NCBI GenBank assembly: GCA_963575745.1
Contig: CAUYUJ010017828.1
Coordinates: forward strand, 93,501-157,500
Origin: Prorocentrum cordatum
Lineage: Eukaryota > Sar > Dinophyceae > Prorocentrales > Prorocentraceae
DNA length: 64,000 nt
Direction: 5' to 3'
The stretch's first letter is position 1, and each line of letters opens with the position of its first letter. Below, piece by piece: positions 1 through 64,000 of this stretch. Below the pieces are notes generated by a model. The model was not told where the DNA came from. It saw only the letters and a list, made by a program, of their open reading frames with translations, and did not search any database. The translations under genes and the position numbers were made by a program.

Positions 1-1279
1 TGAATCTGCGTCATCAACCATCCTAAATACAAATTCAAAGCATCCCAGCTAAAACGGCAACGCCTCCCCCCTCATCCTCTCCACCTCACAAAAAAAAACT
101 AGTCGCGCGCGCTCGTGTCAAAACTCATCAGCTTTCAATGCTCCCGTTCGAAAAATGTGACGAAGTGCGCGCGCGCGTCGTTGCGCGCGCGTGCCGACAT
201 CCTTTAGGAACGCGAGATGTCGCGAAGATCTCAAAACCGAGCGACCCGAAACTTTGACATGGCACATGGTTTCGCAGCGAGACCTCTCCAACGCAAAAAC
301 AAATTGCGCTCGCGCTCTTGCGAATTCATGTGGACGGTGCTTCAACGTGTTCATCGCAGTCTACCAGGCGGGCCTCTCGTGCGCGCATGTCGAAACCGCC
401 CGAACGTAACATGAAATGCTCGCGCGCGCGTCATCGCGCGCGCGTGCCGAAATCCTTTGAACACCTTGGGTGGCGCAAGGATTTCAAAACCGAGTGCCCC
501 GGGAAAAATTCAACGCACATGGTTTTGCAGCGTCCGTTTTCATCAAAAAACTACGCTCGCTCTCTTACGCATTCCAGCAAAAAAAAACCAGCAGGCTGTC
601 GCAATTTTCATGAGATTCGGCCAAAAGGGCCCCTCGCGCCGCGCGTCGATTTCATTCGACCCTTGCGCGCGCGCTGGGGGGCGCGATCCGTGTCGCATAG
701 TTCTATGCGGGCCACTCTCGCGCGTCGGCCGCGCGCGCATGTCGAACTCCTTCCAAAACCTTCATCGTCGACGCGAGGACGTCTTCATCGTCGTCGGCGT
801 GATCAACGTCGGCGCCGTCGCTGGCCTTGCCGCCGCCGATGTCATCGTCGGCCGCCGTGGTGCCGCGACCGCCCAAGTGGCCGACTTGCACGGAAGTGCC
901 CAATGGAAAATGCTCACAGATCAGCGCCACCGCGGCCGCGTCGGTCGCGCCGCGTTAGCTGGCCGCTGCGCGCGCGCGAGCATGCGCGGTCTTGCGCGGC
1001 CGCAGAGATGCACCAGCCAGCGCCGAACCCTCATCGCAATCGCCGCCGCGTACGTTTGGCAACCGACGCTGCGGGTGGGCGGGTGGGGCGATTACGCGAG
1101 CAGTGGAGTTGGCAACGGCGATCTCCACACGTGAATTGATTCTCCTTTCTAAAAGACTACTAGATTCTACCCCCCCCCCCCCGGACTTATCGGCCCCCCC
1201 GCGCGTGCTGTAAATCACATATGATTCTGACCACATGTCCATCCTAACTATGAATTCATACCATCCCAGCCAAGCCGGT

Positions 1280-2115
1280 AACCTCATGCCCGTGAGAATG
1301 AACACTAGGGGGTAATAAAGTTCGGGGTTCAGGGAGAGATAATAAAAGTAGCCCAGCAGACCTCAGCATAATCTCGAAGTAAGAGATGATCAAGAGGAGA
1401 CCAAGCCGAGCACGTTTTGAAACATCCTTGGCGTTTTCATAGAAATATCATCAACAATGGCTTATCTCTCATGAAAATTGTTGTTTTGTAAGTGCTCGTG
1501 TAGGGTAGCTCATGTGCCTCAATTTCCATGGATAATCAACCCCAGAGATAAAAAAAGTTCAGGCGAGCGTGGGGACAGAGAGAAATATAAAAGAAGAAGA
1601 ATACAGTAGAAGAATAATAAGAAAGAAGAAGAAGAAGATGATAATAAGAAGAGGACGAAGAAAGGAAAAATCCAAAGTTCCAAATCTATCAATTTTAATT
1701 TACAAGCGCTTTATGAAAATTGATTTTTTTAAGTGCTCGTGTAGGGTAGCTCATGTGCTTCATTTTCCATGGATAATCAACCCCAGGGATAAAAAAAGTT
1801 CAGGCGAGCGTGAGGACATATAGAAATATAAAAGAAGAAGAGGAAAGTAGAATAATAATAAGAACATTGCTCGTTTCGTTTGAGTCTGCCTCCCAAAATT
1901 ATTGGTTTCGCTTGACACATCCTGAAAAAGTGTGATCGTTTCGCTTGATGTTGCTATATCAACATCGCTTGATGTTGCTATCTCAACATAGCGTTTCGAA
2001 GTGATAATGAAGTTCGGCCTCAGCGCTCGCCGCCCAATTTGAATTTTGTATAGGGCGACGATAATCAACTCTAAACACTGAAGGGGGGGGGTCCCTTTAT
2101 TATCATCGGCGTGCG
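1280..2115. mobile_element. AT-rich insertion inside repeat unit 2
   Basis: In units 3 and 7 the phrase CAAGCCGGT runs directly into a C-rich stretch and GGTTCCCTG. In unit 2 about 830 nt of AT-rich DNA separate these two parts. Its ends are weakly inverted: GGTAACC with CATGCCCG on the left against CGGCGTGCGGTTATCC on the right. Inside, roughly 150 nt around 1480-1620 recur at 1720-1862, sharing CTCGTGTAGGGTAGCTCATG and CATGGATAATCAACCCCAG. Base composition is unlike the flanking repeat. I see no coding domain. Confidence 0.55.
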
Positions 2116-2663
2116 GTTATCCCCCCCCCTGCGGTTCCCTTGTAAAAATAACACTATGCGGGGACATTTTTTGTTCCAACATAGCACTTTTTCATGAATC
2201 CCTTGCAAAAAATATGACGAAGTGCACACGCGCGCGTCGTCGCGCGCGCATGCCGGAATCCTTCAAAAACCTTCGGTGCCGGAAGGATTTCGCCATCGAG
2301 TTTCCAAAAAACATACAAAAACACATGGTTTCGCAACACTGATTTGCTAAAAAAGCTTCCGCGCGAGCTCTTGCGAAATCTGAAGAAAACCATGGGTTTG
2401 TCAAGATTTTCATAAAATGCTACCAAACGGGCTTCGCGCGCGCGCATGTCGAAATCTGTCGAACGCCCTTGCGCGTGTGCCGTCGCGAGAATCCTCTGCA
2501 ACAAATGGGACGAAGTGCAGACGCGCGCGTCGTCGCGCGCGTACGCCGAAATCCTTCAAAACCCATCGGTTTCGGAAGGATTTCGAAATAGCGCGTCCAA
2601 AAAACCTACAAAAACACAAGGTTTTGCAACACGGATTTTCAACAAAAGCGTGCGCGCGCGCTC

Positions 2664-3190
2664 TTGCGTCGTCGTCGTCGTCGTCGCCGTCCTCCCTCCT
2701 CCCGCGTCGTCGTCGTCGTCGTCGCCTACGTCGTCCTCTGTCTTTCCTCGTGTTCGTCGTCGTCGTCCTCTTTGGCGTCGTGGTCGTTTCCGTCGTCGTT
2801 GTCGCCGTGGTCGTCCTTCCTCCTCCTCCCTCGTCGTCGTCGTCGTCCGTCGTCGGCGTCTCGTCGTCGTCCCTCCTATTTCGTCGCCGTCGTCGTCGTC
2901 GTCGTTGTCGTCGTCGTCTTCCCTCCTCCCTCGTCGTTGTCGTCGTCGGCGTCGCCGTCCTTCCTCCTTCGTCGTCGTTCGCGTCGTCGCCGTCCTCCCT
3001 CCTCCCTCGTCGTTGTCGTCGTTGTCGTCGTTGTCGCCGTCGTCGTCCTTCCTCCCTCGTCGTCGCCTTCGTTGGCGTCGTCGTCGTCGTCTCGTCTTCG
3101 TCGGCGTCGGCGTCGTTGTCGTCGTCGAAGTCGTCGGAGACGTCGTCGGTGTCGTCCTAGTCGTTGTCGTCGGTGTCGTCGTAGTCGGTC
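2664..3190. repeat. TCG/GTC-rich tract in repeat unit 2
   Basis: About 530 nt of degenerate GTC/TCG trinucleotides with interspersed CCTCCCTCC. Open frames in all six readings give only Ser/Val/Arg or Asp/Thr/Arg homopolymer, so they are artefacts of composition. Confidence 0.9.
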
Positions 3191-3961
3191 TGAACAGGTT
3201 TTGCAAACCAAGTTGCGGGTGGGTGGGTGGGATGTTTGCACGAGCAATGGAGAGGACAGCCTCAAGACAGTCAAAGTGGATTCTCCTTTCTAAAAGACTA
3301 ATAGATTCTACCCCCCCCCTGGACTTATCGGCCCCCCCGCGCGTGCTGTAAATCACATATGATTCTGACCACATGTCCATCCTAAATATGAACTCATACC
3401 ATCCCAGCCAAGCCGGTCTCCCCCCCCTGCGGTTCCCTGTCAAATAACACTATGCGGGGACATTCTTCTTTCTAACATAACACTTTTTCGCGAATCCCTT
3501 GCAAAAAAGAGGACGAAGTGCACACGCGCGCGTCGTCGCGCGCGCATGCCGAAATCCTTCAAAAACCTTCGGTGCCGGAAGGGTTTCGCAACCGAGTTTC
3601 CGAAAAATACAAAAACACATGGTTTCGCAACACTGATTTGCTAACAAAAACTTCCGCGCGAGGTCTTGCGAAACATTAAGAAAACCATAGGTTTTCCAAG
3701 ATTTTCACAAAATGCTACCACACGGGCTTCGCGCGCGCGCATGTCGAAATCTGTCGAACGCCCTTGCGCGTGTGCCGTCGCGAGAATCCTCTGCAACAAA
3801 TGAGACGAAGTGCAGACGCGCGCGTCGTCGCGCGCGTATGCCGAAATCCTTCACAACCCATCGATTTCGGATGGATTAAAAAATTGTGCGCCCAAACAAC
3901 CTACAAGAACCCAAGGTTTCGCAACACGGATTTTCAACAAAAGCGTGCGCGCGCGCTCTTG

Positions 3962-4470
3962 CGTCGTCGTCGTCGTCGTCGCCGTCCTCCCTCCTCCAGC
4001 GTCGTCGTCGTCGTCGCCTACGTCGTCCTCTGTCTTTTCTCCTGTTTGTCGTCGTCGTCCTCTTTGGCGTCGTGGTCGTTTCCATCGTCGTTGTCGCCGT
4101 GGTCGTCCTTCCTCCTCCTCCCACGTCGTCGTCGTCGTCCGTCGTCGGCGTCTCATCGTCGTCCCTCCTATGTCGTCGCCGTCGTCGTCGTCGTTGTCGT
4201 CGTCGTCTTCCCTCCTCCCTCGTCGTTGTCGTCGTCGGCGTCGCCGTCCTTCCTCCTTCGTCGTCGTTCGCGTCGTCACCGTCCTCCCTCCTCCTTCGTC
4301 GTTGTCGTCGTTGTCGCCGTCGTCGTCCTTCCTCCTTCCTCGTCGTCGCCTTCGTTGGCGTCGTCGTCGTCGTCTTCGTCGTCGTCGGCGTCGGCGTCGT
4401 TGTCGTCGTCGAAGTCGTCGGAGACGTCGTCGGTGTCGTCCTAGTCGTTGTCGTCGATGTCGTCGTAGTC
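3962..4470. repeat. TCG/GTC-rich tract in repeat unit 3
   Basis: About 510 nt, closely matching the tract of unit 2 block for block, including the CCTCCCTC spacers. This shows the tract was duplicated together with its unit rather than arising anew. Confidence 0.9.
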
Positions 4471-7400
4471 GGTCTTAACAGGTTTTGCAAACAAGTTGCG
4501 GGTGGGTGGGTGGGGTGTTTGCGCGAGCAGTGGAGATGACGACTTCAAGTTCCGCAGAGTGGATTGCACCGCGTAGATTCTCCTCTCTAAAGGAATGATA
4601 AGATCCGCCCCCCCCGTCCCGGAATGAACGACTTCACTTCTTCGCATTGCAAAAAAACGTATGATTCTGCCCCATCGCTCATCAAAAAATGGATTCACGC
4701 CATCCCAAGCAGGCCAGCATCGGCAACGCCCCTCATCTCCGCTAAAACATGCACGTATTCGTTTGACAAAGGTCAGCAGTTTCCAGGAATCTTTTGTAAC
4801 AAATGGAACGAAGCGCGCACGCGTGTGTGGTCGCGCGCGCATGCTGGAATCCTTCAAAAACCTTGGGCTTCGCAAGGGTTTCGGCTTCGCAAGGGTTTCC
4901 ACCTCGGGTGCCCCGAACACAAAAAAACGCATGGTTTCGCATTTAGAATGTTCAGATCAAGTTTGCGCCCTCGTTCTTGCGAATTCTTCGGGGAACATCG
5001 GTTCTTCAATCCAAGAAATCATCATCGCATTATACCAAAAGGGCTGCTCGCGCGCGCGTGGAAATTGCTCGAGCGCCCCTGCGCGCGTGCTGTCGCAAGA
5101 ATCCCTTGCAGCAGATGAGACGAAGTGCGCGCGCGCGTCGTCGCGTGCGCGCGCCAGAACTCTTCAAAAACCCGAGGATTCGTCAAGGCTTCAAAACGAA
5201 GTGCCCCGGAAACATACAAAAACATCGGGCTGTGCAGCGCCAGTTTTTCAAAAAAAGCCTGCGCTCGCGCTTTTGCGAATTCTTGGAGGAACGATGAACT
5301 TTCGACATGTTCATGGGGTTCTACCAAACGGGCCTCTCGACCGCCCTGTGCGCGCGCCGGGGGGCGCGACCCTTTCCAAATAACGCCGCGCGGGCCAGTC
5401 TGGCGCGCCGGCCGCGCGCGCACTCACCCCAAAACCTTCGTCACCGACGCGAAGACAGCGTCATCGTCATCGGCGTGCTCAGCATCGGCGCCGCCAAGGG
5501 CCTTGCCGTCGTCATCGTCAGCGTCGTCGCCATCATCGCTATTATCACTATCGTGTCAAACGTTGCGGGCGTCACCATGATGCCGCGCCCGCCCCGCTCG
5601 CCGACTCGCACTGAAGTGCCCGCTGGGAAGTGCCCGGCGATCAGCGCCACCGCGGCCGCGTCGGTCGCGCCGAACTAGCTGGCCGCTGTGCGCGCGAGCA
5701 TGCGCGGGCTGCTAGCGCGGCCGCAAATTCACCAGCCCACGCCAAACGCTCATCTCAAGCGGGTTTTGCAAACCAAGTTGCGGGTGGGCGGGTGGGATGA
5801 CTGTCCAAATGTTTCAACATTGCGTTGCACCACCTAGACTGCGTCGCGTGGATTGCACTACCTAGACTGCGTCTCAGCGTTTGCACCGTGACTGCAAATA
5901 TTGCAAGACGTCGCTGTCATAGATTGCCTCACGCATAATCCAAACAGCACAACCTTATTTGAACCACGTAGGATCTCCTTTCTTCTTCGATAATCAGATC
6001 TACCCCCCTGGAACTAACGACTCCCGCTCTCGTGCCGCAATTTGCATGTGATTCTGCTCCATCACCCATGCTAACTATGAACTGAGACCAGTCGTGCCAT
6101 CCCATGCAGGCCGGTATCGGCCCCCCCCCCACCCTCTGTAAAAAATAATGCGCGCGCTCGCTTGCCACAAGTCAGCAGTTTTCAATAATCCCTGGCAACG
6201 CATCAAAACCAAGCGCGCGACGACGCGCGCGCCCAAATCCCTCAACAACCTTTGGTTTCGCAAGAATGTCAAAACCGAGCGCCCCGAAACACGCGCGTGC
6301 GCACGTGGTCTCACAACGAGAAGGGCCAAAAAAGTTTGCGGCCGCGCCCTTGCGAATTCTGAATTCTGAAGTATATGATTTCTTCCCCCCGCGCAACTTG
6401 TTCGTGAACATCTATCGAGCGGCCGCTCGCGCGCCCGCCGAAATCGCTCGAGCGCCCCTGCGCGCGCGCGGTCGCGAGAGCCCCCTGCAAACTGCTGGGC
6501 GGAGTGCGCGCGCGCCGAAATTATCCAGAAACCTTGGGCGCAATCAACATTTCAAAATCGAGCGCCCCGAACGTATCCAAACGCCAAACACGGTTTTCCA
6601 GCGTCAGTTTAAACGCAGAAATAAAACCGGCGCTCGCGGTCTTGCGCGCTCGTAAGGAAGCCGGAGGATGTTCAACATTCTCATTCCGCTCCGCCAAGCG
6701 GGCCCCTCGCGCCACACGTCGAAATCATCCGAGCGCCCGCGCGCGCGCCGGGGGGGGGGTGGGGGCGGCGCGATCCGTATCCAACGGTGCCATGCGGGCC
6801 ATTCCTGCGCGTCGGCCGCGCGCGCGTGTTGAACGCCTTCTAAAATTTTCATCGCCGTCGCGAGGGCGCCGTCGTCGTCGTCGGCGCGAGCAGCGTCGGC
6901 GCCGTCGCTGACTTGCCGTCGTCGTTGTCGTCGTCGTCGCCAACGTCGCTACCGGCGTCCTCGCGTCTATCGTCGACGACGTTGCCTCGGTGCCGCGACC
7001 GCCCGCGTCGCTGACTCGCGCAGGAGCGCCCGCTGGGAATTGCCTCGCGGCCGGCGCCACCGCGGCCGCGCCGGTCGCGCCTCGCTTGCTGGCCGCTGCG
7101 CGCGCGAGCACGCGCGGGGTAGCGCGGCCGCAGAGAAGGAACGCCACCGCGCCCATCGCTATCGCCGCCGCGTGGGTTTATGCAAACCAAATTGCAAGCG
7201 GGCGGGCGGGGTGAGTGCGCGAGCAGTGGAATCGACGGCTCACTGCGAACAAACATTCGTTTTCCTTTCTGAGAAAAGATCAAGACCCCTCCCCCCCGGA
7301 CGCAACCGACCCCCTTTCCGCGCTGCAATGCGCGCGTGAATCTGCGTCATCAACTATCCTAAATATGAATTCACAGCATCCCAGCTAAACCGGCAATGCC

Positions 7401-9134
7401 TCCCACCTCATCCGATGCGCGTGCGCTCGTGTACCCAAACTCATCAGCTTTCAGCGCCCCCCTCGAAAATGGGCAAAGTGCGCGCGCGCGTCGTTGCGCG
7501 CGCGCCGAAATCCTTGAGGAACGCGCGATTTCGCGAAGATCTCAAAATCGAGCGGCCCGAAACTTCGCAAACGCACGCGGTTTCGAAGCGAGAACTCTCC
7601 AACGCAGAAGCAAATTGCGCTCGCGCTCTTGCGTATTCTTAAGAGCGGCGCTTCAGCGCGTTCATCGCATTCTACCAAAACGGGCCTCTCGCGCGCGCAT
7701 GTCGAAACCGCCCGAGCGCGACGCGAAACGCGCGCGCGCGTCGTCGCGCGCGCGCGCCGGAATCTTTCAAACACCCTGGGCGGCGCAAGGATTTTAAAAC
7801 CGAATGCCCCGGGGGCAGTTCATGCGCACATGGTTTTGCAGCGTCCGCTTTCAACAAAAAACTGCGCTCGCGCTCTTGCGAATTCCCCCAAGCAGAAAAA
7901 CTGGTCGTCGCCATTTTCATTGAATTCGGCCAGGCGGGCCCCCCGCGCCGCGCGCCGACTTCGTGCGACCCTTGCGCGCGCGCTGGGGGGGCGCGATCCG
8001 CGTCGCGTAAGTCTATGCGGGCCACTCTCGCGCGTCGGCCGCGCGCGCGTGTCGAACTCCTTCCAAAACCTTAACCGCCGACGAGAGGGCGTCGTCATCG
8101 CCGTCGGCGTGATCAACGTCGGCGCCGTCGCTGGCCTTGCCGCCGCCGTTGTCGTCGTCGGCCGCCATGGTGCCGCGACCGCCCAAGTGGCCGACTTGCA
8201 CGGAAGTGCCACATGGGAAATGCTTAAAGATCAGCGCCACCGCGGCCGCGTCGGTCGCGCCGGGTTAGCTGGCCGCCGCGCGCGCGAGCGCGCGCGGTCT
8301 TGCGCGGCCGCAGAGATGCACTGGCCAACGCTGAACCCTCATCGCAATCGCCGCCGCGTGTGTTTGGCAAAAGACGCCGCGGGTGGGCGGGTGGGGCGAT
8401 TGCGCGAGCAATGGAATTGACAGCGGCGAGCCCCACTACTGAATTAATTCTCCTTTCTAAAAGACTAATAGATTCTACCCCCCCCCCCCGGACTTATCGG
8501 CCCCCCCGCGCGTGCTGTAAATTACACATGATTCTGACCACATGTCCATCCTAAATATAAATTCACACTATCCCAGCCAAGCCGGTATCCCCCCCCTTCG
8601 GTTCCCTGGTAAAAAAAAAAAACACTATGCGGTGACATTTTTTGTTCTAACATTGCACTTTTTCACGAATCCCTTGCTACAAATGGGACGAAGTGCGCAC
8701 GCGCGCGTCGTCGCGCGCGCATGCCGAAATCATTCAAAAACCTTCGGTGCCGGAAGGATTTCGCAATCGAGTTTCCGAAAAACATACAAGAACACATGGT
8801 TTCGCAACACTGATTTGCTAAAAAAACTTCCGCGTGAGATCTTGCGAAATCTTAAGAAAACCCCAGGTGTTCCAAGATTTTCACAAAATGCTACCAAACG
8901 GGTTTCGCGCGCGCATGTCGAAATCTGTCGAACGCCCTTGCGCGTGTGCCGTCGCGAGAATCCTCTGCAACAAATGGGACGAAGTGCAGACGCGCGCGTC
9001 GTCGCGCGCGTGCGCCGAAATCCTTCAAAAACCATCGGGTTCAGAAGGATTTCAGAATCGTGCGTCCAAAAAACCTACAAGAACTCAAGGTTTCGCAACA
9101 CGGATTTTCAACAAAAGCGTGCGCGCGCGCTCTT

Positions 9135-9136
<2 letters not shown>

Positions 9137-9166
<30 letters not shown>

Positions 9167-9970
9167 CTCCCTCCTCCCTCGTCGTCGTCGTCGTCGCCGT
9201 CGTCGTCTTCTGTCTTTCCTCGTCGTCGTTGTCGTCGTCTTTGGCGTCGTCGTCGTTTCCGTCGTCGTTGTCGCCGTGGTCGTCCTTCCTCCCTCGTTGT
9301 CTTCGTCGGCGTCTCGTCGTTGTCCCTCCTATTTCGTCGCCGTCGTCGTCGTCGTCGTCGTGGTCTTCACTCCTCCCTCGTCGTTATCCTCCTCCCTCGT
9401 CGTCGTCGTCCGTCGTCGGCGTCTCGTCGTCGTCCTTTCATTTCGTCGCCGTCGTCGTCGTCTCGTCGTCGTCGTCGTCGTTGTCCCTCCTATTTCGCCG
9501 TCGTCGTCGTCGTCGTCGTCGTGGTCTTCACTCCTCCCTCGTCGTTATCCTCCTCCCTCGTCGTCGTCGTCCGTCGTCGGCGTCTCGTCGTCGTCCTTTC
9601 ATTTCGTCGCCGTCGTCGTCGTCTTCGTCGTCGTTGTCATCGTCGTCGTCTTCCCTCCTCCCTCGTCGTTGTCGTCGTCGGCGTCGCCGTCCTTCCTCCT
9701 TCTTCGTCGTTGGCGTCGTCGCCGTCTTCCCTCCTCCATCGTCGTTGTCGTCGTTGTCGCCGTCGTCGTTTTTTCTCCTCCCTCGTCGTCGTCTCCGTTG
9801 GCGACGTCGTCGTCGTCTTCGTCGTCGTCGTCGGCGTCGTTGTCGTCGTCGTCGGTGTCGTCGTCGTCGTTGTCGCCGTCGAAAACATTGGAGACGTCGT
9901 CGGTGTCGTCGCAGTCGCTGTCGGCGGCGCCGTCGTCGTCGATGTCGCTGTCGTCGGCATCGGTGTCGTG
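9137..9970. repeat. Expanded TCG/GTC-rich tract in repeat unit 7
   Basis: About 830 nt. It contains an internal direct duplication: blocks near 9350-9440 recur near 9520-9610 with the phrase GTGGTCTTCACTCCTCCC. The tract is therefore longer than in units 2 and 3. Confidence 0.9.
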
Positions 9971-11379
9971 GCCAAGTGCCATGTGGTACCTACCGTCACG
10001 GTCTTGTCTGAAGAGGTCTTGCGACCAAGTTGCGGGTGGGAGGGTGGGATGTTTGCACGAGCAGTGGAGAGGACAGCTTCAAGACGGTCAAGATTAATGC
10101 ACCGCGTAGATTCTCCTCTCTAAGAGAATAATGAAATCTCCTTCCCCCGCCCCGGAATGAACGCATTCACATCTTCGTAATTTCAATTTGCGTATGATTC
10201 TGCCCCATCGCTCATCTAGCAAACTGATTCATGCTATCCCAAGCAGGCCAGCGTCGGCAACGCCCCCCATCTCTGCTAAAACATACGCGCGCGCATTCGT
10301 TTGTCAAAGATCAGCAGTTTCCAAGAATCCCTTGCGACGTGTGGGACGAAGCGCGCGCGTGTCGCGCGCTGGAACCCTTCAAAAACCTTGGGCTTCGCAG
10401 GGGTTTCGGACTCGGGCGTCCAGAACACACATGTGGTCTCGCAACAAGAATGTTCGAAGCAAGTTTGCGCCCGCGCCCCTGCGAATTCTTGAGAAAACAT
10501 CGGTTCTTCAACCAACGTTTTCATCTCATCACATTCTACCAAAAGGGCTTCTCGCGCGCGCGTGGAAACCGCTCAAGCGCCCCTGCGCGCGCGCTGCAAA
10601 AGAGACGAGGTGCGCGCGCGCCTCGTCGAGCGCGCGCCAGAATTCTTCAAAGACCTAAGGATTCGCCAAGGTTTCAAAGCCGAGCGCCCCGGAAACATGC
10701 AAAAACATCTGGCTTTGCAGCGAAACTGTTCAAAAGAAGCCTGCGTTCGCGCTTTTGCGAACTCTTCGGGGAACAATGCATTTTCAACCATGTCCATAGG
10801 ATTCTGCCAAACGGGCCTTTCGCGCCGATTGTCGAAATCATTCGCGCGCCTTTTCGCGCGTGCTGGGGGGGGGGGCGCAATCTGCGTCAAATAATGTTAT
10901 GCGGGCCGCTCTCGCGCGCCGGCCGCGCGCACGCGTCGAACTACTTCCGATACCTTCATCGCCGATGCGAGGACGCCGTCATCTTCGTCGGCGTGATTAG
11001 CATCGCCGACGTCACTGGCCTTGCCGTCGTCGTTGTCCTCATCGTCACCAGCATCGCTAATCTCATCCTCGCGTCGATCGTTGTCGACGTTGCCATGAAA
11101 CCGCGCCCGCCCAAGTCGCCGACTCGCATTGAAGTTCCCGATGGGAAGTGCCACCGCGGCCGCGTCAGTCGCGCCGACCTAGCTGGCCGCTGTGCGCGCG
11201 AGTACGGGCCTAGCGCGGCCGCAGGGATGCACCTGCCAACGCCGAGCGTTCATCGCAATCGCCGCCGCATGGGCCTATGCAAACCAAGTTGCGGGTGGGT
11301 GTGTGGGATGATTGCTTGAGCAATGGGGCTGGCAACGCATTGCAAACAGGCAGAACTGATGTCACGTAAATAGGACCAC

Positions 11380-11397
11380 ATATATATATATGTATAT

Positions 11398-11440
<43 letters not shown>

Positions 11441-11525
11441 CATATATAGAAACACGCTGTGTTGGGTCCCTGCTGGCTAACACATCTGAATCCGTAGTAT
11501 ACATATACATATATATATATATAGA
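11380..11525. repeat. TA/TATG microsatellites
   Basis: Alternating TA runs at 11380-11450 and 11498-11523 are separated by a short unique piece. The following 11530-11985 stretch shows no gene. Around 11640-11800 it has a faint relative of the 44999/50410 dispersed repeat. Confidence 0.9.
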
Positions 11526-11984
11526 CATAAGGACATACAGACGTGTATAGTCTTCGGTTTCTGCGGATTTTCGCTGGGCCTCAGGACTGTCACGAAACGA
11601 CTCAGAGACAAGCCATCCAAGAGGAAAACTTCGGGATATCCTGGGACTGTGAAGTGTTAAGGATCAAGGCGTGGGATGTCTGGGAATTCGAGTCGAGATA
11701 AATCGGGAACCTCTGGAAGCTTGCGGATCTGGAGGACGTATCGAGCGCCGTGACCGCTTCAAGGCGTTCCAGGGCGCACTCAGGTTGTTCCCGAACGCTC
11801 TGGTGCGATGCGTGTGCGTGCTAGGCCTACCCGATCGTCGTCTGCCACCGCTGTCGACGTCGCCGGGGTTGCCGTCGTCGTCGTCGATCGATTGAGGTCC
11901 TGGTCGCCGTCGTCCGTCGTCAGCCGTCGTCGTCGCCGTCACTGTCGCCATCATCGCCGTCCGTCGTCGTCGTCCGACCGTCCG

Positions 11985-12011
11985 TCCGTCCGTCCGTTGA
12001 TCGTCGGCGGC

Positions 12012-12061
<50 letters not shown>

Positions 12062-12076
12062 TCGTCGTCGACGTCA
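11985..12076. repeat. TCG trinucleotide run
   Basis: An almost pure GTC/TCG run. The flanks from 12080 to 13086 contain CT-rich stretches but no exon that I can support. Confidence 0.85.
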
Positions 12077-13086
12077 ACGATCGGAGATCAAGGGTCGAGG
12101 CTGTGGACGTTTTCGGCTTCCAGGGGCCTGTGGAGGCCTCCGCAATCAACGAGACAGAGCAGAACTTGTGAGTAGCTCCGAACATGGGAAAGCTTTGCTC
12201 ACGGCGGCAAATCCCAAATCCAAGTGAAGTTCGCTGGGCTTTGCCTGTTTGTGTTGAGACTCGCCGGAACGTGAGGCAGCGTCCAAATTGAAATGCACCG
12301 TATGTTGATACGTTCCCTTGAGAAGGCGGAGTCGGGGTGGGGGTGGTCGCTATGGCGCCGCCTCCTCTTCTTTACCCTTCTTCCCCAGCATCCTCCTCTT
12401 CTACCTCTTCCGCCTCGTCGCCATCGTCTTTGTCGTCGTCATCATTGTGTCCAGCGGTCTCCAGAGGCGGCTCCTCCTAGTCCTCAGCGCCTCCTCCTCC
12501 TCCTCCTCCTCCTCCTCCTTCTCCATCTCCTCAATGACTGCTCTCTCTCTTCCTCCCCAATCTTGTCCTCCTCCACCTCTTCCGCCTCGTCGTCATCCTC
12601 ACGATGTCACCAGTGGCCGATCCGACCAACCACAACTGGGGGGGTTGTGTGTTCCCACCTTCGGGGGAGGCAAAGATGATACGACGATCTCTCCGAGGGG
12701 GGGGGTAGCCACTGGGCCCCGCAGGGTTCCCTCGGGGGGGGCAAGGAGCATCTAGCTCCCCTAATCGTGGCTAATCTGCTGCTGCTCTTCTTCTTCCTCC
12801 TCCTCCTCCTGCTCAGCGCTGCCTCCTCTTCTTCCTGCTCTTCGGCAGCTGCTCTCTGTTTTCCTCTTCAGCCCGCTCCTCTGAAGGGGAAGCGATGACG
12901 CCGATGCCCCTTCTTTCTGGACCTCTCCCAGGGTGCGTTCCGACCAGTGCTTCGAGGCGAATCCGGCCGTGGCGGCGAGGGACTGGCAGCAGCATCGGCA
13001 CCTCTTCCCCTCTTGACCCTGAGCCTCTTCCCCCGCCCCGCCCGTCCCTTCCTCCTCTTCCGCCTCCCAATTCATCGTCGCCGCCC

Positions 13087-13325
13087 TTGGCAGGGCACTG
13101 GGCTGCGCTCAGGCTTGAGCAGGGACCGACCGTCCCGGCATTCCTATAGGCCTACCACGACATGTTCCTAGAACCCATAAGTGTTCTAAGAACAAAGACA
13201 CTTGTCTTAGAACAAAAAGCCCGATGTATTGAAAACAGGGCAATCTCAGTCAAACATGTTCTAAGAACATTTCCCCAAAAGGTTCTTAGAACATTCTTTG
13301 GCAGGGCACTGGGCTGCGCTCGGGC
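13087..13325. mobile_element. Palindrome-rich element between 28-nt direct repeats
   Basis: The 28-nt phrase beginning TTGGCAGGGCACTGGGCTGC occurs at 13087-13114 and again at 13298-13325, with one visible difference. Between them lie about 183 nt rich in TTCTAAGAACA and TGTTCTTAGAACA palindromes. A relative lacking this long flanking duplication lies at 24062-24260. It shares GAGCAGGGACCGACCGTCC-like sequence, CATTCCT(n)TAGG and the same palindromes. The flanking duplication could be a target-site duplication or a local tandem duplication. Confidence 0.65.
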
Positions 13326-13502
13326 AGCCGCCCCTCCGAGGTAGTCCCGGCTGGCCTCAACAGGCCCCCCCCCCGAGTGGCCCGGGGCGGATGGACACCC
13401 CAGCCCATGGGGCGCAGGGCACCCCGCCCCAGGCGCCGCCAGAAGCGGTGCTGGGTGCCCATGGCAGGGCGTGTTTTGCCAGCCGGGACCGCCTCGGGGG
13501 TG

Positions 13503-13759
13503 CTGACCTCAAGCACACCAAAAGGGGGTCCAACTCAAAAGGGGTGGTGCAATAGATTTGGGACAATTTTATTGCAAATGTATTGCGCTGGAGAATTGCA
13601 CTGCGTTGTGTTGCAAGTAATGTATTGCACGCGAAAATCCAGCAATAGATTGTGCCCCGGAATGTATTGCACGCCCCACATGCGATGCAACTCCACAAAT
13701 CTATTGCACCAAATCTATTGCACCACCACCTTGTTGCTGGACCCCCTTGTGGGTCAACC
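13503..13759. mobile_element. TATTGCA inverted-repeat element, shorter copy
   Basis: Starts near AAAAGGGGGTCCAAC with GGTGGTGCAATAGATTTG and ends with CAAATCTATTGCACC then TGGACCCCCTTGTGGGTCAA, so the ends are inverted. The interior repeats TGTATTGCA several times. It is a shorter relative of the element at 58406-58769. There is no coding capacity, as expected for a MITE-like element. Confidence 0.7.
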
Positions 13760-13779
13760 CAATGACCCCATGCATTGCT

Positions 13780-14590
13780 CGGGTCGTGAAAAGGTCACGA
13801 CGGGTGGCGTTTGGTCGTTTTCGGTCTCTGGATGCCCTTACCAGGCCCCAGGGCCGTCAACAAGAGGACTAGGGACGAAACTGGCCGATAGGAAGAAAGC
13901 GTCGGGACATCCAGAGGCCCCACATGAACAAAAAAATCAAGACATCGGATGTCTGGGCCAATGCGCAACCCCACGCCTCGCCCCATACATCCGACTATCC
14001 GGCAAGGTGTCATTTTCGATGCGCCGCCCTAGACAAAGACCCACTGGCGCTGTGAAAAAACATGGCGGACGGTTTCGGGCAATTGTCGGCAAATGGGGAC
14101 CCCCAACTGGGCCCCGAAACCGTCAAGAAAAGGGACAGGATGAAACGCAGGTCCCAGGGATGGGGTCCAGACCTTTGGGGGCCCGCGTCGTGACAAAAAA
14201 TCATGGCGTCGGTGCCTTGGGGAGGTCCCCCAACCACTTCCCCGGGTGTGCTTTGTTCGTCCTTGAGCCATTCTTGAGAGCCCTGGGGCCCGACAGCGGG
14301 CCCTGGAGGCCGAGCTCGAGGAGGAATGCGGGGACTGAAGGAAGCATACCTTTGGATATCTGGGTCCTCGGTGGCTTCCAGCCTATAACTCGAACCTCCG
14401 GCGGCCGTTCGGGACGATCCGGGCTCCCCCCGGGTTCCTTCGGCGAGGCGCAGCCGCTGAACAGCATCACGAGGCTGAAGAGCGTCCTGGGACCGACGAA
14501 AGCGAACGACATTTCAAACTTCCAACGTCGGAGAATCCGGGAGGGCCGCGGTGTCTGGTGGCTGCTCCCCCCGGCTCCTCCAGCGTGATA
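13780..14590 (+). repeat. Two head-to-tail copies of a dispersed 150-nt repeat
   Basis: Phrases of the form GGCCCC(n)ACCGTCAA, GGGA(n)GAAAC, GGGTCC and AAAAAATCA(n)GACATCGGAT recur at 13780-13960 and 14090-14220. They recur again near 17600-17760 and 54960-55100 and, inverted, near 52960-53130 and 54180-54310. The repeat has no obvious terminal inverted repeat. Open frames crossing it are not conserved between copies. Confidence 0.6.
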
Positions 14591-14597
14591 AGAATAT

Positions 14598-14768
14598 TAG
14601 GGGCGGGGCTGGCTCGATAGGGAAACATCAACCTGGGATCTGCGATACTTCGTTGATGCATCGGCGATAGGCCTCCGACAGCGAATCCGTGCGCTGGGAA
14701 GGGGTGGGCTTATCGGGCCCCTATCGGCGAGCAGTGGACGATTGGGGTCGATACGCCCCTCCTGTCTT
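14598..14768. mobile_element. CCTGGGATC-GATTGGGGTCGAT element, copy 1
   Basis: Shares AACCTGGGATC, ATCGGCGA, GACAGCGAATCCG, CTATCGGCGA and CGATTGGGGTCGAT in the same order with 44600-44795. In that copy the ends (GATGCATCGACC and GGTCGATGCAG) are inverted. No coding capacity is seen. The following 14770-15460 is a CT-rich stretch with no supported gene. Confidence 0.55.
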
Positions 14769-15462
14769 GCTTGCCAATCGCCTGCAATCATACTTCATGC
14801 TGTGCCGACCCCCTCGGACTGAGCACGCCCACTTCGGTAAGGCGCCTCCTGTCTGGGGACGCGCGCCGGCAAGGCGCCCTGGTGGCTTCCGCTACACGCC
14901 ACTGGACGACGACACCTGGCCTGCAACTCGGGCTCCGCGTCGCGCCCGGCCAGCAGGGCGTCCTTCCGAGGGTGGCGGGGGCAGGGGCGCCAGGCGTCCT
15001 TCCCGATTGGCTGGAGCACGACCTCCGAGTCCTCCTCTCCCCTCCTCTCTCCTCCTCTGTCCTCCCTCCTCCTCTCCCCCTGGGTCCTCCTCTCCCTTCC
15101 TCTGTCCCCTCTCCTCCTCTCAGATCTCGGCTCGAGAGCTTTGCTCAGAGCGAGCTCAGACGCCAAGCGCCCCGCAGCCATTCTTGCCTCGCGAGGCTGG
15201 ACACGGCCCCATCCGGGCCGTGACACACAGGGCGTCGCATCCCTGCAGTCCCGCGCGCGTGCCATGGCTCCGAAAGGCCCCCGCCGTGCGCCCCTGCACC
15301 ACGGCAGCCCAAGCCACCAGGCAAGGGCCGCCAACAGGCCAGCTTACTGGGTAGCAACAGGTCCCGAAATGAAGCCGGCAGTCGCCGCACTACAGAGCAG
15401 TTGCTCACTAGAACCACGCCGATCTGGGCACGATCTCGCATCAAGACCGCTCCGACTGACGG

Positions 15463-16636
15463 GTGCTTCGTGGCGGGCGAATGAGAGTGTGGAAAGAACA
15501 CCAAATCATCCACACCATGCTGCACTACTCCCTCGCGCGCAACAAGGCCTCATACCGTGACCCACCAAAGACCACGGTCGACGCGGAAGCCCACCAAGGT
15601 AACAGCACGGGTCCTCTCATCAGCCGAGATGCACAACACTGGGACGTCACCGTAACCACCGTACCCGAGAAAGAAGGCGACGGGACGTCGTACACCAAGA
15701 GCATCTCACTTCGCACGCTACAGGAAGCTGACCGTCTGCTACAGCAGATCCGAGCGCAAGACAAATCTCTAGCGCTCGCAGTCCTGGGACCTATCAGCGC
15801 CGACTACCCAAGACGCGAGGTCCTCATCCCAGTCCTCTGTCGTGCGGCCAAGGCTTACCAAGCCCCCGCTCGGACACATCCAAGGGACCACTTGCCAGCT
15901 AGGACGGGGCGAGGTAAAATGCATCGAAAACGTAGTACAAGTCGCTCTCGACCCAGCTGACAACGCAGTCTGGATCCGCGCCGCCATCTGTGAGGCTGAC
16001 GCGATTGCGGTCACGCCCACGCTCGAAGAACTGCTCGCGGCACAGTTCTCAGGCGCTGCACCCGTCAACGGAAATCTCTTCCCGAGCGGGCCAGGCACGG
16101 CGCGGCAAAAGGCGAGGGAACGCCGTGCCTCCGTCAAACAATCGCCTCCCACAATCAACCCGACGACGACCTCGCGGACGCTCTCGCTACCGTGCTTTGT
16201 CCCGCTTCCGCACTGTCAAAATGCAAGAGGCCATGAGACTCCTGAGGTGCTGCCCGAGCGGACAACCGCGTGGGCCTCAGAGCCAATCCTGACACCCAGG
16301 AAGCGAAGCGTCGCCCTCGAACTACGGAGAACTGACGCCGCGCTGGCTAACGCTAGGTACCGCATCGCAGGCATTGGGCAGCATATTGACACAAATACGC
16401 AAGCTGCCAAGGTCCTCTCGCGCAAAAAGTGGCACTGCGAAGTCGAACGCGCAGGATGGGGCAAGATGGCCAGGGGCGATTTCGACAAGGTCAAAATGGC
16501 CAAGGCCCCTCCGGACACAACGGCCCGCGTCCACGGTTCCACCGTCCCCTGGGCCATCGTCAAGATTGAGGCCTCCAGTCTGACTACACGTCGTTCATTT
16601 CTAACCGTGGTCGTTTCTAATTGTTTTCGTTTCTAA
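15463..16636 (+). pseudogene. Frameshifted ORF pair, probable decayed retroelement protein
   Basis: Two overlapping open frames, 15463-15960 and 15842-16636, together read like one protein broken by a frameshift near 15860-15890. The first contains a charged segment with YTKSISLRTLQEADRLLQQI. The second continues with HIQGTTCQLGRGEVKCIENV and WIRAAICEADAIAV, a style that reminds me of the region upstream of the polymerase in dinoflagellate LINE polyproteins. No catalytic motif is visible, so the family is not proven. The end of the second frame runs into the dispersed hairpin repeat at 16586, so the original C-terminus has been lost or replaced. An unrelated host exon pair is the main alternative. 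Confidence 0.3.
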
Positions 16637-16765
16637 TTGTTCCTGGCCCCCTAGTGGCCAGGAAGAGGCCCAGGATAGAACAATTAGAAATGAAAGGATC
16701 TTGCCCCCAGAAAATCAAAGAACTTTCGAAAAAATAGAAACGAACAATGTGTGTGCTCCAAGCGC
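16586..16765. mobile_element. TTTCTAATTGTTC hairpin element, copy 1
   Basis: TTTCTAATTGTTCCTGGCC is followed within about 70 nt by GGATAGAACAATTAGAAAT, so the element folds into a hairpin. It continues with TTGCCCCCAGAAAATCAAAG. The same order occurs at 56573-56750. The copies differ by scattered substitutions, implying old insertions. Confidence 0.7.
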
Positions 16766-18215
16766 GTCCGAACCTTCAAGCGACACTGCCCGCGAACGCC
16801 TCCCCGCCTGGAGAAAAACAACTGCGAGGCGCCAGCGGACAGGGGCCACGCCGGCGAGCCGGCAGCACCGAGAAGGAGGCGGACGTCGCACCCGACCAAA
16901 GCCCCCTTGAGGCAGTGGGGTCCAATGGTAGACCCGTGCCCGTGCCCGTGCGCAGCAGTCGGCCGTGCCCGTGCCAACAGCGCCCCGGGTTCAACGCGGG
17001 GCGCCAACGTGCTCCTGAAGCGAGGCGGCCCTGCGCCAGAAGCCACGAAGTGCACCCTCTGACGGCCAGCGGAACGCTGCGCCACGAACAACGCTCAGGC
17101 TCTGCATCGGGCCACGTGCCGCACGTGCCTGGGAGCGCTGGCTCCCAGTCTCGGGCCGGGCGACAGGAGGGGATAGCAAAGGAGGGGGTTGAGAATCAAC
17201 TCACGTAGCTGATTTTCCTGGCGCCTCCCGGCGCCGGAGGCGGCTGTGGATCGAGAAATGAATGGGCCCCTCGGTGGTGCCGAAACCAGCTGCATGCGGC
17301 AGATTTCGTAACCCCTTCCTTTCCCAATCCCCCCCCTTTCGTTCAGCGACGTCAGGCGCTGACGCTGCGACAAGGGCGCCCATGGACACCAGCCCTGGCC
17401 GGCTGCCCGGTGATCGCGGCACGCCCGCTCCGCGCGCCCACCGGCCGAGGGGCGCGCCACACCTCGCGCCGGAGGGCCACGCTCTGACGGCGACGACCCC
17501 GTGCAGGACCCCGACGGCGCGGGCAGCCCCGTGGACGACCCGATCGAGGACCCTGACGAGGGGGGGTCCCCAAGATCCGAAGTATTGAAACAATCAAGAC
17601 GGAAGTTTTTCATATTTTCCGGCCTCCAGCGGCCCTCGCTGGGCCCCAAGACTGTCAACAAAACGACTCCGGATGAGAAACCGGTCCCGGGGAATGGGCC
17701 GAGACTTCCGGGGACCACGCATGGAGAAAATCACGACATCGGATCTCTGGGGTGTTCTCCTCCAGACCCGCATGCTCCACAGCCCCCGACAACGTCGGAG
17801 CCGCACGAGGCAGGGAGTGGCCAGCCAGAGTCGCCGGCGCCTTCCCGATCGCATGCTCAACACCGCTGCCGTGGTCACCACGGGATGGCGAGGGCGACGC
17901 TTCCGAAGAATGGATGGAGGTCTGCGTCGGTCGTGCCACGGGGGACCTGCGCCACCCTGTCTTCGATGTGCTGATCGTGCACACGCAGCGAGGCGTGGGG
18001 CCCACTGACTTCCTCCGCCAGCAAGAAGCCTATGATCTCTGACTCGCGGCCTGGCAAACACACACAACTGACCAGGGCCTACGAGCGACGAGTCTTCGCT
18101 GGGCCCTCCTACCCAGGACCGGAGCCTGCCTGGTCACGCGCGTCCGCCACCTCCACGGGGAGGCCACCGGGGAGGCCACCGGGGCTGCGTGCCTCAACAT
18201 GCACCAATACACTCA
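16766..18215. other. No supported gene; short acidic open frame near 17470-17590
   Basis: Mostly GC-rich DNA without recognisable domains. Around 17480-17590 the plus strand reads DGDDPVQDPDGAGSP and DDPIEDPDEGGSP with G/C in most third positions, which could be part of an exon. Neither splice sites nor homology supports it enough to call a gene. The copy of the dispersed repeat at about 17600-17760 follows immediately. Confidence 0.25.
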
Positions 18216-18219
18216 ACTC

Positions 18220-18800
18220 CGAGGCCTGGTCGTCGAAGCGCTCCTCCGCCCTGCACTTCCAGTCGTGGCCGTCGCACCGCTGCTGCTTGCCCAGCGCCGC
18301 GCGCAGTCGGGTCGGGTTGTGCCTGCTGCCCCCGCCAGCGCCGTGCTCGCCGCCCTGGCCGTCGCGCCCCGCGCGGTGCGCCTCGGCCGACTCCGCGGCC
18401 TGGTCGTCGAACCGCTGCTCCGTCGTGAGCTCCGCGTCGCGGGGGGGTCCGGTGGGGCCCCTGCCAGGTGCTCGCACGCTGTCCTGGCCGTCGTGCTCCG
18501 CTCGGTGCGCTTCGGCCGCCCATGGCGGCCCGGGTCGTCGAGAGGGCACTGCTCTGCCGGCTGCTCGTGCAGCTCCGCGTGGAGCCCGGCGGGGCTGCAC
18601 CTGCCGCCCCCGCCAGCGCCGCGCGCGCTGCCCTGGCAGTCGTGCTCCGCGCGGTGCGTCGCGGCCGCCCCCCGCGGCCCGGTCGTCGCAGAGCCCTCCT
18701 GCGCCTGGGGAGCCGCACCGTGGCCGCAGCAGCCGTGCTGCTCGTCCAGGTTCGCGCGGGGTCGGCGCGCCGGCTGCCTGCGCCACCGCCGCGCTCGCAG
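18220..18800. repeat. Degenerate GC-rich tandem repeat
   Basis: Blocks beginning GGCC(n)GTCGTCGA recur near 18222, 18401, 18530 and 18677 with similar interiors (GCCAGCGCCGCGC, CTGGC(n)GTCGTGCTCCGC). On the minus strand one frame gives repeated peptide words such as ERFDDQA and AEAHRA. Spacing is not constant, so this is an old degenerate array. A repetitive protein exon is possible but unproven. Confidence 0.5.
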
Positions 18801-18947
18801 CTCAGCTCGCAGTGCTGCGTCGCTGCGCGGTGGAGCTGGGAGAAACGGCGGAAGCACGCGCTGGGGGGCGAGAATTCCTGGCCTCCTGGGCCGGCAGTAT
18901 AGTGCAGTCTCTCTTGGTGCCGCTGCCGTGCCCTGTCCACTTTTATT

Positions 18948-19105
18948 GACTGCGGCTGCGTCGGACTGCTCTTCCAGCTCGGCCGGGAGCTGCTGGATTC
19001 CAGGGGCAGCGACCTGCGCGGGGCCACGTTTCGACTGCAGCTGCGTCGAACTGCTCTTCCAGTTCGGCCAGGAGCTGTTGGATCCTAGGGGCAGCGATGT
19101 GCCGA
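18948..19105. repeat. Two-copy 85-nt direct repeat
   Basis: GACTGC(n)GCTGCGTCG(n)ACTGCTCTTCCAG occurs at 18948 and 19033 and continues for about 70 nt with few differences. On the minus strand each copy can encode the same peptide word, with AELEEQ and DAAAV, but in different frames because 85 is not a multiple of 3. The surrounding 19106-19757 stretch shows no gene. Confidence 0.7.
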
Positions 19106-19757
19106 ACAAGTCGAGCGCAGTGTCCCGCCCGCGGAAGTGCGGCCCGAGAGCAGCGGACACGCTCCGCGCCTCGCGGCTGCGGCGCCCCTCGCGCGGTCGA
19201 AGGCAGCCCGAGAGATGCTGGCAGGTGTGCGCGCTCCGCGTTCCGCCAGTGGCCCCCTGTTGCCTGCCAGCCCTCGGCGGCCTTCGGTGGCCCTGGGCTG
19301 TCTCCAGGGGTCTTCGGCGGCGGTCTCTCGCGGTGTCTTGCGCGAAAGCTGGATGTCGAAGAAGGGGCCATGATCGAACGCCTGGCACGGACGTTGCTCA
19401 GCGGGAGGGCAGTAAACGAGGGGGCGAAGCAACATGCACCTGTCTTGCGCTTTGCGGGCGGGCCTCTGGGGGCCCTTCTGGGGGGCTATTTGGGGGCCCT
19501 TCCCTGCAACCTGTGACCTGTCCCCAGCTATCGCCCACCATTATCACCCAGGGACACCCAGCAGAAGAGCCAAGGGTGCTAAATGGGGTGCTCTTGGGCG
19601 CCTTCGGAACCGTCTAGGGCCCCTTCTGGGGGCTCGCTTAGGCCACCCTGGAGCCATGTTGGAGTCTCGAGAGCCCATCGGACACAAGAGGCGAGATACT
19701 ATAACAACACCTTGACTTCCTGATAGCTTCTGAATGCTTCTGGTCCCTCGGGGGGGG

Positions 19758-21392
19758 TACTTTAAGGCTCCATGGCCACTTGGAACCGTCTTGGGGTGAT
19801 CTCGAAGCTTATTAAAGGCATGTCGGCAGCTATCTTGAACCATATCGGGCTATATTGCAAGATCTTGGATGCCATCTCGGGCTAGCTGGGGCCCTCTTGG
19901 GGCCGTCTTGGGGCTATCTTGGACCCTCCAATGCCCCGAGGAACTCCCCTTCCAGACCCAGGGAGGGGGGATGGGGGAAGAGGTCCCCCCCCCCCCAAAA
20001 AAGAGGCTGCAATAACAAACTTTCTAAACCACCTATGGCCGAAGAGCTGGTGGGATTCGGTTGCAATTGTGCGTAAAGGTTTCATATTCTACCCTCTCGT
20101 CACCCGCCTTCTTCTCCACCCCTCCTCCTCTGGCGTCCGAGCCACGATGCTGCCAAACTCGTCCCTGGCGTCGGGGCGTGGAAGTTGCTGCGCGCGCGCC
20201 TGCGGCATCGGATGCAGGATGTCGCCTCGCACGCCCTGGTCCTTGCTTTTTTCCTCCTACTCCTCCACCCGCCATTGTCCTCCCCCGTTTCACCCCTGGG
20301 GTCGGGACGCCAAATATGGCCGAAGAGTCGGCGCATCTGCCCAGACCCCGTCCCGCGCCGGCGGCCTGTTGGGGGCGCCGGACGGGCGGGGCATGCCTGA
20401 CTGCGCTCTGGGGCCGGCTTGCTCCCCGGGTTGGGGAACATCTGCAGCCGCGGGCGCTGGAGCTGTTGCGGTGTGAAAATCTGGCTCCTTGGGCTGGTGC
20501 AAAACCTTAGTGGCAATCTGCGTGACAAATGGCGCGACAATGATGCGACAATGGCGTGAACAAAAAAAAATCCCCGTCAGCGAAAATCACCTCATTGTTC
20601 CAACCTGCTGCAGTTGTCGTTTTCCAATCCACAGCGGGTGTGAATTGTTCAAGTCACGACGGGGCCCTTCTTTTCAACTGAATGCTACGACCCCTAATGG
20701 CGGATCCTCCTGAGTTCAGGCAGGCAGACAGCAAGGGATTAGGACAGCCCCTGGATGCTCGCGACGCGCGCACGGAGTGCCTTGGCGGGGGGCGGGGTCC
20801 GGGCAAATGTGCCGACTCTTCGGCCCATTTTAGCTTTCCAGCCCCAGGAATGCAACGGGGAGGACAATGGGTGTTGAAGACAGGAGGGAAAAAACAGGGA
20901 CGAGGGCGTGCGAGGTGGAATCCTCCGTCCGATGCCGCAGGCGCAGGCGGCAGCTTCCACGCCCCGGCGCCAGGGGCGAGTTTGGCAGTATCGCGGTACC
21001 GACGAAGGATGGCGGATCATGAAGCAGACGAGCAAAGAAAGGATGGAACCTTCACGCAGAATGGAAACCGAATCCCACCGACTCCCACCAGACCTTCGTT
21101 TTTTTTTATTTTTCACCGAGTCACTAATTCCAGCCCCTTTTTTTCTTGGGGGGAAGGTTTACATTTCCCCCTGCCCTCTCTCCCTGGGTCTGGGGGGGGA
21201 CGTTCCGCGGGTCGTTAACACCCAAAGATGGCCCCCATTCGGCCCCAAGAGGGCCCCAGCTAACCCAACATGGCTTTCAAGATAGCAAAACAGCCCAAGC
21301 GTGTTCAACATAGCTTCCCACACGCCACCAATAAGTCCCAAGACCGCCACAAGATGGTTCCAAGTGGCCACGGAGCCTCCCAGGAACACCTC
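19758..21392. mobile_element. Fold-back element with long inverted arms
   Basis: The left arm, about 19758-20395, matches the reverse complement of the right arm, about 20775-21392. Matching words in order are TGGCCACTTGGAACC, GCTAGCTGGGGCCC paired with its relative GTTAGCTGGGGCCC, CCAGACCCAGGG, TTCATATTCTACC-like sequence, CCAAACTCG and GCGTGGAAG. The intervening loop is about 380 nt. Arms contain indels. There is no transposase frame, so a non-autonomous fold-back transposon or an inverted duplication fits best. Confidence 0.7.
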
Positions 21393-21428
21393 CGAGAGGA
21401 CAGACATACTTCAGAAAACCAACAATAA

Positions 21429-21560
21429 TGTTGCTGTTGTTGCTGATGTGGTTGTTGTTGTTGTTGCTGCTGCTGCTGCTGTTGTTGTTGTTGTTGTTGT
21501 TACTGCTTCTGTTGTTGTTGGTGGTGTTGCTGTCTTTGTTGTTATTATTGTTGAGTCCCC
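21429..21560. repeat. TGT trinucleotide tract
   Basis: Interrupted GTTGTTGTT/GCTGCTGCT run. It is low complexity only. Confidence 0.9.
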
Positions 21561-21859
21561 TCCGGTAACAATGTGTTTCTCAATTGAAGTGCCCCTCCAG
21601 GGGCTCGCACCTTGTTTTTGATCAAGGAAAGTATTCCTCCTCAGACTGCTTTGTTAGCCCACGGACTACAGCAACAAGAACAATCATTTTAAGACTGTTC
21701 GCCCTTATCTGCTCGAGTGTCCAATAACGCGTATTTCCCAAACCCTCGATACCCGCCCTCTTCGTCTTCGATCGAACCCCTTTTGGGGGGTATACCTGTC
21801 TTCCCTGCAGGCCGGGCCCTGGCAAGCGGCGGGGCGGCCGCGGACCGTCGGCCCGACCC

Positions 21860-22290
21860 CAAGAGGGACGGACAGGGGACCGACCACGACGACGACGACG
21901 TCGACGACCACGGCGACGACGACGACGGCGACGACGACGAGCGAAAGCGAGAGCGAGAGAGAACGACAGCAGGGCCAGAAGGACACGAAGTAGGCCACGA
22001 CGGGCGACAGCGGGGATACGAAGGGAATGCGTATGGGGCCACGAAGAGCGCGAACGAGCGGGGGCCACGAAGGGCATACGTATACTGGGCTGCGGAGGGC
22101 AAGGACGGGGCCACTGAGGGCAGCAACGGGGCCACGAAGGGCAGCGAGGGGGCCACGAAGGGCGACAGCGGGGCCACAAAGGGCAGGAAGGGGGCCACGA
22201 AGGGCGACAACGGGGCCACGAAGGGCATGCGCATGGGGCCACGACGGGCGCGAACGATCGGGGGCCACGAAGGGCAGATCATGCGAAGAT
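21860..22290. repeat. GAC tract and GGGCCACGAAGGGC minisatellite
   Basis: A GACGACGAC tract near 21885-21945 is followed by repeats of GGGGCCACGAAGGGC with variable spacers from about 22030 to 22280. Long frames on the minus strand here reduce to Trp/Pro/Ser/Arg repeats and are not genes. From 22290 to 22600 the sequence is degenerate CCCCAAGA-type repeat without a gene. Confidence 0.8.
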
Positions 22291-22602
22291 GGCCCAACCG
22301 ACCCCGAAGAGGGGCCCAAGACGGCCCCGAGAGGCCCAAACAAAACCCCAACAGGGTCCCGGCCTTTGAGGGGGGGACGCAATTGGTTGCCCCCACTTCT
22401 TTGATCGATGACCTCCAAGATGGCCCCAACTAGCCCCTCAAGACCCCAAGAGAGCCCAAGAGGGCCCGAACAGGGCCCCACGAGAGCCCCCAGAAGCCCC
22501 CAGAAATGCCCCAAGATGGCCTTCGAAGGCCCCGAGATGCCGCCTGGAAGCTATTAGAGCGTGGCTGCATGCTGCTGCGCATCCCGGGCCAGGGCAACTC
22601 GC

Positions 22603-22683
22603 CTGGTGATTGTTTCTGGATGGGCTGGCGGAAATGCGCGGAACGTTGCGAATAAGCAAGATATCTCGTGTCGCAAATTCGCC
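22603..22683 (-). other. Possible isolated 81-nt exon (very tentative)
   Basis: On the minus strand TTTCTCAG precedes 27 open codons that start GEFATRDILLIRNVP and end NNHQ. The segment ends at CAG followed by GCGAGT, the same non-canonical GC donor proposed for the STRA6-like gene at 51159. The phase is 0 at both ends. Third positions are less G/C-rich than in the other exons, so chance is quite possible. It could belong to the membrane-protein gene lying upstream on the same strand. Confidence 0.15.
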
Positions 22684-22891
22684 CTGAGAAACCTTCGCCC
22701 CCAGCCCTCGCGAGACGCTGCGTTGCACTCCCTCGAAAAGGCATCGGAAACGGATTACTTCGAATGCGGGCGCGCAAACGACGGTCGGAACCCCCAAATC
22801 CATATCCGCCACGCAAACCGAGACAGGATAGTCCAACCATTTTTCTCTCTGCTAGCTCCCTTGGCTGAGCATTACAAAACCCCGGCTAAGG

Positions 22892-23155
22892 GAGGAGGAG
22901 GAGGAGGAGGAGGAGGAGGAGGAGGAGGAGGAGGAGGGAGGAGGAGGAGGGAGGAGGAGGAGGGAGACACGGAGGAGGAGGAGGAGGAGGAGGAGGAGGG
23001 AGAGGAGGAGGAGAGGAGGAGCAGGAAAGAGGAGCAGGAGCAGGAGGATGAGGATGATGATGATGAGGAGGAGGAGGAGGAGAAAACACGAGGAGGAGGA
23101 GGAGGAGAAGGAGGAGGAGGAGAAGGGGGAGGAGGAGGAGGAGAAGGAAGGAAGG
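22892..23155. repeat. GGA/GAG tract
   Basis: Nearly pure GGA trinucleotides with a few GAT and AAA interruptions. If 23163-25461 is a gene on the minus strand, this lies just beyond its last visible exon and would be a pyrimidine tract in its transcript. Confidence 0.95.
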
Positions 23156-23162
23156 AGCTGAC

Positions 23163-25461
23163 GCATGAGTGATCATGCCCGGGTCCTCCAGACCCAACGC
23201 GGCCACCACCAGGCCGTTGTAGGCGTGGGCCCGCTCCACGTTGGCGGAGTCCTGCGCGAGCACCTGCCCCGCGGACGCGCGCCAGCGCGCCCGCCTGACC
23301 CAGGCGCCCCCGACGTCGTGACTTGTTCACAACGTGGTCTCCCTGGCGTGATGTGAGGTTTCGCGTTCGAAGTTCGGAGGGTGGGGTCAGGCGTTTTCGG
23401 CGGTTTTCGGCGGTCTTCAAGCCTCGGGATGCCTTCCAGCAACTTCGCCTCGTCGAGAGTGTTCCGGGGCTGTCCGGATCGTCCCGAATGGCCGCTGCAG
23501 GCCCGAATCATGAACCGAAAACCAATGGCGCCGGCAAGGAGGGTCAGTAGGCTTCCCTGGACCGCCTTACGAGAGAGGTCCGCTCCAGGCCTGCTGGAGT
23601 AGCCAACCGTCCTGTCACTCCGAGGTTGCGTCTGCCCAGAGTCGTGAGGCCAGGCCGCCTGGCTTGTGAGCTTGCGCGGGTGCCCTCTGGGCGAAGCGCA
23701 CGATACCGCCGGCGAGGCGCTCGCGGGCGGCAACCGGGCGAGACAACCAGAACCGCACACCAACTAGGTAGGAGCACCGTGAGACCGCCTCAGTGCAAAC
23801 ATGTTTGGGGTAACGAACGCAGTGTTGGAGGGATCCTGGTGTCACACGCCGCCTCGGGCAGAAACCAAACATGTGTCAACAGTTGATTATGCTTTGTGGA
23901 AAAATCAAACATGTGTAAACAATTGAACGTATCACTCAACTGTCTTGCGCCTTGCGTCGTCCCCAGCACCTACCGGACACGCTAGCCCTGAAGCACAAAC
24001 CGAAAGCACGAGGCCTACGTCCTATCTGCCAGCTCCCCCTCTCATCTTCGTCCTTCTTTCCTCCTTTTGAGCGGGGACCGATCGTCCTGGCATTCCTGTA
24101 GGTGTATTACGAAATTTCGGAGGACCCCAACATGTTCTAAGAACAAAGCAATGTTCTTAGAACACAAAAGCGATGTGCTAAAGCAAGACAGCCCCAACCC
24201 TAAATGCTAAAAGCATTTCGTGCAGACCACAAAAGGGTTCTTTGAACATGGTTTGGTGGGCCTATAGGCAAGCTGGGACGCTTCGCCACTGCTTGATCCT
24301 TTGCGCTCTCTTTCTCTCTCTCTCTCTCACTCTGTCCGTCCGCCCGGGCACTGCGGCTGCGGATCGGCTCGGGGAGGGGAACGCCGCCGGCGGCCGAGCG
24401 CCTCCCACCAGTGGGGGCCGGTCGCTCGGGCCTCCGGCGCCCGCGCGGGCCCGATGCGGCCAGCCCCAAAGCGTTTGCCGTCTGGGCGCCGCTGCTGGAG
24501 CTCCACCTCCTTTTCCGCCCGGGCACTGCGGATCTTCCGCCACACCCACGACGGGCCCCCGCTGCAGCTCCCGCGCGCCCCCCGCGCGAGGCGGACCGAC
24601 GCTCCATGCGCAGGGCCACGAGCACCACTGCGGTGCGCCCATCTCCCTGCCACTCACGGGCCGCCTCCAGTCATCGTGCTACCATGAGGGACTCTGCGGA
24701 AGGAGCGAGGAGGAGGAGGAGGAGGAGGAGGAGGAGGAGGAGGAGGAGGAGGAGGAGGAGGAGGAAAGGGAGGGAGCGAGCGAGGAGGAGGCCGAGGCGG
24801 AGCGAGCGAGCGAGCGGAAGCCGAGGGCAGTTGGATCCAGAGCAGAGAGGAGGCAGGCACACCCCTCACCCCCCCGCCCCAGCACCTACACGGTGGAGCC
24901 CGAAGGCCAGGGCCACCTTGCAATCACCAAGGAGGGGAGCGAGGAACATGCCTGCCCCGCAGCAAGCCGCGCGGGCGGCCAGGGTGCACGGGGCTTGCGG
25001 CAGGCCTGTGCTCACCTGCACGAGGCCCGCCGCGGCGAGGAAGAGCACCCACAGGGCTCCCAGCGCCTCGAGCGGGGAGCCCGCGCACACGCGGTGCCTC
25101 ACGAGGACCACGCCACTGAAGCACGCGTGGAAAGTGAGCGTGGCGCGGTCATACATCACCACGCTTGAGCCGCGTTGCAAAACAGGCTGGGCGCGCCCGC
25201 CGCATAGAGGGTCCAATAGCCAGCGATGCTGCAACCCAAGGCCCACGGACGGACGTCGCCCCTCGGCGCGCCCGCCGTTTGGAGGGTCCAAGAGCCAGCG
25301 CTGCAACCCAAAGCCCTTGGACGGACGTCGCCAAACGCCTCGACGAGAATGTGCAGTGCCTGGGCCTGGCCCAACCGAGCCTATCCCAGACAAGGAAATA
25401 AAGCAAAACGAGTTGATGAGGCCCGCGAGGATCAAACACCACATCCAGACCACATTCAGTA
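23163..25461 (-). CDS. Candidate multi-exon membrane protein gene, unrecognised family
   Basis: Three minus-strand exons join in frame. Exon a (25461-25376) follows TTTCAG and encodes a hydrophobic helix with NVVWMWCLILAGLINSFCF. Exon b (25186-25016) follows CCCAG, is 57 codons, contains the word MYDRATLTFHACFSG and a second helix LEALGALWVLFLAAAGLV, and ends at CAG before GTGAGC. Exon c (from 23263) follows GGGGCAG and reads VLAQDSANVERAHAYNGLVV, then AALGLEDPGMI. All junctions keep phase, and third positions are mostly G/C. I do not recognise the family. At least two membrane spans are likely. The frame of the neighbouring LINE overlaps exon a, so exon a could instead be element sequence. 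The 5' exons would lie beyond the LINE, and the end near 23163 is uncertain. Confidence 0.35.
24062..24260. mobile_element. TTCTAAGAACA palindrome element, copy 2
   Basis: Shares GAGC(n)GGGACCGA(n)CGTCC, GGCATTCCTGTAGG and the paired words ATGTTCTAAGAACA and TGTTCTTAGAACA with 13115-13297. Its flanks do not show the long direct repeats of copy 1. It sits in the proposed large intron of the membrane-protein candidate. From 23270 to 24060 I see no other feature. Confidence 0.65.
24706..24772. repeat. GGA tract
   Basis: A pure GGA run of about 65 nt inside the proposed intron of the membrane-protein candidate. From 24262 to 24860 there is otherwise nothing I can support as coding. Confidence 0.95.
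25189..25335. repeat. Two-copy 75-nt tandem repeat in a candidate intron
   Basis: GCGCGCCCGCCG(n)AGGGTCCAA is repeated at a spacing of about 75 nt, each copy ending CGGACGGACGTCGCC. It fills most of the proposed 189-nt intron 25187-25375. Because 189 is a multiple of 3 and lacks stops, the frame stays open with or without splicing. Confidence 0.7.
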
Positions 25462-25479
25462 CTGAAAGTAGCCCATGGG

Positions 25480-28400
25480 GAGCAATCTCCCACCGTGGGC
25501 TGCCACTCCGACTCCTGGTCTTCTTCGTCATCTGCGGCGACCCGCCCTAGCTCCACCGCCTCCTGAAATTCCAGGCCGCATGCCAGGATAATCTTAGAAG
25601 TGTCCAGAAGCCTCTGCTTCTTCATTGGAATATGCGTCGAGATGGGCTTCTCCTCGAGCTCCCACTTCTTCGAGGCTCGGATCAGGTCCCTGGCGGGACC
25701 TGACGGCGATCTCGGAGACTCTAGACGTACCTCAGCACGGATGGACTGGGGATGCCTCAGGTTGTCCAGGTGCCTGCGATCCTCGACCTCCATGCCTCCG
25801 CCATGTTTGCCGTTGCACCTCTGTGCCAGGCCTCGACGGTTCTTCGAGTCAGAGCAGACATGCTGACAGCATGTCGAACATAATACAATGAGTTGAGGCG
25901 AGCCCACCATTGGATATGCCACCGAGCTGTGGTTGGCAGCAAACCACGGCTCCAGAAAACCATCCAGATCATCTTCCAATCTTAACTCGCACATCGGCTC
26001 CATGCACAACGAGGTCAAAGGTGCCGATTGCGACTGGACTGCATCATCTTCTTTCCATGGGAAATGATAATCCAGCCCCTCAGGGTTTGAATCATACAGC
26101 CAATTCTGAAAACAAAAAAAAACTGCCAACGTAATGCAATAACTTCATGTGCAGCCTCCTGCGTCCTCGAACAAATTCCACGTGCACATCATCTGGCAAG
26201 TTGTACGCTGCGCCTCTCTTCGCCAGCTCGCCTGCCGTGGTGTTGCCCGTCTTCTCGAAATCTGAGAGAACCCCTTCGGTCACGTCGTTGGGAGCCGCAT
26301 GCCCTTTGACATGCTTGAAATTCTGATTGTGAAACTCTTCATCATGTCCCACATGTTTCCACGCGTTTGCTCTGGCATTGCCAGCCCCCAAAGGCTGGGG
26401 GGCCTGCAGTATGAGAGCGTACCCTTGCAGTCTGATAAAACCGTGTATGAGCCCATCACTTGTCTGCTTGCGATAAGCATCGCGTAATCCTCTCCGCACT
26501 TCGCAACTTGCTGTGGGCACAAATCGTATGGCACTGCTCCAAAATATCTGGCAACGCGCCTCCTCTCATTGTCGTGCATCACAACCGCCCAACCAACACT
26601 CCTCATGCACGGGATGTCCGTGTAGAACCCACCCCCAGATGTGAAGCCGAAACCGCCTTCCACATGCACGATGCCGTCGGGGTCCATGTCATAGAAGTGG
26701 CGTGCAGGATTTCTGCTCGGATTGACAAAGGCTTGAGCAGGGTCAGGGACAAGGCCCCGGCAACATAGATCCTGGAGCGCCGTCGGTGCCGTCTTCATCT
26801 TTGCCACCGGGGTTCCTGAACTCCATCAGGGGCCCCTCCTGCCTGAAGTAGTAGAAGTCGGCACACTCGAAAAAACGGTGGTAAAACGTGCCTGGTGAGC
26901 CTTGACACCTCAGACAAACCTTTGATTTCCCGCTGAAGGCCTTCGACACCCTGTGCTGGCACCCGTGCGCCCCAGAGCATAGACCTCTAAGGGACCTCCT
27001 CTGCCTCTGGGGCAACTTACTACTTCTCTTCGAGTGAAGAACCTCGTTCATGGGGATCCACGAGAGGGGACCTTGAGGGACTCCAGGGTGTCCTGCCGAG
27101 AGCTTGTGGAGAGCCTCCCTGTCAATGAGCCTCCTAGCCCCGTGCTTGATCAGCATGCTAAGGAGGGCGGGCGGCGTGTTCCTGAAATCCCAAAACTGCT
27201 CATCATCATCCCTGATCGTGTAAGTATCCACCCAAGACCACCCAATCCTGTGGAGCGAGAGGGGGAGCGCTGCAATCGGGTTTTTGCACATGGCCCAGCG
27301 TTGCGGGTCCAGGAGCAGTGGTCTTGCTTCATTAAGCAGCTTTTCCACGACCATCCATGTGACGGCCTGCGAATTCATAATAACAGCAAAGGTCTGGACT
27401 GCGTCCACAGTCGCAATGACCAAGGGATCCTGCTGCCAGCCGCATTCTGCCGTGAGCAGCGAGAGGCCGACAGACGCGCCTGGCTTGTACTTGCCAACGT
27501 TCAAGTACGACATGCGCAGCGTCTGTATTCTGGAACTCGCCATTCCGTGAACGCTGGAGCCCCAGAGAGGCTTGGCCAGAACCCCAGCACGATGGACAGC
27601 AGACTTCTGTCGGCCTAGGCCCTGCAGTGCTTTCAGACGGACCCCATCGCTGAAATGCCTCTGAAATCTTCGAGATCTGGGTGCTAATCCTCCTCATCCT
27701 TCCGTCAATAGCGTCACATCCCAAATCTCTGTGAAAAAAGGCCTCTCTGGCAGGGAAGGGGACATCGTCAGGCCATACATGTCGGATGTGGGCTCTGACC
27801 TTCCGGAACACAGCCTCGTCACTGCACACGGTGCCGCACTTGCCCCAAGAGGTTGGAAGCTTGCGGTCCTCCATGCACTCGATGAGCATGGCCACCCCCT
27901 CGATGGCCTGAGCTTGGACTTGAGCTGGGCCACCTATCACATGGAGACTGACATCATCGATGAAGTTCTTGATCCTGATCAGGTTGCACTTAGCCCCTGT
28001 GCTCCTCAACGTCGTCATGGTCATCAACTTCGCAAGTCCTGTGGCGCAAGGGCACCCCGCGACGATGGACCCGTTCGCGTTTATGACGTCCGACACCGAC
28101 TGCTGATACACGGCCCTACGGGGCCCTCTACACAGAGCACACAAGGGCCTCAGGAGGGCTAGGGGAAAATCTGTGTCTCTGGCCGCGCACAGGAGCTCCC
28201 GATGGCTGACCATTTCAACTTTCTTAGGTCAACAAATGCACTGAAACTGACAAAGCCTAACTGGGGAGACACCGCAGCCAAGGTATTATGAACCCACGCC
28301 GAGTTGTCACACGAGGTCTCACGGGAGGCCCCCCAGAAAAATCTGTCAGGCAACTTGGACTCCCATTTGGAAACCAGCGGCAGCAGGCCTATCGGCCTTT

Positions 28401-29290
28401 CCCCCCTTGAGGTTTGGGGAGGAAAACAATGAGAATGAACCAAATGTCAGTTAGCTCTGGCTCAGACTCCCGCCTATGTAAAATCACGACCAAGGCAGCG
28501 ACCAGATCTTTAGATCGAAGCCCCGTGTTTGGCCGGAACGTCTGTAGAGCCGCTCTGACAGCTTCCACTTCTATGTCTGGAAGGGGAGCCGCGCCTGAAA
28601 CATCCCAGGAGAGGGGGTGGGGCTCATGGTCCCTGGACGGCAGCTTCCAAAGCGAGACCCAGGTACCCAGCATGGCCTTCAAGGCCTCATGCCCGACAGC
28701 GGGCAAGGAGTCAGCAAGCACAGGTTGGGAATTGCCCTGTGGACCCTTCGCGAACTTGTGAGCAATGCTACCCCCTCTCTGGAACGCGAGCTCCGAAAAT
28801 TCCTTCCAAGACTGCCTCGCCGCCGACGCATCATGTCGTGTCTGCTGCTGCAAACGGGACTGGAGCAAATCGCAGACGGCCGCCCGAGTGTCGGGATTCT
28901 CAAGACGGGCAAGGAAGGCGGGATGCGAGGTTGGTGACATATTAACTTGAGTCGAAGCCTCCCCCTCCGATCCCGTCCAAACGCTCCCAACCTCCTCCAT
29001 ACGTGCAACAGCGCTGCTGATCGCAGCAGTCTTGTCGGGGGCGGTGGAGTCTTGCGCGCGAAGCCACTGCATCGTGACCCTTCTGCGGGTTAGCCATTTC
29101 TGAGTATCAGCACTGGCATTCCGACGAACACTTTTTCCCCACGCACAAGAGAGAGGCACTTTTTCCAAACGGCATCCAGCAGCTCGACCGCAGTAGGAGG
29201 AGGAGGAGGAGGAGGAGGAGGAGGAGGAGGAGCAGGAGGAGCAGGAGGAGGAGGAAGAGGAGGCGAGCCTCGGCCGCGAACATGTCCAAC
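25480..29290 (-). pseudogene. Decayed LINE: RT, zinc knuckle, RNase H, C-terminal Cys domain
   Basis: The order on the minus strand is as follows. A pre-RT region with SWKEFSELAFQ and FRPNTGLRSKDLVAALV is at about 28390-29170. RT fingers KPQGG then RPIGLLPLVSKWE follow at about 28400. Motif A is FVDLRK near 28220, and the motif B region has GSIVAGCPCATGLAKL. Motif C is NFIDDVSL at about 27945-27967, with both aspartates intact. A CxxC-type knuckle VCLRCQGSPGTFYHRFFEC is at about 26860-26930. RNase H words are YTDIP, GEDYAML and LSDCKGTL, then VKGHA and NTTAGELAKRGA. A final CSTCCQHVC...RRGLAQRC segment lies near 25740-25870. Frames change near 28400, 28215, 27650, 26790, 26350 and 26115, so it is inactive. 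The usual aspartate in the N(n)AD(n)LA word of RNase H is a glycine. The 5' part beyond 29200 is interrupted by a GGA run. Endonuclease sequence is not seen. Confidence 0.85.
29199..29265. repeat. GGA tract at the 5' edge of the decayed LINE
   Basis: Interrupted GGA run of about 65 nt. The frame on the minus strand continues through it as polyproline, next to LLDAVWKKCLSLVRG, which looks like LINE sequence. Confidence 0.9.
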
Positions 29291-29419
29291 GACCTGAATC
29301 TTAGGAACGTCCCGACAGTGAACGGACCCTCCGGAGCCCAAACCTGTCCTTATTTCAGCGTCTTGCCCAGAGGTCACCTAGCTTGGCGCGGCGCGAAATG
29401 CGAGTATCGTTGTGTATCG

Positions 29420-29971
29420 TCCTCGTCGTCGTCGTCGTCGTCGTCGTCTTCGTCGTCGTCGTCGTGGTCGTCGTCGTCTTCGTCGTGGTCTTCGTGGTCG
29501 TCGTGGTAATCGTCGTCGTCGTCGTCGTCATCGTGGTCGTCGTCGTCGTCGTCCTCGTCGTCGTCGTCTCTGGCCTAGACCGCGCCCCTGCACGGCATCC
29601 ACAGGCCGCCGCGGTGCGGGCGGCATCCTGCCTCTTCGAGCCTCCCTCCCCCCTCCATTGCAGCCATCGTGCTACCATCAGGCCGGCCAAATTCGCAGAC
29701 CCTGTCGGCGTGTGCGAGAGGACTTTCCGTTCGAATCGTCGTCGTCGTCGTCGCTCTCCCCCAAGCGTTCCAGCCAGAGGGAATCGAACAGCGTCGTAAT
29801 CGAGTCGAAGGGCAGCCCCTTCCCTTTGATCTCTCCACCCCCGCTTGAAGGGGGGAGGGGTCCTGGGGGCCGGGGCCTGGGGCTTGTGACACCCACCCCC
29901 AGGGAAGGGCACCCCTTCCTGAGAGAAGCTTTCGGCTCCAGCGCATCAGCGTCATCGTCGTCGTCGTCGCG

Positions 29972-30002
<31 letters not shown>

Positions 30003-30046
30003 GCGTCGTCGTCGTCGTCGTCGGCGCAGTCGTCATCATCGCCGTT

Positions 30047-30085
<39 letters not shown>

Positions 30086-30120
30086 ATCGTCATCGTCGCC
30101 GTCGTCGTCGTCGCACCGGC
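29420..30120. repeat. Two TCG/GTC-rich tracts with a unique spacer
   Basis: Tracts at 29420-29575 and 29950-30118 flank about 370 nt of mixed sequence. The spacer contains no recognisable exon. The following 30120-31270 is also without a supported gene. The frame at 30965-31148 reads smoothly but has no recognisable family or clear splice sites. Confidence 0.85.
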
Positions 30121-31284
30121 CGTGAGGCCTTCGCAGGAAGGACCGCAGGAGCCGGGAGCTTCTCCTACCGCGGCGAGCCTGGATCGCGAAGCGGCGCCCC
30201 GACCTGGAGATCCGAGGAGCGGCCCCCGGCCCCAGCTTCGCGCTTCGCGAGGTGCGAATCTATCGGCGTGTCCTCGGGCGGCCTGCTGGACGAGGGCCAC
30301 GCCTCCTGCCCAGACCGAGGATCGCGCAGCCGCGGCCATCTTCGCGTCCCCGTGCAGGAGATCCAGGCACCCCGCGGTGCGGGCGGCATCACCGCCTCCT
30401 CGGGCCTTCTTCTCCCCTGTCGTCTATCCGTGCTGTCCGCACCCCGCTCCCCCCAGTGTTGGAGAGCAGCCCCAGGGAGGCCCCTGCAAAAACGACGAAT
30501 GGCTGTGAGGCAGACATGACAAAAAACATTCGGCAGGATTAACACGAGGTAAACTAAGATTACGCCAAAGTAAGCGGTATTGCGCCAGACTCGCTGGGGC
30601 TATGCTGGATTAGGTCGGCTTTCGACCACGGATGTAGGTACCAGCGCCGCTGCTGAATTCAACCTCCCAAGCGTTGCGCCCTAACCTATTGGGCCGCGGC
30701 ATCCATCCCCAGGCGCCTCCTCGACAGCTGCCAAGCCCCTGGAGAACGACAACACCTGGCGTATGTGGCTCCCTGTCTGTTCCCCACGCGGCTGCCGGCA
30801 AGAGGACCCAGATTCCACATCCTTCCCTCTCCCCTCTTACTGCGTCCCTTCGTCTACCATGGCTTTCCTTCTTGTCGACCCTCTTTACCTCTTCCAGCCC
30901 AACCTGTTCAACATCACATTGCGCCATGTGCCCACCACCGTGCGTCAGGAAACATGCAAATAGGTTGTGCCGAAGCCCTGGTGGGTACGATCAAACTTGG
31001 GGGAAATGAAGAACGTCATGCAGAATTTGCTTGGAACCGCTCCGTTTCCAAGTTTGGCAATCACTGCATGGAACCGTTGTCATCTCAGGACGTGGAGAGA
31101 GGTCCGCGAATGTGTATGGCTTTCCTTCACAAGCTGTTCGGATCATAGCAAAGTGCCTGAACAGTGACAGCGGGGCCAATGCCACTTTATCCCTGCGCGT
31201 GTGTAGGCCCTCTGGGACAGCGGCTATTATGGACCAGCGCACGGAGGGCCCACAGAGTGACCACGCACAGAGACCCACACACAC

Positions 31285-31859
31285 AGAGACCCACACACAC
31301 ACACCCGCACACACGCACGCACGCACACACGCACACACGCACACACGCACACACGCACACACGCACACGCGCACACACACACGCACACGCGCACACACGC
31401 ACACACGCACACACGCACACACGCACACACGCATGCACGATCACACGCATACACGCGCACACGCGCACACGCGCACACACGCACACACGCGCACACGCGC
31501 ACACGCGCACACGCGCACACGCGCACACACGCACACACGCACACACTCACACACGCACACACGCATAAACGCACGCACGCACACACGCACACGCGCACAC
31601 ACACACACATGGGACACACACATGGGACCCCCTACGCTGACACGGAGGGCATACACTCGCACACGCGCACACGCGCACACACGCACACACGCGCACACGC
31701 ACACACACGCGCACACGCGCGCACGCGCGCACGCGCACACGCGCACGCACGCGCGCACGCGCGCACGCGCACACGCGCACGCACACACGCACACACACAC
31801 ACACGCACACACGCACGCACACGCGCACCCTTGCACACACGCACACACACACACACACG

Positions 31860-31891
<32 letters not shown>

Positions 31892-33165
31892 CGCACACAC
31901 GCACACACGCACACACGCACACACTCAAACACGCACACACGCATACACGCACGCACGCACACACGCACACACACACACGCACCCTTGCACGCTTGCATCC
32001 TTGCACCCTTGCACCCCTTGCACACACGAACACACGCACACACGCACACGCGCACACACGCACACACGCACACACTCACACACGCACACACGCACACACG
32101 CACACACGCACACACGCACACACGCACACACGCGCACACACACAAATACATACATACACAAACACAACCGCGCGCACACACACGCGCACACGCACACACG
32201 CCCACACGCGCACACGCACACACGCACACACACACACACACACACACGCACACACACGCACACACGCACACACGCATACACGCACACACGCACACACGCA
32301 CACACGCACACACACGCACACACACGCGCACACACAAACACATACACACACAAACACACGCACCACACGCACACACAAACACACACGACATACACACACG
32401 ACCACACATACAAACACACACAACCACACACAACCACACACACAAACACACAAACACACACAAACACATACAAACACAAACACACACTCAAACACACACA
32501 AGCACACACAACCCCAGAAACACACACACACACAAACTGACACAAACACACACACAACCACACACAAACACACAAACATGCACAAGTACACACAAACACA
32601 CACATAAACACACACAACCACTCATAAACACACATAAGCATACACAAACCTACACAAACGCACACACACAAACACACAAACCATCACACACAAACACACA
32701 CAAACACACACAATCACACACCAACACACAAACACACACACATAAACACACACAAACACACACAAACACAGACAAACAAACACACACATAAACACATACA
32801 CGCGCACACACATACAAACACAAACACACACACACGCGCACACACACATGGGACCCCCTACGCTGACTTGTTAATCGGCAAGCGTTCGCTCTTCGACGCG
32901 CTGGTCGCAGTGGTGATGGTCACACGCGCACACACGCACTTATACACCAACACACACAGACACACACGGACACACACGAACACACACACACACACACTAA
33001 CGCACACATATACACAGACACGCACACACACAGACAGGCAGACACACACACACACACACGCACACACACACATCCCACACCACACCACACCACACCACAC
33101 CACAACAGAACAGAACAGAACAGAGCACAACACACCACAACACACACACACACGCACACACGCAT
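31285..33165. repeat. 1.9-kb ACACGC/ACACAA tract
   Basis: The plus strand is almost purely AC with hexamers ACACGC up to about 32340, then ACACAA-type repeats to about 32830, then mixed. Two islands share ACACATGGGACCCCCTACGC (31617 and 32845). Another island has repeated CGCACCCTTGCA near 31826, 31979 and 32000. The six long open frames (His/Thr or Cys/Val) are by-products of dinucleotide repetition. Confidence 0.95.
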
Positions 33166-33880
33166 TTCGGGGGGGGCGCGTCGCGGCCTCGCGCGTGGCG
33201 TCGAGGCGGAGAAGGTCGAGCGCAGCGGACCGCGCGCAACCAGTCGCCTGGGCCCCCAGTGACCGCCCAGGGGCTCGCGGCAACCGGCCACCACGACCGC
33301 CCGGGAGGGGGCGGCGGGGGGCACGCGCAGAACTCACACGGCACAAGCCCAGGACCCATACTTACGTTGCTCCCATCGTTCTGAAGGAACACATCCCATC
33401 GTTCTGAAGGACCACATCCCAGAAAAGCGTCGAAAGAGTGTCGGAACAGTGTCGGACGAGTGTCTCCCAGGTGAAAACCCTCGAGTTTCGGTCCTTTTTT
33501 GGCGCTCGAAGTTCTCTCTGGTGATCAAGGCTAAACCCCTCTCTCTCTCGCGCGCGCACGGCCAATGCTCCTCTCGCGCTCCTCGCTCTCGCCCGCGCTG
33601 CGGGGGCCTGCGCTGCTCCGCTGCCTCCAGCGCCTGCTGTTGCGCTGGCCGCTCGGCCTGCCGATGCCCCGACCTTGCGACCTGCCGGCCTGCCCTGCTC
33701 TGCCCTGCTCCGTCATGTGCCGTCCAAGCCGCACGTGTGGGGGAAAGGGAAGGAGGAGAGGGGGACGGGGGAAACGGAAAAGGGGAGAGAGGCGAAGGAG
33801 GAACAACAAAGCATCAAACGACGCGGGAGCAAGCGGAGGCAGGAGCGGGAACGAGGCACTGGCGTGCGCCGTAAGCTTGC
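33166..33880. other. No supported gene
   Basis: Mixed GC-rich sequence. A local duplication CCCATCGTTCTGAAGGA occurs at 33373 and 33395. Open frames here have no recognisable domain and no clear splice signals. Confidence 0.4.
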
Positions 33881-33884
33881 AAGG

Positions 33885-34290
33885 GCCGGAAGACGACAAC
33901 AACACATAAAAGCATGCACTTTTCGGAGGTGCGCACGGAGTTTTGGGATTGGCGCTGGATCCCCCGAGCGGAGCGCGCCAAGGGCGGCGCTGGAGGCGCC
34001 GCCAGGGGGGGCCCTGCGCCGATGCAAGACATCTGTGCGGGCCTCCGGAAACAGGCGGCGGACGAGGGGGGGAAACGAGAAGGAAAAGGCCCTTTTCAGA
34101 AGGCTCGGAAGTTCCCCAGCCTTCTGAAAGGTGTCCAAAGCCTCCCCCGAATAGATAAAAAACCTCTCAGAAGGCGCGAGGGCCTCTGGGATGTCCCGCC
34201 GCCTTCTGAGACGGCCTTTTCCTCTCACCTCCCCCCTTCGCTCGCCGCCGAGAAAATGTATGCTCATGCCGTTCTTTGTCTTTTCGGAGG
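33885..34290. repeat. Composite inverted-repeat element with a CTTCTCAGAAGG-type core
   Basis: ACAACACATAAAAGCATGCAC with TTTTCGGAGG on the left is a rough reverse complement of TATGCTCATGCCGTTCTTTG on the right. Inside are TTTTCAGAAGGCTCGGAAG, CTCAGAAGGCGCGAGGGCCT and CCGCCGCCTTCTGAGA, which belong to the repeat family also present at 53400, 56805 and 58780. This looks like one element nested in another. Confidence 0.5.
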
Positions 34291-34324
34291 GTACAGAGAG
34301 TCTGGCTGGCCCGTGGAACGCAGG

Positions 34325-34500
34325 CGGTCTAGGGCTAGGTCGGGCATGCTCCCCTACAGGCGGCTGTTGGACGAAAAATGAGAAATACTCAGCGCATGCT
34401 CAAACGTAGTCAAACAATAGTCGAAACATCGCCCCTAGGCCGTTTAATTCTTTTAATACTAAAATGAAATATTCTGGATCAGAAATTGCATATGTATCGG
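34325..34500. mobile_element. GGTCGGGCATG element, one-sided copy
   Basis: CTAGGTCGGGCATGCTCCCC followed by TACAGGCGG and GGACGAAAAATGAG matches one end of the element at 38933-39112. The opposite end is not recognisable. Its AT-rich interior contrasts with the flanks. Confidence 0.5.
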
Positions 34501-34504
34501 AGGT

Positions 34505-34985
34505 TGGGGGGTGGGTCCGACATTAAACGGAGACCCCCCCTACCGGGAAATCGATTTCGGTCGGATTCGTGTCGTGCGTGCCGTGCGCGCGTGCGGGCGA
34601 GGCGAAGCTGCGTGGGCGGGCGAGAGGGAATCCTCCTGTGGTTGGGCCGCGGCCAGACCAACTGCTTCTCCTCCGGCGGCTGGTGGCCCGCGGTGTCCCG
34701 CTGGCGTCCCGAAATCATCCTGTGGCTGGGCCGCGGCCGGACCAAATGTTTCTTCTCTGGCGGCCGGTGGCCCGCGGTGTCCCGCTGGTGTCCTGCTGGT
34801 GTCCCGCCAGTGTCCCGCAGGTGTCCCGTGGTGGCCCGCGGTGTCCCGTGGAGTGAAATCGATAGTGATCGGAGGTGAGGGGGTAAGATCCGAGTGGAAC
34901 GGAGAGCCCCTCTACCGGGAAATCGGTTTCGGTTTCGTGTTCGTGCGTGCCGTGCGTGCGGGCGAGGCGAAACTGCGTGGGCGAG
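34505..34985. repeat. 380-nt spaced direct repeat and GTCCCG(n)TGGT minisatellite
   Basis: CTACCGGGAAATCG, GTGCGTGCCGTGC and GCGGGCGAGGCGAA occur at about 34548-34608 and again at 34911-34972. Between them, a 10-nt unit of the form GTCCCGC(n)GT repeats from about 34690 to 34855. No gene is supported. Confidence 0.7.
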
Positions 34986-35905
34986 GCCTCTTCCTCCTCC
35001 TCGTCCCCCTCCTCCTCCTCCCACTCCAGCTCTCTCTCTCTCTCCTCCTGATCTTCCTCCTCCTCCTTTTCCTGCAGCGTGTTCCGGAAGGCTCCCGCCG
35101 GAACATGCTGTGCACAAGTGCTGTCACTGCTCCCGCCACCGTGCCCTGGGTGGTGGGTCAGAGGCCTCATGGGTGTTGGTTTGGATCTCGTGGTTGGCCT
35201 GTCGGGGACGTCGTGAAGGCAGTTTCGCAGCTTCTCGGTAGCCGTTTTGAGACCGTTGTGGGGCCTCCTCGGGTCTGTTTTGTGACCTCTTTAGGCCTCG
35301 TTTGGGCCTCCTGGGTGCCTTTTGGGGGCCTCCTGGGGCCTTTGGGGGGCTCCTTGGGGCATCCTGGGGCACTCTTCAAGCGGGAGGGTCGAATTTTGGA
35401 GTCGTGGTCCCCCTCTTGGGCGCATCTTGGGGCCGTCTTGGGGCTCTGTTGGGCTGTCTTGGGCGACTCTGGGGCCGTCTTGGGGCCCTCTTGGGCCGTC
35501 TTGGGGCGCTCTTGGGGGCCTATTGAGCCGTCTTGGAACGTCGAACAGCCGAAAAGGCTGGAAGGCCAAAATCGTTTGAAAACCTTACAACAAATTGACG
35601 ATTTTGGCCTCTTGAAGCGCTCTGGCAAGGCGTCTTGAAGCGTCGTGGAGTGCCTTCGGGGGTCTCTCGGGCCGTCTTGGGTCTACCTTGGGCGTCCTGG
35701 AGCGGGCTTTCGGCGACTCGGGGCCCGCTTGGGCCGTCTTGGGAGCCTCTGGAGGCCCTCCTGGACTATTTTGGACCTCCCCGGCCGCCCCGTCCTCCCA
35801 TGGGGGGTCGGAAGCGGCGGCCTCCGAGGCCCAGGACGCGGGAACCCTTTAGAAACACAGGGGAAGTGAGCCCCGGAGCCCCCATGGAGGCTCTTCGGCG
35901 CTCTT
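34985..35905 (+). repeat. Segmental duplication, copy A
   Basis: From the CCTCCTCCT-rich start through CCGGAAGGCTCCCGCCGGAA, CATGCTGTGCACAAGTGCTG, TTTCGCAGCTTCTCGGTAGC, GGTCGAATTTTGGAGTCGTG and CCTTTAGAAACACAGGG, this copy matches 37704-38580 with only scattered differences. The duplication spacing is about 2.7 kb. Much of it is CTTGGGG(n)CGTCTTGGGG minisatellite. Open frames are not supported as genes. Confidence 0.9.
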
Positions 35906-37703
35906 GGACCCGTGCAAGCTGGAAAACGCGAGAAGCCAAAAACATTGAAAATACCATTGAACATATACGACTTTGGCCTCTTCGGGCCGTACCGTGATAC
36001 CTATCAGACTTCTTGGGGTCTCTTGGAGGCCACCTGGGAGCCTCGAGAGCCGTCGGAAGGCTGACTTGTGCTGCTCATGAGCATCTTGGGCCATCCTTTC
36101 GCATTCTGGGGGCTCCTGGGGGGCGTCTTAGGCCCTCCTGGAGCATGTGGAGGCTGCCCGGAAAGGCTGGGGCAGCAGTGCCGGGAGCGTCCCCGAGATG
36201 TGGCCATATCTTTTCAGCGCGTTCCGGGAGCATCTTCCTGGAACGCGATCGTGGCAGGGCGCCCACGTCCGAGGACGTTGGCATGGGAAACCGCAGCGCG
36301 TGATCATTCCAGCGCGTTCCGGCGAAGACCGTCCGGAACGCGCTTGGGCAAGCGCTGGGTTTTGGGAAGGCGAGTGGGAATCGTTCAGGCAGTTTGGGAT
36401 GCTCGGGGCGAGAGGCGGAAGCCATCCTCATAAGACATGCAGTCTTCCTGGAGCCGTCTTGCAGAAACACAAGAAAAATGAGACCCTGCAGTCGTTCCTG
36501 GAGCCGTCTTGGAGCCCTCTTGGGCTGCCCTGGAGCCTGTTGGAGCCCTCTGCGGAATGGTCTTGGAGCCCGCGCCGAGGATCTGGAAAATGTCCGGGAC
36601 CATCGCGGCGGCCTCTGAGGCCCGGGACGCCGAAACCCTATAAAAACACAGCGAAAATGAGCCCCGGTACTCCCATGGAGGGTCGGGCAGCTGTTTTCGG
36701 GCCCCTGGGCTAAAACCATCGCGCGCGCGCTTCGCGCGCGCTCAGGTTCTAGCCCAGGCCGGGGGGGCGCTGGACGATCTTGGACAACGCTATCAAGCAC
36801 AGGCGCGCAACGGCATCTGAGGAGCTTCTGGGGTGTTTCGCATGCTTCGTCAACTGGCTGTTGGAGGCACCTCTTGGGTGCTTCTTGGGGGGGCGTCTGA
36901 GGGTCCCTTGGGGGCATCGGTTCTGCAATCTGAAGCCGTCATTGGCCGTCTTGGCTGCGTGGAGGCCCGACTTCAGGCCACCTGCGGCCAGATTGAGGCA
37001 ATCCGGAAGCCTCCCTGGGGCGTCCTGGAAGCAGTTTTGACGCATCGAGGGCAGTCTTGGGCTTTTGTAAAGCCTCTTGGACGTCTCCTAGGGGCCTTCT
37101 AGGCCCTCGGGAAGCTTTTGGGGTCCTCGTCGGACCACTTGAGGGCCTCTTGCGGCCTCCTGTGGGCCTTGTGGGGGGACCGCTCTGCTGTTGGGTCGCG
37201 TTCCCCTTCTTGGGCCTCTCTTGGGGCTCTTGGGGCCCTCTCGGGCCGTCTTGGGCGCCTCAAGCACCGTCTTGGGGCCATCGCGGGCCGTCTTGGGGCC
37301 CTCTTGGAGGCCTCTTCCTCTATATGGGACGGGTATTGGAAGCCTCTTGGGCCGTCTTGGAGCATCGGGATGCCAAAAGGCAGAACAAATAAAACCCGTC
37401 AAAGCCCAATCGTAAAACAATGAGTTGTGCCTCTTGGGGCCACCTTGGGAGATCTCTTGGAACCTCGTCGGCCCTCTTGGGAGCTTCTTGGGAGCCTCTT
37501 GGATCCGATTGGGGGCCTCTTGGGACTTCCCGAGAACCTCTCGGGGTAGAAAGCTCGGATTCTCGGTTCGTGTTTCCCTTGTTGGGCCTCTCTTGGGGCC
37601 CTCTCGGGCCGTCTTGGGCGCCTCAGGCACCGCCTTGGGGCCCTCGTGGGCCGCCCAGGGCCTTCTTTGAAGCCTCTTCGGCTATCTTGGAGCTGTCTGT
37701 GAG
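35906..37703. other. CTTGGGG-type degenerate repeat, no supported gene
   Basis: The stretch is made of variations on GCCGTCTTGGGGCC, CTCTTGGGAGCC and similar words. Long frames on both strands repeat Leu/Gly/Trp or Pro/Arg/Glu and shift phase freely. A small GCGCGC hairpin lies at 36720-36745. Confidence 0.6.
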
Positions 37704-38580
37704 GCCTCTTCCTCCTCCTCGTCCCCCCCCCCCTCCTCCTCCCACTCCACCTTTCTCTCCTCTTGATCTTCCTCCTCCTGCAGCGTGTTCCGGAAGGCTC
37801 CCGCCGGAACATGCTGTGCACAAGTGCTGTCACTGCTTCCGCCACCGTGCCCTGGGTGGTGGGTCAGAGGCCTCATGGGTGTTGGTTTGGATCTCGTGGC
37901 TGGCCTGCGGGGACGTCGTGAAGGCAGTTTCGCAGCTTCTCGGTAGCCGTTTTGGGACCGTTGTGGGGCCTCCTCGGGGCTGTTTTGTGGACTCTTTAGG
38001 CTTCGTTTGGGCCTCCTGGGGCCTCTTGGGGGCTCCTTGGGGCCTCCTGGGGCACTCTTCAAGCGGGAGGGTTGAATTTTGGAGTCGTGGTCCCCCTCTT
38101 GGGCGCATCTTGGGGCCGTCTTGGGGCTCTGTTGGGCTGTCTTGGGCGACTCTGGGGCCGTCTTGGGGCCCTCTTGGGCCGTCTTGGGGCGCTCTTGGGG
38201 GCCTATTGGGCCGTCTTGGAACGTCGAACAGCCGAAAAGGCTGGAAGGCCAAAATCGCTCGAAAACCTTACAACTAATTGACGATTTTGGCCTCTTGAAG
38301 CGCTCTGGCAAGGCGTCTTGAAGCGTCGTGGAGTGCCTTCGGGGGTCTCTCGGGCCGTCTTGGGCCTATCATGGGCGTCCTGGAGCGGTCTTTCGGCGAC
38401 TCGGAGCCCGCTTGGGCCGTCTTGGGAGCCTCTGGAGGCCCTCCTGGACTATTTTGGACCTCCCCGGCCGCCCCGTCCTCCCATGGGGGGTCGGAGGCGG
38501 CGGCCTCCGAGGCCCAGGACGCGGGAACCCTTTAGAAACACAGGGAAAGTGAGCCCCGGAGCCCCCATGGAGGGCGCAGG
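37704..38580 (+). repeat. Segmental duplication, copy B
   Basis: Second copy of 34985-35905. It is shorter because two stretches in the CT-rich start and the GGGCCTCCTGGG minisatellite are missing. The near-identity of the non-repetitive middle shows it is recent relative to the other repeats in the window. Confidence 0.9.
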
Positions 38581-38707
38581 CGCACTCCTGGCGGGCTCGG
38601 AGGCCCTGGAACGCCGAAACCCTGAAAAAAACACAGGGAAAGTGGGCCCCGGACCCCCCCCCATGGAGGGCGGAGGCACACTCCAGGCGGCCTGGCCCCC
38701 TAAACCT

Positions 38708-38710
38708 GGG

Positions 38711-38752
<42 letters not shown>
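38708..38752. repeat. TA dinucleotide run
   Basis: Pure TA repeat of about 40 nt just before the GGTCGGGCATG element. Confidence 0.95.
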
Positions 38753-38754
<2 letters not shown>

Positions 38755-38932
38755 TTCAATTTTCCTCTTGTAGAGAGACAGGCCCGACGGCCCGACTTAA
38801 GTCCAGGGGCCGGCGCTGCGGGGCGGAGCTCCGAGCGACGCGGCGCGTCTGCCCGGGACACTGCGGGGCTCGCGGCGCGAAGCCACGGCCACTTCGCGGC
38901 AGAGCCCTGCCTCTCGGATGCGAGGCAAGAGT

Positions 38933-39112
38933 GGCCCTAGGGTTAGGTCGGGCCTGTCACTCTACCGAAGGAATGTTCAAAAATTGTACAACAAATAGTA
39001 TGGGGACGATGTTATACTATTTTTGATCATTTGGGGACCCTTTTCTGGAATGTATTTAAATGTTTCGTCCCAAATCCGCCTGTAGGGGGACATGCCCGAC
39101 CTAACCCTGGGC
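38933..39112. mobile_element. GGTCGGGC terminal inverted-repeat element, complete copy
   Basis: Left end CCCTAGGGTTAGGTCGGGCC and right end CATGCCCGACCTAACCCTGG are inverted. The interior is AT-rich (TTTGATCATTTGGGGACC). Length is about 180 nt and there is no coding capacity. Relatives are at 57290-57472 and, one-sided, at 34325. The sequence after it, 39113-39265, resembles the interior of the GTAAGAGTGACC element at 46094. Confidence 0.7.
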
Positions 39113-39387
39113 AAGAGGAGCCCTCGGCAAGAGAGACCTCTGGTGCGCGGTTTGCGGGGATCGCGGGGGGGCCAAACCCGAGCAGGGAAGCCGATGTTGT
39201 CGCATCGCATCTGGCCATCTGGGGGCCCCAACGTGCCCGCACCAGACCCAAACATGCGATGTCCTGATTACCTAACAGCGAAGACTGATAGGCTTCTAGT
39301 TGACTCAAAAGAGCTCACAGATCACTCCACAGGGGGGTCCGGGCAGGTGTTGGGAGTTGCCGGGCGGCAGGGGGCCCCGCTCGTTTT

Positions 39388-39860
39388 TCACCAACAGTCA
39401 CACACTTCGTGCTCTTCGAGTTCCCAGAACTCCATTCCCAGGCTCATTCTGAATAACCGGATGCAACAGTCACACACTTCGTGCTCTTCGAGATCCCAGA
39501 ACGCCATTCCCGGGCCACCTTTAGAATAACCGGATGCAACAGTCACACACTTCGTGCTCTTCGAGTTCCCAGAACGCCATTCCCGGGCCACATTTAGAAT
39601 AACCGGATGCAACAGTCACACACTTCGTGCTCTTCGAGTTCCCAGAACTCCATTCCCGGGCCACATTTTGAATGCCCGGAGCCAACTGTAGGCCACTTCG
39701 TGGTCTTCGAGTTCCCAGAACTCCATTCCCGGGCCACATTTTGAATGCCCGGAGCCAACAGTAGGCCACTTCGTGCTCTTCGAGTGCCCAGAACTCCATT
39801 CCTGGGCCACATTTTGAATGCCCGGAGCCAACTGTAGGCCACTTCGTGCTCTTCGAGGGG
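39388..39860. repeat. 73-nt tandem array, first block
   Basis: The phrase ATGCAACAGTCACACACTTC starts at 39461 and 39534 and its relatives recur every 73 nt. Later copies read GGAGCCAACTGTAGGCCACT instead. Each copy contains TTCGTGCTCTTCGAG and CCCAGAAC(n)CCATTCCC. Because 73 is not a multiple of 3, the frame rotates through copies, arguing against a protein repeat. Equivalent blocks lie at about 40552-41175 and 41760-42255. Confidence 0.9.
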
Positions 39861-42255
39861 CCACATTTTGATGCTGATGCAGAGGCTGAGAATGGTGATG
39901 CTGAGGCTGAGGCTGAGGCTGAGGGCTGAGGCCGAGGCTGAAGGCTGAGGCTGAGGCTGAAGCAGGCTGAGGCTGAGGCTGAGGCAGGCTGAGGCTGAGG
40001 CTGAGGCAGGCTGAGGAGGCTGAGGCTGAGGCTGAGGCTGATGCTGAGGCTGAGGCTGAGGCTGAGGCAGGCTGAAGGCAGACTGAGGCTGAGGCAGGCT
40101 GAGGCTGAGGCTGAGGCAGGCTGATGCTGAGGCAGGCTGAGGCTGAGGCTGAGGCTGAGGCGGATGCAGGCTGATGCTGAGGCAGGCTGAGGCACAGAGG
40201 CTGAGGCTGAAGGCAGACTGAGGCTGAGGCTGAAGCAGGCTGAGGCTGAGGCTGAGGCAGGCTGAGGCTGAGGCTGAGGCTACTGCAGGCCACTGCGACT
40301 GTCATCGCGAATGCGACTACGACTGCGAGAACAGCAGAACTCTACAACTGGATTCTCATCTGAATCTTAAGGGGAATGCTTCCATATATGCTTCTACACA
40401 TCGCTGTTAGGTTGCTTTGCCGGGATAATTACCTATCATCGAAGACTGGTAGGTTTCTAGTGGGCTAAAAACAGCTCACAGATCACTCCACAGGGGGGTC
40501 CGGGCAGGTGTTGGGAGTTGCCGGGCGGGTTGAGTCCACCTCGTTTTTCACCAACAGTCACACACTTCGTGCTCTTCGAGTTCCCAGAACTCCATTCCCA
40601 GGCTCATTCTGAATAACCGGATGCAACAGTCACACACTTCGTGCTCTTCGAGATCCCAGAACGCCACTCCCGGGCCACATTCTGGAGGGCCGGATGCAAC
40701 AGTCACACACTTCGTGCTCTTCGAGTTCCCAGAACTCCACTCCCGGGCCACATTCTGGAGGGCCGGATGCAACAGTCACACACTTCGTGCTCTTCGAGTT
40801 CCCCAGAGCTCTCTTCGAGTTCCCCAGAACTCCATTCCCGCGGGCCACATTAAGGAGGGCCGGATGCCAACAGTCACACACTTCCGTGCTCTTCGACTTC
40901 CCAGAACACCATTCCCGGGCCACATTTTGGATGCCCGGAGCCCAACTGTAGGCCCACTTCGTGCTCTTCGGACACTTCCCAGAACTCCATTCCCGGGGCC
41001 ACCAGTTAATAAAGAATGCCCGGAAGCCAAGTTTTTTGGGTCCCGGGCCACATTCGTGCTCTTCGACTTCCCAGAACTCCCATACCTGGGCATGATTTTG
41101 AATGCCCGGAGCCAACTGTAGGCCACTTCGTGTTCTTCTAGTTCCCAGAACTCCATTCCTGGGCCACATTTTGAATGCTGAGACAGGCTGATGCTGCGGC
41201 CGAGGCAGGCTGAGGCTGAGGCAGGCTGAGGCTGAGGCCGAGGCTGAAGGCAGACTGAGGCTGAGGCTGAAGCAAGGGTGAGGTTGGGCAGAGGCAGGCT
41301 TTGAGGCTGAAGCATGCCGATGCTTGAGGCTGAGGCTGAGGCTGAGGCTGAGGCTGAGGCAGGCTGAGGCTGAGGCTGATGCTGATGCAGGCTGAGGCTG
41401 AGAGGCTGAGGCTGAAGCAGGCTGAGGCTGAGGCAGGCTGAGGCTGAGGCTGAGGCAGGCTGAGGCTGAGGCTGTGACTGCGACTGCCGTTGCCACTGCG
41501 ACTTTCATCGCGAATGCGACTGCGACTGCGAGAACAGCAGAATTCTACAACTGGATTCTCATGTGAATCTTAAGGGGAATGCTTCCAGATATGCTCCTAC
41601 ACATCGCTGTTAGGTTGCTTTGCCGGGATAATTTTTACCTAACAGCGAAGACTGATAGGTTTCTAGTTGACTCAAAAGAGCTCACAAATCACTCCACAGG
41701 GGGGTCCGGGCAGGCGTTGGGAGTTGCCGGCCGGGCCTGTGCCGGGCTCGTTTTTCACCAACAGTCACACACTTCGTGCTCTTCGACTTCCCAGAACTCC
41801 ATTCCCAGGCCACATTCTCAATACCCGGATGCAACAGTCACACACTTCGTGCTCTTCGAGATCCCAGAACGCCATTCCCGGGCCACATTCAGAATAACCG
41901 GATGCAACAGTCACACACTTCGTGCTCTTCGAGTTCCCAGAACGCCATTCCCGGGCCACATTTTGGATGCCCGGAGCCAACTGTAGGCCACTTCGTGCTC
42001 TTCTATTTCCCAGAACTCCATACCCGGGCCACATTTTGAATGCCCGGAGCCAACTGTAGGCCACTTCGTGCTCTTCGAGTTCCCAGAACTCCATTCCCGG
42101 GCCAGATTTTTGATGCCCGGAGCCAACTGTAGGCCACTTCGTGGTCTTCGAGTTCCCAGAACTCCATTCCCGGGCCAGATTTTGGATGCCCGGAGCCAAC
42201 TGTAGGCCACTTCGTGTCTTCGAGTTCCCAGAACTCCATTCCTGGGCCACATTTT

Positions 42256-44095
42256 GAATGCTGAGGCAGGCTGATGCTGAGGCTGAGGCAGGCTGAGGCA
42301 GGCTGAGGCTGAGGCCGAAGCTGAAGGCAGACTCAGGCTGAGGCTGATGCAGGCTGAGGCTGAGGCTGAAGCAGGCCGAGGCTGATGCAGGCTGAGGCTG
42401 AGGCAGGCTGAGGCTGAGTCTGAGGCTGATGCAGGCTGAGGCTGAGGCAGGCTGAGACTGAAGCCGAGGCTGAAGGCAGATTGAGGCAGGCTGAGACTGA
42501 AGCCGAGGCTGAAGGCAGATTGAGGCTGAGGCTGAAGCAGGCCGAGGCTGAGGCTGAGGCTGAGGCAGGCTGAGGCTGAGGCTGAGGCAGGCTGATGCTG
42601 AGGCAGGCTGAGGCTGAGGCTGATGCAGGCTGAGGCTGAGGCTGAGGCTGAGGCTGAGGCTGAGGCCGAGGCTGACGGCAGACTGAGGCTGAGGCTGAAG
42701 CAGGCTGAGGCTGAGGCTGAGGCAGGCTGAGGCTGAGGCTGAGGCTGAGGCAGGCTGAGGCTGAGGCAGGCTGAGGCTGAGGCTGATGCAGGCTGAGGCA
42801 GAGGCAGGCTGAGACTGAAGCCGAGGCTGAAGGCAGACTGAGGCTGAGGCAGAGCAGGCTGAGGCTGAGGCTGAGGCAGGCTGATGGCTGAGGCAGGCTG
42901 AGGCTGAGGCTGAGGCTGATGCAGGCTGAGGCTGAGGCAGGCTGAGGCTGAGGCCGAGGCTGAAGGCAGACTGAGGCTGAGGCTGAAGCAGGCTGAGGCT
43001 GAGGCTGAGGCAGGCTGAGGCTGAGGCTGATGGCAGGGCTGAGGCTGAGGCTGAGGCTGAGGCTGAGGCTGAGCAGGCTGAGGCTGAGGCAGGCGAGGCT
43101 GAAGGCAGACTGATGCGAAGCAGGCTGAGGCTGAAGGCAGGCTGAGGCTGAAGCAGGCTGAGGCTGAGGCTGGCTGAGGCTGAGGCTGAGGCAGGCTGAT
43201 GCTGAGGCAGGCTGAGGCTGAGGCTGAGGCTGATGCAGGCTGAGGCTGAGGCAGGCTGAGGCTGAGGCCGAGGCTGAAGGCAGACTGAGGCTGAGGCTGA
43301 AGCAGGCTGAGGCTGAGGCTGAGGCAGGCTGAGGCTGAGGCTGAGGCTGAGGGCAGGCTGATGCCTGAGCTGCAGCTGCTGAGGCTGAGGGCTGAGGCTG
43401 AGGCTGAGGCTGAGGCTGAGGGCTGAAGGCTGAGGCTGAGGCTGAGGCTGAGGCAGGCTGAGGCTGAGGCTGAGGCAGGCTGAGGCTGAGGCAGGCTGAG
43501 GCTGAGGCTGAGGCTGAGGCAGGCTGAGGCTGAGGCAGGCTGAGGCTGAGGCCGAGGCTGAAGGCAGACTGAGGCTGAGGCTGAAGCAGGCTGAGGCTGA
43601 GGCTGAGGCAGGCTGAGGCTGAGGCTGAGGCAGGCTGATGCTGAGGCAGGCTGAGGCTGAGGCTGAGGCTGATGCAGGCTGAGGCTGAGGCAGGCTGAGG
43701 CTGAGGCCGAGGCTGAAGGCAGACTGAGGCTGAGGCTGAAGCAGGCTGAGGCTGAGGCTGAGGCAGGCTGAGGCTGAGGCAGGCTGATGCTGAGGCAGGC
43801 TGAGGCTGAGGCTGAGGCTGATGCAGGCTGAGGCTGAGGCTGAGGCCGAGGCTGAAGGCAGACTGAGGCTGAGGCTGAAGCAGGCTGAGGCTGAGGCTGA
43901 GGCAGGCTGAGGCTGAGGCTGAGGCAGGCTGAGGCTGAGGCTGAGGCTGAGGCTGAGGCTGAGGCAGGCTGAGGCTGAGGCCGAGGCTGCAGGCAGACTG
44001 AGGCTGATGCAGGAGCAGGCTGAGGCTGAGGCTGAGGCAGGCTGAAGCTGAGGCTGAGGCTGAGCTGCAGGCTGAGGCTGAGGCTGAGGCTAATG
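42256..44095. repeat. TGAGGC hexamer array, longest block
   Basis: About 1.8 kb of TGAGGC/TGAGGCAGGC words. Higher-order periodicity is visible: GGCTGAGGCCGAGGCTGAAGG followed by CAGACTGAGG recurs at irregular spacings of about 150-300 nt. Shorter blocks are at 39880-40290 and 41180-41480. Confidence 0.95.
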
Positions 44096-44234
44096 CAGGC
44101 CACTGCGACTGTCATCGCGAATGCGACTGACTGAGAACAGCAGAACTCTACAACTGGATTCTCATCTGAATCTTAAGGGGGATGCTTCCAGGTATGCTCC
44201 TACACATCGCTGTTAGGTTGCTTTGCCGGGATAA

Positions 44235-44599
44235 TATGCGGTCCGCAAAAAATGCCGACCCTTGGCCAAGGGCTGGCTTGTCATCCTGAATCATGTTGTG
44301 ACAATCCCGAAGCCCAGCGAGGGCCTCCAGGGGCTGAAAATGGCCAGAAACCTTTCGTGCTGGCTTTTCAACGGCGCAAGCAGGTCTGGGAAGCTCACCC
44401 CGGGCGAGAGGCCACTCTTGCGTGTACAGTCGGACCTAGGACAGAAGAACATCCTTCAAGAACATGACGCCCTCCGCTGGCCCAAACTGGGGAACATTCG
44501 ACGGCACCCTGCCCCAGGATGCACAAGAACATCCAACAAGCACGGAGCACATTGGGGTACCCTCTCCGAACCGACCTCCATCTTATACATCGGCCCGAC
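44235..44599. other. No supported gene
   Basis: Mixed sequence with a weak relative of the dispersed repeat family (GAGGGCCTCCAGGGGCTGAA) near 44315-44345. No exon or RNA gene is recognised. Confidence 0.4.
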
Positions 44600-44795
44600 T
44601 GCATGAGGGGTAACGATCGGGGGGTATATAGGCATAGGGGGGGATGCATCGACCTGGGATCGGCGAGACATCGCAGATAGATCGGCGACAAGCCCCCGAT
44701 AGCGAATCCGCAACTTGCCGCGCAAGGTGGGGCAACCGGGCCTCTATCGGCGATCACTGGGCGATTGGGGGTCGATGCAGCCCCCCCCTAGGCAT
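44600..44795. mobile_element. CCTGGGATC-GATTGGGGGTCGAT element, copy 2
   Basis: The ends GGATGCATCGACCTGGGATC and GATTGGGGGTCGATGCAG are inverted around GATGCATCGACC. Interior words ATAGCGAATCCG and CTATCGGCGATCA match copy 1 at 14598. No coding capacity. Confidence 0.6.
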
Positions 44796-44994
44796 ATCCC
44801 CCCCCATTGTTGCCGCTGACGGCAGCCGAGCCTCTCCCTCTGCCGCCCCGCCCCAGCTCACGGGCGGAGGGGGCAAGAGCGGGCCGCCGGAGCGGCCCCT
44901 CAAAGACGGCCCCAAAGACGGTTCCGAGCGGGCCTCCCTTGTTTTTTGGGGGTTCCGCGGCACGCTGCAGTGCGTTCGTTTTCTAAACAGACGC

Positions 44995-45140
44995 CGGGAC
45001 GAAGGTAACGTCGGGTGAGTGTGGGTCGAGAATCTCCGAGATACCGCGGCTCTGGAGGACGTCTCGGGCGCCGTGGCCTTCTCAGACCGTTCTGGAACGC
45101 TCTGAGAGTGTTCCGGAACGCCCTGGAACGGTTAGGGCTT
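44995..45140. repeat. GAGAATCTC(n)GAGAT / GGAACG dispersed repeat, copy 1
   Basis: GTCGAGAATCTCCGAGAT, CCGCGGC(n)CTG and several GGAACGCTCTGAGAG-type palindromes occur in the same order at 50410-50590. A weaker relative is near 11690-11800. Confidence 0.6.
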
Positions 45141-45179
45141 GCGGGGCAAGCGCGCAGAGGCGCGAACTAAGGTTGCATC

Positions 45180-45480
45180 GATATTGCCGAGGCGCGCCAT
45201 GCGGGCTCTGCCCACTGGGCCCTTCGGTGGAGCTCCCTGTGGGGCCACGACACGCGTAAGGGGTGCGCCGAAATAGGCGGGTGTACCGCGTCTGGACGCC
45301 ACCTCTGCGGCCTTCGGTTGACCTTCTTGATCTATGGGGCCACGATGCGTGTGAGGGGCGTGCCCGGAGGAGTGGGGGGCCCGCATGTGGCCTGGCCCAC
45401 TGGGGCTGTCGGCGGAGCTTCCTATGGGACCACGGCGCGTGTGGGGGCGCGCCAAAATGGGCAGGGCAGCGTGCGTTCAC
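45180..45480. repeat. Three degenerate 90-100 nt tandem copies
   Basis: Words GGGGCCACGA(n)GCGTG, GTGCGCC or CGTGCCC, and CCACTGGG(n)C recur near 45240, 45338 and 45428. Frames on both strands change between copies. Confidence 0.6.
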
Positions 45481-45499
45481 GGCACATGGAACGCCGAAA

Positions 45500-46090
45500 A
45501 CGGGTGGGGGAACCGCGTGTGGCCTTGTTCACTGGAGGCAAGGATGCAGGTCTACGGTTCCAACGGGCCCTCGCAGACACCCTGGCTGGGAGAGGAAGGG
45601 CACCTCGAGCTGCAGCTGGTCATGGACGTGAAGGGGCACCCGCAGGGTGTGAGAGGACTGCTGGCGGAAGGTGTGGCTGCTGCGAGGCGGCGCGGAGAGC
45701 CAGTGGGTGGGCCAGGAGGCAGCCGTGGGTGCTGCCGACGCGCTGTGATGAGCGCTGAGAGTCCCCCCCCGAGGGCTGCGGCAGAGCTGCTATCGGCGGC
45801 GCTCGTGCAGGCCGACCTGGACAACGCTACAGAGGCGGGCAGGACCAGGAGCGCCGGCGTGTGCCGTCGGCCTGAGGGTAAGCGGAGGAGGGAGGCGATG
45901 CGGCCGCGGCTGTGCGGGAGCCACGCGCAGGACCGAAGGGCCCACAAGGCGAGGGGCAGGCGCCGCCCAAGCCATTTTTCTTGTTTAGCTCAACACGCCA
46001 CAGCCAACCACAGTCCAGGTAGCGGCGGCTGGAACCATCTGCAGGCTGCACCCGAAGGGGCGCAGGCAACCGACGCCGCCCAAGCCCCCG
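45500..46090 (+). other. Open frame of possible coding character, unrecognised
   Basis: From about 45545 the plus strand reads MQVYGSNGPSQTPWLGEEGH, then ELQLVMDVKG and AAELLSAALVQADLDNA, staying open to 46113 with many G/C third positions. No family, start context or splice site is convincing. It ends inside the inverted-repeat element at 46094, so the tail is not original. It may be an exon of a host gene or chance. Confidence 0.2.
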
Positions 46091-46093
46091 CAA

Positions 46094-46276
46094 TCGACTA
46101 CACGCAAGAGTGACCCTGGGTAAGAGTGACCTTTGGTGCGCGGCTTTAGGGGCCGCGGGGGGACCAAACACGAGCGCGCAAGACGCTACTACCGCATCGC
46201 GTTTGGCGACTGGGGGAACCAATTGGGCCCGCACCAAAGGTCACTCTGGCGAAAGGTCACTCTTACGTCTAGTCGA
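46094..46276. mobile_element. GTAAGAGTGACC terminal inverted-repeat element with 5-bp target duplication
   Basis: Left TCGACTACACGCAAGAGTGA and right TCACTCTTACGTCTAGTCGA are near-perfect inverted ends of about 48 nt, including a second GTAAGAGTGACCTTTGGTGCG word further in. The 183-nt element is flanked by CGCAA at 46089-46093 and 46277-46281, a clean target-site duplication. There is no transposase. Relatives are at 54484-54666 and 54700-54832. Confidence 0.85.
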
Positions 46277-46479
46277 CGCAAGCATGCCGCCAGCCTGCGA
46301 GCGCACAGCCAGCCAGAGATGGGCGAGGCCGATGCAGGGCGCTGCTGCAGCGCGTGCTGCGGGAGGCATGCGGGGCCAGGGCTGGGTGGGGCCAGCCACG
46401 AAGCACCGCCAGCGCCGTGGGCACAGCAGCAGCGAGGCGGAGCCGCAGCCTCCCTCCGAGAGGGGCACCGAGAGAGAGG

Positions 46480-46545
46480 AATGTTATTATTATTATTATT
46501 ATTATTATAATCATATCAACCATGATAATCATATTAATAATAAGT
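46480..46545. repeat. ATT microsatellite
   Basis: TTATTATTATT run followed by ATCATATCAACCATGATAAT, itself partly palindromic. Confidence 0.9.
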
Positions 46546-46564
46546 ATCTCAGTGCGACCCTACC

Positions 46565-47050
46565 TACTGAAGTTAAGCTAAAGCTAAGCTAAAGCTAAAC
46601 TAAAACTAAGCTAAATCTGAGCTAAAGCTAAGCTAAAGCTAAGCTAAAGCTACGCTGAAGCTAAGCTAAAGCTAAGCTAAAGCTAAGCTACAGCTAAGCT
46701 AAAGCTAAGCTACAGCTAAGCTAAAGCTAAGCTGCAGCTAAGGTAAATCTAAGCTAAAGTTAAGCTACAGCAAAGGTAAAGCTAATCTAAAGCTAAGCTA
46801 AAGCCAAGCTGAAGCCACGCTAAGGCTAAGCTAAGGCTAAGCTAAATCTAAGCTAAAGCTAAGCTAAAGCTAAGCTAAAGCTAAGCTACAGCTAAGCTAA
46901 AGCTAAGTTAAAGCTAAGTTAAAGCTAAGCTAATGCTAAGCTAAAGCTAAGCTGAGGTAAGCTAAGCTAAGCTAAACTAAGCTAAGCCACAGCTAAGCGA
47001 AGCTGAGATGAAGCTAAGCTAAGCTAAGCTAAGATGAGATAAGCAACGCT
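46565..47050. repeat. GCTAAGCTAAA satellite
   Basis: About 490 nt of alternating AAGCTAAGCTAA words with point changes (ACAGCTA, AATCTA, GAGCTA). The pattern is a 12-nt period. No feature within. Confidence 0.95.
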
Positions 47051-47051
47051 A

Positions 47052-47338
47052 AGCTAGGGGGACGTATCTGGGGGAACCGCGGGGCGAGGACTGGGGGAAC
47101 CGCCCGGGGCGTTTTCCACTGCCCGCCCCTTGAAGCAAACCAAACAAGAACCCTCTAGGCAGAGCCTAGGTAGGGAATAGGCTAAGCTAAGATGAGATAA
47201 GCAACGCTAAACTAAAGGGACGTAACTGGGGGAACCGCGGGGCGGATGCCGGGGGAACCGCCCGGGGCGGGCCCCACTGCCCGGCCCTTTAAGCCTCCGA
47301 GTAAGAACCCTTCTAGGCAGAGCCTAGGTAGGGAATAA
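47052..47338. repeat. Two tandem 145-nt copies after the GCTAA satellite
   Basis: GGGGGAACCGCGGGGCG, GGGGGAACCGCCCGGGGCG, GCAGAGCCTAGGTAGGGAAT and an intervening GATGAGATAAGCAACGCTAA occur twice. Each copy is GC-rich with internal complementarity. I cannot match it to a known RNA. Confidence 0.75.
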
Positions 47339-47640
47339 CAATACTAATAAAACTAATCACACTTAAATATTAATACACATACGAATACTAATAAGAAGAC
47401 GAATAATACTGATACTCATACTGATAAGAACAAGGAACATAATCAGAATAATAATAATAATAAGAAGAAGAAGAGGAATAACAACACGAAACAACACCTA
47501 ATACGAATTCCACTAATAAACAGACTACCAAGAATAATACGACTAATAAGAAGATTACTAAGCAACAAAATAATAATACGAAGAAGAATAATAAGAACAA
47601 TAATAAGAAGAGGAATACTAGGAAGAAGAAACATAAGGTA
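47339..47640. repeat. AT-rich AATAATAAGAAG tract
   Basis: Degenerate ATA/AAT/AAG trinucleotides. From 47641 to 47940 the sequence is mixed, with two copies of ATCG(n)GACCTGGGTTTTGG (about 47730 and 47786), and no gene. Confidence 0.8.
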
Positions 47641-47942
47641 CAGTCTCGACCACACAGGCCCCGGGCCTCCTCTCCCCGGGGGCAGGGGCCCTGCCTGATC
47701 ACCCTGTGTGGAGCTCCCGAAGGCCAAGGGAAGAATCGTGACCTGGGTTTTGGGCTGTGGAGCTCTTGGGGCCCACAGGAGGAATCGCGACCTGGGTTTT
47801 GGCCTGTAGTGTTGGGGGGTCCTTGCGCGTCGGGGTCCCGGGCCCCGGGCCCGCCCGCGCTCCTCAGGCCAAAACGATTTATCTGGCATTTGTCCTTTTG
47901 GGGGGGGCCTTGCGCGTTGGGGTTTCCGCCTGGCGCGTAACC

Positions 47943-48300
47943 TCTGAGGAGGAGGAGGAGGAGCAGGAGGAGGAGGAGGAGTTGGGAGGAGGAGGAGGAG
48001 TTGGGAGGAGGAGGAGGAGGAGGAGGAGGAGGAGGAGGAGGAGAGGAGGAGGAGGAGAGGAGGAGGAGGAGGAGGAGGAGGAGGAGGAGGAGGAGGAGGA
48101 GGAGGAGGAGGAGGAGTTGGGAGGAGGAGGAGGGAGAGGAGGAGGAGGTTGGGAGGAGGAGGAGGAGGGAGGAGAGGAGGAGGAGGAGAGGGAAGAGGAG
48201 GAGGAGGAGGAGGAGGAGGAGGAGGGAAAAGGGAAGAGGAGGAGGAGGAGGCCGGAAATGGTGGAGGGAAGAGGAGGAAGAGGAGGAGGCCGGAAATGGT
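47943..48300. repeat. GGA tract with GTTGGGAGG interruptions
   Basis: About 360 nt of GGA/GAG repeat. CCGGAAATGGTG occurs twice near its end. The region 48310-49000 after it shows no supported gene. Confidence 0.95.
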
Positions 48301-49009
48301 GAAAAGCATTCCGTCGTGATCTCTTCATGGCTCGAGGGGGTCTGGTCGCCTCGACCGAAGCGGTCGCCTCGGCGCGGGCCGACTTCCTGCCAAATCGGGG
48401 CCCCGGGAGGTGCGGGTGGACGGGCGATACGACTCGCGGGCGCTTGCGCCGTCGAGAACTCCCGATGACGCCCCCGAGAAGCCGGCATCGTCGAACTAAG
48501 CAGGGACTGGGGATGAACAGCAGATCCGTCGGTCGGACGACGTGAGAAGCATGAAGTGGGAAGGCGTTGGAAGCAGATTCGGCTTCCGCCCGCCCCCTGA
48601 AGGGGAGGGAAAGAGGACAACCACTGGACCCTTGAAGCAGGAAGGCGCCGAAAACAGATTGGAGCCCGGGAATCCAGAAATACCCACTTTCAACGACCGA
48701 CGTGCATTCTCGCCTCTTCGATTGCGGGCATCAGTCTGGCTCCAAGGTGGCCCCACATTCCTGCAGGAGGGCCTGGGAGAGTCCCAGCCGAGCCCCATCT
48801 GCACCCAAGAGCGCCCCAACGAATCCCCAGAAGGGCCTACGTACTCTTGCTCTGGCGCGCGAACAAAGGCACACTTGTCGATGAAGCGCCTCCAGGATGT
48901 ACGGCCCCAAGAGGGCCCGAAAGGCCCCCCAAATGACGTCGAGAGAACCCCATGAGAACCTCAAAGGCTCACAAGAGAGCCCCAGGGGCGCCCCACCGAA
49001 GCTCCAATA

Positions 49010-49195
49010 TGGACGGTTCCCGAAATCCGGGCCCCCCCTTCCCAAAAACCATCTCTTGGACATCGACCCGTCGCTTGCGCTGGCCTCCCACCGTTGGAGG
49101 CGGCCCTGATCTACTTCCGCCGCCTTCCGCCGAGGAAGAGACGCCGACTCGTTCGATCCCTCGAAGGGGGGCCCGCCTTGGAGCGCCCCGTCTCG
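49010..49195 (-). mobile_element. Relative of the EF-hand gene's 163-nt intron element
   Basis: Read on the minus strand, GATCGAACGAG, then TCTCTTCCTCGGCGG with AAGGCGGCGG, then GATGTCCAAGAGATGG and TTTTTGGG occur in the same order as in the intron at 59232-59394. There they read GATCGAAGGAG, TCTCTTCCTCGGCGG, GATGTGTCCCCGAGAGATG and TTTTTGGG. Here no flanking coding exon is recognised. It has no terminal inverted repeat. Confidence 0.5.
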
Positions 49196-49360
49196 CTTCA
49201 AGAGGCTCCGAGCCCCACAGCTGGCCACTGCTGGGGGGCAACCCGGGCTGGCACAGATTCGGTGCAGCCGGTGCCCTCTTGGTCTCAGGGGCGCTTATCC
49301 CTTATCCCCTTCCCTTGCCACGGCAGCCTACCCGAAGAACAGTTTGTGGACGGGCGGGTG

Positions 49361-49560
49361 CAGGAGAAGAAACAACGCCATAAGCATAATTTGTTGGAGC
49401 TCTGTGCGGATTTCTTGGATCTGCGATGGAGCACGTCAGGGGCGGCGCTGGAGGCGCCGCCGGGGCGGCCCAGGCGCGGATCCAAGACATCCGCGCGGAG
49501 CGCCAAAAGTTTATGTTCATGCAGTTGTTTCTTGTTCGAGGGTGGAGATGCGCCAGGCGT
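49361..49560. mobile_element. CATAAAC-type inverted-repeat element, copy 2
   Basis: GAAACAACGCCATAAGCATAA with TTCTTGGATCTGCG on the left is the reverse complement, with few changes, of GCGGATCCAAGACATCCGCG and TTTATGTTCATGCAGTTGTTTC on the right. The centre is GGCGCTGGAGGCGCC. A related element is at 59893-60105 and a more diverged one at 33885. From 49561 to 50400 there is only CT-rich and TA-repeat sequence and no gene. Confidence 0.7.
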
Positions 49561-50409
49561 CAAGAACTGCGCATCGGCGTATGCGATGCGCTTGCCAGAG
49601 CGCGAAGCTGACGCAGAGCTGAACAATTCCCACCATCTCGACGTGAGCCAATGGCGCGGGCAACAAGGAGATCGGCCGGGCACAACGTGCAAAACCGGGG
49701 GAGGAATCGGAACTAAGACGAGGCCTCCTCCTCCTTCTTTTCTCCCTCCTCCCTCCTCATTTGTTTCCTTTCCTTTCCTTGCCCTCCTCCCTTCTCCTCC
49801 TGCCCCTCCTCCTCCTGCCCCTCCTCCTCCTCCCTCCCTCCATGTCCTCCTGCTCCTCCTCCAATGGAAGGCGTGCGGTCCCCTGCGCGTTGGCGAGATC
49901 TTGTTTACATGCAACTCAGCATAAAAAGTGCCAGCTTCCCAGTTGATGGGAAGGGGACTCCAAGATGCAACAGCTGACCCAAAAGAAGGGAAACTAAAAT
50001 ATATCAACATATATATATATATATATGTATCTATGCTACAACGACCCGCAACAAGGTCGAGGAACATGCAAGCCGAAGTTTCTGCCCACGGGGAAAATGA
50101 ATCGCACCCGAAATATGCACGTGCGGCAGAAGACGCTACCTGGGGTGCCAGCTCGAAACTGCGGGAAGCTTGGAGCGAACCTGGACCTCCGACTTGGACA
50201 ACTCACGACTGAAATGGTCTGTCGTTTTCGGACTCCGGGGGCCGTTTCGGGAATTGGGAGCCGTCAAGAGGCTGCCCCGCGCCGAACGACTGGCCCCTGG
50301 AAGTGGTCGAGAGGTCTGGGGGCCGCGCAATGAAAAAGAGGGCCGCCGTGTCGGAGGGCTGGGAGCCAGGGCACACGGGACGAGCGCAGTGCCGCACCCT
50401 GCTCTGTTT

Positions 50410-50590
50410 TAGGCGAAGCTCGGACGAGGATCAATTCGCGTGACGGTACATCGAGAATCTCTGAGATCCCGCGGCCCTGCAGAAATGACCCGGGCGTCGC
50501 GGCCTTCCCAGAGCGTTCCGGAACGCTCTGAGAGCGCTGAGCGCTCCGGAACGCTCTGGAACGGGTTTATCTTCGTCCTAGCCCCGTTCG
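50410..50590. repeat. GAGAATCTC(n)GAGAT / GGAACG dispersed repeat, copy 2
   Basis: Contains CATCGAGAATCTCTGAGAT, CCGCGGCCCTG and GGAACGCTCTGAGAGCGCTGAG-like palindromes (given here in parts), in the order of the copy at 44995. It lies downstream of the STRA6-like gene's stop codon. Confidence 0.6.
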
Positions 50591-50795
50591 ACTATACTTA
50601 CAGACAACCGACGATGCGAATTTTCCATGCGCGGCCCCCGAAGCCCCGACCCCTTCCACGGGCCAGCTCGTCGTCCCGGATCCGTGCCTGATGGCCCCGG
50701 GGCCCGATATATACCGGGCTCTGCCGCCGCCGAGGTAAAGCGCCGGGATCGAGCAACTTCCCGCCGTCGGAGTCTGGTGGTAAATTCGGAGGGCA

Positions 50796-52413
50796 CTACA
50801 GGCTCACGACGCCGGGCTCCGCCTCGGAGCCTTCTCGCACGCCCACGTGGCCGATGTCCTGCGTGACTGCGCTCTTGCATGGCCCCGGCCGGGGCCCGGG
50901 CTCCTCCGCGCTAGGCGCGCGCAGGGGCTCCTCGCTTAGCACCTTCAGGTTGTCCAGCTCCTGCTCGGTATCGTTTAACCGATCCCCATCCCCATTCCCA
51001 TTCCCTTCGAGACCCCCGCCAAATTACCACCCCAGTTGGGGATACGTACACCCCTCGAAACCCGAAGGGAGCGACTTATATCCCCATCTAGGGGCGTAAC
51101 TCGGCCAGTGGGGCCCAGGCCACGCAGCTGGGGATGGGGATCGGTGAAACGATACTCGCCTGCTGCAGCGTGCGCCGGCGGTACTGCTTCAGCTCGGGGT
51201 TGTTGAACAGCGTCACCAGCACCCAGAACTTGTTCCTGATCCGCTTCCTCCTGGCGCTCTGCTCGACCTCGCCCCTCGTCGGAGGAGCGGGGGGGAAGGC
51301 GACGTGCAGGTACGGAATGAGAAGTGTCAGGAAGCATCGCCGCACGAGGTTGCGCCGGTTGCTCTGTGTGAACGCCATGGCCAGGAAGGCGGCGTAGCAG
51401 GGGTCGAGGGCCTTGACGGCCTTCTCTGGGAGGACCGTGTGGTGCATCAGCGTCGAGGTGTAGAGCGCCCCAAACACCGAGAATACGAAGCGGGCTGGCA
51501 CCGTGAAGGCAGCCCAGACAATGTTGAGCATCACCAAGACGTACCTGGAGGCCTCCCAGATGGGATCGGAGCAGATGGGGTCGGAGGATCGCGCCGCATC
51601 GGCGATGCATCGGCGATGCATCGGCGATGCACCGGCGATGCATCGTCGACGTCGGCGATGCATCCGCGACGTCGACGTGAAGCACATCGGGCTGCACATC
51701 GAGCCGCATCGGCGATGCGGCGCGATCCTCCGACCCCGTCTACTCCGACTCCATCTGGGAGGCCTAGAGTACCAGAGCGGCGCGAAGATCGGCGGGGCAC
51801 GTATCTCTCCATCCTTTATGAGGAGCTTGTCCACAACTACCGACTTCAGGACAAACTTGACGGCGAACACCGTAAGAAACGGATAGACATAAGTTTCGAG
51901 GAGGCGCAGAATGAGAGGTTTTGTAGTTTCGATGAAGAAGAGAACCACTGGAGTCACGAGAGATACCACAATCACGAAAGTCATGCACGTGCCAACAAAG
52001 AAGGCCAGGAGCGTGAGCACGATGAGACATCCAGGGAATGCCGCGGACACGGAGAACGACCCACGGAAGTGATTGCGCAAGCCCGCCGCCGAATACGACT
52101 TGTCGCCGCCCTGAATCTTCTGCACCATGGAGTCGAATGCCTTCGTCGTCTGGTAGATGGAGTTGATGGCCAGGAAGAGGCCGCCGATGATCGACACCCG
52201 GGTCCCGAGAATGACCAACGGCGCGACGATCCGGAACTCGTCCGTCTTCGCGATGCGGAAGAGCGAATCCAGGAGCGCCGCGAGCTGTGTCGTCACTTCC
52301 TCCCAGGCGCTGCCCGAGGCCCACCCCTCCGTCAGCCTCTGGCGGCGGGGGGACAATCGGGGGTGGACAGGAGGAGGAGGAGGAGGAGGAGGAGGAGGAG
52401 GAGGCATGGGCAA
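50796..52413 (-). CDS. Multi-pass membrane protein, STRA6-like (tentative), three exons visible
   Basis: STRA6-like proteins are multi-pass membrane proteins; animal STRA6 takes up retinol, but the protist role is unknown. Exon 1 ends at 51773, exon 2 is 51544-51160, exon 3 is 50960-50796 and ends in TAG. Removing introns 51772-51545 (GT-AG) and 51159-50961 (GC-AG) keeps phase: LW|YVLVML and RTLQQ|ELDNLK. Hydrophobic segments include LVILGTRVSIIGGLFLAI, CLIVLTLLAFFVGTC, FVIVVSLVTPVVLFFI, YPFLTVFAVKFVL and VLVMLNIVWAAFTVP. The C-terminal domain has DPCYAAFLAMAF, QSNRRN, then RIRNKFWVLVTLFNNPELK and YRR, the pattern that suggests STRA6-like. A likely exon-1 acceptor is CGCCAG before AGGCTGACG (coding from about 52338), with the GGA run as its pyrimidine tract. 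The polyproline start to 52413 is then intron. Further 5' exons are not found. Confidence 0.6.
50961..51159 (-). mobile_element. Intron 2 of the STRA6-like gene, a 199-nt inverted-repeat introner
   Basis: On the coding strand the intron starts GCGAGTATCGTTTCACCG and ends TTAAACGATACCGAGCAG. The ends contain 26-nt inverted repeats (GTATCGTTT, one mismatch, then ACCGATCCCCATCCCC). CGAG lies outside each repeat, a possible 4-bp target duplication. The donor CAG/GCGAGT is a GC type. Exon phase is 0 on both sides. No second copy was noticed in the window. The interior has further short palindromes and no coding capacity. Confidence 0.65.
51545..51772 (-). mobile_element. Intron 1 of the STRA6-like gene, a 228-nt inverted-repeat introner
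   Basis: On the coding strand it begins GTACTCTAGGCCTCCCAG and ends CTGGGAGGCCTCCAG. Inverted arms of nearly 60 nt run through AGATGG, GTCGGAG, GGATCGCGCCGCATCG. The centre repeats GGCGATGCATC and TCGACGTCG. GGTAC stands at both junctions, matching a short target duplication that also supplies GT at the donor side. Length 228 is a multiple of 3 and no stop occurs in frame, so an unspliced message would add 76 residues. A closely related element lies at 53918-54144. Confidence 0.7.
52367..52404. repeat. GGA run next to exon 1 of the STRA6-like gene
   Basis: On the gene's strand this is a TCC/CCT run ending about 30 nt before a CGCCAG. It could serve as the pyrimidine tract of a 3' splice site. 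Confidence 0.8.
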
Positions 52414-53395
52414 AAAGCCCTTGAGCGAAAGCTGCCAGGGCTACTCCACGTGCGCACGCCGCCGCACTCCGAATGCACCCCAGCGGGGCAGCTAACCGTC
52501 CAACACACGACCGAATGCATTCGGCGAAACGCACGTCGATTCGCGAAACCGACTGCGGACTGAACCGGCACCACCGCATGCCCACTTCGAGCGAACCCGT
52601 GCAGATTTCCTCAATCGACTCGTCTGAGGGGGTGGCTCGTGACAGTTTTTGTATCTCCCGGGGAACGGTCGTTACCCCGGGTCGGGGTTGGGGTGGGGGG
52701 CGGGCGGGAGAATAACAGTAACGACAGCCGCGGCGTGCACCCGCCAGGGTGCGTCCGCGCCGCCGGCGCATCAATCGCATGTGTACACCACAACGTGTAA
52801 GGGGGGGGGGTCCAGCCCCTCCCCAGTACGATCGTTAGCGCCACCCCGAGGGGGAGGGGGGCGGAGGATAGCAAAACCCACCCCAACCCCCAGCAAGGAC
52901 CCCCACCTCCGACCTGGTGATCCAGAGGGTCCTGGCTGGGGGCGGAGGTGGTTTTGGAGTGGTTCCCGCGGGCCAAGAAACAACCCCAGAGATCCGATGT
53001 AGTGATTTTTTCAATGCGGGGTCCCTGGAAGTCTCGACCCATTCCCCCGGGCCGGTTTTTCGTCCTGAATCGTTATTCGACGGTCCCGCGGCCCGGCGAG
53101 GGCCCCCAGAGGCCAAAAAATGCGAAACATCTCCGCCTCGATCTCTTCAGGAGGAGAAAAAGGATGAGGAGAAAAAGGAGGAGGAGAACGAGGAGGAACT
53201 TCTGTGGCGTCCGAGGGCCTCCGTGCCTCCGCGGCGCGGCCGGCTGGCGGCGCCCGCGCCTCCGGCGCCGGGCGGCCGTGGCCCTCTGGCGAGGGCCGCA
53301 GCCGCCGCGCGGCGAGCCCGGCGTCCAGGGCGCACTGGGGCGTGGCCTCGCCCACCGTGGTGGAGAAGACGCCGAGCTCCTCTCGGCGGCGAGCG
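52414..53395. other. No supported exon; inverted copy of the dispersed 150-nt repeat at 52960-53130
   Basis: The stretch should hold 5' exons of the STRA6-like gene if it is complete, but I could not identify them. At 52960-53130 the words ACCCCAGAGATCCGATGTAG, GGCCGGTTTTTCGTCCTGAA and GGCGAGGGCCCCCAGAGGCC match the dispersed repeat in reverse orientation. After it comes GAGGAGAAAAAGGATGAGGAG-type purine sequence. Confidence 0.45.
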
Positions 53396-53399
53396 AGGG

Positions 53400-53770
53400 A
53401 GGAGAGCTTCGAGGTGCGAACTTGGAGGTTCGAGGTGTCCAAGGCGGTTTTGTCGCAACTTTCGGCCGTTGTCGGGCCCCGGGGCCCCCGAAACTCAATC
53501 CGGGGTGAGGAACCGCGTCGGATGGACCCTGGGAGGGGTCCGGGGACCGATTCCGACCGATATTCGGCGACGCGCCAGGGGGGGAATTCCGAAGGAGAAA
53601 GCCTTCTCAGAAGGCTTCGGGACTTCTCAGAAGCCCTCTGTCCTTCGGAGAAGGTGCTCTGTGTCTTCGGGGAAGGCTAGAGAAATTCTCGGAAGGCCGG
53701 GGGAATTCCGAGCCTTCCGAGAAGACACGGCCCTTCTCACTTCCCCCCCGGGCCCCGGGCTGGCCGCCGA
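53400..53770 (-). repeat. CTTCTCAGAAGG dispersed repeat, reverse copy 1
   Basis: Begins CTCGGCGGCGAGCGAGG, then a GTTCGAGG-type word, CCCGGGGCCCCCGAAA-like sequence, CGTCGGATGGACCC, TTCGGCGACGCGCC and repeated CTTCTCAGAAGG palindromes. The order is the reverse of 56805-57180 and the same as 58780-59165. The centre holds several GTTCCGAG(n)CTTCTC hairpins. Confidence 0.75.
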
Positions 53771-53917
53771 TCCTCAGCTGGAGGCCTCGCAGATCTCGCC
53801 ATCGCTCGGACGTCCACTCCCCGTGCATTTTTTCGATTTCGCGCGTGTTGTATGTAGTCGATCGATGCTCCTCGATAGTCCTCGCCAACAAGAAGAAATG
53901 CGCACATCCCAGCGATG

Positions 53918-54144
53918 CCAAGAGATGGGATCCGAGTAGATGGGGCTCGAGGATCGCGCCGCATTGCTATTGCATTGCCGATGCATCGACGATGTATTGA
54001 CGATGCAGCGTCGACGTCGGCCAAGCATCCGCGACGTCGACGTGGAGAAAACCGGGCTCCACATTGAGCAGCATCGCGGATGCATCGGCGATGCGACGCG
54101 ATCCGCCGACCCCATCTACTCTGACCCCGCCTGGGAGGCCTAGA
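53918..54144. mobile_element. Second copy of the STRA6-like gene's intron 1 element
   Basis: GATGGGATCCGAGTAGATGG, GAGGATCGCGCCGCAT on the left and GCGATGCGACGCGATCC, CTGGGAGGCCTAGA on the right match 51545-51772 in the same orientation. The central TCGACGTCGGCC and ATCCGCGACGTCGACGTG are also shared. Length is about 227 nt. The left end has lost the CCTCCCAG part and neither junction shows a good splice pair, so it is probably an intergenic or decayed copy. Confidence 0.8.
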
Positions 54145-54179
54145 TCAGCAGGGGCCCCTGGCCCCCCAACCCAGACATC

Positions 54180-54310
54180 CGGCCGCTCCAACTTTTTCGA
54201 TGCGTGGGCCCGGAGGTCTGGACCACTTCCCTGGGACCGGTTTTTCGTCCTGAATCCGTTTTTGACGCTCCGGGGGCCCGGCGAGAGCCCCCAGAGGCCG
54301 AGAACGGCCA
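54180..54310 (-). repeat. Dispersed 150-nt repeat, reverse copy
   Basis: ACATCCGGCCGCTCCAAC, GGTTTTTCGTCCTGAATCCG and GGCGAGAGCCCCCAGAGGCC match the copy at 52960 and are the reverse of 17600-17760. Confidence 0.6.
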
Positions 54311-54483
54311 AAAGCCCGCCGCTCCGATTTTTGTTGAGCGTCAGATCTCTGGGAAGCTCAGTGCTCAGACCCCTTCGCGTCGTGACACGGATTACGACGG
54401 ACAGTTTGGCCCCGTCTGCGCGTGCTCTTCGGTCTTCGGAGGCCCTCGCCGGGGCCCCAGGACCGTCGAAGAACGAGATACGG

Positions 54484-54666
54484 CTGCGCGCAAGAGTGAC
54501 CCTGGGCAAGGGTGACCTTTGGTGCGCGACTTTGGGGGAGCGCGAGGGGGCCAACACACAAGCGCACGAAACGCTACTGCCGCATCGCGTTCGGCAGTTG
54601 GGGGACCTCAGTGGGCCCGCATCAGAGGTCACCCCCGGCGAAAGGTCACTCTTACGTGAAGTCGAA
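54484..54666. mobile_element. GTAAGAGTGACC element, second copy
   Basis: CAAGAGTGACCCTGGGCAAG and CTTTGGTGCGCGACTTTGGG on the left, and AGGTCACCC, GCGAAAGGTCACTCTTACG and AGTCGA on the right, match 46094-46276. The word GTAAGAG of the first copy is GCAAGGG here. The target duplication is not clear. Confidence 0.8.
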
Positions 54667-54699
54667 CGATGCAGGATGAAAGCCCCGTGCTGGGGAATG

Positions 54700-54832
54700 G
54701 GTCCACGCGCGAGGGGACCAAACGCAAGCGCACAAGACGCTACTGCCGCATCGCGTTCGGCGACTAGGGGACCCTATTGGGTCCGCATCAAGGGTCACAC
54801 CGGCAAAAGGTTACTCTTACGCGTAGTCGAAC
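54700..54832. mobile_element. GTAAGAGTGACC element, truncated third copy
   Basis: Starts inside the element (GAGGGGACCAAACGCAAGCG) and continues CTACTGCCGCATCGCGTTCG to TTACTCTTACGCGTAGTCGA. The left inverted repeat is missing. It lies directly after the second copy, so the pair may derive from nested insertion or unequal exchange. Confidence 0.7.
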
Positions 54833-55565
54833 GAAGGATGAAAATCTGGCCCCGGGGACATGGGTCTAGACCTATGGGAGAGGACGCCCAACTCCTCCGC
54901 AGGGCACCCAGAGGCTCCCGCGCGTGTTAAGACATGCAGTGCCCAGGCTCCCTCGCGCATAAAAGAAAAATCACGGCGGGCGGTTTTGCGTCATGTTTTC
55001 GGCCTCCCGAGGGCCCTCGCCGGGCCTATGGCCCGTCAAAAACGACGCGGATGAAGAACATGTCCCTGGGAATGGGTCGAAGCCTCTGGGGGTCAACGTC
55101 GGCTCCTCAGCAGGCAGGGTCAGTCAGCATCGGATCGGGACCCAGAACTCCAACTTCTTGAAGTTACACCCTTGCGGCAGAAGACCCTAGACCGCTTTGC
55201 ACAGATTCGATGGGAGCCACGGTGGGGATCACGATCCGACGTGGGGTCACGATTGGGCGATCGGGCTAAGGACAGGGGCATGTATATGTGAATCCTGGCC
55301 TGGTAAGGATACAGGAATCGGGACGTGGATACTGGGCGATATCCGTCGACCCCTTGTGAGGCCACCAGGCTCCACGGATCAGACTTGCTGCTTCCTGCGC
55401 CAGTTCCAGTTTCCAGTCTCCAATGTTTCTAGTCCTGCTTTCTGCTTCCCATGGTGAATTGTTCAAACTGTTGAAGTCCGCGCGAGGGGGGGAACAGAAA
55501 AGGACTCTGGTTACCACCACCTGGGAGGCTCTCAGAATTTCTGGGGGGTCCTGGGACACATGAAA
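54833..55565. other. No supported gene; copy of the dispersed repeat near 54960-55100
   Basis: GGGCCCTCGCCGGGCC(n)TGG, CCGTCAAAAACGA and GGGAATGGGTCGAAGCC mark a forward copy of the dispersed repeat. The rest, including CGATCCGACGTGGGGTCACG, has no recognisable feature. Confidence 0.45.
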
Positions 55566-55567
55566 CT

Positions 55568-55850
55568 ACATGAGATTCGCGCCCCCCGAAGCAATATTCC
55601 TTGGCAAAGTATGAAATTCTCGCGTCCCCGAAGCCATACACCCTCGCACATTACATTGTGTTCGTGCTCCCGAGACCCAAACTCCGAGTAAATTATGCAA
55701 GACTCGTGTCTCCGAAGGTCTCGTGAATTACGCAATGCTTGCGCCCCCGAAGCCACGACCTTCCGTAAATTTCGCGTTCTTCGCGTTCCCGAAACCAGAT
55801 ATCATTGTGAAGTAAGAATATTCGCGCTCTCGAGGCTACAGTCCTGAATA
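55568..55850. repeat. Degenerate 52-nt tandem repeat, five to six copies
   Basis: Copies share a word of the form TTCGCG(n)CCCGAAGCC and end in an AT-rich AAATTATG-like part, near 55575, 55628, 55665, 55725, 55780 and 55830. Copies differ widely. No gene. Confidence 0.65.
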
Positions 55851-56572
55851 AAAGGCCACCAAGACGGTGCAAGATCTAGCCGCCACCGCCCCCAGGACCC
55901 TCCCCTCGGAACCCTCCCTGGACCCCCCCCAGGACCGCTCCAGGCACACCCCCAGAGGGCACGTCAGCTCCAAAAAGCGTCCCCGACGACTCCAAGAGCG
56001 CCCTCCCTCCCAAACAACGTCCCCGACGGCTCCAAGATCACCGAATCCGGAGACCCCTGGATCGGCGGCACTGGCCGGAGGCCATTACAATAAAAGGCCC
56101 CCAAGACGGTACAAGAAGCCTCCGAGACGCCAAGGGTGCCCCCAGGCGCCCAAGACGGTCCAGGAGGCCCCAAGTGGCGCTCCAAGAGCACCCCCAAGAG
56201 GGGGCCAAGAGGCCAGCACCTGCGATTTTGCATCGGTCTTCAATGGGTTTTGGCACGCTCATGTCTCCAGTGGCCCCCGTTCGGAGCTCCGACGCTGCTT
56301 CGCGAAGGCGCCCAGGCCTCACAACACAGCTCTTGCATACCCCATTATCCGAGACTGGGGGCCACCGGCAGGGGGCGAAGCCCTCACGGATAAAAGGGAT
56401 AGGGCTAGATGGGGCAGGGCAAGGGGTGGCACTGGGAGGTCACGGGAGGCAACGAGAGCCCACGGGATGCCACGGGGGCAACTGGATACTACAGAAGGCC
56501 TCGTCGTCCCACCGATTGCGCATCCGGCAATCCATCTACTCGTTTCTGAAAGCAATCGCTCATCGGTCGAAG
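55851..56572. other. No supported gene; 240-nt spaced direct repeat
   Basis: AATAAAAGGCC(n)CCAAGACGGT occurs near 55849 and 56089. Between and after are degenerate CCAAGAG(n)GCC words like those elsewhere in the window. Confidence 0.5.
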
Positions 56573-56750
56573 TACACGTCGTTCATTTCAAATCGTGCTC
56601 ATTTCTAATTGTGCTCGTTTCTAATTGTTCCTGGCCCCCGAGTGGCCAGAAAAAGGCCCAGGATAGAACAATTAGAAATGGAACCGTCTTTGCCCCCAAA
56701 AAATCAAAGAGCTTTTCGAACACATAGAATTGAACAGTGTGTATATTGGA
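56573..56750. mobile_element. TTTCTAATTGTTC hairpin element, copy 2
   Basis: CGTTCATTTCAAATCGTGCTC, TTTCTAATTGTTCCTGGCC, AGGATAGAACAATTAGAAAT and CAAAAAATCAAAGAGCTTT follow the order of 16586-16765. Confidence 0.7.
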
Positions 56751-56804
56751 ATATGGGAATCCAAGAAGACCTACTGTCAACGGCTGGCGTGTATGCAAAA
56801 CTCT

Positions 56805-57180
56805 TCACAGACAAGCAAGGCCTTCTCAGAAGGCTCGGAAGTCGCCTGGCCTTTTGAGAAGTTTTCGAAGCCCTCCCCGAAGACAAACAAAGCAAGTTCT
56901 CAGAAGGCGCGAGGGCTTCCGAGAAGTCCCGCCGCCTTCTGAGAGGGCCTTCTCCTTCGCACTTCCCCCTGGGCGCGTCGCCGAATGTCGGTCAAAATCG
57001 TTCCCCGGACCCCTCCAGGGGTCCATCCGACGCGGCGTTTCGCTCCGGATTGACTTTCGGGGGCCCCGGGGCCCGAAAACGGCTCCCAGAGGCCGAGAAC
57101 TGCGACAAAAACGCCTCGAACCTCGAACCCCGAAGCTCGAACCTCGGAGTTCGAACCTCGAACCTCGAAGCTCGCCGCCG
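56805..57180 (+). repeat. CTTCTCAGAAGG dispersed repeat, forward copy
   Basis: CCTTCTCAGAAGGCTCGGAAG, GCCCTCCCCGAAGACAAAC, CTCAGAAGGCGCGAGGGCTT, CCTCCAGGGGTCCATCCGAC, TTTCGGGGGCCCCGGGGCCC and repeated CTCGAACCTCG occur here. The reverse complement of nearly the same text is at 58780-59165. Frames crossing both copies give the same peptide words, but stop-free length is short and no domain is visible. Confidence 0.8.
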
Positions 57181-57289
57181 ATTAGGGGCCAGCAGGCCCC
57201 CGACGCGGGCCCCCCCCCCGGCCAGGCGGGGGGCGATCGCGCCACGCGGGGAAAGCCCCCCGCAAGCCAGGCTGGGCGGTGCACACGCG

Positions 57290-57472
57290 CGCCCTACGCT
57301 TCGGTCGGGCGTGTACCCCTACAGGGAGATTTCGAACGAAAAATAAAAAACGACCCTCAACATATTCAAAAATACGGAGAAATTGTTTAAACACTCCCCC
57401 CTGGCTCTTCTTTCTTTGAACTATTTTTGAATAGTCCTCCTGTAGAGGCACATGCCCGACCTAACTCTACGC
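57290..57472. mobile_element. GGTCGGGC terminal inverted-repeat element, second copy
   Basis: TCGGTCGGGCGTGTACCCCT with ACAGGGAG on the left is inverted relative to CCTGTAGAGGCACATGCCCG and ACCTAACTC on the right. The AT-rich middle (TTGAATAGT and TTCAAAAATAC) is typical of the family. The next 60 nt, with GGGGCGCCGGCGTGGGGCCC, recur at about 58315-58345. Confidence 0.65.
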
Positions 57473-57985
57473 GGAGATCTCCTCTGCCCCCAGGGGCGCC
57501 GGCGTGGGGCCCACCGCTGCCCTCGATGGCAGAACGGTGTTTGTAGAGGGCAACGAATCCCCCCCATAATAACCACTCCGACAAGCGAAGCTGTTTAGTA
57601 AACGCACCCAAAGAAGGAATCGAGCAGGGTGGGGCTGATTAGTCGACGCCCAGGGCCGTTGAGTAAACGCCGGTTATCGGGTCCAGGTGGTTTTTCCTCC
57701 CTTGCGGTTTTGAAGGCTGATCTGCCTTCCAAACAACCGCACTTACGCAGGAGCCCAGGGTTCGGGCGTTGGCAGGACAGGGTTTAAGGGGACCTGGTTT
57801 AGTGATGTGTCCTGGGGAACGCGCCCCCCCCCCCCCCCCCCCCCGCCCCTTTCCACTGACCGGAACTGCCGTCACCCGTCAAAAACACCAGCTACCGCAG
57901 ACCAAATTGTCAGTGATTCTGGCGATACTACTAGACGGGTCCCCGTACCTGGGGTTGCAAGGTTTCCTTCGGGGCCGTAGGTGAC
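57473..57985. other. No supported gene
   Basis: Mixed sequence with a long C run at 57823-57844. No exon, RNA or repeat family recognised except the short duplicated phrase at 57473-57531. Confidence 0.4.
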
Positions 57986-57989
57986 CCGA

Positions 57990-58192
57990 GGAGGAGGAGG
58001 AGGAGAGGAGGAGGAGGAGGAGGAGGAGGGAGGGAGAGGAGGAGGGAGGAGGAGGAGGAGGAGGAGGAGAGGAGGAGGAGGGAGGAGGAGGAGGAGGAGG
58101 AGGAGGAGGAGGAGGAGGAGGAGGAGGAGGAGGAGGAGGAGGAGCAGGAGGAGGAGGAGGAGGAGGAGGAGCAAGAGGAGGAGGAGGAGGAC
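57990..58192. repeat. GGA tract
   Basis: About 200 nt of GGA/GAG repeats with two GGGAGGGAG interruptions. Confidence 0.95.
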
Positions 58193-58405
58193 GGGTCGCC
58201 TAAGCTCTTCGGAGAAACCCTCTACCCTTCACTGGGGTCCTGGCTATACCCGAAGGGTGGACCCCCGGCCAGGGCTTTGGCGGTGCAGGCGCGCGCGCCC
58301 TCCGCGGGGAGCTCCTCTTCCCCCATGGGTGCCGGCGTGGGGCCCACCGCGGCGGTGGAGCCCGCCTCTCGGCGGCGAGCGAGGCGGAGAAGCGAGGATC
58401 TGTCT

Positions 58406-58769
58406 GGTTGACCCAAAAGGGGGTCCAGCGACATCGGGGTGGTGGAATAGATCTGATGCAATAGATTTGTGGGGAAGTAACAGATTTGGGGTGTGCAATA
58501 CGTTCCAGTGCGCAAGATGAGTAGCTGGGTTTTCGCGTCCAGCTGCAAGGGGGTGGTGCAATAGATTTTGGGCAATGGTATTGCACATGCATTGCGCCGT
58601 ATAATTGTATTGCATTGAGTGTTAAGTAATGTATTGCGCGCGAAAATCCAGCAAAACATTTGCGCCCTGGAACGTATTGCACGCCCCAAATGTATTGCGA
58701 CCCCACAAATCTATTGCACCAAATCTATTGCACCACCCCCTTGTCGCTGGACCCCCTTCTGGGTCAACC
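58406..58769. mobile_element. TATTGCA inverted-repeat element, full copy
   Basis: Left GGTTGACCCAAAAGGGGGTC then CAGCGACA and right TGTCGCTGGACCCCCTTCTG then GGTCAACC are inverted, with arms of about 70 nt that include GGTG(n)AATAGAT. The interior repeats TGTATTGC. There is no transposase. A shorter copy is at 13503-13759. Confidence 0.8.
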
Positions 58770-58779
58770 CGATGATTCT

Positions 58780-59165
58780 CACTTCGAGGTTCGAATTTCG
58801 AGGTTCAAACCTCGAGGTTCGAGGCATTTTTGTCGCAGTTCTCGGCCTCTGGGAGCCGTTTTCGGACCCCGGGGCCCCCGAAATTCAATCCGGAGCGAAA
58901 CGCCGCGTCGGATGGACCCCTGGAGGGGTCCGGGGAACGATTTTGACCGACATTCGGCGACGCGCCCAGGGGGAAGTGCGAAGGAGAAGGCCCTCTCAGA
59001 AGGCGGCGGGACTTCTCGGAAGCCCTCGCGCCTTCTCGGAGGTTTTCTCGGTCTTCGGGGAAGGCTCCGAAAACTTCTCAGAAGGGCAGGGGGATTTCCG
59101 AGCCTTCTGAGAAGGCCCGCCTCTTCTTCCTTCCCCCCCCTCGCTCGCCGCCGAGCCTCGACGCC
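58780..59165 (-). repeat. CTTCTCAGAAGG dispersed repeat, reverse copy 2
   Basis: Reverse complement of 56805-57180 nearly word for word, from GGTTCGAATTTCGAGG to CTCGCTCGCCGCCGAGCC. Its right edge meets the second EF-hand exon. It may therefore have been inserted into that gene's next intron or have truncated it. Confidence 0.8.
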
Positions 59166-59523
59166 GCTCATCGCGGTGGAGGTCGAGCACGGCATCACGT
59201 CGACGATGCCATCCAGCTCCTCGGGGCTCACCTGGCCGAGTTGGGGAACCCTGAGCCCAAAAACGTGTTCATCTCTCGGGGACACATCTTTGTTACTCCC
59301 GCCGCCTTCTGCCGACCTTGCGCCGCCTCCCGCCGAGGAAGAGATGGCATCTCCTTCGATCTTCGGAGGCACTGCCCATTCTGGAACGGCTCACCTGGCC
59401 GTCGCCGTCCCTGTCCAGGAGCGCCTTGAGGTTCTCGGGACTGGGGTCCCTCATCACGTTGAGAAGGACAGTGGTTCTGTACGCGACCTCGTCAAGCTCG
59501 GCCTCGTGTGACTCAGAAGCAAG
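59150..59523 (-). CDS. EF-hand protein gene fragment, two exons split inside the Ca-binding loop
   Basis: EF-hand loops bind calcium in calmodulin-like sensors and in many larger proteins; the parent protein is unknown. Exon 59523-59395 follows CCTGGCAG, is 43 codons and reads ELDEVAYRTTVLLNVM, then PENLKALLDRDGDGQ. Exon 59231 downward reads VSPEELDGIVDVM. Joining CAG to GTG gives loop DRDGDGQVSPEE with acidic residues at positions 1, 3, 5 and 12 and Gly at 6, flanked by helices ENLKALL and LDGIVDVM. The intron is 163 nt. Upstream, the open frame at 59808-59548 (with SLSSRLADYV and CGHIGAMLETILSHWE) may contain earlier exons but is in another phase with no certain junction. Downstream the reading enters a dispersed repeat near 59160, so the end is arbitrary. 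It may be a truncated gene. Confidence 0.55.
59232..59394 (-). mobile_element. 163-nt introner inside the EF-hand loop, flanked by a 14-nt duplication
   Basis: CGGCCAGGTGAGCC occurs on both sides of the insert on the coding strand (+ strand 59385-59398 and 59222-59235). The donor GTGAGC lies in the first copy and the acceptor CAG in the second. Splicing thus removes one duplicate plus the insert and restores the pre-insertion exon exactly. The insert has no inverted ends. Internal words TCTCTTCCTCGGCGG and TTTTTGGG are shared with 49010-49195. Confidence 0.75.
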
Positions 59524-59547
59524 CTGCCAGGGAAACGCTGGCCGTCG

Positions 59548-59808
59548 TCAACATCCTTCCCAATGGCTCAATATTGTCTCCAGCATGGCCCCTATGTGTC
59601 CACACATTGCCCTTGGATCGTTCTGCCCTGAGAGCGTTCTCAGGGGGGCCAGCGACTTCGCAAGACGCGTCTGACAGACAAGACTATCGATATACCTCGT
59701 GATGCTTGAGATTAAAGCCGTCAAGAGAGCCGTGGATGAGGCCCACGGGGTCACATAGTCTGCCAACCGAGAGCTCAGCGATACCACGGCGCATCGAAAT
59801 GGTTCCAC
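59548..59808 (-). other. Open frame upstream of the EF-hand exons, unrecognised
   Basis: Reads AVVSLSSRLADYVTPWASST, YIDSLVCQTRLAKSLAPLRT and CGHIGAMLETILSHWE, looks like ordinary protein and is on the EF-hand strand. A competing frame (59684-59830) reads RATNVKLDPRGTISMRRGI, so which part is real is unclear. It may hold 5' exons of the EF-hand gene. No family recognised. Confidence 0.3.
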
Positions 59809-59892
59809 GAGGGTCCAGCTTTACGTTCGTCGCCCGTCCCAGGGGCTTCCTTGGGGCATTTGCTGGGCCGCCTCGGAGGCGATGAGGGCCAA

Positions 59893-60105
59893 TACTTCGA
59901 AGAAGAACGAATGCCATATAAAAATAAACTTTTGGGCGGTCCGCCCGGATCTCTTGGATGTGCGCTGGACCACCCTCCCCGGCGCGCGGAGCGCGCCGGG
60001 GGCGTCGGCGCCCCCGGGGGGGCCGGCGCGGATCTAGGAAATCCGCGCGGAGCGCCAACAGTTTGTGTTTATGGCGTTTTCTCTTCTCCGAATACTGTCC
60101 GAGAG
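59893..60105. mobile_element. CATAAAC-type inverted-repeat element, copy 3
   Basis: GAAGAACGAATGCCATA then AAAATAAACTTTTGGGCGG on the left is inverted relative to GGAGCGCCAACAGTTTGTGT and TTATGGCGTTTTCTCTTCTC on the right. The centre has CCCCGGCGCGCGGAGCGCGC. It resembles 49361-49560. Confidence 0.65.
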
Positions 60106-60436
60106 GAGGAGGAGGAAAAGGAGAAGGAGGAAGAGGAGGAGGAGGAGGAGGAGGAGGAGGAGGAGGAGGAGGAGGTGGAGAAGGCGGAGGAGGAGGAGGA
60201 GGAGGAGGAGGAGAAGGGGGAGGAGGATGATGAGGGGGGATGAGGGGGAGGAGGAGGGGAGGAGGAGGAGGAGGAGGAGAGGAGGGGGAGAGGGGGAGGA
60301 GGAGGAGGAGGAAGAGGGGGAGGAGGAGGAGGAAGGAGGAGGAGGAGGAGGAGGAGGAAGAGGAGGAGGAGGAGGAGGAGGAGGAGGAGGAGGAGGAGGA
60401 GGAGGGGAGGGGAGGAGGAGGAGGGGAGGAGGAGGA
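60103..60436. repeat. GGA tract
   Basis: About 330 nt of GGA/GAG repeats. From 60437 to 60920 there is no supported gene. That stretch holds GACTGGACTGGACTGG and a CCACGACCCC(n)CACCACCCCGA repeat near 60700-60755. Confidence 0.95.
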
Positions 60437-60921
60437 CTGGACTGGACTGGAACTCATGGAAGCCTGGATTCCATCACAACAGCAACTCTGACTGCAACGT
60501 GAAATCGCAAAGAGAGCATGACAACTGCTGCACGGAAGACTTCAGAGAAGAGGCCTGCGAGCCTCCGCCACTACACGATGATATGGATGGCTGCCGCGCT
60601 CTGCACAAGGCAGCACTGGCCTTGGCCAGCAACCCCAGGCGGCACGCGACCGCACTCAGGGGGCTGGCTCTGAGGCGCGCGGTTCGAGTCTCCCCCTTCC
60701 CGCTCCACGACCCCGCGGCCCACGACCCCCACCACCCCGACCACGACCCCGTCCCCCTCCCACAGAAGCAGGCGTTGGCGGTGGCATCGCGATCACTGGG
60801 GTGGCTGGGAGTGCTGGGTGACTATATACAGCGACCTTATTGTGCATGCTATCTAGGATATCTTCCCTCACTACTCCGCGAGAGACCAGTTCGCGGAAAC
60901 GATCAGAATTCTGAGAGGCTC

Positions 60922-63900
60922 TCACGACTCTCTGTTGGCCAGCAGTCTGGAGATCTCTCTCTCGAGTGGGCCTCTGGGAGCCGCTCCCGATAGGAGCCGC
61001 CCCCCCTCCAACTTCAGAAGACGCTCGAATAAGTCCGCTAGGCGACGACCCACCCCCATCTCCCTGTGGAACGAGAACATGATGATGGCTTTCTGCGGCT
61101 CTCCCTCGATTTTCTTCATGGTTTTGATCCGAAACATCCCGCGCGCCCGAGCCAACTCGTTCATGCCGATATTCTTTATCTTGCTCTCCCACAGCTCTCT
61201 GAACTCCGTTATCAATTTGCGCTCCTGCTCCTCTCCTGCTCCTGCTGCTGGGCTGTGAGTGGCGCCATGTGCCGTGGCAGCGACGAGAATGTGCAAGTGG
61301 GGCGGGCCTCGCGCGAGCATCTCCTCCCTGGCGGTGCGCCTGGCCTCGTCCCCTTCCCTCCTTCGTGCGGTCCTTGAGGGCCTTCGAATCGTCGTCGTAT
61401 GTCTTGCCTCCCTTGAGGCAAGCTGCTGCCAGACCGCTTCCCGCCAGGATTTCGACTTTGATGAAGACGCATGCCGCCATGGCGGCGATCTCCCGACTGT
61501 TGCTGAGCACGAGGCGGGCCATTGCATTGGCGAGCATGCGGGGTGCTTTGTCTCCCTGGGCCGACTGCTTGACATGATTGGGCTTCCGTTCGGCTTGGGC
61601 CTGTTCGACTGTGGCGGCCCCCCCCCTCGGCCCCCTCCTTCCTTTTCGGCGTCTTGGACCGCGAGGGGAAGCTCAACTCCTCCATCGGCTCTGAAGGGGG
61701 CCATCACGGAGGACGGGGCGAACGGGGCGATCACAAAGGGCAGGTGGCTGCAGAGATGGTCACGCAGGTCCGAAAGACTCGAGCCCGTATAATCACAGCG
61801 CGGACATGTAAACGAGGGTGGCATACCAGCCACAGTTTTCATAGTAGCTGGCCCACGTGTAATGCAATGCCCCCGAGAAATAGACCCTTGGAGGTGACGT
61901 CCAGCATTAGAGGTACTTGCAAACACCTGTCTGCAGTGAACACATGTTGCTGACTGTGAGTGTATGTGCGACATTTCTGACATGGTGAACTTGGCGAAGA
62001 TGATCCATGTAGTCCCGTCTATTGGAGAATTCCGTTTTGCACCTCTGGCCTTCAACCTCGAGCTCACACGCGAACATGGGGTCCTCGGCGCTCCCATCCG
62101 CGGCCACTGCTGTCGAGTCGTGAGTGCCCGCGGCCCCCGCCGACGTCTCGGCGCTATGACGTGTCGGCGCTCGTCCGATAATCTGACCCTCCCCAGGAAC
62201 CCCTCCAGTGAAGTCCCAAAATCTGCTAAGATAGCCTTATTCAAGTTGTCGGCGTACTTAATCAACGAGAGGTCTGCCCTAATGTCGCCCCACTGTGCGT
62301 TGAGATCCTTAGCACTTGGGCCCCTACTCCAGAGCTCCCGCCCCCATCCCAGGATCGGCCTCGAGAACGTGGCCAAGAACATGGCGACAATGTAAGGATC
62401 ACCCATTGTCCCCCCCTGCTTCGGCTGAGCTGTGCATCTGGCCCCGCTCGTCGGGAGTTCAACCACTGAGTTCCGATGGCGCTGACGACGTACTTCAACA
62501 TCGTGGTCCGCACAATGTATACCTACGGTAGTGTCCGTCGACTCGTGCGTGCTACTCGCAAATGCATTCGACATGTCTTTCATGCATATACAATGAGTTC
62601 TTGACGCCGCTCGTAAACGCCACATCGTACAATTAGATATAAGTACTGCGTTCTCACGCCGTCGGCCCCGTACAAACCCGCGGTCCTGGATAGAGGGCGT
62701 TGGTCGCAACTTCGTCGAACAATATCCTTTCCCTACCGTCGGGGGCACGTGCGCGACACGCTTGCCCAGAGGGCCTACCATCAATGACTTCGGGAGCGCC
62801 GCTGCCTGACTGCGGTGCCAGTAAAGGGGGGTGATATTATGCCGTCGAATCCTCAATAGTCCAACGTGCAAGAGGAACCACAGGGTCTTGTTGTCGGGGG
62901 GGTCCTCGCTCGCGCCCACGCCTAGGTTCTGCTGCGTTCGCCACCGAGGAAAGAGACACATATGCCAGAGTTCGAGAGGGGCCGTGCCCTCTGGGACCAC
63001 ACGCCTCTTGGGCGCGCCCCTGAAATAAGAACGAAGGTTCTGGACATCAGTCTTAACTAAGGAGGTAAGCTCTGGGTCGTCGAGCTCGTAATCGTACGTC
63101 TCGCCCTCCCTCTCAGCTCTCCACTCCTCCCATTCAATCGGTTCAACCTGCATGTCGCCCTCGCAACCAGGTTTCTGCCACACGTGAAGCCAGTCCTCAG
63201 CATCTGGGGGCGCACCGGTGGCCAATTGTGCATCACGGCGTTTCGGCCCATACCGACAACGAGCTGCACGACGGGAGGCTTTCATCGCCTCCGCGGTACG
63301 CCTCCTGGCCCAACATTCACTGGTTTCCTGAAGCAGTCTGGCACGAAACTGACGCAGGTGTTGCCGACGTTCCTTGTGGAGCTGGGCTGAGAGGGCCTTC
63401 AGCTGAGCATCGATCTCCTCGGCCCCCTCCTCGCCCCCCTCCTCCTTCCGCCCTCGTAGCTCGACGCGCTGACGAAGCAGGTTTCGGCGGCGTTCACAGT
63501 CCTCTCCGTGCCCTGCTCGTCTCTGAGTGTCCCCCGAGAAGTGCACCTGCCCCGCCCGAACCAAGGTTCCCTCCAATATCTCAAATATTTCATCTGGGGA
63601 CGCGTAGTCACGAAGATAAGGGACTCCTGCCCCCACCAGCTCCTCATTGACGGCCTCTATAAATTCCCACCTCCCCCTCCCAGATCTGAGCCCCTCCATC
63701 ATGTCATCGTAATTCCAACGGATCCTATCATCAGCTGGTCGCATCAGTCCACCTTTATTGAACTCCATACTGAGCACCACAGGCAGATGATCCCGAGGAG
63801 GGGCTCCCCTGATAGGCTGTAATTTAGCTCCTAGTCGACGTAATGGATGGCAATGCCGAGTAAGACGTGCTAACCCTTGGGGGTAACAGATAAAATCAAT

Positions 63901-64000
63901 ACAGCTCGAAGAAGTATTCCCGAAAAAAGTATGCTCTGCCCTCTGTTGTACATTCCCCGCTATCATATGGTGTTTCTCTAGCAGCCCGCGGAGTCGTTCA
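60922..64000 (-). mobile_element. LINE retroelement: endonuclease end, RT, zinc fingers; 5' part outside window
   Basis: A 1014-codon frame runs from the right edge to 60922 and is open at the edge, so it is partial. The first 70 residues match the end of an exonuclease-endonuclease-phosphatase domain: LLEKHHMIAGN, SSSCIDFI, then RDHLPVVLS. RT motif A is DMSNAFAS (about residue 463, near 62579-62559). Motif B is QGGTMGDPY and motif C is KYADNLNK (about 62256-62244). The last has Asn where the second catalytic Asp normally stands. Two C2H2-like fingers follow: CVHCRQVF(n)H and FTCPRCDY(n)LRDHLCSH. The C-terminal ending SGAAPRGPLER is as I recall for dinoflagellate LINEs. Between about 61690 and 61390 the likely reading is another frame (NAMARLVLSNSREIAAMAA, CVFIKVEIL), so two compensating frameshifts are present. 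The copy is probably inactive. Confidence 0.8.

Follow-up and report, generated by a model that had tools for sequence, protein, structure and literature searches.

We found that the minus strand of a 64,000-nucleotide stretch of Prorocentrum cordatum DNA (contig CAUYUJ010017828.1, positions 93,501 to 157,500; hereafter the window) carries a predicted 163-nt intron inside an EF-hand coding region, with a perfect 14-nt direct repeat at its borders. The predicted spliceosomal intron was probably gained by the insertion of approximately 149 nt at an AG|GT site, with a 14-nt duplication of the target. Intron gain via insertion with AG|GT target duplication is the best reading of the locus, for which we infer both an insertional origin and a recent date. 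In favor of insertion, we counted that the perfect repeat lies on a canonical junction, that both flanks carry a coding signal and that one junction alone restores the loop. Counted against it were a Pfam EF-hand score below the cut-off, an empty homologue search, a competing acceptor and the appearance of comparable repeats in 5/100 resampled windows.

When the whole window was searched on both strands, the 14-mer CGGCCAGGTGAGCC occurred exactly twice, both times on the minus strand (Table 1). The two copies were identical at 14/14 positions and were spaced 163 nt apart. An AG|GT-containing direct repeat is therefore present at both borders of the predicted intron, which starts with GTGAGC, ends with GGCCAG and has AG|G at either border; its excision yields ALLDRDGDGQVSPEELDG. 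The first-pass annotation had placed the donor and the acceptor in separate repeat copies, and this was borne out, as CAG|GTGAGC lies in copy 1 and CAG|G in copy 2. Its junction, 59395/59231, was likewise correct, but the outer limits that it gave for the feature, 59222-59398, were 3 nt too low.

For a junction trial, we joined and translated every AG|G pair whose donor lay between 59449 and 59394, whose acceptor lay no lower than 59130 and whose intron measured 40 nt or more. The sequence DGDGQVSPEE was restored by one of the 41 pairs, namely 59394/59232, which agrees with the earlier proposal that the EF-hand serves as a check on the junction, its loop being complete only after excision. The trial region also contains a competing acceptor at 59251, absent from the earlier account, which lies 19 nt upstream of the predicted acceptor and follows a T-run; its use would shift the frame and break the EF loop. 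Because donor and acceptor sequences are both kept in each repeat copy, competition between sites is possible. From the sequence, we infer that the transcript is spliced at the predicted junction 59395/59231.

Table 1. Positions of the predicted intron, its border repeats, coding flanks and related features in the window.
Feature	Position	Strand	Basis or remarks
Direct repeat copy 1, CGGCCAGGTGAGCC	59388..59401	-	repeat family D4; carries donor CAG|GTGAGC
Direct repeat copy 2, CGGCCAGGTGAGCC	59225..59238	-	repeat family D4; carries acceptor CGGCCAG|G
Predicted GT-AG intron, 163 nt	59232..59394	-	repeat position, joining, junction-pair trial
Inserted stretch, 149 nt, between repeat copies	59239..59387	-	inverted termini absent; one diverged colinear relative
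Upstream coding exon part, encodes HEAELDEVAYRTTVLLNVMRDPSPENLKALLDRDGDGQ	59395..59508	-	open frame; GC by codon position 0.69/0.36/0.86 over 59502-59395
Downstream coding exon part, encodes VSPEELDGIVDVMPCSTSTAMSGV	59160..59231	-	GC by codon position 0.58/0.50/0.96
Competing acceptor GCTCAG|GG, TTTTTGG ahead	59251..59256	-	joining 59394/59251 and sequence
Diverged colinear relative of insert	49036..49167	-	93/111 aligned columns identical, 31 gap columns; same strand

Inserted stretch and surrounding DNA

Terminal inverted repeats were absent from the insert: the best end-to-end inverted match was 6 nt, a length that 303 of 1000 shuffles also reached for 30-nt ends, and the longest inverted match inside was 7 nt. 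Close to the two ends of the intron, no inverted repeats of 8-20 nt were found. The RNA fold of the insert was ordinary (z +0.34), with 122 of 200 shuffles folding as well, and Rfam revealed no match in the window at the gathering threshold. The insert core, searched as a DNA pattern, had 0 matches in the viral_contigs and genome_contigs collections, which by description hold no eukaryotic genomes. With inverted termini and RNA hairpin both negative, the mobile element was rejected as a reading of the insert.

For similar introns at other sites, the window offered one diverged relative of the insert, which lies in DNA without recognised coding and at no recognised intron; around it we found only two repeats, of 8-9 nt, both further out. 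The insert aligned to this relative with a score of 92.5; the highest shuffle score was 69.5 for 500 shuffles aligned to that region and 64.5 for 15 shuffles scanned over the window. In a control, however, 11 of 25 random 149-mers from the window matched elsewhere in the window at 92.5 or more, and the stretch at 49167-49036 was thus rejected as proof of a repeat family. By this control, the insert is typical repeat-rich DNA of the P. cordatum genome with no recognised element. The earlier claim that it is an element or introner was left unsupported by the missing inverted termini, the ordinary fold and this control.

A true introner would be a special case within the insertion reading, in which the 149 nt are a copy of a mobile intron-making family and the splice sites derive from the target. 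The duplicated target does hold both splice sites, the colinear relative exceeds all of its shuffles, and P. cordatum introns are reported to be enriched in introner elements (PMC10666404). Nevertheless, the terminal inverted repeat is absent, 11 of the 25 random window pieces match as well as the relative does, and the relative sits at no recognised intron. The repeat length counts on both sides, since 14 nt is within the 10-15 bp given for MITEs (PMC7789003) and above the range of 3-9 bp that is cited for introners already characterised (PMC9860276). Taken together, we regard a true introner as credible but rather unlikely. On the same figures, the description of the 14-nt repeat as the textbook expectation for an introner was too strong, although the length suits MITEs, and the description of the insertion as young agrees with the identity of the repeat copies, which is its sole basis.

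The GC content of the window was 60.0%, and that of the P. cordatum genome is given as 59.7% (PMC10666404). A dispersed repeat lies just downstream of the EF exon part (58782-59159); it matches 53407-53775 at 76.9%, while its portion 58783-59117 matches 57162-56819 in inverted orientation at 90.7% and its portion 58954-59152 matches 34251-34054, also inverted, at 78%. Next to it is a long imperfect inverted repeat (58403-58772) with arms of 113 nt that are 88% complementary and 144 nt between them, which could be a foldback element; a sequence related to the stretch 58537-58775 lies at 13528-13765 (84.5%). On the other side of the locus, an open frame of 1025 codons on the minus strand (60925-63999) runs to the window end. 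A C2H2 zinc finger matched this frame weakly, below the cut-off, and the frame has residues reminiscent of a LINE-type endonuclease region.

Coding flanks and the EF-hand loop

The joined flanks read AELDEVAYRTTVLLNVMRDPSPENLKALLDRDGDGQVSPEELDGIVDVMPCSTSTAMSGV with no stop, and the joined 180 nt had a GC3 of 0.90 and a GC2 of 0.42. GC by codon position in the insert was 0.56/0.69/0.57, without the coding pattern of the flanks. Among the 180-nt segments of the window in all frames and on both strands, 125/127,642 were as extreme and open as the joined flanks, a count for which the bounds of the tested stretch had been picked after the ORF had been seen. These 125 segments formed nine clusters, of which seven were low-complexity by eye and two fell within a same-strand ORF, 51091-52440. 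This 450-codon ORF (minus strand) has its coding composition and strand in common with the EF exon and matched RBP_receptor weakly (E 4.6e-5, below the cut-off).

The start of the upstream exon part is provisional, with an acceptor-like AG near 59512; a 108-nt coding-composition test recovered this part from 59508 on. The 3' end of the downstream exon part is also provisional. Dispersed repeats reach 59159, only 72 nt past the junction, and the gene copy may therefore be degraded.

The EF-hand loop pattern comprises 12 residues, with D at positions 1, 3 and 5, G at position 6 and E at position 12. The joined loop DRDGDGQVSPEE has each of these residues, and the corresponding Pfam match, to EF-hand_5, stayed under the cut-off of 25.9 bits, with 21.0 bits (E 2.1e-4) for the joined sequence and 12.2 with the insert retained. 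For EF-hand_6, the scores were 16.7 joined and 12.9 retained, and Pfam matched nothing when the downstream frame was extended back across the insert. The earlier claim that splicing restores DGDGQVSPEE thus holds at the sequence level, as both frame and loop are intact after joining.

A search of solved structures returned 252 distinct sequences at E 1, and the best 60 of the 252 were nearly all calmodulins. Among the solved-structure matches listed, the best E for a calmodulin was 1.2e-5, which is a whole-chain sum, and no single stretch passed. A homologous protein was not found among 68 and 70 candidates, none of which had an E of 10 or less, and a further comparison gave no candidate. Comparison of the EF exon with viral_contigs gave 52 pattern matches, of which 0 were confirmed. 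Pfam, run on all three minus-strand frames of 55923-60900 and of 50923-55920, found no further EF-hand and gave only weak matches to RBP_receptor and Wzy_C, both below the cut-off.

These observations bear on the possibility that the insertion left a disrupted gene copy in which the intron does not work, any transcript either retaining the insert or being mis-spliced. The competing acceptor at 59251, the empty homologue search and the dispersed repeats from 59159 on would all fit such a locus. However, coding periodicity and the EF residues are intact on both sides of the insert, and the donor CAG|GTGAGC is close to the usual consensus; a non-working intron is accordingly judged to be quite unlikely. 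Counted against the predicted GT-AG intron itself is a report that GT donors are present in only 24.7% of P. cordatum introns (PMC10666404).

Chance level of the repeat

Ten exact direct repeats of at least 9 nt that contain AGGT and are spaced 60-1000 nt apart were present in the window, and three of the ten reach 14 nt. The second 14-nt repeat (47154) belongs to a 158-nt tandem duplication, and the third (12592) lies amid GAG/GAC-rich sequence that surrounds a CCT triplet array. Five of 100 Markov-resampled windows held an AGGT repeat of at least 14 nt (mean 0.05 per window), and the 14-nt length taken alone is only moderately surprising. The repeat is persuasive because it lies exactly on a canonical junction within a coding domain: with CAG|G given at both ends, the probability of at least 10 further identities is ~1.5e-5 at local composition. 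Since EF-hand codons determine the exon halves of the repeat, both intron ends would need to imitate them independently.

We also scanned for imperfect repeats, taking AG|G pairs 60-800 nt apart with a GT donor and a score of at least 12 and then applying a low-complexity filter. The scan revealed 64 GT-donor pairs, of which 63 were removed by the filter, which also takes out some pairs other than simple triplet repeats, so that the 59394/59232 pair alone remained. Among the filtered pairs, 54645/54809 is a diverged duplication, with 87/103 columns identical to its upstream flank, and the pairs 18600/18323 and 8741/8070 match their downstream flanks over 33 and 49 columns. The insert at our locus matches its own flanks over at most 11 and 7 columns. 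With GC, GG or GA donors, 150 AG|G pairs in the window score at least 12 and survive the filter.

Two further intervals in the window have long imperfect border repeats. The first, 54645-54809 on the plus strand, is a GT-AG interval of 165 nt with the border repeat CCGGCGAAAG|GTCACTCTTACG..., and, when it is joined, one reading frame out of three stays open for 94 codons. The second, 45421-45237 on the minus strand, is a GA-AG pair 185 nt apart with the border repeat CGTGGTCCCATAG|GAAGCTCCGCCGA, and is a possible non-canonical introner-like interval.

If the intron were old and its ends alike by coincidence, the donor and acceptor consensus would account for some of CAG|GTGAG, and GTGAGCC would by chance open the downstream exon. 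Some of the 14 matches are indeed at splice-consensus positions, and flanking repeats of at least 5 bp are described for 26% of conserved Drosophila introns (PMC3443670). We nonetheless consider an old intron decidedly unlikely in view of the ten further identities and of the EF-hand codons, which explain both exon halves and leave both intron ends to match independently. Tandem duplication of an exonic stretch with AGGT, a model that needs AGGT at both junctions, as found here (PMC3443670), and that has other cases of similar spacing in the window (47154, 54645), is highly implausible and was rejected: the insert holds no copy of its flanks (7-12 nt in a second comparison) and lacks such similarity to the exon, its sole longer match, of 15 nt, is to the dispersed repeat downstream and in inverted orientation, and the repeat itself is unmutated.

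Probable mode of intron gain and its significance

Under the preferred reading, intron gain by insertion, approximately 149 nt of ordinary repeat-rich genomic DNA would have inserted at an AG|GT site inside the EF-hand exon and left a 14-nt target duplication. The donor CAG|GTGAGC would then come from the upstream copy and the acceptor CAG|G from the downstream one, and splicing from the first to the second would return the uninterrupted DRDGDGQVSPEE loop. A transposase, target-primed reverse transcription and staggered double-strand-break repair are each possible as the agent of insertion. Because inverted ends are absent, a cut-and-paste transposon is no more likely than target-primed reverse transcription or repair-mediated capture. 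The duplications left by target-primed events are typically some 7-20 bp long.

The length of the repeat is no strong sign of a new mechanism, because 14 nt falls within the 10-15 bp stated for MITEs (PMC7789003) and within the 4-30 bp (mean 11.4; 213/213 introns) described for direct repeats near splice sites, Symbiodinium included (PMC11782384). In the latter study, the repeats lie at or near the borders and their copies differ in most cases (71-100% similar), whereas the copies found here are identical at 14/14 positions and lie exactly on the junction. Identically repeated intron boundary sequences have already been described in dinoflagellates, according to PMC7789003.

We compared the locus with known cases of intron gain and found it to be similar to each in part. 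In Florenciella introners, as here, the target supplies both donor and acceptor, the two splice sites being co-opted from the insertion site (PMC9860276, Fig. 2E legend), and mRNA is mostly left unchanged; those introners form many-copy families with repeats of 3-9 bp, the range cited for known introner families, in contrast to the single locus with a 14-nt repeat and no terminal inverted repeat described here (PMC9860276). Daphnia neointrons, attributed to staggered double-strand-break repair, also have an exonic direct repeat flanking the insert with no need of transposon ends, but their 33 repeats are of 4-12 bp (PMC4202315). The established model of transposon insertion into AGGT with target duplication predicts the doubled AGGT at both ends and the precise gain seen here, although our insert is without a recognised transposon (PMC3443670). 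Finally, the introner elements of Prorocentrum cordatum and Amoebophrya are likewise dinoflagellate intron sequences with direct repeats at their borders, yet they are defined, in the Farhat/Dougan sense, by inverted repeats of 8-20 nt, absent here, and direct repeats of 3-5 nt, as compared with 14 nt at our locus (PMC10666404, PMC7789003).

Intron birth by insertion is an already known phenomenon, and this locus is a good single candidate for it, adding one candidate to a phenomenon reported for 12,253 introner-derived introns of the dinoflagellate Polarella glacialis alone (PMC11453091). It is doubtful, in our view, that the introns of this genome include a family that lacks terminal inverted repeats, inserts with target duplications of ~14 nt centred on AG|GT and derives both splice sites from the target. 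If such a family does exist, its repeat length would distinguish it from introners, for which 3-9 bp is cited, and would suggest staggered-break repair, target-primed reverse transcription or a type of MITE that has yet to be connected with introns. At this locus, the apparently duplicated target is still intact, which would make the ancestral exon directly readable, and the EF-hand provides an independent check of the junction. If further copies exist, repeat length could tell the insertion mechanisms apart.
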